Below, in pieces: positions 1 to 61,970 of a stretch of DNA of 61,970 nt (the first letter of the stretch is position 1; each line of letters begins with the position of its first letter). The DNA comes from Actinomycetota bacterium (GTDB taxonomy: Bacteria; Actinomycetota; Actinomycetes; Propionibacteriales; Propionibacteriaceae). Under the pieces are notes generated by a model. That model searched no databases. It was not told the DNA's origin and saw only the letters and a program-made list of their open reading frames with translations. The stretch spans positions 1 through 61,970 of the forward strand of contig JAIUOT010000039.1 in the NCBI GenBank assembly GCA_020161015.1, in the 5' to 3' direction. The position numbers and the translations under genes are program-made.

Positions 1-283
1 AAGAAGGGTCGATCCGGACAAACAGACAGAAATTGCTACATCAGAAGTAGACCGGGGAGTGCGATCGCGGCTTCAGTTGTAAGCCCGACACCCACGAGAC
101 GAGTCTCCCGAAATGGCCGATCAGCCCGCGGGGGTGGGGCACGGTCAGGATAACTCCGCCTGTCAATGGGACCGGTACGGCGGCGTTGGCTCGACCATCG
201 TGCAGATCCGCGATGAGAGCGTCACACCTGGCGAAGGACGACTCAGGGACGGGTCCAACCCGCGCCCAGCAACGTGTGTGGCC
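1..283. other. gene-free left edge, presumed island DNA
   Basis: No convincing gene. Open frames exist on both strands but none resembles a family I know, and the one leading into the antitoxin has no good start signal. A 9-base copy of the antitoxin operator half-site, TCAGAAGTA, lies at 41-49 and recurs at 285-293, so a remote third operator half-site is possible. Nothing else stands out. Confidence 0.4.
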
Positions 284-316
284 GTCAGAAGTAACCCATA
301 TTGGTATTCTTCTGAC
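284..316 (+). promoter_or_regulatory. inverted-repeat operator and promoter of the AbiE operon
   Basis: GTCAGAAG (284-291) and CTTCTGAC (309-316) form a perfect 8-bp inverted repeat that ends on the base before the antitoxin ATG. Between the arms is AT-rich DNA, with a -10-like TATTCT at 305-310 six bases before the ATG. Characterised AbiEi antitoxins repress their own operon by binding inverted repeats, so this is very likely the autoregulatory site. It would cover both the promoter and the start of a leaderless mRNA. Confidence 0.7.
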
Positions 317-889
317 ATGACCGAGGTTTTGACCTACCTGGAGCGTCTCCGCGAGGTCGCACTGGACCAGCACGGCTTCGTGACGACCGCACAAGCCGTC
401 GCCGACGGCATTCCGAAGACCGAGTTGCCCAAGCTCGCCAGTCGCGGCCGCATTGAGCGCGTCGCGCATGGGGTGTACCGGATCCCCCAGGTCCCGACGA
501 CTCCGCACGACAACTGGGCGCTGGCGGTGCTGTGGACCGGCGTGGCAGAGGCCTGCCTGTCGCACGAGACGGCGCTGGCCGCGTGGGACGTGAGCGACGT
601 GAACCCCGACCGGGTCCACCTCACCGTCGGCAAGCACCGACGACTACGACGCGCCGGTGGTGAGCGGTACGTCATCCACCAGCGCGACGTCGATCCTGGC
701 CTGCGCACCTGGTGGGAGGGCATCCCCATTACCAACTTGCCCACGACCATCGCCGACTGCATCGACACCGGCACTCCCAGCTACCTCATCCGACAGGCAA
801 TCGAACGAGGCGGACGCACCAGCCTGCTGCCCGCGTCCGACCGCGACCGGCTGATCCGACTCCTTGAGGAACGTGATGGACGCGCCTGA
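317..889 (+). CDS. abiEi: AbiEi-family antitoxin of a type IV toxin-antitoxin pair
   Basis: 190 residues. The first ~60 form an AbiEi-type winged helix (QHGFVTTAQAVADG from residue 18, then RVAHGVYRIP at 48-57). The C-terminal domain begins with SHETALAAWDVSD near residue 82. Family members antagonise the AbiEii nucleotidyltransferase and repress the operon. The ATG at 317 is preferred over upstream in-frame starts because a TATTCT box lies six bases before it, there is no Shine-Dalgarno sequence, and the inverted repeat ends at 316. That implies leaderless translation. The toxin gene follows with a 14-bp overlap, the usual coupled order. It sits at the end of a probable island, fitting a mobile defence or maintenance cargo. 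Confidence 0.85.
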   Translation: MTEVLTYLERLREVALDQHGFVTTAQAVADGIPKTELPKLASRGRIERVAHGVYRIPQVPTTPHDNWALAVLWTGVAEACLSHETALAAWDVSDVNPDRVHLTVGKHRRLRRAGGERYVIHQRDVDPGLRTWWEGIPITNLPTTIADCIDTGTPSYLIRQAIERGGRTSLLPASDRDRLIRLLEERDGRA

Positions 890-1817
890 GTCGGTGAACC
901 TCGCCGCAGCCCTGGCCGGCCTTCGCCCGAAGGAGAAGGCACCAAACTCAGCGCGGGTACTGGACGGCTGGATCGCGCAAGCCGAGCGACAACTCGGCTC
1001 CGACGGAGGTCGTCTCGGCTGGCTCGTCGCATCCACCGTGGCAGCTGCTGCCCTCCAGCAGGCGGTGGGCGAACAGGGAGAGCCGCTGTTTCTGGTCAAG
1101 GGTGGCACGCTGCTGCAGCACCGCCTGCCACGGCTATCGCGGGCGACGACTGACCTCGACGGTCTGGTCCGCGGCGACCTCGACCGGTTCATCGAGGTGC
1201 TCGACACGGTCCTTGCCCGACCCTGGGGTCCATGCACCCTGCGCCGCAACCCCGTCGAGGTAATCCAGGTGCCCAACCGCGTCGTCAAGCCCAGACGGTT
1301 CGCCCTTATCGTGCAGGTCAACGGCGTGACCTGGCGTCGCATCCAGGTCGAGATCTCCCCCGACGAGGGCTCGGCTGGAACTCATGGCGAACCGGTACCC
1401 GCGCCATCACTGGCCGGCTTCGGCCTACCCACACCCGACCACCTGACCGGGCTGGCGATGCGCTACCAAATCGCGCAGAAGGTGCACGCGGTGTCTGACC
1501 CCCACGACCCACCGGACTTCCAGAACGACCGCGCCCGAGATGTCGTCGACCTGCTCCTGCTGCGCGACCTCATCCGCGAGACCGGAAGCCCAACCCATCC
1601 CGAGGTCAAAGCGGCCATCCTCGACATCTTCGACACCCGGGCCCGCGACGCCTCCACCCTCGGCTACCCCGAACGAACCTGGCCCGCCCGCATCACGCCC
1701 TACCCCCACTGGACCGCCAGCTTCGAACGCGCCGCCCAGTCCGCGGCAGTCGCGGACACACTCGAGCAGGCCGCCGCACAAGCGAACGCCTGGCTCGACG
1801 AACTCGACGCCAGCTGA
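876..1817 (+). CDS. abiEii: AbiEii/AbiGii-family nucleotidyltransferase toxin
   Basis: 313 residues with the DNA polymerase beta-like nucleotidyltransferase signature: LVKGGTLL at residues 73-80 followed by TTDLDG with the metal-binding D93 and D95. Further motifs are RRIQVEISPDE and, near residue 200, QKVHAVSDPHDPP followed by DRARDVVDLLLLRDL, the family's lysine and arginine/aspartate motifs. AbiEii toxins bind nucleotide and act bacteriostatically; related MenT toxins modify tRNA, and the substrate here is unknown. ATG 876 has GAGGA about six bases upstream. The alternative TTG at 864 is less likely. The length matches the family and no catalytic residue is missing, so the toxin looks active. 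Confidence 0.85.
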   Translation: MDAPESVNLAAALAGLRPKEKAPNSARVLDGWIAQAERQLGSDGGRLGWLVASTVAAAALQQAVGEQGEPLFLVKGGTLLQHRLPRLSRATTDLDGLVRGDLDRFIEVLDTVLARPWGPCTLRRNPVEVIQVPNRVVKPRRFALIVQVNGVTWRRIQVEISPDEGSAGTHGEPVPAPSLAGFGLPTPDHLTGLAMRYQIAQKVHAVSDPHDPPDFQNDRARDVVDLLLLRDLIRETGSPTHPEVKAAILDIFDTRARDASTLGYPERTWPARITPYPHWTASFERAAQSAAVADTLEQAAAQANAWLDELDAS

Positions 1818-1825
1818 GGCGAACT

Positions 1826-1845
1826 CGTGATACTTGCGTGATACT
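1826..1845. repeat. 9-bp direct repeat downstream of the AbiE toxin
   Basis: CGTGATACT occurs at 1826-1834 and again at 1837-1845, an 11-bp period. A second tandem pair, CCTGAAGCA at 1944-1952 and 1953-1961, abuts the tRNA-like fragment. Short direct repeats beside an attachment core can be integrase arm or accessory sites, but no integrase gene is in view. That role is a guess. Confidence 0.35.
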
Positions 1846-1964
1846 GCCGCCCCCGTACCGGCATGCGCCGGGGTGCTCCCGGACGTAGGTTGCGCAGCCT
1901 CCGCCACGCTCCAGAAGCGCTCAAACGCACTGGAGTGCACTCGCCTGAAGCACCTGAAGCATGA

Positions 1965-1987
1965 GTTCAAGTCCTCTCTCGGACACC
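1965..1987 (+). other. tRNA 3'-end fragment, probable attachment-site scar
   Basis: The stretch reads as the 3' end of a tRNA: a T-loop TTCAAGT closed by G1965 and C1973, a 3' acceptor strand CTCGGAC (1978-1984), discriminator A1985 and CC. The 5' half of the T-stem (ATGAG) does not pair with the 3' half (CCTCT), and no 5' acceptor GTCCGAG lies upstream, so no complete tRNA is present. This is what a tyrosine-integrase element leaves at its distal end after inserting in a tRNA gene. A GTCCGAG acceptor with A73 would suit tRNA-Leu (inference). Confidence 0.55.
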
Positions 1988-1995
1988 CAGCGGAC

Positions 1996-2027
1996 GTGGC
2001 CCTGACCAGGCAGATGGTCAGGGCCGC
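1996..2027. terminator. GC-rich hairpin, probable tRNA terminator
   Basis: GGCCCTGACCA (1998-2008) and TGGTCAGGGCC (2015-2025) pair perfectly around a 6-base loop, with two further pairs outside counting one G-T. There is no T-run, which is common in high-GC genomes. Lying 9 bp after the tRNA fragment, it is probably the original terminator of the disrupted tRNA gene. Confidence 0.6.
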
Positions 2028-2072
2028 TGTCGTATCCGGGGGGCGAGAGCCCAGCGCCGCAGGGAGTCGGAG

Positions 2073-2939
2073 CTAGTCGCCGTCCAGGACCTCGCGCAGC
2101 CTGGCCGCGAAGGCGGCCGGGTCGTTCTGCGGCGACCACTCGTTGGCGGCGAACCCGCCGTGGTCGCCGGGGAACTCGACGGCCTCCACTCCCAGCAGCG
2201 CCGCGAGCGCCTCGCCGGCCCGGCGGGGCATCGCCGCTCCGCTCGCCGCCCCGACGGCCGGCACGACCCGCACCCCTGAGGCGCGCAGGGCCTCGCCGTC
2301 GGGGTGGTAGGCGGGCATCGTCATGTTGCGCCCGAGGAGCGCGTCGTCGCGGCTGCCGTCGTCCTCGGCGGAGAACCCGAACGCCGCCGGGTCCGGCGCC
2401 GGCCGGTCGAGGAAGTCGTCAGGGAGCGGGCCGTCGTACATCACCAGCTGGATGAACTACGCCATCGCCGGGCCGTGGCCCCGGGCGCGGTAGGTCGCCA
2501 CGATGTCGGCCGTCACCTGCTCGAGCACCTCGCCGTCCTCCAGGAGCGCGGTCAGCGGAGGCTCGTGGGCCACCACCGTGCCGACCTCCTCCGGATGTGC
2601 GAGCAGCCACGGGAGCGCCGCGACGGCGCCACCGCTGGAGGCGAACACGTCGACCGGGCCCAACCCTGTCGCAGCGACCACCCGGTGGACGTCCTCGCCG
2701 TGCACCTCGTAGGACACCGCGGCGCCCTCCTCGAGCGTGCTGCGCTCACTGACCCGGGGGTCGTAGGTGATCACCGTCCGGTCACCGAACTGGCCCACCA
2801 GCTGGGCGAAGCCCGATGCACCCATCGGCGACCCGAAGACGAGCAGCGGTCGGTGGTCGCCCGGCGCGTCGGGCCGGTGCACGTCGTAGGCCAGCACGGC
2901 GCCCGGCACCTCGAGCGTGTAGGTGGTCGTCTCGGTCAT
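2073..2939 (-). pseudogene. alpha/beta hydrolase interrupted by an in-frame TAG
   Basis: Reads from ATG 2939 as an alpha/beta hydrolase: LLVFGSPMGASGFAQL, DPRVSERST, nucleophile elbow VFASSGGAVAAL, and a C-terminal FPGDHGGF holding the likely catalytic histidine. One TAG at 2457-2459 stops translation after 160 residues (ends GHGPAMA). The same frame continues at once with FIQLVMYDGPLPDDF and runs 127 codons to the stop at 2073. Homologues are continuous across this point, so one base change (for example AAG to TAG) explains it. The N-terminal product would lack the catalytic histidine. A sequencing error is the other explanation. The gene lies just outside the presumed island end. Confidence 0.75.
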
Positions 2940-2985
2940 GGTTCATCCTCGGCCCGGCCGCCCCTCCTGACAAGGCGCTCCGCAT

Positions 2986-3033
2986 CGACGTGCACCGTTG
3001 TTGACCGACGACGGGTCACAACGGTGCACGTCG
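2986..3033. terminator. strong terminator after the RuBisCO-regulator operon
   Basis: CGACGTGCACCGTTGT (2986-3001) is the exact complement of 3018-3033. The stem continues inward with TGACC/GGTCA after a single bulged base, leaving a loop of about 7 bases. It starts 8 bp past the regulator's stop codon, so it closes the minus-strand cbbM-regulator operon and separates it from the hydrolase pseudogene. Confidence 0.75.
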
Positions 3034-3041
3034 GAGCGAGC

Positions 3042-4061
3042 TCAGCGCGTCGGGGTGCCGATCCGGTCGAGGACGGCGCGTGCGGTCTCGGAGTCGATCA
3101 CCAGGTCGGTGGCGACGCCCGCGCGCAGGGCGCCGACGACCGCGGCCACGCGGGCGGCGTCCGCGGCCACGCAGATCCGCCGCGGGATGCGACGCAGCTC
3201 CGCAGGGGTGGGGCCGGTCGCCCGCCGGTTGAACGGGATGTCGGCCCACGTCCCGTTCTCGCGCAGCAGGACCGTGCAGACGTCGCCCACCACGCCGTCC
3301 AGGGCCAGCCGTGCGACGTCCGCGTCGTCGAGGTAACCCGCCGAGTACACCTCGCAGCGGGTCCGCGCCTGGAGGCTGCCCACGCCGAAGACGGCGATGT
3401 CAGCCCGCGCCCTGAGGTCGAGCACCTGCTGCACCGAGCGCTCCTGCCACATCACGTCCCTGGCCGCGGGCTGGTCGAAGAAGGCGGGCAGGGGGAACAG
3501 CGCGAGGTCGGCGTCGAAGGCGTCCGCGAGCGCGCGCAGGATCTCGCCCGTGTACGACAGCCCGAAGCCCCGAGGGTTCGCCCCGCCGTTGAGCTGGACG
3601 GCCGTCGCCCCGGTGAGCGGACGCCGCGAGACGTGCTGCACCACCCGGGACACCGTCGCGCCCCAGGCCACCCCGATGACGTCGTGGTCGCCGACCGCCT
3701 CGGTCAGCAGGCCACCGGCCATCTTCGCGACCTGGTCGAGGCGGGCGGTCTCGGTGGCGCTGGCCCGCACCGCCACCAGGTGCACGCGCACCCCGAACGC
3801 GTCGGCCAGCGCGAGCGCGGGCGAGGAGGTCGAGCCGGCGTGGTCGGCCAGGGTGATGCGCACGAGCCCCTGGTCACGGGCCTCCCGGAGCAGCCGCGAG
3901 ACCGTCGAGCGCGAGAGCATCAGCTGCTTCGCGATGGACTCCATCGTCTCGCCCTGCACGTAGTACCGGGACGCCGCCTGGTAGCGGTCCTCGTAGCGGA
4001 CGTCCGGGGACGCGGGCGCCGCCGCCGGCGGTGCCGGGCGGTTCGGACCACCCCTGGCCAC
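3042..4061 (-). CDS. SorC/DeoR-family transcriptional regulator of the RuBisCO module
   Basis: 339 residues. Residues 41-62 (ESIAKQLMLSRSTVSRLLREAR) form the SorC-type helix-turn-helix. The remainder is the sugar-binding domain (IGVAWGATVSRVV, VQLNGGANPRG, AVFGVGSL, GDVCTVLL). Family members bind phosphorylated sugars and control sugar operons. GTG 4061 is the start: it lies 4 bp past the RuBisCO stop and the frame has no better start near the domain. The two genes are therefore co-transcribed and probably coupled. Proteobacterial RuBisCO operons normally use the LysR regulator CbbR, so a SorC protein here is unusual. A pentose phosphate or ribulose bisphosphate effector is inference. Confidence 0.85.
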   Translation of the reverse strand: MARGGPNRPAPPAAAPASPDVRYEDRYQAASRYYVQGETMESIAKQLMLSRSTVSRLLREARDQGLVRITLADHAGSTSSPALALADAFGVRVHLVAVRASATETARLDQVAKMAGGLLTEAVGDHDVIGVAWGATVSRVVQHVSRRPLTGATAVQLNGGANPRGFGLSYTGEILRALADAFDADLALFPLPAFFDQPAARDVMWQERSVQQVLDLRARADIAVFGVGSLQARTRCEVYSAGYLDDADVARLALDGVVGDVCTVLLRENGTWADIPFNRRATGPTPAELRRIPRRICVAADAARVAAVVGALRAGVATDLVIDSETARAVLDRIGTPTR

Positions 4062-4065
4062 GTCG

Positions 4066-5463
4066 CTACCCCGGCTCGCCCGGGCGGAGCCGATCGCGCC
4101 AGCCGGGGTAGAGCCGGTCGGCGTCGGCGGGGAAGGACGCGAAGGCGCGGGCGAACTCGTGGTGGGTGGCGGCCCACTCGACGGGATCCGCGCCGGCGGC
4201 CCAGCAGTCATGGGCCTGGCGAAGCGAGCGTGCGCCGGCCGCCGGGCCGTCCAGGTGGCCGTAGGCGCCACCGCCGGCGGTGTTGAGGACGTTCGCGTGG
4301 CCCAGGTTGGCGAAGAAGCCGGGCAGCCGCAGGGCGTTCATGCCGCCGGAGACGATGGGCGCGGTCGGCCGCATGCCGTGCCACTCCTGGTGGAACGCCG
4401 GGCCGGTGTAGGAGTCGCGCTCGCAGATGTAGGCGATCGCCCGGTCGTCGGCGCTGCCCTCCATCTTGCCGTGGCCCATGGTGCCGACGTGGATGCCGGA
4501 GGCGCCCTGGAGGCGGGCCATCTTGGCCAGCACGTAGGCGGTGTACCCGCGCCGCGACGACGGGGAGGTGATCATGCCGTGGCCGGCCCGGTGGTAGTGC
4601 AGGAACTGGTTGGGGAACCAGCGCCGCGCGGTGGTGACCATGCCGGGTCCGCCGACGAAGCCGTCGACCAGGAAGGCGACCTTGTCCGCGTCCGGACCGA
4701 ACGCGGACAGGATGAACTCGCCGCGCGCGACCATCTCGGCGTGGTCGTCTGCGGTGATGTTGGCACTGAACAGCTTCGCCTCACCGGTCGCGTCCATCGC
4801 CCGCTTCATCGCGTCGTAGACCAGCGGGATCGTCTGCCTCATCGGCGCGAAAACCTGGTTGCCCTGCGGCTCGTCGTTCTTGATGAAGTCCCCGCCCAGC
4901 CAGAACTCGTAGGCCGCCCTCGCGAACGGCTCGGGACGAAGCCCCAGCTTGGGCTTGATGATCGTGCCGGCGATGTAGCCCCCGTCCACGACCGGGCGTC
5001 CCAGGGTCCGCCACAGGTCGGCGATGCCCCTTGCCGGGCCGTCGAAGAGCTCGATCACCCTGCGCGGCACCCAGAAGTCGTACATCCGGGCCGACTCGAT
5101 GTCGCCCATGCCCTGGTTGTTCCCGATGGTCAGCGTCAGGAACGACACCAGCATCATCCGGCCGTCGGTGATGTTCCGGTCGAACAGCTCGATCGGGTAC
5201 GCGATCCGCACCTCGCCGGACGCCTCGTCGGCCCGGTAGACGATCGCGTCCACCCCGCGGGTGAAGTCATCGGTCGTGGACACCTCCACGTTGGTGCCCG
5301 TGGACGACTCGGCGGCGAAGTGCGCGGCCGCCTCCACGAAGCCGACCCCCGGCTTCGGCCTCAGCCAGTACGCGCACAGCACGTGGCGGCCGCCGGCGAT
5401 GAGCTCGTCCTCGCTGATCCCCAGGTCGGCGTACCTCCGGGACTGGTCCACAATGACTCCCAT
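4066..5463 (-). CDS. cbbM: ribulose-1,5-bisphosphate carboxylase, form II
   Basis: 465 residues, strikingly like Rhodospirillum-type form II RuBisCO along its whole length ([42 protein letters not shown]). All key residues are present: carbamylated lysine K195 with D197 and E198, K170, N115, H291, R292, H325, loop-6 K333 (GHGKMEG), S372, and E52 in the N-terminal domain. It should fix CO2 onto ribulose bisphosphate as a soluble dimer or oligomer without small subunits. ATG 5463 gives the standard N-terminus (DQSRRYADL). It diverges from the FBPase-like and phosphoribulokinase genes and is followed by the SorC regulator. No small subunit, activase (CbbQ/CbbO, CbbX) or carboxysome gene is nearby. 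It is not a RuBisCO-like (form IV) protein. Confidence 0.95.
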
Positions 5464-5500
5464 CACGCTCGAAAAGGGCGCACGGAAAAGGAATACCGGC

Positions 5501-5518
5501 GCACAATTGTTCACGGAA
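5501..5518. promoter_or_regulatory. candidate SorC operator, cbbM side
   Basis: Copy 1 of the 18-bp motif, 38 bp from the cbbM ATG. It contains the palindromes ACAATTGT and GTTC-ACG-GAAC, as expected for a dimeric or tetrameric regulator, and would overlap the cbbM promoter. Confidence 0.5.
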
Positions 5519-5620
5519 CCGGCCACCCGGGGAACGAATTCCACACACCGGAGCGACCGTCCTCGCTGCGCCAATGCTAATGTCTGCGACTCGGCGCACG
5601 GAACGCACCGGAGGCGGCTT

Positions 5621-5638
5621 GCACAATCGTTCACCGAA
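5621..5638. promoter_or_regulatory. candidate SorC operator, kinase side
   Basis: Copy 2 of the 18-bp motif, differing from copy 1 at two positions (T to C and G to C), in the same orientation and 120 bp away, upstream of the FBPase-like/phosphoribulokinase transcription unit. The spacing would allow DNA looping between the two sites. Confidence 0.5.
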
Positions 5639-5749
5639 TCCCCGGCCCGGTGGCGTCATTGCGCAATGTGCGTCCGCGGACGCCCTTGTCGCTCCCCGGG
5701 TCAATAGCCTTTCGCCACCTGCCCACGACCGAACCCGAAGGAGCGTCCC

Positions 5750-6790
5750 GTGGCGGCCCGGACCCTCACCCAGCACCTGCTCGACGTCGGCAGCGACGCC
5801 CGCGGTGCCGGCTACGCGCACATCCTGAGCGCGGTCTCGGTCGCGGTCAAGCTGACCGCCGCCACCATCAGCCGGGGTCCGCTCGTGCTCGAGGGCGCCA
5901 CGGCGACGGCCGGGGAGGACCGCCACGTGCGGCTGCGCCTGCGACGCCTGGCGACGGGCGCCCTCCTCGCGCAGACCGCGGGGATCCACCAGCTGGCGGG
6001 CATCTCGATCGCGGGCACGCCCCGGCTGCACCAGGTCTCACCCGAGGGCCGCTACCTGCTGCTGATCGAGGCCATGCACGGCATGTCCAACCTCGCCGAC
6101 AACCTGCCCGTGGGTTCGGCGTTCTCGCTGCTCGAGCGCACCGGTGACGGGCCCTGTACCCCCGCGGAGTTCCTCCAGCCCGGCCACCGGCAGGTCGCAG
6201 CGGGCATCGCCCTGTACGGCCCCCGCACGGTGCTCGTGATGACCACCGGGGACGGGGTGGACGGCTTCACCCTCGACCGCGACGTGGGCAACTTCGTGCT
6301 CACCCACCCGCGGGTGCGCGTGCCCGCCGACGCCCGCATGTTCGCCATCAACGCCACCGAGGCGCCGTTCTGGCCGGCCCCGGTGAAGCGGTACGTCGAG
6401 GAGTGCATGCGCGGCACCACCGGCCCGCGGGGGCAGGACTTCAGCATGCGCTGGAACGCGTCCGCGCTCGTCGGGGCCTACCGGGTGCTGGTGAGCGGCG
6501 GGCTCTTCCTGGCCCCCCGTGTGGAGCGCCCGGGTGCGTGGCTGTCGCCCCTGCTGCACAACGCCGCGCCCCTGGCCCTGCTGGCCGAGCAGGCGGGGGG
6601 CGCCGCCAGCACCGGCACCGGCCGCGTGCTGGACGTCGTCCCGGTCGACCTCGGCAGCCGGACCCCGCTGTTCCTGGGCAGTACCGCGGAGGTGGAGCGG
6701 CTGGAGCGCTACGTCGCCGACCACGCCAGCGGAACCGACCGGGAGTTCTCGCACCCGCTGTTCCACAACCGCACCCTGTTCGCCGACTGA
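5750..6790 (+). CDS. class I fructose-1,6-bisphosphatase homologue lacking the metal site (probable pseudoenzyme)
   Basis: 346 residues, clearly homologous to CbbF-type FBPase, most plainly from residue 141 on (FLQPGHRQVAAG, GDGVDGFTLD, FAINA, GPRGQDFSMRW, SGGLFL, LAEQAGGAAS, LDVVPVDL). The catalytic metal ligands are gone. The DPLDGSSN motif is EAMHGMSN (E107, H110), the ASEE motif is AGIS (83-86), and the YE of the last ligand motif is HN (H270, N271). Substrate-loop features such as FAINA and the MRW arginine remain. The frame is intact and conserved, so this is not simple decay. A structural, regulatory or altered catalytic role is inference. GTG 5750 has AAGGAG upstream; phosphoribulokinase follows after 19 bp. 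Confidence 0.8.
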   Translation: MAARTLTQHLLDVGSDARGAGYAHILSAVSVAVKLTAATISRGPLVLEGATATAGEDRHVRLRLRRLATGALLAQTAGIHQLAGISIAGTPRLHQVSPEGRYLLLIEAMHGMSNLADNLPVGSAFSLLERTGDGPCTPAEFLQPGHRQVAAGIALYGPRTVLVMTTGDGVDGFTLDRDVGNFVLTHPRVRVPADARMFAINATEAPFWPAPVKRYVEECMRGTTGPRGQDFSMRWNASALVGAYRVLVSGGLFLAPRVERPGAWLSPLLHNAAPLALLAEQAGGAASTGTGRVLDVVPVDLGSRTPLFLGSTAEVERLERYVADHASGTDREFSHPLFHNRTLFAD

Positions 6791-6809
6791 CCGGATTCCA
6801 GGAGGACGC

Positions 6810-7709
6810 ATGTCGCGCAAGCACCCGGTGATCGCCATCACCGGCTCCTCGGGAGCCGGCACGAGCACCGTCACCGACACCTTCCAGCAGATCTTCCAGC
6901 GGGAGGGCATCACCGCAGCCATCGTCCACGGCGACTCGTTCCACCGCTACGACCGCGCCGAGATGAAGCGCGTGCACGCGGAGGCCGAGGCCGCCGGACG
7001 GGCGGCGATGAGCCACTTCGGCCCGGAGGCGAACCTCTTCGAGGAACTCGAGGGCCTGTTCCGCCAGTACGGCGAGAACGGCACCGGCAGCGTCCGCAAC
7101 TACGTCCACGACGAGGGCGAGGCGCTGCTGTTCTCGCAGCCGCCCGGCACGTTCACACCCTGGCAGGAGCTCGCCCCCGGCACGGACCTGCTCTACTACG
7201 AGGGGCTGCACGGGGCCGTCCAGACCGACACGGTGGACGTCGCCCGGCACGCCGACCTGCTCATCGGCGTGGTGCCCACGATCAACCTGGAGTGGATCCA
7301 GAAGCTGCACCGCGACCGCACCAAGCGCGGGTACTCCACCGAGGCGGTGACCGACACCATCCTTCGCCGGATGCCCGATTACGTGAACTTCATCTGCCCC
7401 CAATTCACGAAGACCCACATCAATTTCCAGCGGGTCCCGATCGTGGACACCTCGAATCCCTTCGCGGCGCGCTGGATTCCGACGGCTGATGAATCCATGG
7501 TGGTCATTCGATTCGCCGATCCTCGCGGAATCGATTTCCCCTACCTGCTGTCGATGATCGACGGTTCGCTGATGTCGCGGGCGAACAGCATCGTGGTGCC
7601 CGGCGGCAAGATGGAGCTGGCGATGCAGCTCATCCTGACGCCGCTGGTCTGGCGACTCCACGACACCGCGAGCAGGGAACGCTCCGGGGTCGGCAGCGGC
7701 GTCGGCTGA
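6810..7709 (+). CDS. cbbP: phosphoribulokinase, proteobacterial class I type
   Basis: 299 residues, very close to the octameric proteobacterial phosphoribulokinases. It phosphorylates ribulose-5-phosphate with ATP to ribulose-1,5-bisphosphate, the RuBisCO substrate. Visible are the P-loop GSSGAGTST (12-20), GDSFHR with catalytic D42, R49, YEGLHGAV, the LEWIQKLHRDR motif and NFQRVPIVDTSNPF. GGAGG (6801-6805) precedes the ATG. It forms one unit with the FBPase-like gene and diverges from cbbM. About 7375-7560 uses more A/T-ending codons (GAT, GAA, AAT, ATT, CGA) than the rest, hinting at recent transfer or selection on a conserved core. Its stop is only 10 bp from that of the convergent psuG. 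Confidence 0.95.
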   Translation: MSRKHPVIAITGSSGAGTSTVTDTFQQIFQREGITAAIVHGDSFHRYDRAEMKRVHAEAEAAGRAAMSHFGPEANLFEELEGLFRQYGENGTGSVRNYVHDEGEALLFSQPPGTFTPWQELAPGTDLLYYEGLHGAVQTDTVDVARHADLLIGVVPTINLEWIQKLHRDRTKRGYSTEAVTDTILRRMPDYVNFICPQFTKTHINFQRVPIVDTSNPFAARWIPTADESMVVIRFADPRGIDFPYLLSMIDGSLMSRANSIVVPGGKMELAMQLILTPLVWRLHDTASRERSGVGSGVG

Positions 7710-7720
7710 CCCTCCGGAGC
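7681..7720. terminator. bidirectional terminator between phosphoribulokinase and psuG
   Basis: GCTCCGG (7681-7687) pairs with CCGGAGC (7714-7720), extended inward by GGT/ACC after small bulges. It spans the stop codons of two convergent genes whose ends are 10 bp apart, so a shared bidirectional terminator is the likely role. There is no T-run. Confidence 0.4.
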
Positions 7721-8637
7721 TACCGGGCGTAGGCGACGGCGATCGCAGCGCCCAGCGCGGCGTTGTGCTTGACAAGGGCGATGTTCGCCCGCAACGACTC
7801 CCCGCCGGACAACTCGACGATGCGTCCCAGCAGGAACGGCGTGATCGCCGCGCCGGTGATCCCCCGCTGGTCGGCCTCGGCGACCGCCTGCTCGATCAGG
7901 CGCCCGATCTCCGCCTCGGGGATCTCGTCCTCGACCGGGATCGGGTTGGCGACGACGATGCCGCCGGCGAGCCCGAGCGACCACTTCGCACGCATCGCGC
8001 GCGCCACCTCCTCCGCGCTGTCCAGCCGCAGCGGTGAGCGGAAGCCGCTGGAGCGGGAGTAGAACGAGGGGAAGTCGTCGGAGCCGACCGTGACCACGGG
8101 CACGCCGAGCGTCTCGAGCACCTCCAGGGTGCGCCCGATGTCGAGCAACGACTTCACCCCCGCACTGACCACGGCGACGTCGGTGAGGCTCAGCTCGGTC
8201 AGGTCGGCCGACACGTCCATCGAGTGCTCCGCCCCGCGGTGCACCCCGCCCAGGCCGCCGGTCACGAACACGTGGATGCCGGCGAGCGCCGCCAGCCGCA
8301 TCGTCGAGGCGACGGTGGTGGCGCCGTGCTCGGCCCGCGCGATCACCACGGGCAGGTCACGGATGCTCACCTTCCGCACGTGCTCGTCGGAGCCGAGCAG
8401 GTCGAGCTCGTCGTCGTCCAGCCCGATCCGGGGGACGCCGTGCAGGACCGCGATCGTCGCAGGGACGGCGCCACCGTCGCGGATGATCTGCTCGACCTCG
8501 CGGGCGGTCTGCACGTTCTTCGGGTACGGCATGCCGTGGCTGATGATCGTCGACTCCAGTGCGACCACGGGACGGCCGGACGCCAACGCGTCCCGCACCT
8601 CCGGGGCGACGGCGAGCAGGGGATGCGGTTCGGTCAT
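7720..8637 (-). CDS. psuG: pseudouridine-5'-phosphate glycosidase
   Basis: 305 residues. PsuG reversibly cleaves pseudouridine 5'-phosphate to uracil and ribose-5-phosphate. Signatures include VALESTIISHGMPYP with E28, TTVASTM, FVTGGLGGVHRGAE, D141 in DVSADL, and the Schiff-base lysine K162 in SAGVKSLLDI, plus the C-terminal GGESLRANIALVKHNA. GAGGAG precedes the ATG, 11 bp after the kinase stop, so the two form an operon. Convergent to phosphoribulokinase: the ribose-5-phosphate released could be isomerised and enter the RuBisCO branch (inference). Confidence 0.95.
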   Translation of the reverse strand: MTEPHPLLAVAPEVRDALASGRPVVALESTIISHGMPYPKNVQTAREVEQIIRDGGAVPATIAVLHGVPRIGLDDDELDLLGSDEHVRKVSIRDLPVVIARAEHGATTVASTMRLAALAGIHVFVTGGLGGVHRGAEHSMDVSADLTELSLTDVAVVSAGVKSLLDIGRTLEVLETLGVPVVTVGSDDFPSFYSRSSGFRSPLRLDSAEEVARAMRAKWSLGLAGGIVVANPIPVEDEIPEAEIGRLIEQAVAEADQRGITGAAITPFLLGRIVELSGGESLRANIALVKHNAALGAAIAVAYAR

Positions 8638-8648
8638 GGTCGGGCTCC

Positions 8649-9770
8649 TCATGGTTGTCGGGTGTCGGCGAGGGCCGCGGCGAACGCGACCCCGAGGTCG
8701 GGGCGGACGGTGTGGCCGCTGGCCACGGTGAGAGCTGCGGCGAGGTGTCCCTGCCGGGCAGCCTCCGCAGGGCTCTCCCCCGCCAGCAGCCCGTGCACGA
8801 ACCCGGCAGTGAGGGCATCGCCCGCGCCCGTGACATCCGCGACCTCTGCGGGGACGGCGTCCAGTGCGACCACGTCGTCCGCGCTGACCAGCAGGCTGCC
8901 CCCGGCGCCCCTGCTCACCCACACGTGGGCCACGCCGCGCGCGTGCAGGCCGCGGGCGGCGGTGACGATGTCGGCGGTGGTGTCGTCCACCGGGCGCCCG
9001 ACGAGGGCGGCCAGTTCGTCGACGTTCGGCGTCACCGCGTACACCGGCAGGTCCGGACGCAGCAGCGGGGCGATCCGTGCCGCCTTGGCGACGCTGACCG
9101 GTTCGAGCACCACGGGGACGCCGCCCCCGCCGGCCACCGCCAGCACCCAGGCCGCCACGGGCACGCCCACGTTCCCGTCGAGGACGGCGACACCGGCGCG
9201 GGCGATCAGCTCCTGGGACCGGCTCAGCGCGGCCACGTCCATGGCGTCGGTGGCGGCGAAGTCCGACAGCCCGACCACCAGCTCGCCGTCGGAGTCCAGG
9301 GCGGCGAGGTAGCTGCCCGTGGGGTGGGGGCTGGTGACGACGTGGTCGACGTAGACCCCCGCCTCCGAGGTGATCGCGAGCAGGTCCCGTCCCGCGGTGT
9401 CGGCACCGACGGCCGCGACGAGGTGCACGCGCCCGCCGAGGCGGGCCACGCCCTCCGCGATGTTGCGGCCGACGCCGCCGGGCGTGCGTCCGACCACGGC
9501 GGGGTTGGAGGTACGCAGCCGGACGGTCGCCACGCTGCGGGCCTTGATGTCCCACGCCGCCCCGCCGACGACGACCGCCCAGGGCTCACCGCGCAGGATG
9601 TAGCCGCGGCCGACGATCTCGCCCTTCTGGCTCAGCGCGGACAGGGCGACCGCGACGGCTCCCTTGCTGGTGCCGAGGCTGCGGGCGAGCCCGGCCGCGT
9701 CGAGCAATGGCTGCGCCCGGAGCAGGGCGAGGATCTCGCGCTCCCGCGGCGTCAAGGTCACACTAGGCAT
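8649..9770 (-). CDS. psuK: PfkB-family pseudouridine kinase with N-terminal helix-turn-helix
   Basis: 373 residues. Residues 1-60 (TPREREILALLRAQPLLDAAGLARSLGTSKGAVAVALSAL) are a winged-helix DNA-binding domain. From ~65 a PfkB ribokinase-type kinase follows, with TPGGVGRNIAEGVARLGG near the start and the catalytic DVTGAGDALTAGF near the end. The same HTH-kinase fusion is found in E. coli YeiI-type proteins. Next to psuG, the likely substrate is pseudouridine, phosphorylated at O5', and the HTH suggests it also senses substrate and controls its own promoter. No clear Shine-Dalgarno precedes the ATG. Another nucleoside as substrate is possible. Confidence 0.85.
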   Translation of the reverse strand: MPSVTLTPREREILALLRAQPLLDAAGLARSLGTSKGAVAVALSALSQKGEIVGRGYILRGEPWAVVVGGAAWDIKARSVATVRLRTSNPAVVGRTPGGVGRNIAEGVARLGGRVHLVAAVGADTAGRDLLAITSEAGVYVDHVVTSPHPTGSYLAALDSDGELVVGLSDFAATDAMDVAALSRSQELIARAGVAVLDGNVGVPVAAWVLAVAGGGGVPVVLEPVSVAKAARIAPLLRPDLPVYAVTPNVDELAALVGRPVDDTTADIVTAARGLHARGVAHVWVSRGAGGSLLVSADDVVALDAVPAEVADVTGAGDALTAGFVHGLLAGESPAEAARQGHLAAALTVASGHTVRPDLGVAFAAALADTRQP

Positions 9771-9796
9771 TCTTAGCGGACCTTGATTCTCTTAGC
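9771..9796. promoter_or_regulatory. direct repeat upstream of the kinase-regulator gene
   Basis: TCTTAGC occurs at 9771-9777, touching the psuK-like start codon, and again at 9790-9796, a 19-bp offset of about two helical turns. Because the adjacent protein has its own DNA-binding domain, this is a plausible autoregulatory site. It also borders the promoter of the divergent gene at 9837. Confidence 0.35.
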
Positions 9797-9836
9797 AATC
9801 CCTCGGCGCACCCCGTGCCGGACTACTCTTCGCATC

Positions 9837-10793
9837 GTGCCCTTCGCGTCCGACCCCGCACACCCGGACACGATCACCCAGTGGTGCGAGCTCCATCTCG
9901 GCTCCTCGCCGGTGCACAGCTTCATCGCCGACCCGCCGTCGTCCCAGCTGTGGGGCTTCGAACTCGCTGACGGACGCGTGGTGGCGGTGAAGGTGCGCCC
10001 CGCGTCCGCGCGGCTGGACACGTGCGTCGCGGCCCAGCGGAGGGCCCACGAGGCCGGCATCGCCTGCCCCCTGCCGCTGGCCGGGCCAGCCCCGATGGGG
10101 CCGGAGCCGCTGCTGGTGACGGCGGAGACGTGGCGTTCGGACGGCGCCGTGGTGCCCGCAGAGGACCCGCCGGGCAGCTACGGCCGGCTCCTCGCTCGGC
10201 TGGTCACCGCGCTGTCCGGGCTGGATCCGGCTCCCCTCGTGCCGCCACCACCATGGTTGCGCTACGACCATCGCGCCGCCGGCCGCCTGTGGGCCCCGGT
10301 GGCCGTCCCTGGCCGGGATCCCGAGGACGTGGTGCGCGTCCTTCCGCCCGGGCTGGTCGGTCAGGCCCGCCTCGCGAGGGAACGGCTGCTCGCCGCTGAC
10401 CTCCCGTCCGTCATCGGCCACCCCGACCTCAACGGCGCACACGTGCGGTGGCTCGACGGCCCCGGCGGCGCCCCACTGCCGGTCGTGCACGGCTGGGACG
10501 AGCTCACGGCGCGTCCGGAGGCGGTGCTGGTGGGGTGCCTCACCGCCAACTACCACGAACTCCCCGATGAACCGCGGCTGGCACCCGTGGTGCAGGGGGA
10601 ACGCGTCCTCGCCGCCTACCAGGCCGAGAGCGGACGGGCCTTCAGCGCGGACGACCTCGAGGTGGCGTGGGCCGCCAGCCTGTGGGTGGCGGCCCACAAC
10701 GCGGCCATGGAGCACGTGAACGGCGCCGCGGGCCAGGTGACGCACCAGCTGGTGCTCGACGCCCCGCTGCGGCTCCACCTCGCGGGCTGCTGA
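9837..10793 (+). CDS. aminoglycoside phosphotransferase-like kinase of unknown substrate
   Basis: 318 residues with the protein-kinase-like fold of the APH/choline kinase group. ELADGRVVAVKVRP carries the ATP-binding lysine, and VIGHPDLNGAHVRW is the HxDxxxxN catalytic loop. The usual downstream metal aspartate appears as HGWDELTARP. Substrate cannot be predicted; most such actinobacterial proteins are not resistance genes. GTG 9837 is chosen because a TACTCT box (9824-9829) lies seven bases upstream and there is no Shine-Dalgarno, so the mRNA is probably leaderless. It ends 2 bp from the convergent permease gene. Confidence 0.65.
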   Translation: MPFASDPAHPDTITQWCELHLGSSPVHSFIADPPSSQLWGFELADGRVVAVKVRPASARLDTCVAAQRRAHEAGIACPLPLAGPAPMGPEPLLVTAETWRSDGAVVPAEDPPGSYGRLLARLVTALSGLDPAPLVPPPPWLRYDHRAAGRLWAPVAVPGRDPEDVVRVLPPGLVGQARLARERLLAADLPSVIGHPDLNGAHVRWLDGPGGAPLPVVHGWDELTARPEAVLVGCLTANYHELPDEPRLAPVVQGERVLAAYQAESGRAFSADDLEVAWAASLWVAAHNAAMEHVNGAAGQVTHQLVLDAPLRLHLAGC

Positions 10794-10795
10794 CG

Positions 10796-12019
10796 CTAGC
10801 CCGGCTGCCGCGCCGCCCGCACGCGGTCGCGCCAGGCCCGGTAGCCGACAGCCGCCGCCGCGACGCCGAGGCCGAGCAGCGCCGGCCAGCCCGTCAGCCA
10901 GAGCAGCACGCACACGCACAGCAGGGAGAAGCCCGCCGTCAGCTTCTCGCCCCGGCCGGGCAGCAGCTTGACCGCCGCGGCGGTACCGAACACGTACACC
11001 AGCGTGAGTCCGCCGGTGACCAGGAGCATCAGGGTGTGCAGCTCGATCGGCAGCAGCTGCGCCACGACGGCAGCGGCCACGACGAAAACCAGCGAACGGC
11101 GTGTGGTGCCGAAGGCGCGGTAGGGCAGGGCCCCCTCCCGGGCCAGTGCGGCACCGAACCGGCAGGCTCCCGTGACGTAGGCGTTCACGGTGCCGAGGGT
11201 GAGCAGGACGGCGACGACGGCCAGGACGGGGCGTACCGGGCCGCCGAGGCCCCTCGCGAGCAGGTCCGCCAGCGGGGCCTGGCTGCCGGCCAGGTCCGGC
11301 CCCAGCACCACGACGCTGGCCCACGCCACCGACAGGTAGAGGACGCCCACGACGATCACGGCGAGCATGGTCGCCCTCGGCACGTCCCGCCGTGGGTTCG
11401 CGTACTCCGGTGACAGCGAGGACACGGCCTCCCAGCCGGCGAAGGCCCAGACCAGGAGGGCCGCGGCCGAGCCGACCGCCCCCCACCCGGCGGGAGCGAA
11501 CGGCGTGAGGTTGCCGAGGTCCGCGTGCGGGAGCGCCGCCAGTGCGGTGACCAGGAGCAGCGTGGCGAGAGTGGCCGACAGCGCCAGCTGGACCCGTCCG
11601 GACACGTGCAGCCCCAGCCAGTTCATCCAGAACACCGCGGCGATGATGGCCAGGAAGGTGAGCGTCTTCGTGAGCTGGCCGCCCCCGACGACATCGGCGA
11701 CGTAGCCGCCGGCGAACGAGCACGCCGCGGGGGCCCCCAGGGGCACGGCGAAGTAGAAGATCCAGCCGACGGCGTCCGCGGCCCGGGTGCCGAACGCCCG
11801 CCGGACGTAGGCGGAGACCCCTCCGCCGTCGGGGAAGCGCGCGCCGAGCTCGCCGAAGGTCCAGGCCAGCGGGGCCGACAGCACGACGAGGGCCAGCCAG
11901 GCGACCAGGGACGCGGGGCCGGCGATCGCGTCGGCCACGGCCGGCAGCGCGATCACCCCGGCGCCGAGCACGGCCCCGGCGCTCAGGGCCGTCCCCTGGG
12001 CCACCGTCAGCTTGTGCAC
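10796..12019 (-). CDS. APC-superfamily amino-acid transporter, YjeH-like
   Basis: 407 residues with about a dozen hydrophobic helices. The N-terminus (GAVLGAGVIALPAVADAIAGPAS) is the APC helix-1 substrate motif, and the protein resembles the YjeH methionine/branched-chain amino-acid exporter more than importers (FPDGGGVSAYVRRAFG, WAFAGWEAVSSLSPEYANPRRDVPRA). Substrate and direction are inference. GTG 12019 has a minus-strand TAGGGT box six bases upstream (12026-12031), suggesting a leaderless mRNA. Divergent from the CPBP protease gene. Confidence 0.8.
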   Translation of the reverse strand: MHKLTVAQGTALSAGAVLGAGVIALPAVADAIAGPASLVAWLALVVLSAPLAWTFGELGARFPDGGGVSAYVRRAFGTRAADAVGWIFYFAVPLGAPAACSFAGGYVADVVGGGQLTKTLTFLAIIAAVFWMNWLGLHVSGRVQLALSATLATLLLVTALAALPHADLGNLTPFAPAGWGAVGSAAALLVWAFAGWEAVSSLSPEYANPRRDVPRATMLAVIVVGVLYLSVAWASVVVLGPDLAGSQAPLADLLARGLGGPVRPVLAVVAVLLTLGTVNAYVTGACRFGAALAREGALPYRAFGTTRRSLVFVVAAAVVAQLLPIELHTLMLLVTGGLTLVYVFGTAAAVKLLPGRGEKLTAGFSLLCVCVLLWLTGWPALLGLGVAAAAVGYRAWRDRVRAARQPG

Positions 12020-12115
12020 CGCGTCACCCTAACGGCTGGCGCCGACACCGCGTGACCGGGGCAGCGAAGTTGTGCCCATGGCAGCGGCGGTCCGGCGTCA
12101 CTAGCTTCGACGGCG

Positions 12116-12907
12116 ATGAACGACACGCGCTTCGCCCACCCCGTCCGCGGGCTGGTGGTGGGTTCCGTCCTCGCCGTGGCGCTGCCCTGGGCGGTGTGGT
12201 CGACCACCATCGCCGAGCAACGAGGGCTGCTCTCCTGGCACGTGCCCCAGTCGCTGGCCTTCTGGATCGGGCTGCCCGCGGCCTTCCTCGTCGCGGCGGC
12301 CGTGAGTGGCGGCCGCGACGCCCTCCTCGACCTGATGTCCCGGCTCCTGCGGTGGCGGGTGGGCTGGCGCCCGTACGCCGCCGCCGTCGCGCTCGGCGTG
12401 GGGCTGCCCCTCCTGGCCTGGCTCGGGGTGCTCGTCGCTGGCGGTCGCACCGCCACGGCGCCGTGGGGTGGCCTGGCCACCGCGCTGCTCGTCGAGACCG
12501 TCCTGTTCTGGCTCACCGAGGAAGCGCTGTGGCGGGGCTTCCTGCTGCCCCGGGTCGAGCTCTTCCTGTCCCCGGGGGCGGCGGGCCTGGCCGTCGGGGT
12601 GCTGTGGGGCCTGTGGCACCTGCCGCTGTTCGCGATCGCCGGTTCGTTCCAGTCCGGCCTGCCGTTCGCCGGCTTCTTCGTGCTGACCGTTGCCACGTCG
12701 GTGATCCTGAGCTGGCTGTACCGGCTGGGCCGGGGGTCGGTGCTGGTGTGCGCCCTGTTCCACGGGGTGATCGACGTGATGTTCGTCGCGACCGGGGTCC
12801 TGTCGGCATCGCCGTCGGCCTTCTGGGCCGTCGTGGTGCTGCACGTGGCGGTCGCGGCAGCACTGTGGTGGCGCGGCGCCTTGCGTCCGGCCACGGCCGC
12901 CGCTTAG
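12116..12907 (+). CDS. CPBP-family intramembrane metalloprotease
   Basis: 263 residues, about eight membrane segments. It has the three CPBP (Abi/Rce1-like) motifs: TEEALWRGFLLP (EExxxR), GVLWGLWHLPLF (FxxxH-type) and ALFHGVIDVMF (HxxxD/N-type). Family members are membrane-embedded glutamate proteases implicated in bacteriocin self-immunity or prenyl-protein processing; the target here is unknown. TAGCTT at 12102-12107 ends eight bases before the ATG with no Shine-Dalgarno, again consistent with a leaderless start. The TMEM175-like gene follows after 8 bp, likely the same transcript. Confidence 0.85.
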   Translation: MNDTRFAHPVRGLVVGSVLAVALPWAVWSTTIAEQRGLLSWHVPQSLAFWIGLPAAFLVAAAVSGGRDALLDLMSRLLRWRVGWRPYAAAVALGVGLPLLAWLGVLVAGGRTATAPWGGLATALLVETVLFWLTEEALWRGFLLPRVELFLSPGAAGLAVGVLWGLWHLPLFAIAGSFQSGLPFAGFFVLTVATSVILSWLYRLGRGSVLVCALFHGVIDVMFVATGVLSASPSAFWAVVVLHVAVAAALWWRGALRPATAAA

Positions 12908-12915
12908 CTCGGGGC

Positions 12916-13530
12916 ATGGCCACCGTCCACCTCCGCCCGGTCGAGCGGCTGGTCTTCTTCACCGACGCCGTCGTGGCGATCGCGATGACCCTGTTGATCC
13001 TTCCGCTGCTGGAGTCGGTCACGGACGCGGCGAAGGAGGGCCTCGACACCGCGGGCTACCTCCGCGCCCACGACGGCCAGCTCGTGGCGTTCGCGCTGAG
13101 CTTCGTGATCATCGCCGCGTTCTGGCGCAGCCACGACCGGCTGTTCGAGCACGTCGAGAAGCAGGACGGTGTGCTGCTGCGGCTCAACGTCGCCTGGATG
13201 TTCACCATCGTCTGGCTGCCCGTCGCCACCGCCCTCATCGGCGCCCTCGAGACCGATCGCCTGCAGTTGGCGGTCTACATCGGCACGATGCTCGCGACCA
13301 GCCTGATCGCCCTGTCCATGCGCTGGTGGCTGGGCCGCCGGCCCGCGCTGGTCGGGCCCGGTTTCGCAGCGACGGCGTCCGCGCTGACGGCCCCGGGGGT
13401 GTCCACGGGCCTGTTCGCCCTTGCGCTCGTGCTGGCGGTCACGGTGCCGGGGCTCCAGTTCTGGTCGCTGCTGGTGCTGCTGCTCGAGCCGCTGGTCGCC
13501 GCCGCCCTCCGGCGCGTCCGTCACCCCTGA
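12916..13530 (+). CDS. TMEM175/DUF1211-family potassium channel-like membrane protein
   Basis: 204 residues, about six membrane helices. RLVFFTDAVVAIAMTLLILPL near residue 10 is the diagnostic FSDxxxAIxxTLL-type first-helix motif of the TMEM175 (DUF1211) family, whose bacterial members form tetrameric potassium-permeable pores. FAALSFVIIAAFWRSHDRLFEHVEKQDG-like features of helix 2 are also present (ALSFVIIAAFWRSHD). A function in ion homeostasis is inferred from family only. Probably co-transcribed with the upstream CPBP gene and ended by the hairpin at 13537. Confidence 0.8.
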   Translation: MATVHLRPVERLVFFTDAVVAIAMTLLILPLLESVTDAAKEGLDTAGYLRAHDGQLVAFALSFVIIAAFWRSHDRLFEHVEKQDGVLLRLNVAWMFTIVWLPVATALIGALETDRLQLAVYIGTMLATSLIALSMRWWLGRRPALVGPGFAATASALTAPGVSTGLFALALVLAVTVPGLQFWSLLVLLLEPLVAAALRRVRHP

Positions 13531-13536
13531 CATGCC

Positions 13537-13570
13537 AGGAGCGGACGGCCGGTGAGGCTCGTCCGCTCCT
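13537..13570. terminator. terminator after the TMEM175-like gene
   Basis: AGGAGCGGAC (13537-13546) and GTCCGCTCCT (13561-13570) pair perfectly over 10 bp around a 14-base loop, 6 bp past the stop codon. Confidence 0.65.
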
Positions 13571-13690
13571 GTGGCGTCTTCTGCGATCGGGTCTTCCTCA
13601 GGTCAGTCGCTGCCGGCCTCGCGGCCTCGCAGCAGCAGCGGCTGCTCCCCCCTGGCGCTTCCAGCCTAGGGACGCGGGGCCCTCCGCGTC

Positions 13691-13710
13691 TGTCCCCCCG
13701 ACGGGGGACA
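13691..13710. terminator. terminator after the DUF4349 lipoprotein gene
   Basis: TGTCCCCC and GGGGGACA form an 8-bp stem with loop CGAC, directly abutting the minus-strand stop codon at 13711. The 120 bp between this and the hairpin at 13537 hold nothing recognisable. Confidence 0.55.
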
Positions 13711-14706
13711 TCACGGCGTCGTGCGGTCGGTGTCCGCGCCGGCATCAGGGGCCGGGGACGTGGCGTCCTGCGCCGCTGAGGCGTCGCCGACCGGGTCCGA
13801 CGCAGGCGGAGCGGACGCGGGAGCCGGGGCGTGCACGACCACCGGGCGCCGGGCCCTGCGCCGCCAGGCGAGCAGCGGGACGACGATGAGGGCCGCCAGC
13901 GCTGCGAACGGCAGCACGGCCCCCACGACGGTCATCAGCACGCGGCTGCTGGAGACCAGGGCGTTCCATCCCGCCATGAGCCCGCCGAGGAACCCGGTGG
14001 TCTCGATCTCGCTGGCCTTCTCCGGAGTCTCCAGGGTGATGGTGACCGGCGACGTCGCGACCCGCGCGGCGAGCACGCGCTGCTGGGCGACCAGGGAGTC
14101 CCGCTCCGAGATCCGGGCCTGCGTCTCCCCCTCGAGCTGGATCAGGTCGCTGGTGCGGTCGGCACGCTTCCACAGCTCGCGCAGCCGCGCGATGGAGTCG
14201 TTGAGCGTGCGGATGCGGGCGTCGACGTCGGCGACCTCGAGGCTGACGTCCTCCGACGACACCACCCTGCTGGTCAGGGTGCCGACCGACTTCAGCTGGT
14301 CGAGGGTCGAGTCGAGGCGGTCGGACGGCACCGTGATGACGATCGTCGAGACCGGGCCACGCTCGTCGTCCGCGGCCGCACGGGTGACGAGATTCTCGGC
14401 CGTGACCTGTCCGTCCATCGCCCTGGCGAGCTGGCGCAACTGGGCGGCGGCCGCCTCGACGTCGGTCACGGTGATCCTGACCAGCGCCGTCCGGGCGATC
14501 TTCTGCTCGACGGTGATCCCGGGCACCCCGGCGGGCTGTTCTGCCGGCGCCGGCTCCGCCCCGGCCTCGCCGGGGGCGTCGACGCGGCCGTCGGCCGCCA
14601 TCGTGGCGTTGGGGAAGGAGGCGCCCGACCCGCCGGAGCAGCCGGCCAGCAGGGCGAGGGAGGCGATCGCGGCGGCGGCCGCGCCGAGCACGGGCAGGGT
14701 CTTCAT
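13711..14706 (-). CDS. DUF4349-domain lipoprotein
   Basis: 331 residues. A lipoprotein signal peptide ends in SLALLAGC (lipobox cysteine ~23), followed by an Ala/Pro-rich linker. The DUF4349 domain (RTALVRITVTDVEAAAAQLRQLARAMDGQV, then VVSSEDVSLEVADVDARIRTL) contains a coiled coil, and a C-terminal membrane helix (VLPFAALAALIVVPLLAW) precedes a cytoplasmic Ala/Pro-rich tail. Function unknown; such proteins sit on the outside of the membrane. Divergent from the oxidoreductase gene. Confidence 0.85.
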   Translation of the reverse strand: MKTLPVLGAAAAAIASLALLAGCSGGSGASFPNATMAADGRVDAPGEAGAEPAPAEQPAGVPGITVEQKIARTALVRITVTDVEAAAAQLRQLARAMDGQVTAENLVTRAAADDERGPVSTIVITVPSDRLDSTLDQLKSVGTLTSRVVSSEDVSLEVADVDARIRTLNDSIARLRELWKRADRTSDLIQLEGETQARISERDSLVAQQRVLAARVATSPVTITLETPEKASEIETTGFLGGLMAGWNALVSSSRVLMTVVGAVLPFAALAALIVVPLLAWRRRARRPVVVHAPAPASAPPASDPVGDASAAQDATSPAPDAGADTDRTTP

Positions 14707-14800
14707 GCCCTGTCCCACGGGCGGCGCATGCGCTTTGTTGCGTAGGTGGCGCCGCGGCGGCGGACTGTTGCGCAATCGTGACCTGCACCAGACTGGGCCG

Positions 14801-16201
14801 ATGACCTCCGACAGCTACGACGTCATTGTCATCGGCGGCGGGCCGGCCGGCGAGAACGCCGCCGACTACGCGATTCGCGGCTCGGACCGCACCGCCCTCC
14901 TCGTGGAGCACGAGCGGGTGGGCGGTGAGTGCTCGTACTGGGCGTGCATGCCGAGCAAGGCGCTCCTGCGGCCCCTGGACGTGCGGGCGGCCGCCGAGCA
15001 CCTCGAGGGGCTCCCCCCGCACGTGCCGGTGGACGCGGCCGCTCTGTTCGCCCGCCGTGACTCCTGGGTCTCGCACTACGACGACAGCGGGCAGGTGTCG
15101 TGGGCCACGGGGGCCGGCATCGACGTCGTCCGCGGCACCGGCCGGCTGGCCGGCGAGCGGCGCGTGCAGGTGACCACGGACGGGATGACGCGGGAGGTCG
15201 AGGCCCGCATCGCGGTCGTGCTCGCCACGGGCAGCGTTGCGGTGGTCCCGGACACCTTCGCCTCGGTGCACCCGTGGACGTCGCGCGACGCGACCGGGCT
15301 GACGGAGGTCCCGGAGTCGATAGCCGTCGTCGGCGGCGGGGTGGTCTCGGTCGAGGCGTGTACCTGGCTGGCCGGGCTCGGGGCCCGGGTGACGCTGCTC
15401 GTGCGGGGCCGGCGGCTGCTCGAGCGGTTCGAGCCGTTCGCCTCCGACCTGGTCGCGGACGGCCTGCGGGCCGCGGGCGTCGACGTGCAGTTCGGCGCGG
15501 ACGTCTCCCGGGCCGAGCGGCCCGACGGCAGGGACACCGGCGTCGGGCGGGTGCACGGCGGCCCGGTCACGCTCACCGTGGACGGCGCGTCCCGGGACTT
15601 CGCGGAGGTGCTCGTCGCCACGGGACGGCGTCCGGCCACCGACGCGCTGGGGCTGGAGACCGTCGGACTTCCCGCCGACGCGCTGCGGCAGGCGTCCCTG
15701 CTGCCGCAGTGGCTGCACGCTGTCGGGGACGTCAGCGGAGAGGCACCGCTCACGCACTGGGGCAAGTACCGGGCGCGCCTGGTCGGGGACCGGATCGCCG
15801 CCGTCGCCGAGGGACGGCCCGTCCCGGACGAACCCGCGGACGTGCCGGTACCGCAGGTCGTCTTCACCGACCCACAGGTGGCCTCCAGCGGCCCCAGCGA
15901 GGACGAGGCCACGGCCCGCGGCCTCGTGGTCGACCCCGTCGAGGTCGACCTGGCCAGCGCCTCGGGGTTCGGGCTCCTGCGTGACGACGCCTCGGGCCGG
16001 GCGAAGCTGCTCTTCGAGCGCGACACCGGCCGCCTCGTCGGCGCGACCTTCGTCGGGCAGGAGGTGGGCGAGCTGGTGCACGCTGCGACCGTCGCCATCG
16101 TCGGCCGCCTGACGGCCGGTCAGCTCTGGCACGCCGTCCCGTCCTACCCGACGGCGAGCGAGGTCTGGCTCCGCCTCCTGGAGGCCTACCGGGCACGGTG
16201 A
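14801..16201 (+). CDS. FAD-dependent pyridine-nucleotide disulfide oxidoreductase
   Basis: 466 residues of the dihydrolipoamide dehydrogenase/mercuric reductase group. An N-terminal FAD site VIVIGGGPAGENAA leads to the redox disulfide CSYWAC in GGECSYWACMPSK (cysteines five apart, as in the family). A second Rossmann site is IAVVGGGVVSVEACTWL, then a dimerisation domain ending HAVPSYPTASEVW with the proton-relay histidine. The usual E of the His-Glu pair is shifted. No lipoyl-complex genes are adjacent, so the substrate is unknown. The 3' end overlaps convergent dprA by 16 bp. Confidence 0.85.
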   Translation: MTSDSYDVIVIGGGPAGENAADYAIRGSDRTALLVEHERVGGECSYWACMPSKALLRPLDVRAAAEHLEGLPPHVPVDAAALFARRDSWVSHYDDSGQVSWATGAGIDVVRGTGRLAGERRVQVTTDGMTREVEARIAVVLATGSVAVVPDTFASVHPWTSRDATGLTEVPESIAVVGGGVVSVEACTWLAGLGARVTLLVRGRRLLERFEPFASDLVADGLRAAGVDVQFGADVSRAERPDGRDTGVGRVHGGPVTLTVDGASRDFAEVLVATGRRPATDALGLETVGLPADALRQASLLPQWLHAVGDVSGEAPLTHWGKYRARLVGDRIAAVAEGRPVPDEPADVPVPQVVFTDPQVASSGPSEDEATARGLVVDPVEVDLASASGFGLLRDDASGRAKLLFERDTGRLVGATFVGQEVGELVHAATVAIVGRLTAGQLWHAVPSYPTASEVWLRLLEAYRAR

Positions 16202-17310
16202 GGAGTCCGGTGCGGCAGGTGCCACTGGCCGTGCAGGTCCTGCGCGAGGAAGCCCTCCTCCGCGAGGCGATCGAGGGCGGCCAGGCACCGCGGGAGGGTG
16301 ATGCCCGCACGCAGCGCGACCTCCCCCGCCGGTAGTGCGCCGCGGCCAGGCACCGCCTCGAACACCCGAAGTTCGACGCCGTCCAGGTCGTCGGTCGCGC
16401 GGTGCTCCCCCGGCGTCCGCGGGCTCGCCCTTCCCAGTGGCGAGAGCAGCTCGAGCACGTCCGTCGCGCCCGTGACCAGCACCGCCTCGGCCTCCCGGAT
16501 CAGCCTGTGCGGGGTGAAGGACGTCGCGCTGCCGACCGGCCCGGGGACCGCCATCACCACGCGCGCGAGCGCATTCGCCCACGTCACGGTGTTGCGGGCG
16601 CCGGAACGGGCGGCGGCCTCCACCAGCACGGTGCCCGGGGCGAGCGCGGCGATCAGCCGGTTCCGGGCCAGGAACCTCACCCGCGTCGGGTGCTCCCCCG
16701 GAGCCAGCTCGCTCACGATCGCGCCACGCTCGGCGATGCGCTCGAACAGGGGCCGGTGGCCGGCCGGATACGGCTGGTCCAGTCCTCCGGCCAGCACCGC
16801 CACGGTCGGCGTCCGGCCGGCGAGGCACCCGCGGTGGGCCGCGGCGTCGATTCCGTACGCGCCACCGGACACGATGCTGCGTCCGCCTTCGGACAGTTCC
16901 GCCCCGAGGTCGGCCGCCACCGTGTCTCCGTAGGCGGTGGAGGCCCGGGACCCGACGATCGCCACGCTGGAGGAGCACAGCTCGCCCAGGTGGCCACCGC
17001 CGCCGACCCACAGTCCCAGCGGCTCCCCCGACAGCTCGTTCACGGGCTCGCCCCCGGCGAGGTCCGCCAGCGCGGCCGGCCACTCCTCGTCGTCGGGGAC
17101 CACGAAGCGCAGCCCCGCGGCCCGGGTGCGGGCCACGAGCTCCTCGGGCACGACGCGACGCGCCCGGACCGCGAGCGGCACGTCGGCCGGTTGCTCCCTG
17201 ACGCTGGCCCACACAGCTTCGGCCCCGTACGCCGCCACCGCCTCGGCGACCGCGGGATGGCCCGGTTCGACCACGGCAGCCAGGGACATCCTCGCGAGCC
17301 GCTCGTCCAT
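16186..17310 (-). CDS. dprA: DNA-processing protein DprA
   Basis: 374 residues. The Rossmann-like core shows VAIVGSRASTAYG, SGGAYGIDAAAHRGCL, AVLAGGLDQPYPAGH and RNRLIAALAPGTVLVEA, all typical DprA motifs. The C-terminus is a winged helix (LPRCLAALDRLAEEGFL). DprA binds incoming single-stranded DNA and loads RecA during transformation. Its ATG overlaps the comM stop by one base (TGATG), so translation is coupled; yraN-comM-dprA is the common actinobacterial order. Confidence 0.95.
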   Translation of the reverse strand: MDERLARMSLAAVVEPGHPAVAEAVAAYGAEAVWASVREQPADVPLAVRARRVVPEELVARTRAAGLRFVVPDDEEWPAALADLAGGEPVNELSGEPLGLWVGGGGHLGELCSSSVAIVGSRASTAYGDTVAADLGAELSEGGRSIVSGGAYGIDAAAHRGCLAGRTPTVAVLAGGLDQPYPAGHRPLFERIAERGAIVSELAPGEHPTRVRFLARNRLIAALAPGTVLVEAAARSGARNTVTWANALARVVMAVPGPVGSATSFTPHRLIREAEAVLVTGATDVLELLSPLGRASPRTPGEHRATDDLDGVELRVFEAVPGRGALPAGEVALRAGITLPRCLAALDRLAEEGFLAQDLHGQWHLPHRTPHRAR

Positions 17311-18839
17311 CACGCCGCCTCCGTTCCCGACTCGCCCCGGCGCATCGCCAGGGCCGTGTGCAGGTGCTCGCGCCCGGGCCGGTCCGCCCCCGCGAGGTCC
17401 GCCACTGTCCAGGCCAGCCGCAGCACCTTGTCGACGCCCCGGGCGGACAGGCGTCCCCGGGCCACGGCCGCATCGAGGATTTCCGCACCCTCGGGGAGGG
17501 GCAGGCGCTTGCGCAGGGCCGGCCCCGGCACCTCGCCGTTGGTGCGCCACCCGCTGCCGTCGAGGCGGCGGCGCTGACGGTCGCGCGCGGCCCGCACCCT
17601 CTCGGCCACGACGGCCGTGCTCTCGGCGGGCTCCTGGCCGTGGCGCAGGAATGCCGCCTTCACCGGGCGCAGCTGCTGGTGGATGTCGATCCGGTCGAGG
17701 ATCGGCCCCGACACCCGCGAGGCGTACCGGCGCACGGCCATGGGCGCGCAGCGGCAGCCGCCCCCGGGCGTACCGGCCATGCCGCACGGGCACGGATTGG
17801 CGGCCAGGACGAGCTGGAAGCGCGCCGGGTAGACCGCCGTCGCCATCGATCGCCCGAGCACGATCCGTCCCGACTCCAGGGGCACGCGCAGCGCCTCCAT
17901 CACCCGGGGGGAGAATTCCGGCGCCTCGTCGAGGAAGAGCACGCCGCGGTGCGCTCGCGACACCGCCCCCGGAAGGGCGATTCGGGCCCCTCCGCCGACC
18001 AGGCTGGCGATGGAGGCCGAGTGGTGGGGGTCTGCGTACGGCGGACGCCGGACCAGGCCGCCGTCGAGGTTCGCACCGACGAGGGAGTGCACCGCGGACA
18101 CCTCCAGGGCCTCGCTCACCTCCAGGTCGGGCAGCAGGCCGGGCAGGCGCTCGGCGAGGAGGGTCTTGCCGGCCCCCGGCGGCCCGTGCAGGTAGAGGTG
18201 GTGCCGGCCGGCCGCGGCGACTTCCAGCGCCCACTTGCCCTCCAGCTGCCCCGCGACATCGGCGAGGTCGAGGCGTGCCCGCTCCTGCGCCGGTTCCTCC
18301 GCGGGGGGCGGCAGTGTGGCGCCCTCGCCGCCGGTGAGGACGTCGAACAGGTCGGCGAGGTCGCCGGCCCCGAACACCTCCACGCCGTCGACGAGCGAGG
18401 CCTCCCGCATCTGGCCGGCCGGCACCACGACGCGGGCGAACCCGCGTCCGGCAGCGGAGAGGATCGCCGGCAGCAGCCCCCGCACCGTGCGCACCCGCCC
18501 GTCCAGTCCCAGCTCGCCGAAGAGCGCGAGCCCCTCCAGCGCCGCCGGGTCGAACTTCCGTCCGGCAGCGGCCACGGCAGCCGCGATCGCGAGGTCGTAG
18601 TGGGAGCCTGCCTTGGGCAGGGTCGCCGGGGAAAGGTTGATCGTCACGGGGTCGGACGGCCACCCGAAGCCCGTCGACGCCATCGAAGCGCGGCACCGGT
18701 CGCGGGCCTCGTACAGGGCCGCGTCCGGGAGCCCGACCATGGTGGTGCGCGGCAGGCCGCTGCTGATCGCGGCCTCGACCTCGACCATCGTCCCCTCGAT
18801 GCCCACCAGCGCGACCGACCACGCCCTCGCCTGGCTCAC
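17310..18839 (-). CDS. comM: ComM/YifB-family Mg-chelatase-like AAA+ ATPase
   Basis: 509 residues. An N-terminal Lon-like domain (GLPDAALYEARDRCRASM, INLSPATLPKAGSHYDLAIA) precedes an AAA+ domain with Walker A GPPGAGKT, Walker B GVLFLDEAPEFSP and NPCPCG. The C-terminal motif is SARGVDKVLRLAWTVADLAG. ComM is a hexameric helicase that promotes branch migration in natural transformation. GTG 18839 overlaps the yraN stop as GTGA. Confidence 0.95.
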   Translation of the reverse strand: MSQARAWSVALVGIEGTMVEVEAAISSGLPRTTMVGLPDAALYEARDRCRASMASTGFGWPSDPVTINLSPATLPKAGSHYDLAIAAAVAAAGRKFDPAALEGLALFGELGLDGRVRTVRGLLPAILSAAGRGFARVVVPAGQMREASLVDGVEVFGAGDLADLFDVLTGGEGATLPPPAEEPAQERARLDLADVAGQLEGKWALEVAAAGRHHLYLHGPPGAGKTLLAERLPGLLPDLEVSEALEVSAVHSLVGANLDGGLVRRPPYADPHHSASIASLVGGGARIALPGAVSRAHRGVLFLDEAPEFSPRVMEALRVPLESGRIVLGRSMATAVYPARFQLVLAANPCPCGMAGTPGGGCRCAPMAVRRYASRVSGPILDRIDIHQQLRPVKAAFLRHGQEPAESTAVVAERVRAARDRQRRRLDGSGWRTNGEVPGPALRKRLPLPEGAEILDAAVARGRLSARGVDKVLRLAWTVADLAGADRPGREHLHTALAMRRGESGTEAA

Positions 18840-19201
18840 CGTCCGATCCCCGGCACGTGGGTGATCACCGGCGGCGCCCCCCGCGTGAGCAGCACGCCGA
18901 CCCCGTCGAACCGGATGTGGCGCACCGGGGAGGGCTGGGCGCGCAGCCAGTGCAGGGCCACCTGCTTCAGCTTGGCGACCTTCGCCGTCGTGATGCCCTC
19001 CAGCGGAGGGCCGAAGCCCAACCCGGTGCGGCACTTGACCTCGCAGAAGACCACCACGGGCTCGGGGCCCGGCTCCAGTGCCACGATGTCGAGCTCTCCG
19101 GCCGGACACCGCCAGTTCCGCTCGAGGATCCGCCAGCCCAATCGCTGCAAGTGTGCTGCTGCCAGTTCCTCCCCGACGTGCCAGACCTCGGCGCGTTCCA
19201 C
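18836..19201 (-). CDS. yraN: YraN-family endonuclease-like protein
   Basis: 121 residues with the UPF0102 restriction-endonuclease-like core: HVGEELAAAHLQRLGWRILERNWR, GELDIVALE and VVFCEVKCR, giving the E-D-ExK arrangement. Biological role unsettled; genetically linked to comM and dprA. GTG 19201 is preferred over GTG 19210 because GGGAGG lies seven bases upstream of it and overlaps the earlier codon. Confidence 0.85.
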   Translation of the reverse strand: MERAEVWHVGEELAAAHLQRLGWRILERNWRCPAGELDIVALEPGPEPVVVFCEVKCRTGLGFGPPLEGITTAKVAKLKQVALHWLRAQPSPVRHIRFDGVGVLLTRGAPPVITHVPGIGR

Positions 19202-19297
19202 CGCAACCACCTCCCGCTGGTCACTATCCGGGAGGGACCGGCCGATCGCGTCAGCGGGACGCGCGGCCTGTGGACGAGCGGTGCGCCGTCCACAGGG

Positions 19298-19609
19298 TCA
19301 GAGGCTGTCGGGCACCTTCAGGTCGCTGTGGGCGATCTCCTCGATCGACACATCGCGGAACGTGAGCACCTTGGCGCTCTTCACGAACCGGGCCGGACGG
19401 TACATGTCCCACACCCAGGCGTCGCCCATCGACACCTCGTAGTACACGTCACCGCCCTCGGTGCGCACCTTCAGGTCGACCGCGTTACACAGGTAGAACC
19501 GGCGCTCGGTCTCCACCGCGTAGGTGAAGATGCCGACGACGTCCTTGTACTCCTTGTACAGCTGCAGTTCGAGTTCAGACTCGTACTGCTCCAGGTCCTC
19601 GGCACTCAT
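19298..19609 (-). CDS. DUF2469-domain protein
   Basis: 103 residues, acidic and rich in aromatics (YESELELQLYKEYKDVVGIFTYAVETERRFYL, DAWVWDMYRPARF). It matches DUF2469, a conserved actinobacterial family of unknown function normally found beside rnhB. The ATG overlaps the rnhB stop as ATGA, so the two are translated together. Confidence 0.9.
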   Translation of the reverse strand: MSAEDLEQYESELELQLYKEYKDVVGIFTYAVETERRFYLCNAVDLKVRTEGGDVYYEVSMGDAWVWDMYRPARFVKSAKVLTFRDVSIEEIAHSDLKVPDSL

Positions 19610-20253
19610 AACGCACTCACCTTAATCGTTCGCCGCACGTTGTCGAAGCACATCCGGTGGATGCGGCTCGGCCCGTGCTCGTCGAGCCGCTCCTGGTGCA
19701 GCGGCGTGCAATAGCCCTTGTGGATGTCGAACGCGTACTCGGGCAGGTCCTCGTGCCATCCGGCCATGATCCGGTCACGCGTCACTTTGGCCACCACGGA
19801 CGCGGCCGCGACGCACGCGGCCACCCGGTCGCCCTTCCAGATCGCCAGGCTCGGCACGCCCAGGCCGTCGACGCTGAAGCCGTCGGTGAGCGCGAAGTCC
19901 CCTGCGGGTGCCAGGCGAAGGAGCGCCCGCCGAAGCCCCGCCAGATCGGCGTGGTGCATGCCGAGTTCGTCGCACTCCCGAGCCTCGACGCTGACCACCG
20001 ACCAGGCGAGCGCGCGCGAGACCACCTGGTCGTAGACGCGCTCACGAGCGGCAGGGCTGAGCAGCTTGGAGTCCGCGAGCCCGGGGATCTGGCCCCCGCG
20101 CCCCGGCTTCAGGATCACGGCCGCCGCCACGAGCGGGCCCGCGCAGGCTCCCCGTCCCGCCTCATCGGCACCGGCGATCAGCTCGAACCCGGCGCGCCGC
20201 AGCGAGGCCTCGTAGGCGTAGATGCCGGCGTCCCGGCGCACCACGATCCCCAT
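19606..20253 (-). CDS. rnhB: ribonuclease HII
   Basis: 215 residues. GADEAGRGACAGPLVAAA with D30 and E31 is the RNase HII active-site motif; GLADSKLLSPAARE and AAASVVAKVTRD follow. Removes ribonucleotides from DNA and RNA primers. It starts 6 bp after the lepB stop and runs into DUF2469. A standard member of the rplS-lepB-rnhB group. Confidence 0.95.
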   Translation of the reverse strand: MGIVVRRDAGIYAYEASLRRAGFELIAGADEAGRGACAGPLVAAAVILKPGRGGQIPGLADSKLLSPAARERVYDQVVSRALAWSVVSVEARECDELGMHHADLAGLRRALLRLAPAGDFALTDGFSVDGLGVPSLAIWKGDRVAACVAAASVVAKVTRDRIMAGWHEDLPEYAFDIHKGYCTPLHQERLDEHGPSRIHRMCFDNVRRTIKVSAL

Positions 20254-20259
20254 GATCGC

Positions 20260-21033
20260 CTAGCAGACGACCTTGGGGCCGGTCAGCACAGGTGCCTCCG
20301 GCGGCGCCTCTCCTGCGGGCACGCCCTCGAACGTCCGCGGACGGCTGATGCCGTGGAAGCGACTGAACGGGTACACGACCGCGACCGCCGTGCCGACGAT
20401 GTTCTCGACCGGGATGAAGGCATTCGTCCCCTCGGGAGCGCCGCGCGTGTCGTCGGACAGGTGGCAGCGGGAGTCGGCGGAGTCGTTGCGGTGATCGCCC
20501 ATGACGAAGACCCGCCCGGCGGGCACGACGATGTCGAAGGCGACCGAGGACGGCTCGACCTGCTTGCCCGTCGTGGGGTCGACGTAGAGGTAGTCGCCCT
20601 CGTTCAGCGCCGTCCCGTTGACGCTCACGCGTCCACGCGCGTCACAGCATGTGACGTGGTCACCCGGCACGCCGATGACGCGCTTGATGAGGTGGTTGGA
20701 GCTCTCGTCCGGCGCCAGCCCGACGAAGACCAGGGCACGATTCACCGGGTCGTCGTTCACCTTCGCGGGCGCCAGCCAGTCGAGGGTGTCGCGGAACACG
20801 ATGATGTCGCCGCGCTGGTAGCCGGCGATCTTCTGCACGGCCACGCGGTCACGCACCAGGAGGGTGTTCTCCATCGACCCGGACGGGATCACGAACATCT
20901 GCGCCACGAACAGGCGCAGCAGGGTGGAGGCGATCAGTGCGCCGACCACGACGATCGCGATCTCGCGCAGCCAGCCGCCGACGGCCGACAGGGCACCGCC
21001 GCGCTCGCGCTCGGTTTCGCTGGGTGCGCTCAC
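20260..21033 (-). CDS. lepB: signal peptidase I
   Basis: 257 residues. A short cytoplasmic N-terminus and one membrane helix (IAIVVVGALIASTLLRLFVAQMF) precede the catalytic serine S53 in IPSGSMENTL and the lysine K117 in LIKRVIGVPGDH; GDHRNDSADSR is box E. Cleaves signal peptides outside the membrane. GTG 21033 is chosen because GAAGGGAG lies just upstream, and the longer in-frame alternative (21081) lacks such a site. Confidence 0.95.
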   Translation of the reverse strand: MSAPSETERERGGALSAVGGWLREIAIVVVGALIASTLLRLFVAQMFVIPSGSMENTLLVRDRVAVQKIAGYQRGDIIVFRDTLDWLAPAKVNDDPVNRALVFVGLAPDESSNHLIKRVIGVPGDHVTCCDARGRVSVNGTALNEGDYLYVDPTTGKQVEPSSVAFDIVVPAGRVFVMGDHRNDSADSRCHLSDDTRGAPEGTNAFIPVENIVGTAVAVVYPFSRFHGISRPRTFEGVPAGEAPPEAPVLTGPKVVC

Positions 21034-21098
21034 CGCACTCCCTTCGTGGGGCTGCCCTTCACGCTGCGAGTCTGCCACCACCGGGACGTCCGGAGGCC

Positions 21099-21449
21099 TC
21101 AGCGGTCGCGCTTCTCCTTGATCTTCGCAGCCTTGCCACGAAGACCGCGGAGGTAGTACAGCTTGGCGCGTCGCACGTCGCCCATGCGCTCGACCTCGAT
21201 CTTCTCGATGATCGGGCTGTGCAGCGGGAAGGTGCGCTCGACGCCGGTGCCGAAGCTGACCTTGCGGACGGTGAAGGACTCGGCGATGCCAGAACCGGTG
21301 CGGGAGATCACGGCGCCGGCGAAGATCTGGATGCGGGAGCGGTTGCCCTCGATGACCCGCACGTGCACCTTCACCTGGTCGCCGGGACGGAAGTCCGGCA
21401 CGTCCTCGCGCAGGGCGGCCTTGCCGATCTGCTCAACAAGCTGGTTCAT
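21099..21449 (-). CDS. rplS: 50S ribosomal protein L19
   Basis: 116 residues, typical L19 throughout ([61 protein letters not shown]). Located at the 30S-50S interface. In most actinobacteria rplS follows trmD directly; here about 4.2 kb carrying repeats and sdhCAB separates them. Confidence 0.97.
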
Positions 21450-21616
21450 GGTTTCCTCGCCAGTGCCACAGGACACTTCGTCTCGTTCTGAGTGAGGTCC
21501 GTCGAGGCCTTCCCCCTGTGGCAGGAGCGCCGACGGCACAACGGTCAACAAGTTTGCCACACCCGCCCCCGGCGACGGTAATCGCCACCGCCCCGCGTCT
21601 CCGTCCCCGTCGCCGG

Positions 21617-21717
21617 CAGGCACACCGTCCCTGCGTTCCTGCCCCCGAGTGCAACGCTCGCCACCGGAATTCCGGCAGCACGAGTGACATTCGGCAGCAA
21701 ACGCGGACCGGGGAGGG
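21617..21717. repeat. intergenic repeat, copy 1
   Basis: About 100 bp, roughly 90 percent identical to the copy at 21841-21942. At its centre is the 12-bp palindrome CCGGAATTCCGG, flanked by CGCTCG and CGAGTG arms that could close a longer hairpin. Confidence 0.75.
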
Positions 21718-21840
21718 CAGCGGACGGCCTCCGCGTCCGGCAACCCTTTGGTGGGCGGCCGCTGCGTCCGCCAACCCCCGTCTGGCGGTCGCCACCTTGC
21801 CCGGAGGTCGCCCTGGAGGTCTGCCGTGCGCGGACGCCGC

Positions 21841-21942
21841 CAGGCACGCCGTCCCCCGCGTTCGTGCCCCCGAGTGCAACGCCCGCCACCGGAATTCCGG
21901 CAGCACGAGTGGCAATCGGCAGCGAACGCGGGCCCGGAAGGG
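21841..21942. repeat. intergenic repeat, copy 2
   Basis: Second copy, offset 224 bp from the first in the same orientation, with the same central CCGGAATTCCGG. The shared core from GCCCCCGAGTGCAACGC to the palindrome is almost invariant. Looks like a dispersed intergenic repeat family. Confidence 0.75.
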
Positions 21943-21991
21943 GCGGGGAGGGGCAGCGGGCAGAGGGGCCAGGGCGGAGACCGGAAACGGC

Positions 21992-22023
21992 GTCGGCCCC
22001 CGGAGCGTGCTCCGGGGGCCGAC
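21992..22023. terminator. terminator of the sdh operon
   Basis: GTCGGCCCCCGGAGC (21992-22006) is perfectly complementary to 22009-22023, a 15-bp stem around a 2-base centre (practically a 4-base loop). It starts 13 bp past the sdhB stop. Confidence 0.75.
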
Positions 22024-22036
22024 TCAGGCGGATGAC

Positions 22037-22794
22037 CTACTTGCCGTCGCGGGAGAACAGCGAGGCGATCAGGTCGCGGTTGAGCTGGCTGATCGTGTCG
22101 AACGGGATCTGCTTGGGGCAGACCTCGGCGCACTCACCGATGTTCGTGCAGCCGCCGAAGCCCTCGGAGTCGTGCTGCGCGATCATGTTCTTGATCCGCA
22201 GCTTCCGCTCGGGCTGGCCCTGCGGGAGCATCGCCAGGTGGGTGATCTTCGCCGCAGTGAACAGCATGCCCGAGGAGTTCGGGCAGGCCGCCACACAGGC
22301 GCCGCAGCCGATGCAGGTGGCAGCGTCGAAGGCGCGATCGGCCTTCAGCTTGCCCACGGCATTGGCGTGCGCGTCGGGGGCAGCGCCGGTGTTCACCGAC
22401 ACGTACCCACCGGCCTGGATGATCCGGTCGAAGGCGCCCCGGTCGACGACCAGGTCCTTGATCACCGGGAACGGGCCGGCCCGCCAGGGCTCGACGTCGA
22501 TCACGGCGCCGTCCTCGAAGGACCGCATGTGCAGCTGGCAGGTGGTGGTCGGCACCGGCGAGTTGCCGCGGCCGTGGGCCGTGCCGTTGATCACCACGCC
22601 ACACATGCCGCAGATGCCCTCGCGACAGTCGTGGTCGAAGGCCACCGGCTCCTCACCCTTGACGGTGAGGTCCTCGTTGAGGAGGTCCAGCATCTCCAGG
22701 AAGGACATATCGGGAGAGACGTCCTGCACCTGGTAGGTGACCATGCGCCCCTCCGAGGACGCGTTTGCTTGGCGCCAGACGCGCAGGGTGACGT

Positions 22795-22798
<4 letters not shown>
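22037..22798 (-). CDS. sdhB: succinate dehydrogenase/fumarate reductase iron-sulfur subunit
   Basis: 253 residues. The plant-type [2Fe-2S] site is [12 protein letters not shown] with a later C in TTTCQLH. The C-terminal ferredoxin-like clusters use [12 protein letters not shown] and [12 protein letters not shown]. Passes electrons from the flavoprotein to the membrane haem subunit. The GTG start overlaps the sdhA stop as GTGA. Confidence 0.95.
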
Positions 22799-24827
<2,029 letters not shown>

Positions 24828-24828
<1 letters not shown>

Positions 24829-25526
24829 CAGTTGATCCATCCGAAGAAAACGGCCACCGGCATGATCATGAAGCCGATGTAGAGCAGGAGGGCGACCGCC
24901 CAGGCGCAGCCGTTCAGCACGGCGCGAGCCTTGGCGCTGGTGTTGGCCCCCAGCGTGGCGAATGCGCTCCAGAACCCGTGCCGCACGTGCATGCAGACGG
25001 TCGCGATCCAGATCGCGTACAGCAGGACCATCCACCAGATCCGGAACTCGCCGACCACCATCTCGTACGGGGTGGTGTAGGCGCCGGCCACCAGTGCGGA
25101 GTGCACGGTGAACTGGGCGAGGTGGAAGATCAGCAGGCCGGCCAGGATGATGCCGCCCCAGCGCATGGTGCGCGCCGAGTAGGTCTGGGCCAGCTGCTTC
25201 TTCACCTGGTACGCGGACGGGTTCGCGTCCATCGCGCGCTTCCAGAGGGTGATCGCCGAGTACATGTGGAGCACCACGGACGCGACCATCACGGCGCGGA
25301 AGATCCAGATGAACCAGCCCTTCGGGACCAGCGGGTAGAGGATGTCCCCCTTCAACCACTCTGCATAGTGGTCGAATGCCTCGGCGCCGAGGAACATCTT
25401 GAGGTTGCCGTACATGTGCATCAGCAGGAAGCCGATCATGATCAGACCGGTGACAGCCATCAGGGCTTTCAACGCGACCGTGGATCGGACAGCTCTCTGA
25501 TGAGGGGTAAGAGTCGTTGTCGCCAC
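24828..25526 (-). CDS. sdhC: succinate dehydrogenase cytochrome b subunit
   Basis: 232 residues, five membrane helices, of the Bacillus/Wolinella type in which one cytochrome b anchors the enzyme. Helix histidines that could ligand two haems are in [28 protein letters not shown] and CMHVRHGF. Two GTG starts compete (25532 and 25526). I chose 25526 because TAGTCT (25533-25538) lies six bases before it, fitting a leaderless mRNA with no Shine-Dalgarno. First gene of sdhCAB. Confidence 0.9.
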
Positions 25527-25532
25527 GTCCAC

Positions 25533-25538
25533 AGACTA
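25533..25538 (-). promoter_or_regulatory. -10 element of the sdh operon
   Basis: On the minus strand TAGTCT ends six bases before GTG 25526. The roughly 120 bp up to trmD also contain an inverted repeat CGCAATT...AATTGCG (about 25631-25664) that reaches into the trmD stop region. It could be a terminator or a binding site. Confidence 0.4.
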
Positions 25539-25655
25539 GTGAGGATCGGCGACGGTTTCTGACGCCTGCGGCCTTTCCGGCACAGCCGGTCTCAGATAAC
25601 GGACAAGGACTGGACGAAAGGCCGATTCGGCGCAATTGAGCAAAAGCGGCGTGCC

Positions 25656-26360
25656 CTAATTGCGGCCATCGAGAAGGTCCGGACGGCGCTCCGCGGTCCG
25701 GCGCCGCGACTGTTCCAGGCGCCACTTCGCGACCTCACCGTGGTGGCCGGACAGCAGCACCGGCGGTACCTCCAGACCTCGCCAGAGGGCCGGCTTGGTG
25801 TAGACGGGGTACTCCAGCAGCCCGTCCAGGTCGGTGCCGTGGGACTCCTCCACCAGGGACGCCGGGTTGCCCAGGACGCCGGGCAGCAGCCGGACCACCG
25901 CCTCGGTCACCGCGAGGGCCGCCACCTCTCCCCCGTTCAGCACGTAGTCGCCGAGACTCACCTCGAGCACCTCCATGCGGGAGGACGCGTACTCGACGAC
26001 GCGGGCGTCGATGCCCTCGTAGCGTCCGCAGGCGAACAGGAGCCAGTCCCGCGCCGCGAGGTCGTGGGCCAGGGGTTGGCTGAACGGGACGCCGGCCGGC
26101 GTCGGCACCACCAGCACCGGCGTCGGCCCGTCCGCGGGGACGAGGGCGTCGAGCGCCTCGCCCCACGGCTCGGGCTTCATCACCATGCCGGCTCCCCCGC
26201 CGTACGGGGTGTCGTCGACGGTCCGGTGCCGGTCGTGCGTCCAGTCCCTGAGGTCGTGGACGCCGAGGTCGAGCAGCCCGGCCTCGACGGCCTTGCCGAC
26301 CAGCGACAGGCGCAGCGGCGCGAAGTAGTCGGGGAAGATCGAGACCAGGTCAATCCGCAT
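25656..26360 (-). CDS. trmD: tRNA (guanine-37-N1)-methyltransferase
   Basis: 234 residues with the SPOUT trefoil-knot motifs [32 protein letters not shown] and RLLPGVLGN, plus the N-terminal VSIFPDYF and GGGAGMVM. Methylates G37 to prevent frameshifting. Its start lies inside rimM (11-bp overlap). Confidence 0.97.
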
Positions 26361-26862
26361 CGGGCACCTCTTCCAGCAGCCCAGGGATCGGCGCGATCAC
26401 CAGGCGGCCGGCTGCGGTGTCGACCTCGGGGACCAGCGCGGTCACGAACGGCACAAGGCGGTCGCCCGCGGGCGTGCGGACGACGAGCAGGTCCTGGGCG
26501 GGGTTGTGCTCGGCGGACACCACCGATCCCAGCTCGCGCCCGTCGGGGTCGACCGCGGTGAGCCCGATGAGCTCGAGGTCGTGGTACTCCTCGTCGCCGG
26601 TCGCGACGTTCGTCCCCTCGGCCCAGAGGTCGAGCCCGCGCAGCGCCTCGGCTGCCGTGCGGTCGGTGACGCCTTCGAAGGCGACCACCAGGCGTCCCTG
26701 CTGCCAGGAGTGGCTCGCGACGGTGAGGGTCCGCTGCCCGGAGGTGACGACCCGCCCGGGGGCGAACCGCTCCTCGACGCTGTCGGTGCGCGGCCGCACG
26801 CTCACCTGGCCACGCAGGCCGTGCGCGCGTCCCACGGTGCCGACGATGACCTGCTCGCTCAA
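26350..26862 (-). CDS. rimM: 16S rRNA processing protein RimM
   Basis: 170 residues. N-terminal RimM domain ([22 protein letters not shown]) and a C-terminal PRC-barrel ([40 protein letters not shown]). Assists maturation of the 30S head by binding S19. Overlaps trmD. Confidence 0.95.
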
Positions 26863-26926
26863 CTCGCCTCCGATACGAGCATCCGCCCCGCCGCGGGTGC
26901 GGACGGGGCGGATGGGTGGGTGGTGC

Positions 26927-27184
26927 TCAGCGACGGCGCGGCCGGCGGTCGACGTCGACGAAGTCGACCCGCACCTGCTCGCGGCCGGCGAGGGCTGCGA
27001 TCACCGTCCGCAGGGCACTCGCGGTGCGCCCCTGCCGTCCGATGACCTTGCCGATGTCCTCCGGGTGGACCCGCACCTCGAGGGTGCGGACGCGACCACG
27101 GTCGGACTCGCGCACCCGGACGTCGTCCGGGCTGGGCACCAGTCCACGGACCAGGTGTTCCAGCGCGTCGGCCAGCATGCTCAT
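26927..27184 (-). CDS. khpA: KH-domain RNA-binding protein KhpA
   Basis: 85 residues, essentially one KH domain with the GxxG-type loop IGRQGRTASALRTVI. The KhpA family binds RNA and in Gram-positives affects cell division and small-RNA biology. The ATG overlaps the rpsP stop (TGATG). MLADALEHL at 27178 is an alternative start. Confidence 0.9.
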   Translation of the reverse strand: MSMLADALEHLVRGLVPSPDDVRVRESDRGRVRTLEVRVHPEDIGKVIGRQGRTASALRTVIAALAGREQVRVDFVDVDRRPRRR

Positions 27185-27612
27185 CAGGCCTCTTCTTCGG
27201 CCCCGGCCGGAGCCTCGGCCTCCGCCTGGTCGGCCTTCTTCTTGCGCGAGATGGCGGCGGTGGCCGGCTCGCTGTCAGCCTCGGCGAGGGCGGCGTTGAA
27301 CAGCGCGACCTTGTCCTTCGGCGCGGGCTGGTCCTCCACGCCGGAGGGGCTGGTGTCACCGCTGAACTTCTGCCAGTCACCGGTGCGCTTGAGCAGCGCG
27401 ACGACGGCCTCGGTCGGCTGGGCGCCGACGCCGAGCCAGTACTGCGCGCGCTCGGAGTCGACCCGGATCACCGACGGCGAGTTCTTCGGGTGGTAGAGGC
27501 CGATCTCCTCGATGGCACGGCCGTCCCGCTTGGTGCGGGAGTCCATGACGACGATGCGGTAGTGCGGGGAGCGGATCTTGCCGAGCCGCTTCAGGCGAAT
27601 CTTGACAGCCAC
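27184..27612 (-). CDS. rpsP: 30S ribosomal protein S16
   Basis: 142 residues. The first ~90 are standard S16 ([24 protein letters not shown]). A ~50-residue Ala/Glu-rich charged extension follows ([21 protein letters not shown]), as in many actinobacteria. The GTG start has AGGAGA upstream. First gene of rpsP-khpA-rimM-trmD. Confidence 0.97.
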
Positions 27613-27639
27613 GTGTGTGGTATCTCCTGTGGGAAAGGT

Positions 27640-27655
27640 CCGGTGACGTCACCGG
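27640..27655. promoter_or_regulatory. 16-bp palindrome in the rpsP leader
   Basis: CCGGTGACGTCACCGG is a perfect palindrome 28 bp before the rpsP start codon and would fold in the mRNA leader or bind a dimeric protein. I cannot say which. The rest of the ~290-bp region up to the protease gene shows only promoter-like AT patches. Confidence 0.35.
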
Positions 27656-27906
27656 GCCGGACGGGTGAACGCCGGCGCTCGCTGTGGGGCAACGCGCACC
27701 AGGTTCGGGTGGATCCGTTGACCGCCGGCGATGAGAGGGCACCGTCGGGCACAGATGCGTCGTTCATTGTGCCAGAGCAGGGCCGGACGACGCCAATGAG
27801 CACCCGGCCCGCATGCGCACCCCCTCCCCGCCGAGCGTCGCCGCGGCCCCTCCACGCCGTCGGCGAACAGCGGAACAGGGCCACCGGGCGCGGGCGTTGG
27901 CACGGT

Positions 27907-28827
27907 ATGGCCGATTCCGAGGCGCTGGACGCCTACTCCGCCGCCGTGGTGAGGGTGGCCCGGCAGGTGCTGCCGAGCGTGGCCAGCCTGCGGGTCCGCG
28001 GCGCGCGCGGCGAGGGTGCCGGGAGTGCCAGCGTCGTGACCTCCGACGGCTTCCTGCTCACCAGCGCCCACGTCGTCGAAGGGGCGCGGCAGGCCACCGC
28101 CGAGTTCGCCGACGGCACCCAGGCCACCGTCGAGGTGACCGGGAGCGACCCGCTCTCCGACCTCGCCGTCCTGCGGGCGACGGGGCCGGTACCCGACCCC
28201 GTGGTGCTGGGCGACGCGACGACCCTCCAGGTCGGGCAGCTCGTCGTGGCGCTGGGCAACCCGCTCGGGCTGTCCGGCAGCGTCACCGCCGGCATCGTCT
28301 CCGGGCTCGGCCGGTCCCTGCCCACGCGCGGCGGACGGGTGGTGGACGAGGTCATCCAGACCGACGCCGCCCTGAACCCGGGCAACAGCGGCGGCGTCCT
28401 GGCCGACAGCGCCGGCCGCATGGTCGGGGTCAACACCGCTGTCGCCGGTGTCGGCCTCGGGCTGGCCGTGCCGATCAACCCCAGCACCCGGCGGATCATC
28501 GACGCGCTGATGAGCACCGGACGGGTCCGGCGCGCCTGGTTGGGCGTGGCCGCCGGCCAGGCCCCGCTGCCGCCCCCGCTCGCGTCGCGGCTGGGCCGCG
28601 CCACCGGGCTGAGGGTGGCCCAGGTCGTGCCCGGGAGCCCGGCGGCGCTGGCCGACCTGAAGGTGGGCGACGTCGTGGTCGCGGTCGCCGGGGAGCCGAT
28701 GGGGTCGGCCACGAGCCTGCAGCGGTGGATGGTCGAGGAGGCCATCGGGCGTCCGGTGGAGATCACGGTGTGGCGCAACGGCGCCCTGGTCGACGTGATC
28801 GCCGTGCCGCGCGAACTGACCGCGTGA
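27907..28827 (+). CDS. HtrA-like S1C serine protease with PDZ domain, no signal or anchor
   Basis: 306 residues. Trypsin-like domain with the triad in LLTSAHVV (His), SDLAVL (Asp) and NPGNSGGVL (Ser), then a PDZ domain (GLRVAQVVPGSPAALADLKVGDVVVAV). HtrA proteases are usually secreted or membrane-anchored, but this N-terminus (MADSEALDAYSAAVVRVARQVLPSV) has neither signal peptide nor membrane helix, so the protein is predicted cytoplasmic. No clear Shine-Dalgarno is visible, and an upstream start is possible though the preceding frame does not look like protein. Confidence 0.85.
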   Translation: MADSEALDAYSAAVVRVARQVLPSVASLRVRGARGEGAGSASVVTSDGFLLTSAHVVEGARQATAEFADGTQATVEVTGSDPLSDLAVLRATGPVPDPVVLGDATTLQVGQLVVALGNPLGLSGSVTAGIVSGLGRSLPTRGGRVVDEVIQTDAALNPGNSGGVLADSAGRMVGVNTAVAGVGLGLAVPINPSTRRIIDALMSTGRVRRAWLGVAAGQAPLPPPLASRLGRATGLRVAQVVPGSPAALADLKVGDVVVAVAGEPMGSATSLQRWMVEEAIGRPVEITVWRNGALVDVIAVPRELTA

Positions 28828-28860
28828 GCCCCCGCCCGGGCCGGACGGGTTCGGCCGGGA

Positions 28861-30033
28861 TCAGGCGGGGCGGGAGGGATGGACCACCCGGCCGCGCAGG
28901 ATCACCAGCTCGGGGTGCCGGGTGACGGACGGGTCGCGGCGCGGGTCGGCGGCGTACACGACCAGGTCGGCGCCGGCCCCGTCGGCGAGCGGCGGAGCAC
29001 CCAGCCACTCCCGGGCACGCCAGGACGCCGAGCCCAGCGCGAAGTCGGCACCCCCCAGCGCGGCGAGCATCGTGATCTCGGTGCCGATGAGCCCGTGGCT
29101 GATGGTGCCGCCCGCGTCGGTGCCGGCGTACACCGGCACCCCGGCCTCCACGGCGGCCGAGATCGTGGCGAAGCGGCGGGCGTGCAGCGCCCGCATGTGC
29201 GCGGCGTAGGCCGGGAACTTCTCCTCGCCCGCGTCGGCGAACGCGGGGAAGTTCTCCAGGTTGACCAGCGTGGGCACCAGCGCCACCTGCCGCTGGGCCA
29301 TGAGGGCGATGGTGGAGGCGTCCAGCCCGGTGCCGTGCTCGATGCCGTCGATGCCCGCGCGCACCAGCTCGTGCACCGACTCCTCCCCGAAGCAGTGGGC
29401 GGTGACGCGGGCTCCCAGCTCGTGGGCCTTCGCGATGGCGGCCGCGGCCACGTCGGACGGCCACAGCGGGGCGAGGTCGCCGGCGTCGCGGTCGATCCAG
29501 TCGCCGACGAGCTTCACCCAGCCGTCCCCGCGGCGGGCCTGGCGCGCGACCTCCGCGATCAGCTCCTCGGGCTCGACCTCCTCGGCGTAGTGGCGGATGT
29601 AGCGCCGGGGACGGGCGATGTGGCGCCCCGCCCGGATGATCCGGGGCAGGTCCTCCCGCGCGTCGATCCAGTGGGTGTCGACCGGCGAGCCGGCGTCGCG
29701 GATGAGCAGCGTGCCCGCGTCCCTGTCGGCGAGCGCCTGCGCCTCGGCGACCTCGTCGGCCACCCGGCCCTGGGAGCCCAGCCCGACGTGGCAGTGCGCG
29801 TCGACCAGGCCGGGGAGGATCCAGGCGTCGCGGCACACGGTGACCGCCCCGGGGACCGACTCGGTGTGGACCAGCCCGTCCGCCACCCACAGGTCGGTCT
29901 GCTCCCCGCCGGGCAGCAGGACGCCGTGCAGGTGCAGTCGCTGCGCTTCCGGCGCCGTGGGCACGGGGGCTGCGGCGTGGGAGTGCGCGAAGAACTCCGG
30001 CTCCCCCAGCCCGGGGGGTGCGTGCCCGCTCAT
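28861..30033 (-). CDS. amidohydrolase-superfamily metal-dependent hydrolase
   Basis: 390 residues. The HxH metal motif is in GLVDAHCHVG. Other ligands are WVKLVGD (bridging Lys), TAHCFGEES and GIEHGTGL (His) and YAGTDAGG (Asp), the full binuclear amidohydrolase set. The C-terminal strand (DLVVYAADPRRDPS..ILRGRVV) completes the composite beta-sandwich. Substrate unknown; resembles imidazolonepropionase/prolidase-like members. Convergent with the protease gene, with an imperfect GC-rich hairpin (28835-28859) between the ends. Confidence 0.85.
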   Translation of the reverse strand: MSGHAPPGLGEPEFFAHSHAAAPVPTAPEAQRLHLHGVLLPGGEQTDLWVADGLVHTESVPGAVTVCRDAWILPGLVDAHCHVGLGSQGRVADEVAEAQALADRDAGTLLIRDAGSPVDTHWIDAREDLPRIIRAGRHIARPRRYIRHYAEEVEPEELIAEVARQARRGDGWVKLVGDWIDRDAGDLAPLWPSDVAAAAIAKAHELGARVTAHCFGEESVHELVRAGIDGIEHGTGLDASTIALMAQRQVALVPTLVNLENFPAFADAGEEKFPAYAAHMRALHARRFATISAAVEAGVPVYAGTDAGGTISHGLIGTEITMLAALGGADFALGSASWRAREWLGAPPLADGAGADLVVYAADPRRDPSVTRHPELVILRGRVVHPSRPA

Positions 30034-30043
30034 CCCCGGCTCG

Positions 30044-31606
30044 TCAGCGCGGGCCGGTGTTCTTGGGGTTGAACAGCTGCTGCAGCTCCGGCGGAAGCTG
30101 GAACTCCCCGACGGCCTTCGCCAGGTCGGCGTCGCTGGGCACCTGCTGTCCGAAGACCGCCGGCGGCGGCGTCGCCGCGGCCGGGGCGGCCGGGCCGCCG
30201 GAGCGCCGGGCCGGGTTGCCGGACACCTTGTGGGTGCCCTTCTTCTTCTTGGCCTGCTGCTTCGGCGCGGGACGCCGCGCCCCCGGCATCCCCGGCATCC
30301 CGCCGCCGGCCAGGCTCTGCATCATCTTGCGGGCCTCGAAGAAGCGGTTCACCAGGGAGTTCACGTCGGACACCTTCGTGCCGGAGCCGGACGCGATGCG
30401 GGCGCGGCGCGAGCCGTCGAGGATCTTCGGGTTGGCGCGCTCGGCAGGGGTCATCGAGTAGATGATCGCCTCGATCCGGTCGATCTCGCGCTCGTCGATG
30501 TTGTTGATCTGGTCCTTCATCTGGCCCATCCCGGGCATCATGCCCAGGATCTTGGACAGCGGGCCCATCCGACGAACGGCCTGCATCTGCTGGAGGAAGT
30601 CGTCGAGGCCGAACTCGCCCTTGCCCGCGATCAGCTTCTGGGCCGCCTTGGCCGACTGCTCGGCGTCGAAGGTCTTCTCCGCCTGCTCGATCAGCGTCAG
30701 CAGGTCGCCCATGCCGAGGATCCGGCTGGCCATCCGGTCGGGGTGGAACGCGTCGAAGTCGCCCAGGCCCTCGCCGTTGGAGGCGAACATGATCGGCCTG
30801 CCGGTCACCCGGGCGATCGACAGCGCAGCGCCACCGCGGGCGTCGCCGTCGAGCTTGGAGAGCACGACGCCGTCGAAGCCCACACCCTCGGCGAACGCCT
30901 GGGCGGTGTTCACCGCGTCCTGGCCGATCATGGCGTCGACGACGAACAGGATCTCGGTCGGGTTCACCGCGTCGCGGATGTCCACGGCCTGCTGCATCAT
31001 CTCCGCGTCCACGCCGAGGCGGCCGGCGGTGTCGACGATGACGACGTCGTAGAGCTTGCTCATCGCCTGGAGGATCGAGTTGCGCGCGACCAGCACGGGG
31101 TCGCCGACGCCGTTGCCGGGTTCGGGGGCGAACACGTGGACGCCGGCCCGCTCGCCGACGACCTGGAGCTGGGTGACGGCGTTGGGACGCTGCAGGTCTG
31201 CGGCAACGAGCAGCGGCGAGTGGCCCTGGTCCTTGAGCCACTTGCCGAGCTTGCCGGCCAGCGTCGTCTTGCCGGAACCCTGGAGGCCGGCGAGCATGAT
31301 CACGGTCGGCGGGCGCTTGGCGTAGCGCAGCGGCCGCGCCTGGCCGCCGAGGATGCCGATGAGCTCCTCGTTGACGATCTTGACGATCTGCTGCGCGGGG
31401 TTCAGTGCCGCGTGGATCTCGGCGCCGTGGGCGCGCTCGCGCACGGCGGCGATGAACTCCTTGACCACGGTGAGGTTGACGTCGGCCTCGAGCAGGGCCA
31501 GGCGGATCTCGCGGGCGGTGGCGTCGATGTCGGCGTCGCTCAGCCGGGTCTTGCCGCGCAGCCCGCGGAACGCGGCGGACAGGCGGTCGGAGAGGGTGTC
31601 GAACAA
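30044..31606 (-). CDS. ffh: signal recognition particle protein Ffh
   Basis: 520 residues. N domain (LSDRLSAAFRGLRGK, EIRLALLEADVNLTVVKEF), G domain with P-loop GLQGSGKTT, DTAGRLG and SKLDGDARGGAALS, and a methionine-rich M domain (GMGDLL, PLSKILGMMPGMGQMKDQ) that binds signal peptides and 4.5S RNA. The C-terminus has a basic KKKKG tract. The SRP RNA gene is not in this window. Lies next to ftsY, its receptor, with one acetyltransferase gene between. Confidence 0.97.
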   Translation of the reverse strand: MFDTLSDRLSAAFRGLRGKTRLSDADIDATAREIRLALLEADVNLTVVKEFIAAVRERAHGAEIHAALNPAQQIVKIVNEELIGILGGQARPLRYAKRPPTVIMLAGLQGSGKTTLAGKLGKWLKDQGHSPLLVAADLQRPNAVTQLQVVGERAGVHVFAPEPGNGVGDPVLVARNSILQAMSKLYDVVIVDTAGRLGVDAEMMQQAVDIRDAVNPTEILFVVDAMIGQDAVNTAQAFAEGVGFDGVVLSKLDGDARGGAALSIARVTGRPIMFASNGEGLGDFDAFHPDRMASRILGMGDLLTLIEQAEKTFDAEQSAKAAQKLIAGKGEFGLDDFLQQMQAVRRMGPLSKILGMMPGMGQMKDQINNIDEREIDRIEAIIYSMTPAERANPKILDGSRRARIASGSGTKVSDVNSLVNRFFEARKMMQSLAGGGMPGMPGARRPAPKQQAKKKKGTHKVSGNPARRSGGPAAPAAATPPPAVFGQQVPSDADLAKAVGEFQLPPELQQLFNPKNTGPR

Positions 31607-31681
31607 GGCTCTACCTCACGGTCGGTGACTCGGGACATCCTACCGGGAGCTCCGGCGCTCCCCCGGCGCGCGCGGCGCCGC

Positions 31682-32173
31682 TCAGTCGAGGATCAGCTGG
31701 ACGAGCACGAGGTCGAGCCAGCGGTCGAACTTGCGTCCCACCTGCGGCAGCCGTCCCACCTCGACGAAGCCGAGCGAGCGGTGCAGGCCCACAGAGGCCT
31801 CGTTGTCGGCGCTCAGGCCGCCGATCAGGGCGTGGACGCCGTTCGCCCGCGCCGCCGCGACGACGGCCTCGAGCAGCGCCCGCCCGATCCCCCGCCCCTG
31901 GTCGGCGGGACGCACGTACACGCTGTGCTCCATCGTGGCGGCGTAGCCCGCCTTCGGACGGAACGGCCCGTACGCCGCGTAGCCCACAACCTCGCCGCCC
32001 TCGTCCGCGACCAGCACGGGGTGGCCGTGCCCGGCCTTGGTGGCGTACCACTCGGCGTGCTCGACCGGCGTCCAGGGCAGGAGGTCCCAGGACGCGGTGG
32101 TGTGCACCACGGCGTCGTTGTAGATCTCCAGAAGGGCCGGCAGGTCCGCCGGGCGCGCCGGGCGGATCCGCAT
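31682..32173 (-). CDS. GNAT acetyltransferase, phosphinothricin acetyltransferase-like
   Basis: 163 residues. Acetyl-CoA loop [18 protein letters not shown], with [26 protein letters not shown] and [21 protein letters not shown] typical of the PAT/Bar-like group that acetylates small amino-acid analogues. Actual substrate unknown. The ATG overlaps the ftsY stop (TGATG), so it is coupled to ftsY. Confidence 0.85.
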
Positions 32174-33300
32174 CAGGACTCCGCGAGCAGCGCGTCGACG
32201 AAGCCCTCTGCGTCGAACGGCGCCAGGTCGTCGGGGCCCTCGCCCAGGCCGATCAGCTTCACCGGAACGCCCAGCTCGCGCTGCACCGGCACGACGATGC
32301 CGCCCTTGGCCGAGCCGTCGAGCTTGGACAACACGATGCCGGTGACGTCCACGACCTCGGCGAAGACGCGGGCCTGGGCCAGCCCGTTCTGCCCGGTGGT
32401 GGCGTCGATCACCAGCAGCACCTCGGTGACCGGCGCCTTGCGCTCGATCACCCGCTTGATCTTGCCCAGCTCGTCCATCAGGCCGGTCTTGGTGTGCAGG
32501 CGGCCGGCGGTGTCGACCACCACGACGTCCGCGCCCCCGCTGATGCCGGCCTCGACGGCGTCGAACGCCACGGAGGCGGGGTCGCCGCCCTCCGGCCCGC
32601 GCACGACGGGGACGCCGACCCGCGAGCCCCACGTCTGGAGCTGGTCGGCGGCCGCGGCCCGGAACGTGTCGGCAGCGGCGAGCACCACCGAGTGGCCCTC
32701 GGCGACGAGCACCCGGGCCAGCTTGCCGATGGTGGTGGTCTTGCCGGTGCCGTTGACGCCGACGACGAGGACCACGCCCGGCAGACCGTCCGCGCCGGTG
32801 ACCCGCAGCGAGCGGTCGGCATCGGTCCCGACGAGCCGCACGAGCTCGCTCCGCAGCACCGCCCGGGCGCGGGCCGGGTCGGAGACCGCGTCGATCGACA
32901 GCTCGCGGCGCAGGGCCGTGATCAGTTCGTCGGTGGGGCCCACGCCGAGGTCGGCCGTGATCAGGGTCGCCTCGAGGTCCTCCCACGCCTCCGCGTCCAG
33001 CCGGTCGGCGGCCAGCAGGCCGAGCAGGCCGCGGGCGAACGGGTTGTTGCTCGCGCTCAGCCGGCGGCGCAGCCGGGTGAGCCGGGACGCCGGGGGCTCG
33101 GGGGCCTCCAGCCCGGGCTCCTCGGGGGCCGGCGCGGGAGCGGGCGCCGCGGGCGCGGGTGCTACCGGCTCGGGCGCTGCGGGGAGCTCCGCCCCGGGAG
33201 GAGCGGGCGGCAACGCCCTGCGGCGTCCGACGACGATGGTGACCGCGGCGACGAGCAGGACGAGGCCGACCGCGGCCATGAGGTACCAGAAGATCTCCAC
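32173..33300 (-). CDS. ftsY: signal recognition particle receptor FtsY
   Basis: 375 residues. Unlike E. coli FtsY it starts with a real membrane helix ([23 protein letters not shown]), then an Ala/Pro-rich linker (~35-75), then NG domains with P-loop [37 protein letters not shown] and [10 protein letters not shown]. Docks SRP-ribosome complexes at the membrane. Confidence 0.97.
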
Positions 33301-33342
33301 CGGGTCATGGTAGGCAACCCGGGGCGGGCCGCGCCGACGGCG

Positions 33343-33612
33343 TCAGCGGGTGGGCGGCTCCGAGGCCGAGGGCGCGCTGCGCGCCGACATGGCGCTCCGG
33401 GCGGACGCGGCGCTGCGCGGGATCTCACCGAAGAAGTCGACCAGCGCCTGCGGCGGCTCTGCGTCGCCGTTGAGGTGGCGCGCCGTGTTGGCCAGGACGT
33501 TCGCGACGTCGGGCGCACGATCGGCGAGGCTGCCCCGCATCCCCACGGCCACGACCGCGATGACGCACAGCGCTATCGCGACGATCGCCACGGTGATGAT
33601 CCAGTAGGTCAC
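33343..33612 (-). CDS. small single-pass membrane protein of unknown function
   Basis: 89 residues. One N-terminal membrane helix (WIITVAIVAIALCVIAVVAVGM), a short amphipathic segment (DVANVLANTARHLNGDAEPPQALVDFFGEIP) and a low-complexity Ser/Ala/Arg tail built from repeats of SARSA. Not recognised. Sits between smc and ftsY on the same strand. Confidence 0.65.
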   Translation of the reverse strand: MTYWIITVAIVAIALCVIAVVAVGMRGSLADRAPDVANVLANTARHLNGDAEPPQALVDFFGEIPRSAASARSAMSARSAPSASEPPTR

Positions 33613-33690
33613 AGCTCGCCTTCCGACACGGGACTTCCTTTGTCAGTATGCCTGAGGAAATCCGGCTCTCAGCCTTTGCTGCGGGCCCTC

Positions 33691-36600
33691 TCAGTCTTCC
33701 TTCAGTCGCTGGCTGATGACCGCGGAGACGCCGTCCGCCCGCATCGTCACGCCGTACAGGGCGTCCGCGATCTCCATCGTCCGCTTCTGGTGGGTGATCA
33801 CCAGCAGCTGGCTGTCGGCGCGCAGCTCCTCGTAGATCTCCAGCAGCCGGCCGAGGTTGGTGTCGTCCAGGGCGGCCTCGACCTCGTCGAGGATGTAGAA
33901 CGGGCTGGGCCGGGCCTTGAACAGCGCGACGAGGAACGCCACGGCCACCAGCGAGCGTTCGCCGCCGGACAGCAGCGAGAGCCGCTTCACCTTCTTGCCG
34001 GGCGGGCGCGCCTCCACCTCCACGCCGGTGGTCAGCCACTGGCCGGGCTCGGTGAGCACGAGGCGTCCCTCGCCGCCGGGGAACAGGCGCGCGAACGCGT
34101 CCTCGAAGGCCTTCTCGACGTCGGCGTAGGCGGCCGCGAACACCTCCTGCACCCGGGCGTCGACGTCGGCGATGATGTCGGTGAGGTCGTCGCGGGTCTT
34201 GCGCAGGTCGGCCAGCTGCTCGGCGAGGAAGGTGTGCCGCTCGCTCAGCGCGTCGAACTCCTCCAGCGCCAGCGGGTTGACCTTGCCCAGCACGGCGAGG
34301 TCGCGCTCCGCTGCGCGCAGCCGCTTCTCCTGCTCGGCGCGCACGTAGGGCACCGGTTCCGGCCGCGGGTCGTCGGGGCCGAGCGGCGCGCCGTCCGGGC
34401 CGACGAGCACCGGCACCGGCTGGTCGGGGCCGTACTCGGCCACCAGCGACTCCGGCTCCAGCCCGAGTTCCGCGAGGGCCCGCTCCGCCAGCGCCTCGAT
34501 CTTCATCTGCTGCTGGGCGCGCGCCAGTTCGTCGGCGTGGACGCTGTCGACCAAGCCCTCGAACGAGCGGGCGAGCTCGCGCCCCCGCTGCCGGGCCGCG
34601 GACAGGTCCGCCTCGGCCTCGTTGCGGCGTTGCTGGGCGAGCGTCCGTTCGGCTTCCGCCAGGGCGCGGGACGCCGCCACCTGCCCGGCGAGCCACTCCG
34701 CGGCGGCCTGGACGGCTGCTGCCACCTCCGCCTCCCTGCGCAGCTGTTCGCGCCGGGCCGCGGCCTTGGCCCTGGCCGCACGCTCGGCCTCCGCTGCCCG
34801 CAGCAGGCTCTCCGCCCTCCCGGCGAGGGCCCGGGCACGCTCCTCCACGGTGCGCAGCGCCAGGCGTGCGTCCATCTCTGCGGAGCGGGCGCCGCGCGCG
34901 GCCTCCGCGAGCCGGTCGCGCTCGGTCGGGTCGGCCTCGCTGACCTCGGTCTGCGCGGACGCCAGCTCCAGCCGGGCCTCCAGCTCGCCGAGGTTCGCCA
35001 GTGCCTGCTCGCGCGCGGTGGCGGCGTTCTCGGCCGCTGCGGCCAGCCGGCCGGCCTCCGCCTGCGCCGCACGGACGGTCTGGTTGAGCTCCCCGGCCTC
35101 CTCCGCCAGCGCGGCGTGCTCGGCGTCCGACTCGTGCAGTCGCGCCAGCGCGGCGTCCGAGCGCTCGCGGGCCGCGGCGAGCACCGCCTGTGCCTCGGCG
35201 ATCGCGAACCGCAGCCGCTCGGTCTCGGCCTGGGCGGCCCCCAGCCGCTGGTTCGCTTCGTCGAGGGCGGCCTGCACCTCCAGCAGCGACGGGGCGGACG
35301 ACGAGCCGCCGGCGGCGAACCACGCGCTGAGCACGTCGCCGTCGAGGGTGACCGCGGTCACCTCTGGCAGGTCGGCGACCAGGCGCCGTCCCTCGGCGAG
35401 ATCGTCGACGACCGCCACCTTGAACAGCAGCCGCTCGATCGCCGGACGCAGGGTGGGCGCGCACTCGATCATGCGGGACGCGTAGCGCGCGGCGCCCGGC
35501 AGTTCTGGCCAGGCGGTGGTGTCGGGACCGGCGTCCCCGCCCAGCAGCAGCCCCGCCCGGCCGAGGTCCTCCGCCTTCAGGTGGTCGAAGGCCGCGACGG
35601 CCGCGTCCAGCCCGGTCACCGCGACGGCGTCGGCCGCAGAACCCAGTGCCGCGGCGATGGCCACCTCCGCGCCGGAGGGGACGCTGATCAGCGCCGCAAC
35701 CGAGCCGAGCAGGCCGTCCAGCCGGTCGCCGGCGGCGAGCAGCGCGGCCGAGCCGTCCCTGCGTTCCAGCCCGAGCGCCAGCGCCTCCGCGCGGGCGGCC
35801 GCGGCGCCACGCTCCGCCGCGGCGGCGCGTTCGGCGTCCTGGAGGCGCTCCAGGGACGCGGCCGCCTCCTCGGCGTCCGCCTCCGCCGCCTCGTACGCAG
35901 CGTCCAGCCCGCTCTCCCCCGCGCTCAGGCCGGCGAGGGTCGTCTCCAGGGACGCGAACCGGTGGCGGGCGTCCTCCGCGCGCTCCTCGGCCTCCGCACG
36001 GGCCGCGGCCAGCCGGCCGATCTCCGCGGTCGCGGCCTCGGCCCTGCTGCGCAGGGTGTTGACCTCGCCCGACAGCCGGGCGAGACCCTCCCTCCGGTCG
36101 GCGATCGCCCGCTGCTGCGCCGCGTACTGCTTCTCCGCCTCGGCGTGCAGTGCCTCTGCGGCGTTGCGCGCCTGCGTGGCCGCGGCCAGCGCGTCGGCCT
36201 TCGCCGCCACCTCCGCCTGGAGGGCCTCTTCCGCACGCCGGACCTCGGCCGCCTCGCGCTCGATGGCCTCCGGGTCACGGCCGGGGCGGTCCTCCGTGCC
36301 GACGTTCTGCGCGTTGCGCAGCCGTTCCGCGGCGATCGAGGACGTGCTGGCGACCCGTTCGGCCAGCCCGGCGAGGGCGTACCACGTCTCCTGCGCTGTG
36401 GTCAGCCGGGGCAGCGCGTCGCGCGCGGCGGCCTCGGCCTCCTGCTCCTGCGCGCGCGCCCTGGTGAGATCCTCCTCCAGGCGCAGGCGCCGCTGCTTGA
36501 GCTCCGCCTCGGCCGCGAGCTCCACCTCCAGCTGGCCGGTGAGGCCCACCAGTTCGTCGGCGAGCAGCCGTGCCCGCGCGTCCCGCAGGTCGGCCTGGAT

Positions 36601-45054: not shown

Positions 45055-46737
45055 TCAGCTGGCCACCACGATCGGCAGGATCATCGGCCGGCGACGGAAG
45101 TTGTTGTTCACCCAGCGCCCGATCGTCCGCCGGACGAGCTGCTGCAGCTGGAAGGTGTCCTCCACCCCGTCGGCGAGCGCCTTCTCGATCACCTGCACCA
45201 GCTCGGGACGGATGTCGTCGAACACCTGGTCGTCGTCGGCGAAGCCGCGCGCGTGGATGTCGGGGCCGCTGACGAGGGTGTTGGCGTGGAAGTTCACCAC
45301 GGCCACGACGGAGATGAATCCCTCCTCGCCGAGGATCTTCCGGTCGGTCAGCTCCGTGTCGCCGATCTCGCCCTCGGTGAGCCCGTCGACGAAGATGTAG
45401 CCGCAGTCGAGCTGTCCCACCAACCGGGCACGACCGTTGGCCAGGTCGATGACGGCGCCGTCCTCCACCGCGAGCGCGCGGTCGGCCGGGACCCCGGTGG
45501 CCACAGCGAGCTGGGCGTTCGCGATCAGGTGGCGCACCTCGCCGTGGACCGGCAGCACGTTGCGCGGCTTGAGCAGGTTGTAGCAGTAGAGCAGCTCCCC
45601 CGCGCTGGCGTGACCGGACACGTGCACCATGGCGTTGCCCTTGTGCACCACCGTGACCCCGTTGCGGGACAGCCCGTTGATCACCCGGTACACCGAGTTC
45701 TCGTTGCCAGGGATCAGCGAGGACGCGAGCAGCACGACGTCGCCGGGCCCCGCCGTGATCACCGGGTGCTCGTGGTTGGAGATGCGCGACAGCGCGCTCA
45801 GCGGCTCCCCCTGGGAGCCGGTGGAGATGATCACCACCTCGTCGTCGCGGTAGTTCTCGATCTGCTTGAGGTCGATCAGCGTGTTCTCCGGGACGTGGAG
45901 GTAACCCAGCTCCCTGGCCACGCTCATGTTCCGCTGCATGGAGCGGCCGACGTAGACCACCTTGCGGCCGTGGCGGACGGCGGCGTCCATCACCTGCTGC
46001 ACGCGGTGCACGTGGGACGCGAAGCACGTGACGATCAGCTTCTGCTTCGCCTCCGCGAACACGCGCTCCATGGCCGGCTGGATGTCACGCTCGTGGGTGG
46101 TGAAGCCCGGGGTCTCGGCATTGGTGGAGTCGGGCATGAACAGGTCGAGGCCCTCTTCGCCGAGGCGGGCGAACCCGCGCAGGTCGGTGAGCCGGCCGTC
46201 GAGCGGCAGCTGGTCCATCTTGAAGTCGCCGGTGTGCAGCACAGAGCCGCCACGGGTGCGCATCACCACGGCCAGCCCGTCGGGGATGGAGTGGTTGACC
46301 GAGAGGAACTCCAGGTCGAACTCGCCGATGGTCAGCCGGTCGCCCTCGGCCACGACGCGCAGGTCGACGTCGCGGATCCGGTGCTCGCGCAGCTTCTCGC
46401 GCACGAGCGCGAGCGTGAGCCGCGAGCCGAGCACGGGAATGTCGCTGCGCCGGCGCAGCAGGTACGGGACGGCGCCGATGTGGTCCTCGTGGCCGTGGGT
46501 GAGGACGAGCGCGCGCACCTGGTCGAGGCGGTCCTCCACCAGGTGGAGGCCCGGGAGGATCAGGTCGACGCCGGGGTGCTCCTCGGAGGGGAACAGCACG
46601 CCGCAGTCGATGAAGAGCAGTTCGCCGTTGATCTCGAACGAGCTCATGTTGCGGCCGATGTTGCCGTGGCCGCCCAGCGGCGTGATCCGCAGCGTGTCCC
46701 TGGCCAGCCGGGGTGGGTTCTTCAGGCTCTCTCGCAC
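45055..46737 (-). CDS. rnj: ribonuclease J
   Basis: 560 residues. Metallo-beta-lactamase/beta-CASP RNase: GGHGNIGRNMS, HGHEDHIGA, HTGDFK, MPDSTNAE, CFASHVHR, GSQGEPLSAL and HVSGHASAGEL. Performs 5'-3' exonuclease and endonuclease mRNA turnover and rRNA maturation. The GTG start is the only one near the conserved RITPLGGHGN. Confidence 0.95.
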   Translation of the reverse strand: MRESLKNPPRLARDTLRITPLGGHGNIGRNMSSFEINGELLFIDCGVLFPSEEHPGVDLILPGLHLVEDRLDQVRALVLTHGHEDHIGAVPYLLRRRSDIPVLGSRLTLALVREKLREHRIRDVDLRVVAEGDRLTIGEFDLEFLSVNHSIPDGLAVVMRTRGGSVLHTGDFKMDQLPLDGRLTDLRGFARLGEEGLDLFMPDSTNAETPGFTTHERDIQPAMERVFAEAKQKLIVTCFASHVHRVQQVMDAAVRHGRKVVYVGRSMQRNMSVARELGYLHVPENTLIDLKQIENYRDDEVVIISTGSQGEPLSALSRISNHEHPVITAGPGDVVLLASSLIPGNENSVYRVINGLSRNGVTVVHKGNAMVHVSGHASAGELLYCYNLLKPRNVLPVHGEVRHLIANAQLAVATGVPADRALAVEDGAVIDLANGRARLVGQLDCGYIFVDGLTEGEIGDTELTDRKILGEEGFISVVAVVNFHANTLVSGPDIHARGFADDDQVFDDIRPELVQVIEKALADGVEDTFQLQQLVRRTIGRWVNNNFRRRPMILPIVVAS

Positions 46738-46818
46738 GCGCCCAACCTAGCCCGCCGGGCCGCGATCGCGCTCGTCGGCACCCCGGGGTGGGTCCGGCCG
46801 CTGGGTACAGTGACCACC

Positions 46819-47349
46819 ATGCTCGCCGACTCCGTCCGTCTCGCCCTGCCCGGGGAAGCCGCGGCGATCGCCGCCCTGCAGCGGAGGGCCTGGACGCGGT
46901 CGCTGCCCCCCGACGTCGCAAAAGCGGTGCTGTCGACGGTCGACCTCGCCTCCATGACCGACAGCTGGGAGGCCGCCATCCGGCGTCCCCCGATGGCGCA
47001 GTTCCGGGTGCTGGTCGCTGTCGGCTCCGACCGCGTGGTCGGGTTCGCAGCCCTCGGCCCGTCCGACGACCCGGACGCCGAGGCGGGCGCGGACGCCCTC
47101 GTCGCCGAGTTCGAGGTCGACCCGGTCGCGCAACGGCAGGGACACGGCTCCCGCCTGCTGAACGCCGTGGTCGACACCCTGCGCGCCGACGGCTTCACGC
47201 GGGCGACGTGGTGGGTGCGTTCATACGACGATGTACTACGCCAGTTCCTCGTCGGGGCCGGGTGGGACGCGGACGGCGCGCACACGGAGGTGGCACTCGG
47301 CGACGACGGGCCACGGCTCAAGCTGTTGCGCCTGCACACCGCGATCTGA
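46819..47349 (+). CDS. GNAT-family N-acetyltransferase
   Basis: 176 residues. The acetyl-CoA loop is VDPVAQRQGHGSRLLNAVVD; VGFAALGPSDDPD and WWVRSYDDVLRQFLVGAGW are further GNAT features. Substrate unknown. TACAGT (46806-46811) lies seven bases before the ATG without a Shine-Dalgarno, a clear leaderless arrangement. Divergent from rnj and convergent with the LmeA-like gene (5 bp between stops). Confidence 0.85.
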   Translation: MLADSVRLALPGEAAAIAALQRRAWTRSLPPDVAKAVLSTVDLASMTDSWEAAIRRPPMAQFRVLVAVGSDRVVGFAALGPSDDPDAEAGADALVAEFEVDPVAQRQGHGSRLLNAVVDTLRADGFTRATWWVRSYDDVLRQFLVGAGWDADGAHTEVALGDDGPRLKLLRLHTAI

Positions 47350-47354
47350 CGGAC

Positions 47355-48044
47355 TCAGGCCACCGGCAGCGACACCCCGGTGACCACGACGGCGACGGCC
47401 ACGCCGCCGTCCGACGGTGCGAAGGACACCAGGCGGGCGCCGTCCCCGAGCGCGACGGGGATCGGCGCCGCCACCCGGGCAAGTTGCGCCCTGGACAGCC
47501 GGATCGTGTTCCGGCTCGACGCGTCCTGCTCGGGCTCGGTGAGCCGGATGGTCCCCGCGTCGGTGTCGAGGACGGGCAGCGCGGTGATGCCGACGCTCAC
47601 GTCCTGCGGCCCCGCGTCGACGGTGTAGGTGGCCGTGATGCGCCCGTCCCCTGCGTAGGCCACCGGCACGCCGATGATCGCGGAGAGGTCGCCGTAGTCC
47701 AGGATGCCGGTGGCCTCGGCCCGCGCCACGCGGACGGTGTCGCCGGCGAGGCTGATCCCGCTCGCCTGCACGCGGACGCCGCTGAGGCTCACCCGGGACG
47801 TCCCCACCTCGAGCGGCACCTGGGCCGCGGTCGCCCGCGCGTCCGGGACCGTGCCGGTGAGGAGCGCGAGCGTGAACGGGAACCCGCCGAGGGAGACCTG
47901 GGGTGCCTGGTCGAGGGACAGCCGCGTCCGGAGCGCAGAGGCCGCCTCGGACTCGACGCGGCCCCGCACGGCGGCGTCGGCCACGTAGCCGCCGACCCCG
48001 AGGACGGCCAGCACGACCAGCCCGACCAGGAGGCCCCTGCGCAC
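47355..48044 (-). CDS. LmeA/DUF2993-family lipid-binding protein
   Basis: 229 residues. An N-terminal membrane/signal segment (LLVGLVVLAVLGVGGYVADAA) is followed by a DUF2993 domain (QAPQVSLGGFPFTLALLTGTVPDARATAAQV, VSLSGVRVQASGI). Mycobacterial LmeA binds phospholipids in the periplasm and affects mannan elongation; same role here is inference. Lies 2 bp after dapB. Confidence 0.8.
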   Translation of the reverse strand: MRRGLLVGLVVLAVLGVGGYVADAAVRGRVESEAASALRTRLSLDQAPQVSLGGFPFTLALLTGTVPDARATAAQVPLEVGTSRVSLSGVRVQASGISLAGDTVRVARAEATGILDYGDLSAIIGVPVAYAGDGRITATYTVDAGPQDVSVGITALPVLDTDAGTIRLTEPEQDASSRNTIRLSRAQLARVAAPIPVALGDGARLVSFAPSDGGVAVAVVVTGVSLPVA

Positions 48045-48046
48045 GC

Positions 48047-48808
<762 letters not shown>

Positions 48809-48900
48809 CTACGGGCGCGTCCATCACCCCACGGCCCGACCGCTTCAGCCACCGTCCACCCAGGCAGCGCCACGCCCGCCCCGCTCCCGCCCCCCGCCCA

Positions 48901-48970
48901 CGCTTCGCTACCTCTGTTTCACGACGCTGCGCGTACTCGGGCAGCATCGTGAATCCCACGTAGCGAAGCG
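48901..48970. repeat. 70-bp palindromic element, copy A
   Basis: Starts CGCTTCGCTAC and ends GTAGCGAAGCG (perfect 11-bp arms); inside, TTCACGACGCTGC faces GCAGCATCGTGAA. Can fold into one long imperfect hairpin. Same length and layout as copy B 1.1 kb away. Either a REP-type mobile palindrome or a bidirectional terminator; the conserved sequence favours a repeat family. Confidence 0.8.
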
Positions 48971-48995
48971 ACGACCGGAACGCCCTCGGCGCGCG

Positions 48996-49913
48996 TCAGG
49001 ACGCCCGCCGGCGGCGCGGCGCGAGGGCGAAGCCTCGCTCGACGATCCGCCGGAGCGCGACCGGGTTCCACGCCTCCTCCCATCCCCAGCGGACGATCCA
49101 GTAGCCGGCCGCGCGGATCCGCTCCTCACGGCGCTTCTCGCGCATGACGGCATCAGCGGGCAGCTCACTCGGGTGCAGCAACTCGCCGTACTTCGCGCGT
49201 CCGTCGCACTCCCCGACAAGGCGTTCCCCCTCCCAGCCGAAGTCGGTCGTCGCGACCAGTTCACCGCCCGCCATCACGGGGAACTGGCACACCGGGGACG
49301 GGAAGCCGAGGCGGTCCAGTTGCAGCCTGCTCACCGACTCCAACGGCGACTGCGCTCCCGGATCGGCGAAGCCGGCCGCCCGCTGCGCACGATGGGCACC
49401 CGGCCACCCGTGGATCCGTGCCGCGGCATCGAGCAGCCGCTCCCGGTCGAGCCCCGCAGCAAGCGCGGCGTCACAGGCGATCACGCCCCACTCCAGCGTG
49501 CCGTTCCTCGCGAGGTCGATCGCCGTCCGTTCCAGGCTGGTGACCGGCAGCCCGCCGACGTCGGTGACCTCGTCCGGCCCGAGCCGGCAGCGGCGCAGGT
49601 GCAGCACCGCGCCGCGCCGGCCGTGGCCGCCGTCCTCACGGGTCACCCAGACGCGCTCCAGGTGCTGCCTCGGGACGGGGAGCCCGTGCAGGACCGCGGC
49701 CGACGCGTGACTGACCACACTTCCGTCCCTGATCTGCGGGAGGGTGGCGGCGATGAGCAGGAGGTGCCGACGGCGCTCGTCAGTCTCCTGTCTCCTGACG
49801 TACGCGCCGCGTCGGAGGCGGTCCCACTCGCCGTCGCGGGACGCCTTCAGCAGTTCGTGGATGGTGAGCCCCTCCGTGTCGAGGAGCTCCCTGGTGAAGC
49901 GGAGTCCGTCCAT
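48996..49913 (-). CDS. orphan AbiEi-like protein with endonuclease-like C-terminus
   Basis: 305 residues. The N-terminus is an AbiEi-type winged helix (LTIHELLKASRDGEWDRLRRGAYV) and AbiEi domain (VVSHASAAVLHGLPVP, LPVTSLERTAIDLAR). The C-terminus resembles DUF559/Vsr-type nuclease folds (TTDFGWEGERLVGECDGRAKYG, REKRREERIRAAGYWIVRWGWEEAWNP). This fusion is frequent in actinobacteria, often without a toxin partner, and none is adjacent here. Function unproven. ATG 49913 is chosen; GTG 49931 is in frame. The gene is framed by the two 70-bp palindromes. Confidence 0.7.
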   Translation of the reverse strand: MDGLRFTRELLDTEGLTIHELLKASRDGEWDRLRRGAYVRRQETDERRRHLLLIAATLPQIRDGSVVSHASAAVLHGLPVPRQHLERVWVTREDGGHGRRGAVLHLRRCRLGPDEVTDVGGLPVTSLERTAIDLARNGTLEWGVIACDAALAAGLDRERLLDAAARIHGWPGAHRAQRAAGFADPGAQSPLESVSRLQLDRLGFPSPVCQFPVMAGGELVATTDFGWEGERLVGECDGRAKYGELLHPSELPADAVMREKRREERIRAAGYWIVRWGWEEAWNPVALRRIVERGFALAPRRRRAS

Positions 49914-49991
49914 CGTCCTAGTGGACCCCACCCGCGGACACCCGCAGAGGGTTATCCACAGGCGAATTCCGTCATTTCCGGGATCGCCACC

Positions 49992-50061
49992 CGCTTCGCT
50001 ACGCGTAGTTCACCATGCTGCGCGAATTCGCGCAGCATCGTGAAACAGACGTAGCGAAGCC
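49992..50061. repeat. 70-bp palindromic element, copy B
   Basis: CGCTTCGCTAC...GTAGCGAAGC outer arms, with a perfect 24-bp palindrome in the middle (50015-50038, centre GAATTC). Copies A and B share the outer arms and the GCAGCATCGTGAA block but differ in the left inner arm and centre, so they are related insertions rather than one duplication. Confidence 0.8.
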
Positions 50062-50119
50062 GGGACGACAGCACGGACGGGGCGGACGCGCGGACGCGCG
50101 GAGTGGTCCGGAGACGGCA

Positions 50120-50151
50120 GGAGCCGGCGCCCACGGGGGGACGCCGGCTCC
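50120..50151. terminator. terminator after pnp
   Basis: GGAGCCGGCG (50120-50129) pairs with CGCCGGCTCC (50142-50151) around a 12-base loop, 16 bp past the pnp stop. Confidence 0.7.
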
Positions 50152-50167
50152 GCCGGTGACGCGGGAC

Positions 50168-52375
50168 TCAGGCCTCGGCGGGCGCCGCGGCAGCCTCCTC
50201 GACGACCGGGATCAGCGACAGCTTGCCCTTGTCGTCGATCTCGGAGATCTCCACCTGGATCTTCTGGCCGACGCTGACGACGTCCTCCACGTTCTCCACG
50301 CGTGCGCCGCCGGCGAGCGGACGCAGCTTGGAGATGTGCAGCAGGCCGTCCTTGCCGGGCAGCAGGGAGATGAACGCGCCGAACGGCATGATCTTCACCA
50401 CGGTGCCCAGGTAGCGCTCGCCCTTCTCCGGCATCGTCGGGTTGGCGATGGCGTTGATCAGGGTGCGCGCGGCCTCGGCGGCCTCGCCGTTGTCGGCACC
50501 GATGTAGATGGTGCCGTCGTCCTCGATCGAGATGTTCGCGCCGGTGTCGTCCTGGATCTGGTTGATCATCTTGCCCTTGGGGCCGATGACCTCGCCGATC
50601 TTGTCGACCGGGATCCGGATGGTGATGATCCGCGGAGCGTAGGGGCTCATCTCGTCGGGGGTGTCGATGGCCTCTGCCATCACCTCGAGGATGGCGTGGC
50701 GGGCCTCACGGGCCTGCTGCAGCGCACCCGCGAGCACCTCGGACGGGATGCCGTTGAGCTTGGTGTCCAGCTGGAGGGCGGTCACGAAGTCCTTCGTGCC
50801 GGCCACCTTGAAGTCCATGTCGCCCAGGGCGTCCTCCGCGCCGAGGATGTCGGTCAGCGCGATGTAGCGCGTCTCACCGTCGATCTCCTCGCTCATCAGG
50901 CCCATCGCGATGCCCGCGACCGGGGACTTCAGCGGGACGCCGGCGTTCAGCAGCGCCAGCGTGGACGCACACACCGAACCCATGGACGTCGAGCCGTTGG
51001 AGCCCAGCGCCTCGGACACCTGGCGGATCGCGTAGGGGAACTCGTCCCGCTTCGGCAGCACCGGAACCAGGGCCCGCTCGGCGAGCGCGCCGTGGCCGAT
51101 CTCGCGCCGCTTCGGCGAGCCGACACGGCCGGTCTCACCGGTGGAGTACGGCGGGAAGTTGTAGTTGTGCATGTACCGCTTGGTGGTCTCCGGGGAGAGC
51201 GTGTCGAGCTTCTGCTCCATGTCGAGCATGTTCAGGGTGGAGACGCCCAGGATCTGGGTCTCGCCACGCTGGAACAGCGCCGAGCCGTGCACGCGCGGGA
51301 GCACGCCGACCTCGGCGGACAGGGTGCGGATGTCGCGGACGCCACGGCCGTCGATGCGGACCTGCTCGGTCAGCGTCTTGTGCCGCACGACCTTCTTGGT
51401 CAGCGCGCGGAAGGCACCGGTGATCTCCTTGTCGCGCTCGGGGAAGCGCGGCCCGAGCTCGGACTGCAGCTCGGCGAGCAGCTCCTCGGTGGAGGTCTCC
51501 CGCTCGGCCTTGCCCGCGATGCTCATCACGGCCTTCAGCCGGTCGGTGCCGGCGGCCGCGACGGCCTCGTACACGTCGGGCTGGTAGTCCAGGAACACCG
51601 GGAACTGCTGGACGGGCTTGGGCAGCATCGCGGCCAGCTCGGCCTGCGCGTCGCACAGGGCCTTGATGAACGGCTTGGCAGCCTCCATGCCCTGCGCCAC
51701 GACGTCCTCGGTCGGGGCGGTGCGGCCGGAGCGGACGAGGTCCCAGGTGGCCTCGGTGGACTCGGCCTCGACCATCATGATCGCGACGTCGCCGTCGGGC
51801 AGGACGCGGCCGGCGATCGCCATCTCGAAGGTGGCGTCCGCGGACTGCTCCACGGTCGGGAAGCCGACCCACTTGTCACCGATCAGCGCGACCCGGAGGC
51901 CGCCGACCGGGCCGGAGAACGGCAGGCCCGCGAGGGTGGTGGACGCGGAGCCGGCGTTGATCGCGAGCACGTCGTAGCGGACGTTCGGGTTCAGCGCCAT
52001 CACGGTGATGACGACCTGCACCTCGTTGCGCAGCCCCTTCACGAAGCAGGGACGCAGCGGGCGGTCGGTGAGGCGGGCGGCGAGGATCGCACCCTCGGAC
52101 GGGCGGCCCTCGCGGCGGAAGAACGAGCCGGGGATGCGGCCGGCGGCGTACATCCGCTCCTCGACGTCCACGGTCAGCGGGAAGAAGTCGATGGCGTCGC
52201 GCGGGTTCTTGGCCGCGGTGGTCGCCGACAGCAGCATGGTGTCGCCGTCGAGGTAGACCGCGGCGCTGCCGCTGGCCTGCTTGGCCAGGAGGCCGGACTC
52301 GAAGCGGACGACGTGCCTGCCGAGCGGGCCGTTGTCGATCACGGCCTCGGTGAAACGAAGGTCAGGACCTTCCAT
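50168..52375 (-). CDS. pnp: polyribonucleotide nucleotidyltransferase (PNPase)
   Basis: 735 residues. Two RNase PH domains (FETGL-type [54 protein letters not shown]), a KH domain ([26 protein letters not shown]) and an S1 domain ([28 protein letters not shown]). Degrades RNA 3'-5' by phosphorolysis. Follows rpsO as in most bacteria, with a 188-bp gap. Confidence 0.97.
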
Positions 52376-52513
52376 TCGGGGTTCCTTTCGGTTGTACCCG
52401 CCGGCCTCGCCCGGTCTTCGATCGAGGCTCGCGGGAGGCCGGAGTCCGGCTGCCCGAAAGTCACTACCGAGGACCAAACCAGGTCCGTGGGCTCTTCTTG
52501 GGTTGTATTGCAC

Positions 52514-52551
52514 GACCAGCCGGTGACGGGCTTCCCCGTCACCGGCTGGTC
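52514..52551. terminator. 17-bp perfect hairpin between rpsO and pnp
   Basis: GACCAGCCGGTGACGGG pairs exactly with 52535-52551 around loop CTTC. It lies 12 bp past the rpsO stop. It may terminate rpsO or, as in E. coli, be an RNase III processing site in the pnp leader. Confidence 0.7.
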
Positions 52552-52563
52552 ATGAAGCAGGTG

Positions 52564-52827
52564 TCACCGACGCAGGCCGAGGCGCGCGATCAGCGAACGG
52601 TAGTGCTCAACGTCGTTCTTCATCACGTAGTTGAGCAGGCGGCGGCGCTGGCCGACCAGGAGCATCAGGCCACGACGGCTGTGGTGGTCTCCCTTGTGCT
52701 CCTTGAGGTGCTCGGTCAGGTGCGCGATCCGCTTGGTGAGCAGCGCGATCTGGACGTCCGGCGAACCGGTGTCACCCGGGGCGACCGCGTACTCTTCGAT
52801 GATCTTCTTCTTGGTGTCAGCGTCCAT
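52564..52827 (-). CDS. rpsO: 30S ribosomal protein S15
   Basis: 87 residues, standard S15 ([50 protein letters not shown]). Binds the central domain of 16S rRNA. Upstream 269 bp to pntA hold only divergent promoters; nothing else seen. Confidence 0.97.
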
Positions 52828-53096
52828 TGCTCGAGCTGCTCTCCTCTCGGTTTCCCGTTGCGCGGCGCTCCCTGCCGAGGTGGCACGATGATCGGATTCG
52901 AGGATCGTCGGGAGCTCTTGGGCGTCCGCGGCCGTCGTGACGGCGGAAGCAGTCTACCGGTGCCGCCTCGCGGGCGCGAATCAGCCGCTGCGGGCCGGGT
53001 GCGACCCGCGCGGGCACGGGCGTCCATCGGTACTTCTGACCACTACGCTACCGACGAGTGCGCAGGTTCGCCCCACCGGAAGGACTGTCAACGAAG

Positions 53097-54650
53097 ATGC
53101 AGATCGGGATTCCCCGAGAGGAACTCAGGGGAGAGACACGGGTGGCGGCGACGCCGAAGACGGTCGCCCAGCTGATCAAGCTCGGCCACAGCGTGGTCGT
53201 CGAAGCCGGGGCAGGGGCGAAGTCGTCCTACCCGGACGCCGAGTTCGCGGCGGCCGGCGCCACCATCGGCGACCAGACCGCGGTCTGGACCTCCCCCGTC
53301 GTGGCCAAGATCAACGCCCCCACCGACGACGAGATCGCACGGCTCACCGACGGCGCCATGCTGATCTCGCTGATCGCGCCGGGACGCAGCCCCGAGCTGC
53401 TGGAGAAGCTGGCCGCGCGCCGGATCACCGTCCTGGCGATGGACGCCGTGCCCCGCATCTCCCGCGCGCAGTCGCTGGACGTGCTCTCCTCGATGGCGAA
53501 CATCGCGGGCTACCGCGCGGTGGTCGAGGCGGCCAACCAGTTCGGCTCGTTCTTCACCGGCCAGGTGACGGCAGCAGGCAAGGTGCCGCCGGCCAAGGTG
53601 CTGGTGGCCGGCGCCGGCGTCGCCGGGCTCGCCGCGATCGGCACGGCCAAGTCGCTGGGCGCGATCGTGCGGGCCACCGACACCCGTCCCGAGGTGGCCG
53701 AGCAGGTCGCGTCCATGGGTGGCGAGTTCGTCTCGCCGCGGGCGGTCACCCAGGAGATCTCCGCGGACGGCTACGCCAAGGAGATGGGCGTGGACTACAA
53801 GCTGGCCGCGGCGGAGCTCTACGCCGAGCAGGCCAGGGACGTCGACATCGTGATCACGACCGCGCTCATCCCGGGCCGCCCCGCGCCCCGGCTGCTCACC
53901 GCAGAGATGGTCGCCTCGATGAAGCCCGGCTCGGTGATCGTCGACATGGCCGCGGCCAACGGCGGCAACGTCGAGGGGTCGAAGCCGGACGAGGTCGTCG
54001 TGACCGACAACGGCGTGAAGATCATCGGCTACACCGACCTGGCCGGCCGGCTCCCCACGCAGGCCTCCCAGCTGTACGGCACGAACGTGGTCAACCTTTT
54101 CAAGCTGCTCACGCCCGGCAAGGACGGCGAGGTCGTGCTCGACCTCGACGACGTCGTCCTGCGCGGCATGACCGTGCAGTCCGACGGCGAGGTGCTGTGG
54201 CCCCCGCCACCGGTGCAGGTGTCGGCGGCGCCCGTCGCCGTCGCGGCCGTCGCGGAGGACCCCGCCGTCAGGGCCGCCCGTGAGGCGGCGCTGGAGAAGT
54301 CGCGCAGCACCCGGAGGCTGGTGATGTCGGTCGTCGCTGCGGTGCTCGTGATCGCCGCGGTCACCTTCTCGCCGGCGAGCTTCGTGGGCGCCTTCACGGT
54401 GTTCGCGCTCGCGGTCGTGGTCGGCTTCTACGTGGTGAGCGGCGTCTCGCACTCCCTCCACACCCCGCTGATGGCACAGACCAACGCCATCTCGGGCATC
54501 ATCCTCGTCGGCGCGCTGCTCCAGCTCGGGTCGACCAACCTCGCGGTGCTGGTGATGTCGTTCATCGCCGCCACGATCGCGTCGATCAACATCTTCGGCG
54601 GCTTCCTGGTCTCCTACCGGATGCTCGGCATGTTCAAGAAGGAGGCCTGA
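53097..54650 (+). CDS. pntA: proton-translocating NAD(P) transhydrogenase, alpha subunit (fused)
   Basis: 517 residues. The N-terminal NAD(H)-binding dI domain ([53 protein letters not shown]) is joined to a C-terminal membrane dIIa part ([17 protein letters not shown] onward, four helices). In many actinobacteria these are two genes; here they are one. GGAAGGA is upstream. Uses the proton gradient to make NADPH. Confidence 0.95.
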
Positions 54651-54652
54651 GC

Positions 54653-56080
54653 ATGCTGCTCTACTTCATCCAGGGGCTGTACATCGTCGCCGGCGTCCTG
54701 TTCATCCTGTCGCTCGCGGGGCTGTCCAAGCAGACCACCGCGCGGTCGGGCAACATCGCCGGCATGGTCGGCATGGCGCTCGCGCTGGTCGCCACGATCA
54801 TCCACTCGCTGTTCCTGTCGGCCGAGGACCCGGCCAACCGGCAGTCCGTGCTGGTCACCGGGCTGCTCATCGTCGCGGTCCTGGTGATCGGCGCAGCGAT
54901 CGGCACCCCGATCGCGCGCAAGGTCGAGATGACCCAGATGCCGGAGCTGATCGCCGCCTTCCACTCGTTCGTGGGCATGGCGGCGGTCCTGGTGGGCTTC
55001 AACTCCTTCGCGGTCCCCGAGGGTGCCGGCGGCGCCGTCCACCTCGTCGAGGTCGCCCTGGGCGTGCTGATCGGTGCCTACACGTTCACCGGCTCGGTGG
55101 TCGCCTACCTGAAGCTGTCGGCGAAGATGTCGTCCAAGCCGCTCACACTGCCCGGACGCAACCTGCTGAACCTCGGCGGGTTCGTGGTGTTCCTCGTCCT
55201 CATGGTCTGGTTCGTCCTGGTGGCCGAGCACGACACCACGCTGGGCTGGGCGCTGATCATCGCGATCGCCGTGATCGGCTTCGCGCTGGGCTACCACATG
55301 GTGGCCGCCATCGGCGGCGGGGACATGCCCGTCGTGGTCTCGATGCTCAACTCCTACTCCGGCTGGGCCGCGGCCGCGGCCGGCTTCATGCTGAGCAACA
55401 ACCTGCTCATCATCACCGGTTCTCTCGTCGGCTCCTCCGGTGCGATCCTCAGCTACATCATGTGCCGGGCGATGAACCGCTCCTTCATCTCGGTGATCCT
55501 GGGCGGCTTCGGTTCCGAGGGCGGGACAGTCGCCGCGAGCACCGAGGAGCAGGGCGAGCACCGCGAGATCGACGCGGCCGGCGCGGCCGACATGCTGTGG
55601 AACGCCCGCTCCGTGATCATCACGCCGGGCTACGGCATGGCGGTGGCGAAGGCGCAGTACCCGGTCGCCGACCTCACCGCCCAGCTGCGGGCGCACGGCG
55701 TCAACGTGCGGTTCGGGGTGCACCCGGTGGCCGGACGCCTCCCCGGCCACATGAACGTGCTGCTCGCCGAGGCCAACGTGCCCTACGACATCGTGCTGGA
55801 GATGGACGAGATCAACGACGACTTCGCCGACACCGACGTGGTGCTGGTGATCGGGGCCAACGACACCGTCAACCCCGCCGCGCTCGACGACCCGTCCTCC
55901 CCCATCGCCGGCATGCCGGTGCTGGAGGTCTGGAAGGCCGACAACGTGATCGTCTTCAAGCGGTCGATGGCCACCGGCTACGCCGGCGTCCAGAACCCGC
56001 TGTTCTTCAAGGAGAACACCCAGATGCTGTTCGGTGACGCCAAGCAGCGCGTGGACGACATCCTGAAGGCTCTCGGGTAG
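54653..56080 (+). CDS. pntB: proton-translocating NAD(P) transhydrogenase, beta subunit
   Basis: 475 residues. About eight to nine membrane helices (dIIb), then the NADP(H)-binding d[49 protein letters not shown] and [12 protein letters not shown]. It starts 2 bp after pntA. The NADPH could serve biosynthesis or the carbon-fixation module at 3-8 kb; no regulatory link is visible. Confidence 0.95.
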
Positions 56081-56110
56081 CCCGGACGGCCGGCGCGCGC
56101 CGGCCCCGAA

Positions 56111-56172
56111 CGACGCAGAACCCCCATGGGCGGGGCCCTGACCGGGCCGCCTCCCCTGGGGGTTCTGCGTCG
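56111..56172. terminator. large bidirectional terminator after pntB
   Basis: CGACGCAGAACCCCCA (56111-56126) is exactly complementary to 56157-56172, with extra GGCGG/CCGCC pairing inside the loop. It separates pntB from the convergent lipoprotein gene. Confidence 0.8.
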
Positions 56173-56189
56173 GGTGGGCGAGCTCCCCG

Positions 56190-56993
56190 CTAGCCGCCCA
56201 TCTCCACGACGTCCTTGGGATCGGGCGCCTTGATGCTCACCGGCTCGTTGAAGTGGCCCATGACACCGTTCACGGTCATCGGCAGGTCCTCGCCGTCGGC
56301 GTCGGCCTTCACGTCCATGGAGACCTTGCGCATCAGGTTGGCGTCGTCGAGCCAGACGTCGTAGTCGAACGTGTCGCCGGAGATCTTCGCGTCCGACCCG
56401 GTCATCTCCGACAGCCCCGCGGCGTCGACGGTGATCCGGTAGTGGTGCACGGCCACGCCGTCGAGCGTCTCGTCACCGACGAGGTCGATCTTCTTCATGG
56501 CGCCCTTGGCCTTCTCCATGCCGGCGGTGAGGTCCGCGGAGTCGGTGGCGCTCTCGTACTGCGCCATCTGGTCCTTGGGAACCTTCATCCACTGCTTGCC
56601 GGTGGCCGCCATCTTCAGGTACATCGCCCCGTCGACCTTCAGCGTCTTCATCTGCATGCCCGCGAAGTCCATGTCCATCGACATGTTGATGTTGGCCGGG
56701 TCGCTCTGGTCGACCACCCCCTTCATCACGATCTTGGCCGGCTGGCCCGCCATCACGGTCTCCATCGACATGTCCAGGGTGTACGTCTTCACGCCCTTCT
56801 GTGCCGCGACCACCTTGGCCATGAAGTCGTCGATGTCGCTGCCGGCGGGTGCGGCCGCAGACGTCGCGGGTGCGTCAGAGGCGGGCGGCACGCTGGCCGG
56901 GGCCGTCTGCGCGGGCACCGGAGCAGCGGTCGCGCATCCGGCGAGCAGGGTCATCCCGGCGGCGAACGCGACCAGGATGCGATTGCGGATCAT
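56190..56993 (-). CDS. LppX/LprG-family lipoprotein
   Basis: 267 residues. The signal peptide ends in MTLLAGC (lipobox), then an Ala/Pro/Ser-rich linker, then an LppX_LprAFG-type domain rich in Met and beta strands (KTYTLDMSMETVMAGQPAKIVMKGVVDQSD, MYLKMAATGKQWMKV, DYDVWLDDANLMRKVSMDV). Mycobacterial relatives carry lipids to the outer envelope; here cargo is unknown. ATG 56993 has GGAAGGAAGAG directly upstream. Confidence 0.85.
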   Translation of the reverse strand: MIRNRILVAFAAGMTLLAGCATAAPVPAQTAPASVPPASDAPATSAAAPAGSDIDDFMAKVVAAQKGVKTYTLDMSMETVMAGQPAKIVMKGVVDQSDPANINMSMDMDFAGMQMKTLKVDGAMYLKMAATGKQWMKVPKDQMAQYESATDSADLTAGMEKAKGAMKKIDLVGDETLDGVAVHHYRITVDAAGLSEMTGSDAKISGDTFDYDVWLDDANLMRKVSMDVKADADGEDLPMTVNGVMGHFNEPVSIKAPDPKDVVEMGG

Positions 56994-57180
56994 CTCTTCC
57001 TTCCCCCTTAACAAGGTTTGGTCCACTCTCTAGCACGTGCACAGGCGGCTCGCAGGAAGCTCCCCAGATCGTGATGATGTCGTTGCCCGCCGGTGAGGAT
57101 CGTCAGGCAAGACGGCGAATGGCGTTGGGGGGCCCGGGTAAGACTGGGAGCCTGAGTGCCCCCACCACCACGGAGGATGC

Positions 57181-57672
57181 ATGACCCTGGAGCCGATCAC
57201 CGTGCGCCTGTGCACCGAAGCGGACCTGCCGGCCCTCCACGCGCTGGAGGCCCACCCGTCCGCCCACATCGCGCAACGCCACGCCGAGCGGCAGGCCAGC
57301 GGCGACTACTACTACGCGATCGCCCTGCGCGGCGACACGCCCCTGGGCACCAGCGTGCTGGACTGCCGTCCCGACGGACCGCTGTGCCCGGAGCTGAAGA
57401 ACCTCTGGGTCTACCCGGAGCACCGTCGCCAGGGCGCGGCGCGGGCGCTGACCACCTTCCTCGAGCAGCTGGCCGCCTCCCTCGGCTTCGTCGAGGTGTT
57501 CCTCCGGGTCAACCCCGACAACGAGGCGGCCATCCCGATGTACATCGGCCTCGACTACACCCCCACCGGCGACCACGCCCTGACCACCTACGAGGCGGTG
57601 GACGCCGGGGGCGCGGTCTACACCACCGAGCAGACCGACGCGATCTACCGCAAGTCGCTGATGACGCGGTGA
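57181..57672 (+). CDS. GNAT-family N-acetyltransferase
   Basis: 163 residues: LKNLWVYPEHRRQGAARALTTFLEQ is the acetyl-CoA site, FLRVNPDNEAAIPMYIGLDYTP the C-terminal GNAT motif. Substrate unknown. GGAGG lies six bases before the ATG, and a TAAGACT promoter box about 40 bp upstream gives it a normal leader. Confidence 0.85.
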   Translation: MTLEPITVRLCTEADLPALHALEAHPSAHIAQRHAERQASGDYYYAIALRGDTPLGTSVLDCRPDGPLCPELKNLWVYPEHRRQGAARALTTFLEQLAASLGFVEVFLRVNPDNEAAIPMYIGLDYTPTGDHALTTYEAVDAGGAVYTTEQTDAIYRKSLMTR

Positions 57673-57676
57673 TCCC

Positions 57677-57692
57677 GGGCGCGCCGGCGCCC
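57677..57692. terminator. short hairpin between convergent genes
   Basis: GGGCGC and GCGCCC pair around GCCG exactly between the GNAT stop and the stop of the minus-strand gene; probably a shared terminator. Confidence 0.45.
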
Positions 57693-58132
57693 TAGCAGGG
57701 TTCGGTGATGCCGAGCGCGTGCAACCGCTCGTGGTGGCCGCCGAAGCTCACGTCCACCGTCACCCCGTCCGGCTCCGCGTGGAAGTCGTCGAGGTGGACG
57801 GGCCCCAGGTGCACCCCTGCGGCCAGCCGTCCGAGGTCGCCGGCACGACGCCCGCGGACGAGCACCACCGTCCCGTCGGCGAATTGCAGCCCGCCGACGC
57901 AGCGCACCTCGCCGGAGCGGAAGGCGCGTACCGGCACCTGGCGCCGGATGAGGCGGGCGAGGTTGGCCGAGAGCACGGCGGGAGAACTCGCCCCGTACTC
58001 GGCGGCCACCCGGGCACCGATCGCGGAGAGCTCCTCCACGTCCTCCTCGGCAAGGCTGAGGCCGGCGGAGGGAACCCTCGCCGGTACGACCAGCTCCGTC
58101 ACCCAGCGACGAATCGGACCGAGCCCGAACAT
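57692..58132 (-). CDS. protein of unknown function
   Basis: 146 residues, soluble. Features: VTELVVPARVPSAGLSLAEEDVEELSAIGARVAAEYGASS, a strand-rich middle (FRSGEVRCVGGLQFADGTVVLVRGRRAGDL) and HLDDFHAEPDGVTVDVSFGGHHERLHALGI. Family not recognised. ATG 58132 is preceded by CACAAT six bases upstream and also by GGGGA, so leaderless or leadered initiation are both possible. A 75-nt longer frame exists but looks non-coding. Confidence 0.6.
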   Translation of the reverse strand: MFGLGPIRRWVTELVVPARVPSAGLSLAEEDVEELSAIGARVAAEYGASSPAVLSANLARLIRRQVPVRAFRSGEVRCVGGLQFADGTVVLVRGRRAGDLGRLAAGVHLGPVHLDDFHAEPDGVTVDVSFGGHHERLHALGITEPC

Positions 58133-58170
58133 TCCCCAATTGTGCCCGCACGGGGGCGACGCGGGAAGCC

Positions 58171-59106
58171 TCAGCGGCGCGGATCCACCCCGAGGAGGCG
58201 GTGGCACTCCTGGACATCCTCGGCCATCTTGTCGATGAGCTCGTCGATGTCGGTGAAGCGCACCTGGCCGCGGATGCGGGCGGTGAACTCCACCGAGATC
58301 GGCGCGTCGTAGAGCTCGAGGTCGTCCCGGTCCAGGACGTAGGACTCCACGCGCCGGGAGAGACCGTCGAAGGTCGGGTTCGTCCCCACGGAGATCGCCG
58401 CCGGCCAGCGCGGCGCCGGCTCGCCGGAGGGCAGTGCCTCGCCGTGGGCGTCCAGGCCGTCGCGCCGGGTCACCCAGCCGGCGTAGACGCCGTCGGCAGG
58501 GCAGGCCAGCTTGTCGGGGACGGGCAGGTTGGCTGTCGGGTAGCCCAGCGTGCGACCCCGCCGGTCCCCGTGGGTCACCACCCCGCGGAAGCAGAACGGA
58601 CGGCCCAGGTGCTCCGCGGCGTGGGCCACGTCGCCGGTGGCGAGTGCCTCACGGATGCGGGTGGAACAGGTCTCCTCGTCGCCGAAGCGCACCAGCGCCA
58701 GGCCCTCGACCTCGAACCGGCCGGCGGCGAGCTCGCGCAGGGTGCCGACGTTGCCGGCCGCGCGGTGCCCGAACCGGAAGTTCTCCCCCACCACGACCAC
58801 GGCCGGGTCGAGTGGGAGCAGCACGCGCTCGACGAAGTCGGACGGCGACCAGGTGGCGAACTCCGGGGTGAAGTCGATCACCTCGACCCGGTCGGCACCG
58901 GCGGCGGTCAGCAGTTCGATCCTCGCCTCGAGGGAGGTGAGCAGCATCGGGCCGACCTCCGGACGCAGCACGGAGACGGGATGGGGCCAGAAGGTCACCA
59001 CGATCAGCGGCAGCCCCGGCTGCCTGCGCTTCGCTTCTGCCAGCACCTCACGATGCCCGGGATGAACGCCATCGAAGTTGCCGATGACGACGGTTGCTGA
59101 GCTCAC
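58171..59106 (-). CDS. ribF: bifunctional riboflavin kinase/FAD synthetase
   Basis: 311 residues. The FAD synthetase domain has VVIGNFDGVHPGHREVL and STRIREALATGDV; the riboflavin kinase domain has GDRRGRTLGYPTANL and AAISVGTNPTF. Makes FMN and FAD. GTG 59106 is preferred over 59112 because GGAAGG lies five bases before it and overlaps the earlier codon. Downstream of truB in the infB-rbfA-truB-ribF order. Confidence 0.95.
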   Translation of the reverse strand: MSSATVVIGNFDGVHPGHREVLAEAKRRQPGLPLIVVTFWPHPVSVLRPEVGPMLLTSLEARIELLTAAGADRVEVIDFTPEFATWSPSDFVERVLLPLDPAVVVVGENFRFGHRAAGNVGTLRELAAGRFEVEGLALVRFGDEETCSTRIREALATGDVAHAAEHLGRPFCFRGVVTHGDRRGRTLGYPTANLPVPDKLACPADGVYAGWVTRRDGLDAHGEALPSGEPAPRWPAAISVGTNPTFDGLSRRVESYVLDRDDLELYDAPISVEFTARIRGQVRFTDIDELIDKMAEDVQECHRLLGVDPRR

Positions 59107-59147
59107 TTCCACCTTCCGCGCTGGTCAGGTCGCACCGAACAAGAACC

Positions 59148-60083
59148 CTAGCAACTCGCCGGGGCCAGGACCGCGACGGGGTGGGCACGACCGTCCTCCC
59201 CGGGGCGGTACAGCGCGAGCAGGCTGTCGCCGGCCACCAGGGCGGTCGGGTCGGCGGGGACGGCGAGGGCGAGGCTGCGGCCGTAGCCGATCTCGCGGGC
59301 CACCTCTGCGTCCACCTCGATCGTCGGGAACGCGCGACGGGCCACGTCGGCCGGCGTGAGCAGGACGGGGACGGAGTCGCCCGCGAGCCCCTCGGCGTCC
59401 AGTCCCACGAGGTCGAGCCCGAACGCGCCGATGCGGGTCCGGCGCAGCGCGGTCAGGTGGCCGCCGCACCCCAGGGCCGCGCCGAGGTCGCGGGCCAGTG
59501 CCCGGATGTAGGTTCCCGACGAGCAGTCGACGACCACGTCCACGTCGAGGACGGGCGTCGTCGCGTCGTCCGCGGCAACACCGGGGCGCACCCCGAGCAC
59601 GTCGAACCGGTCGACGACGACCCTCCGGGCGGCCAGCTGGACGTCCTCGCCGGCCCGGACCATCGCGTACGCGCGCCGCCCGGCCACCTTGATCGCGGAG
59701 ACCGCTGAGGGGACCTGGCTGATCGGGCCGACGAACGCGCCCACGGCGTCGCGGACCATCGACTCGTCCACTCCGGCGGCGCCGATGGCCGCGGTCACCT
59801 CGCCCTCGGCGTCGTCGGTGACGGTCGCCTGGCCGAACCGGATCGTCGCGGTGTAGGTCTTGTCGTGCCCGGCGAGGTGGCCGAGCAGCCGGGTGGCGCG
59901 GTCGGCCCCGACGAGCAGGACACCGGTGGCCATCGGGTCGAGCGTGCCGGCGTGGCCGACCTTCTTCGTCCCCAGCAGGCGGCGGACGCGCGCGACGACC
60001 TGGTGGGACGTCCAGCCCTGGGGCTTGTCGACCACCAGCAGCCCGTCCCGCACCACGCGCTGTGGGTCGGCCGGCGTACTCAC
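59148..60083 (-). CDS. truB: tRNA pseudouridine-55 synthase
   Basis: 311 residues. Catalytic-aspartate motif VGHAGTLDPMATGVLLVG after LLVVDKPQGWTSHQVV; YTATIRFG and CSSGTYIRALARDLG follow. Makes pseudouridine 55 in tRNA. GTG 60083 is the start nearest the conserved N-terminus, 22 bp after rbfA. Confidence 0.95.
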   Translation of the reverse strand: MSTPADPQRVVRDGLLVVDKPQGWTSHQVVARVRRLLGTKKVGHAGTLDPMATGVLLVGADRATRLLGHLAGHDKTYTATIRFGQATVTDDAEGEVTAAIGAAGVDESMVRDAVGAFVGPISQVPSAVSAIKVAGRRAYAMVRAGEDVQLAARRVVVDRFDVLGVRPGVAADDATTPVLDVDVVVDCSSGTYIRALARDLGAALGCGGHLTALRRTRIGAFGLDLVGLDAEGLAGDSVPVLLTPADVARRAFPTIEVDAEVAREIGYGRSLALAVPADPTALVAGDSLLALYRPGEDGRAHPVAVLAPASC

Positions 60084-60105
60084 CGCACGCAGGACGGCGA
60101 CGGGG

Positions 60106-60546
60106 TCACTCGGCGTCCTCGTCGTCGTCCTCGCCGGGCTTGCGGTAGGGATCGGGGTCACCGGCATAGCTGGCGCCGGCGGCCTGGGCCGCGACGGCGG
60201 CGTCCTGTGCCCGGGCACGCACGAGCACGTCCTCCAGGTGCGCGGCGTCCTCCTCGACGGCGTCCAGCACGAACTCGAGGGTGGGCGTGAACTTCAGCCC
60301 GAGCTGCTTGCCCACGGTCGAGCGCAGCAGTCCGGTGGCCGAGTGCAGGGCGATCGCGCTGGCGGTACGGTCGTCGGCACCGCCGAGGACCGTGTAGAAG
60401 ACGGTCGCCTCGCGGCCGTCCCCGGTGATGCGCACGTCCGTGATCGTCACGAACCCGAGCCGGGGATCCTTGATCCGGCGCTCGAGCATGCGGGCGATGA
60501 TCTCCTTGATCTGCTCGGAGATCTTCGCGTAACGCGGGCTGCTCAT
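60106..60546 (-). CDS. rbfA: ribosome-binding factor A
   Basis: 146 residues. KH-like RbfA fold ([71 protein letters not shown]) and an acidic C-terminal tail (GEDDDEDAE). Needed for 30S maturation at low temperature. Confidence 0.95.
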
Positions 60547-60568
60547 GGTTGCTTCCTCTCGAAGAGCT

Positions 60569-60607
60569 CACCGGTGCGGGCCCGGTCCTGCCGGACCCGC
60601 ACCGGTG
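60569..60607. terminator. hairpin between infB and rbfA
   Basis: CACCGGTGCGGG (60569-60580) pairs perfectly with CCCGCACCGGTG (60596-60607). It stands 6 bp past the infB stop inside the infB-rbfA-truB unit, so it may terminate part of the transcripts or mark an RNA processing site. Confidence 0.6.
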
Positions 60608-60613
60608 CAGCGG

Positions 60614-61970
60614 TCAGTCCCGCGGCTTCTCCACCATCTCGAAGGTCTCGATGATGTCGCCGATCCGGATGTCGGAGAAGTTCGACAGCGTCATGCCGCA
60701 CTCGAAGCCCTCGCGGACCTCTGTGGCGTCGTCCTTCTCCCGACGCAGGGACGCGATGCTGGTCTCTGCGACCACGACCCCGTCCCGCAGCAGGCGCGCC
60801 TTGGCGTTGCGCCGGATGCTGCCGTCGATCACCATGCAGCCCGCGATCACGCCGAACTTGGAGGACCGGAAGATCTCCCGGATCTCCGCCTGGCCACGGA
60901 CCTTCTCCTCGAAGATCGGCTTCAGCATGCCCTTCAGGGCCGCCTCGACCTCGTCGATCGCCGCGTAGATCACCGAGTAGTACCGGATGTCGACACCCTC
61001 GGCGTCGGCCAGCTGCGTGGCCTTGCCCTGCGGACGGACGTTGAAGCCGATGATCACCGCGTCGGAGGCTGCAGCCAGCGACACGTTGGTCTCGGTGATC
61101 GCGCCGACGCCGCGGTCGAGGATCCGCAGGTCGACCTCGTCGCCCACGTCGATCTGCAGCAGCGCGTCCTCCAGGGCCTCCACGGCACCGGCCGAGTCGC
61201 CCTTGAGGATGAGCCGCAGCTCCTGGGTCTCGCCCTTCGCGAGCTGCTCGAACAGCTGGTCGAGCGTCTTGCGCCGGGTCGACTTGGCGAGCAGTGCCGC
61301 CCGCTGCCGGGCCTCCCGCTTCTCGGCGATCTGGCGGGCCATCCGGTCGTCCTCGACGACCAGGAAGTTGTCACCCGCCCCGGGCAGCGACGTGAGGCCG
61401 AGCACCTGCACCGGCATGGACGGCGGTGCCGCGTCCACGGTCTCGCCCTGGTCGTTGATCAGGGCACGGACACGACCGTAGGCCGAGCCGGCCACGATCG
61501 AGTCACCGGTGTGCAGCGTGCCGCGGTGCACCAGGACGGTGGCCACCGGGCCACGACCGCGGTCGAGGTGGGCCTCGATCGCGACGCCCTGGGCCGGCAT
61601 GTCCGGGTTCGCCCGCAGGTCCAGCGACGCGTCGGCGGTCAGGACGATCGCCTCCAGCAGCTCGTCCAGGCCCAGCCTGGCCGTGGCGGACACGTCGACG
61701 AACATCGTGTCGCCGCCGTACTCCTCCGGCACCAGGCCGTACTCGGTGAGCTGGCCGCGGACCTTGACCGGGTCGGCCGCCTCCTTGTCGATCTTGTTCA
61801 CCGCGACCACGATCGGCACGTCGGCCGCCTTGGCGTGGTTGAGCGCCTCGATCGTCTGCGGCATCACGCCGTCGTCCGCGGCCACCACGAGGACGGCGAT
61901 GTCGGTCGACTTCGCACCACGGGCACGCATGGCGGTGAACGCCTCGTGGCCCGGGGTGTCGATGAAGGTG
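60614..61970 (-). CDS. infB: translation initiation factor IF-2, C-terminal part (5' end beyond the window)
   Basis: About 452 residues visible; the gene continues past the right edge (first visible residues [19 protein letters not shown], the G3 switch region). NKID is the G4 motif ([13 protein letters not shown]), then domains II-IV ([72 protein letters not shown]). Brings initiator tRNA to the 30S subunit. The N-terminal region and P-loop are not in view. Confidence 0.97.

Follow-up and report, generated by a model that had tools for sequence, protein, structure and literature searches.

In class I FBPases (Fbp/CbbF), the departing phosphate is held in place by metal ions. The conversion of ribulose 5-phosphate into 3-phosphoglycerate needs only phosphoribulokinase (PRK) and RuBisCO, and PRK is controlled by CP12, a small, disordered redox protein which is non-catalytic. 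It has been reported that, in the Calvin cycle of some symbionts, a PPi-dependent PFK (PPi-PFK) replaces both FBPase and SBPase (PMC4287430), and reported pseudoenzymes include pseudophosphatases as well as catalytically dead paralogues which activate partners (PMC10211241, PMC5106787, PMC5201418). Form IA or II RbcL has been reported for Propionicicella and Propionicimonas (PMC12999727), and a Propionicimonas isolate and Tessaracoccus lapidicaptus are reported to have RuBisCO along with further genes of the Calvin cycle (PMC13286885). The window may come from the family of these genera, the Propionibacteriaceae. No FBPase pseudoenzyme was found in the literature searched, outside which most subscription journals lie, and the statement of a preliminary description of this DNA, that no such system has been described, stands within that literature. 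Here, we describe a homologue of class I FBPases, encoded between the genes for RuBisCO and PRK, which on sequence grounds is very probably a conserved pseudoenzyme of this family and is termed pseudo-FBPase below.

The window, i.e., the whole stretch of 61,970 nucleotides that was analysed, belongs to a draft genome of 3.67 Mb in 65 contigs, with a completeness of 96.5%, and includes the following features:

3042..4271, minus strand: sugar-binding (SorC/DeoR-like) regulator, conserved part 3060-4004
4066..5463, minus strand: form II RuBisCO large chain, divergent (NCBIfam, locus comparison)
5464..5749, no strand: divergent promoter region in which GCACAATYGTTCAC occurs twice, at 5501-5514 (+) and 5621-5634 (+), possible operator
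5750..6790, plus strand: pseudo-FBPase of 346 aa, a class I FBPase homologue lacking the metal site (ORF, Pfam, alignment)
6810..7709, plus strand: PRK, starting 19 bp past the pseudo-FBPase stop

The pseudo-FBPase gene starts with GTG and, as previously claimed, its frame is open from 5750 to 6790. Both partners pass their NCBIfam equivalog cut-offs (PRK, 497 vs 362 bits; RuBisCO, 843.7 vs 489 bits). The listed ORF of the regulator overlaps the end of the RuBisCO gene, so its true start is probably nearer 4004. The pair of GCACAATYGTTCAC copies is a possible operator of this regulator; at least two copies arise in the window in 7 of 100 shuffles, a single near-copy lies at the matching place in G142, and none was found within 3 substitutions in G181, G116 and G008.

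Next to the PRK gene, on the minus strand, lie a PsuG-like protein of the Indigoidine_A family and a PfkB-family kinase (7720-8658 and 8649-9770), a pair that probably serves the breakdown of pseudouridine to ribose 5-phosphate. Together with a transaldolase in G142, this pair hints at the use of ribose or nucleosides, and sugar-uptake genes were read by eye near G142 and G181; nevertheless, such a theme is not a rule of the flanks, having left no trace at G116, G170, G176 and G189 (8 neighbour proteins compared with Pfam) or at G086 (read by eye). Two short ORFs on the minus strand (2073-2444 and 2457-2939), which by eye resemble pieces of a single alpha/beta hydrolase read in different frames, are possibly a broken gene.

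With regard to family assignment, the protein scores above the Pfam cut-offs for both FBPase (91 bits) and FBPase_C (99.7 bits), so that gene counts by Pfam would enter it as an FBPase. It also matches 8 NCBIfam models of class 1 FBPases, but reaches the cut-off of none (best 252.8 vs 349 bits). Its best solved match is 7k74 (E 7.5e-57, residues 24-325). An earlier structural model (pLDDT 51.9) was set aside; the one retained (pLDDT 71.3, pTM 0.77), of low confidence in the pocket loops 112-118, 223-236 and 259-272, retrieved only FBPases among the best 50 matches listed by Foldseek against the PDB. Homology over both domains and the fold thus place the protein in the class I FBPase family; the equivalog score and the acidic metal ligands of the enzyme are both missing, the latter being represented by R65, A88, G89, E107, H110 and N271. 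The alignment with E. coli FBPase (2gq1) concerns E89, D110, D113 and E275, plus D66 and E90, which we take to be the metal and catalytic residues, and all six are changed (D66 to R65, E89 to A88, E90 to G89, D110 to E107, D113 to H110 and E275 to N271) at these places:

5942..5944, plus strand: Arg65 codon, for E. coli Asp66; R in 12/12 clade proteins, D in 36/36 others
6011..6016, plus strand: Ala88-Gly89, for E. coli Glu89-Glu90 (alignment)
6068..6091, plus strand: EAMHGMSN, residues 107-114, for DPLDGSSN; His110 in 12/12 (alignment)
6539..6562, plus strand: Trp264 to Asn271, for GRLRLLYE; Trp264 and Pro267 in 12/12, Asn271 in 8/12, Thr in 4/12 (alignment)

The alignment bears out two replacements named in the preliminary description, DPLDGSSN by EAMHGMSN and the final YE by HN (LLHN for LLYE). 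Its reading of ASEE as AGIS was right in that both glutamates are lost and wrong in register, since ASEE aligns with SIAG (residues 86-89) and AGIS lies three residues upstream; likewise, it named five of the six positions and missed the replacement of Asp66 by Arg65.

The altered site is shared by all 12 full-length proteins of a clade of relatives, which excludes chance or a sequencing error. In these proteins R65, G89 and H110 are invariant, position 88 is A in 10 and S in 2, position 107 is still acidic (E in 10, D in 2) and position 271 is N in 8 and T in 4. Among 36 other class I FBPases, a set that takes in the partly altered proteins of G024 and of G647 (see below), the D66 and D110 columns hold D throughout, and the others are nearly uniform: E in 35 and D in 1 for E89; E in 33 and K, D and Q once each for E90; D in 35 and N in 1 for D113; E in 35 and G in 1 for E275. 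The substrate contacts are partly altered. The 12 clade proteins all retain the 6-phosphate Arg (E. coli R238), and 10/12 retain N206; the loop residues G111 (12/12) and N114 (11/12) are likewise kept, and the polar residues R65, R66, S86, H110, N181 and N236 are fixed in the clade. Other contacts have changed: the phosphate-loop Ser115 is Met in the window protein and is changed in 8/12 clade members, Ser being found in the other 4; Tyr259 is Ala in the window protein and A, V or I in the clade; and the region of Lys269 corresponds to Trp264.

An FBPase match was found in 32 of 197 genomes of the family. The 12 clade proteins, including that of the window, to which the relatives are 59-72% identical, come from three genera of one actinobacterial family (5, 3 and 4 genomes; the relative at L002 is from Actinobacteria bacterium HGW-Actinobacteria-5), and a thirteenth member is an 87-residue fragment in G169 that shows the signature of W, P and LLHN. 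In the tree, the 12 form a monophyletic group (UFboot 99) whose stem measures 0.95-0.99 substitutions per site; their pairwise identity falls as low as 53%. A further 20 family genomes have a match, and in 18 of these (all but G171 and G010, which have fragments) the protein was examined by motif; all 18 keep the acids of the DPLDGSSN type except G071, with N for the second D, and G024, whose FBPase shows partial site changes. This second, partly altered FBPase of G024 (L043, 7950-9068, minus strand; DQLDGARN, SDK for SEE, FLSP) lies beside a sugar-binding regulator and PRK, and falls outside the pseudo-FBPase clade in the tree. Outside the family, no clade member was found among 391 sampled genomes from the order, 396 from the phylum, 394 from the class and 30 from the genus. 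In the order sample, 10 full-length members score 593-625 bits with the clade profile and the best non-member 361; in the class sample, 4 of the 11 other matching genomes (G830, G959, G1041 and G1048) were judged by score alone.

The sister lineage comprises G1098 and G647, which belong to a different family within the class; the group of all 14 proteins has a UFboot of 100. Its FBPases (L129, 7936-8979; L130, 7689-8711) keep D66, E89, D110 and D113 and have lost two of the six acids (E90 to Q, E275 to G). They adjoin a PRK that is 72% identical to that of the window and a RuBisCO that is only 32-33% identical, and which is therefore not form II; these genomes also carry GlpX. The two sister genomes suggest a stepwise loss of the metal-site acids, and this partly altered lineage offers a testable path by which the site may have been lost.

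In 12/12 clade loci, a form II RuBisCO gene adjoins that of the pseudo-FBPase, and PRK follows the latter on the same strand after 8-29 bp, with a GGAG-type stretch at every locus. The RuBisCO gene is divergent in the 5 genomes of the window's genus, and in the 7 of the other two genera it lies upstream in collinear orientation. No gene other than these three recurs at all the clade loci, so a cbb cluster with further cycle genes is not shared by them; in the genus of the window, the normal-site FBPases of G080, G050 and G066 lie in longer shared clusters (names of the extra genes read by eye). In the trees of the two partners, support for grouping the 12 loci is weak (PRK 71, RuBisCO 48), and these trees do not, therefore, establish a common origin of the three-gene set. 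In G170, a heliorhodopsin-family gene (L034, 5812-6813, minus strand; Pfam 206.6 bits) adjoins the RuBisCO module. Residue 40 of PRK (6927-6929), just ahead of GDSFH, is His in 11 clade members and Arg in 1, vs Glu in 16/16 comparison PRKs, a possible matching change in the kinase.

The analysis of dN/dS that the preliminary description had called for reveals purifying selection. For the clade pseudo-FBPases, a one-omega maximum-likelihood (ML) codon model yields 0.057, against 0.065 in a set of 12 FBPases from this family with a normal site; the values are 0.034 for the clade PRKs, 0.029 for the clade RuBisCOs and 0.040 for the comparison PRKs. All gapped columns were removed from the codon alignments, leaving 337 codons for the clade FBPases, 289 for the PRKs and 455 for the RuBisCOs. 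NG86 ratios, inflated by the codon bias of high-GC genomes and set aside in favour of the ML model, have a median of 0.37 over all 66 clade pairs, compared with 0.40 for the comparison FBPases. The ratio is 0.12, 0.16 and 0.11 in the three pairs of sisters, and 0.47-0.49 in other pairs among the six of lowest dS, for example G000-G181. Furthermore, no inner stop interrupts any of the 12 frames, and the fixed new residues show synonymous turnover, R65 being written in five codons, G89 in four and H110 in two. Among residues invariant in comparison proteins (16 FBPases, with G024 left out, 16 PRKs and 4 RuBisCOs), the pseudo-FBPases keep 40 of 71 in all 12 members and have lost 12 in all 12, the clade PRKs keep 110 of 121 and have lost 2, and the clade RuBisCOs keep 256 of 304 and have lost 6. 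The old site is not a significant island of conservation within the clade: its six acid positions average 0.889 against a mean of 0.738, and 7% of random sets reach that level, so that the case for a new pocket from conservation is correspondingly weaker. The protein is homologous to an enzyme family, lacks its catalytic residues and is retained by selection without decay, as a pseudoenzyme would be; monophyly, purifying selection, intact frames and the fixed RuBisCO/FBPase/PRK neighbourhood in 12/12 uphold the earlier preference for this over decay; decay and ordinary FBPase function are both unlikely.

The FBPase reaction itself is probably supplied by other means. In the window's own genome, where the search for a separate FBPase proposed earlier was carried out, PF00316 has one match only, and GlpX and PF01950 have none. 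More generally, within draft genomes and for the class I, GlpX and archaeal types, 11/12 clade genomes have no second class I FBPase and no GlpX (G142 has one of the former and a partial match to the latter), and 12/12 have no archaeal-type FBPase (PF01950). Both kinds of class I FBPase occur in G142 and G169, the latter with only the pseudo-FBPase fragment, and in the genus sampled, 17 of 30 genomes have no class I FBPase match at all. For the 11 genomes that have no second class I match, the idea that the protein serves an active class I FBPase of its own cell was rejected. The likely substitute is a divergent PFK, matched in 11/12 clade genomes (all except G181). GGDDT and PKTIDND, marks of PPi-dependent PFKs, are present in the six examined, and this PFK is probably of the PPi type.

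Taken together, these data are best explained by a conserved pseudoenzyme that would bind a sugar phosphate with no metal involved, leaving it uncleaved, and would act as a regulatory or scaffold partner of the PRK encoded by the next gene; we give this statement as a whole a probability of roughly 0.45. The pocket is proposed to be metal-free and non-hydrolysing because R65 and H110 are basic while the 6-phosphate Arg is kept: the two basic residues may stand in for the charge of the metal, and a phosphate pocket with no need of metal and no hydrolysis is the simplest reading of two acids turned basic. Phosphatase activity would be absent, the ligand would be a sugar phosphate and PRK would be the likeliest partner, since it is made from the next gene in 12/12; what would be controlled are the few steps leading from ribulose 5-phosphate via RuBP to 3-phosphoglycerate. 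The roles put forward in the preliminary description, as a regulator of the kinase or of RuBisCO or as a sensor of a sugar bisphosphate, would be compatible with these data. Several findings count against the preferred explanation. Other substrate contacts (Y259, the Lys269 region and, in 8/12, Ser115) are changed too, so sugar-phosphate binding may itself be lost; the old site does not stand out significantly in conservation within the clade; PRK is nearly unchanged and shows no obvious new regulatory surface; the omega of the pseudo-FBPase exceeds those of PRK and RuBisCO; and the structural model is weak in the pocket loops. A more specific version, which is less probable, is that the charge-inverted site (Asp to Arg, Asp to His) makes the protein a metal-free sugar-bisphosphate sensor gating PRK, and thereby RuBP supply, in a three-gene RuBisCO module. 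If this were true, the cycle's own phosphatase would have been turned into a control of RuBP supply; if a sugar phosphate is sensed, the protein would show both how a phosphatase of the Calvin cycle turned into a regulator and how RuBisCO and PRK operate as a pair in bacteria in which no FBPase is recognised.

Among the alternatives, the one that retains most weight, though distinctly unlikely, is that the protein, without any small ligand, serves only as a scaffold that keeps PRK and/or RuBisCO complexed or helps them to fold. The constant three-gene linkage and the loss of several substrate contacts would suit it; the retention of the 6-phosphate Arg (12/12) and Asn (10/12), G111 and N114, and the fixation of three new residues at the old metal site, would not be expected of it. 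Somewhat less probable still is a new enzyme, in which R65, R66, H110 and N236 would form the core of a rebuilt pocket that acts, without metal, on a different phosphorylated substrate, such as a side product of RuBisCO: no known catalytic motif is recognised and no solved relative with such chemistry appears, judged by names, among 43 matched sequences, although the clade-fixed polar residues and the strong constraint (omega 0.057) are what this would predict.

That the protein is still an FBPase or SBPase, with an alternative or residual metal site, is improbable: five of the six acids are gone, one having been reversed to Arg and one to His, there are genomes of the same genus with no class I FBPase match (17 of 30), and the probable PPi-PFK can do the reaction. 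In its favour, this is the sole class I FBPase homologue found in 11/12 genomes, GlpX is missing from as many, and the acid at position 107 is kept. Very improbable, finally, is a relic in slow decay, carried along by its operon, which could draw on the higher omega than that of its partners, on the long stem and on the NG86 median of 0.37, inflated by GC bias as this is; against it, no inner stop has arisen in 12 genes although identity falls to 53%, omega is not above that of normal-site FBPases, and synonymous codons have turned over at the fixed new residues. The preferred reading remains a probable metal-free pseudoenzyme partner of PRK.

In comparison with known systems, the window protein has full-length homology and a fold in common with the solved class I FBPases (7k74, 2gq1, 1cnq), from which it differs in the six changed metal-site acids and the partly changed substrate contacts, and it occupies the same operon place before PRK as the normal-site FBPases of the family. 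CP12 is similar in being a non-catalytic controller of PRK, if the preferred reading holds, and different in being an unrelated, small and disordered redox protein. Reported pseudoenzymes are likewise conserved family members without catalytic residues (PMC10211241, PMC5106787, PMC5201418); as described there, they have folds other than that of FBPase, and the dead paralogues activate an active paralogue, whereas 11/12 clade genomes have no such paralogue among class I FBPases. The Solemya velum symbiont resembles these bacteria in that RuBisCO and PRK are present and the FBPase step has probably moved to a PPi-type PFK; however, its FBPase gene is reported to be absent (PMC4287430), while in the clade described here the gene is kept with an altered site.
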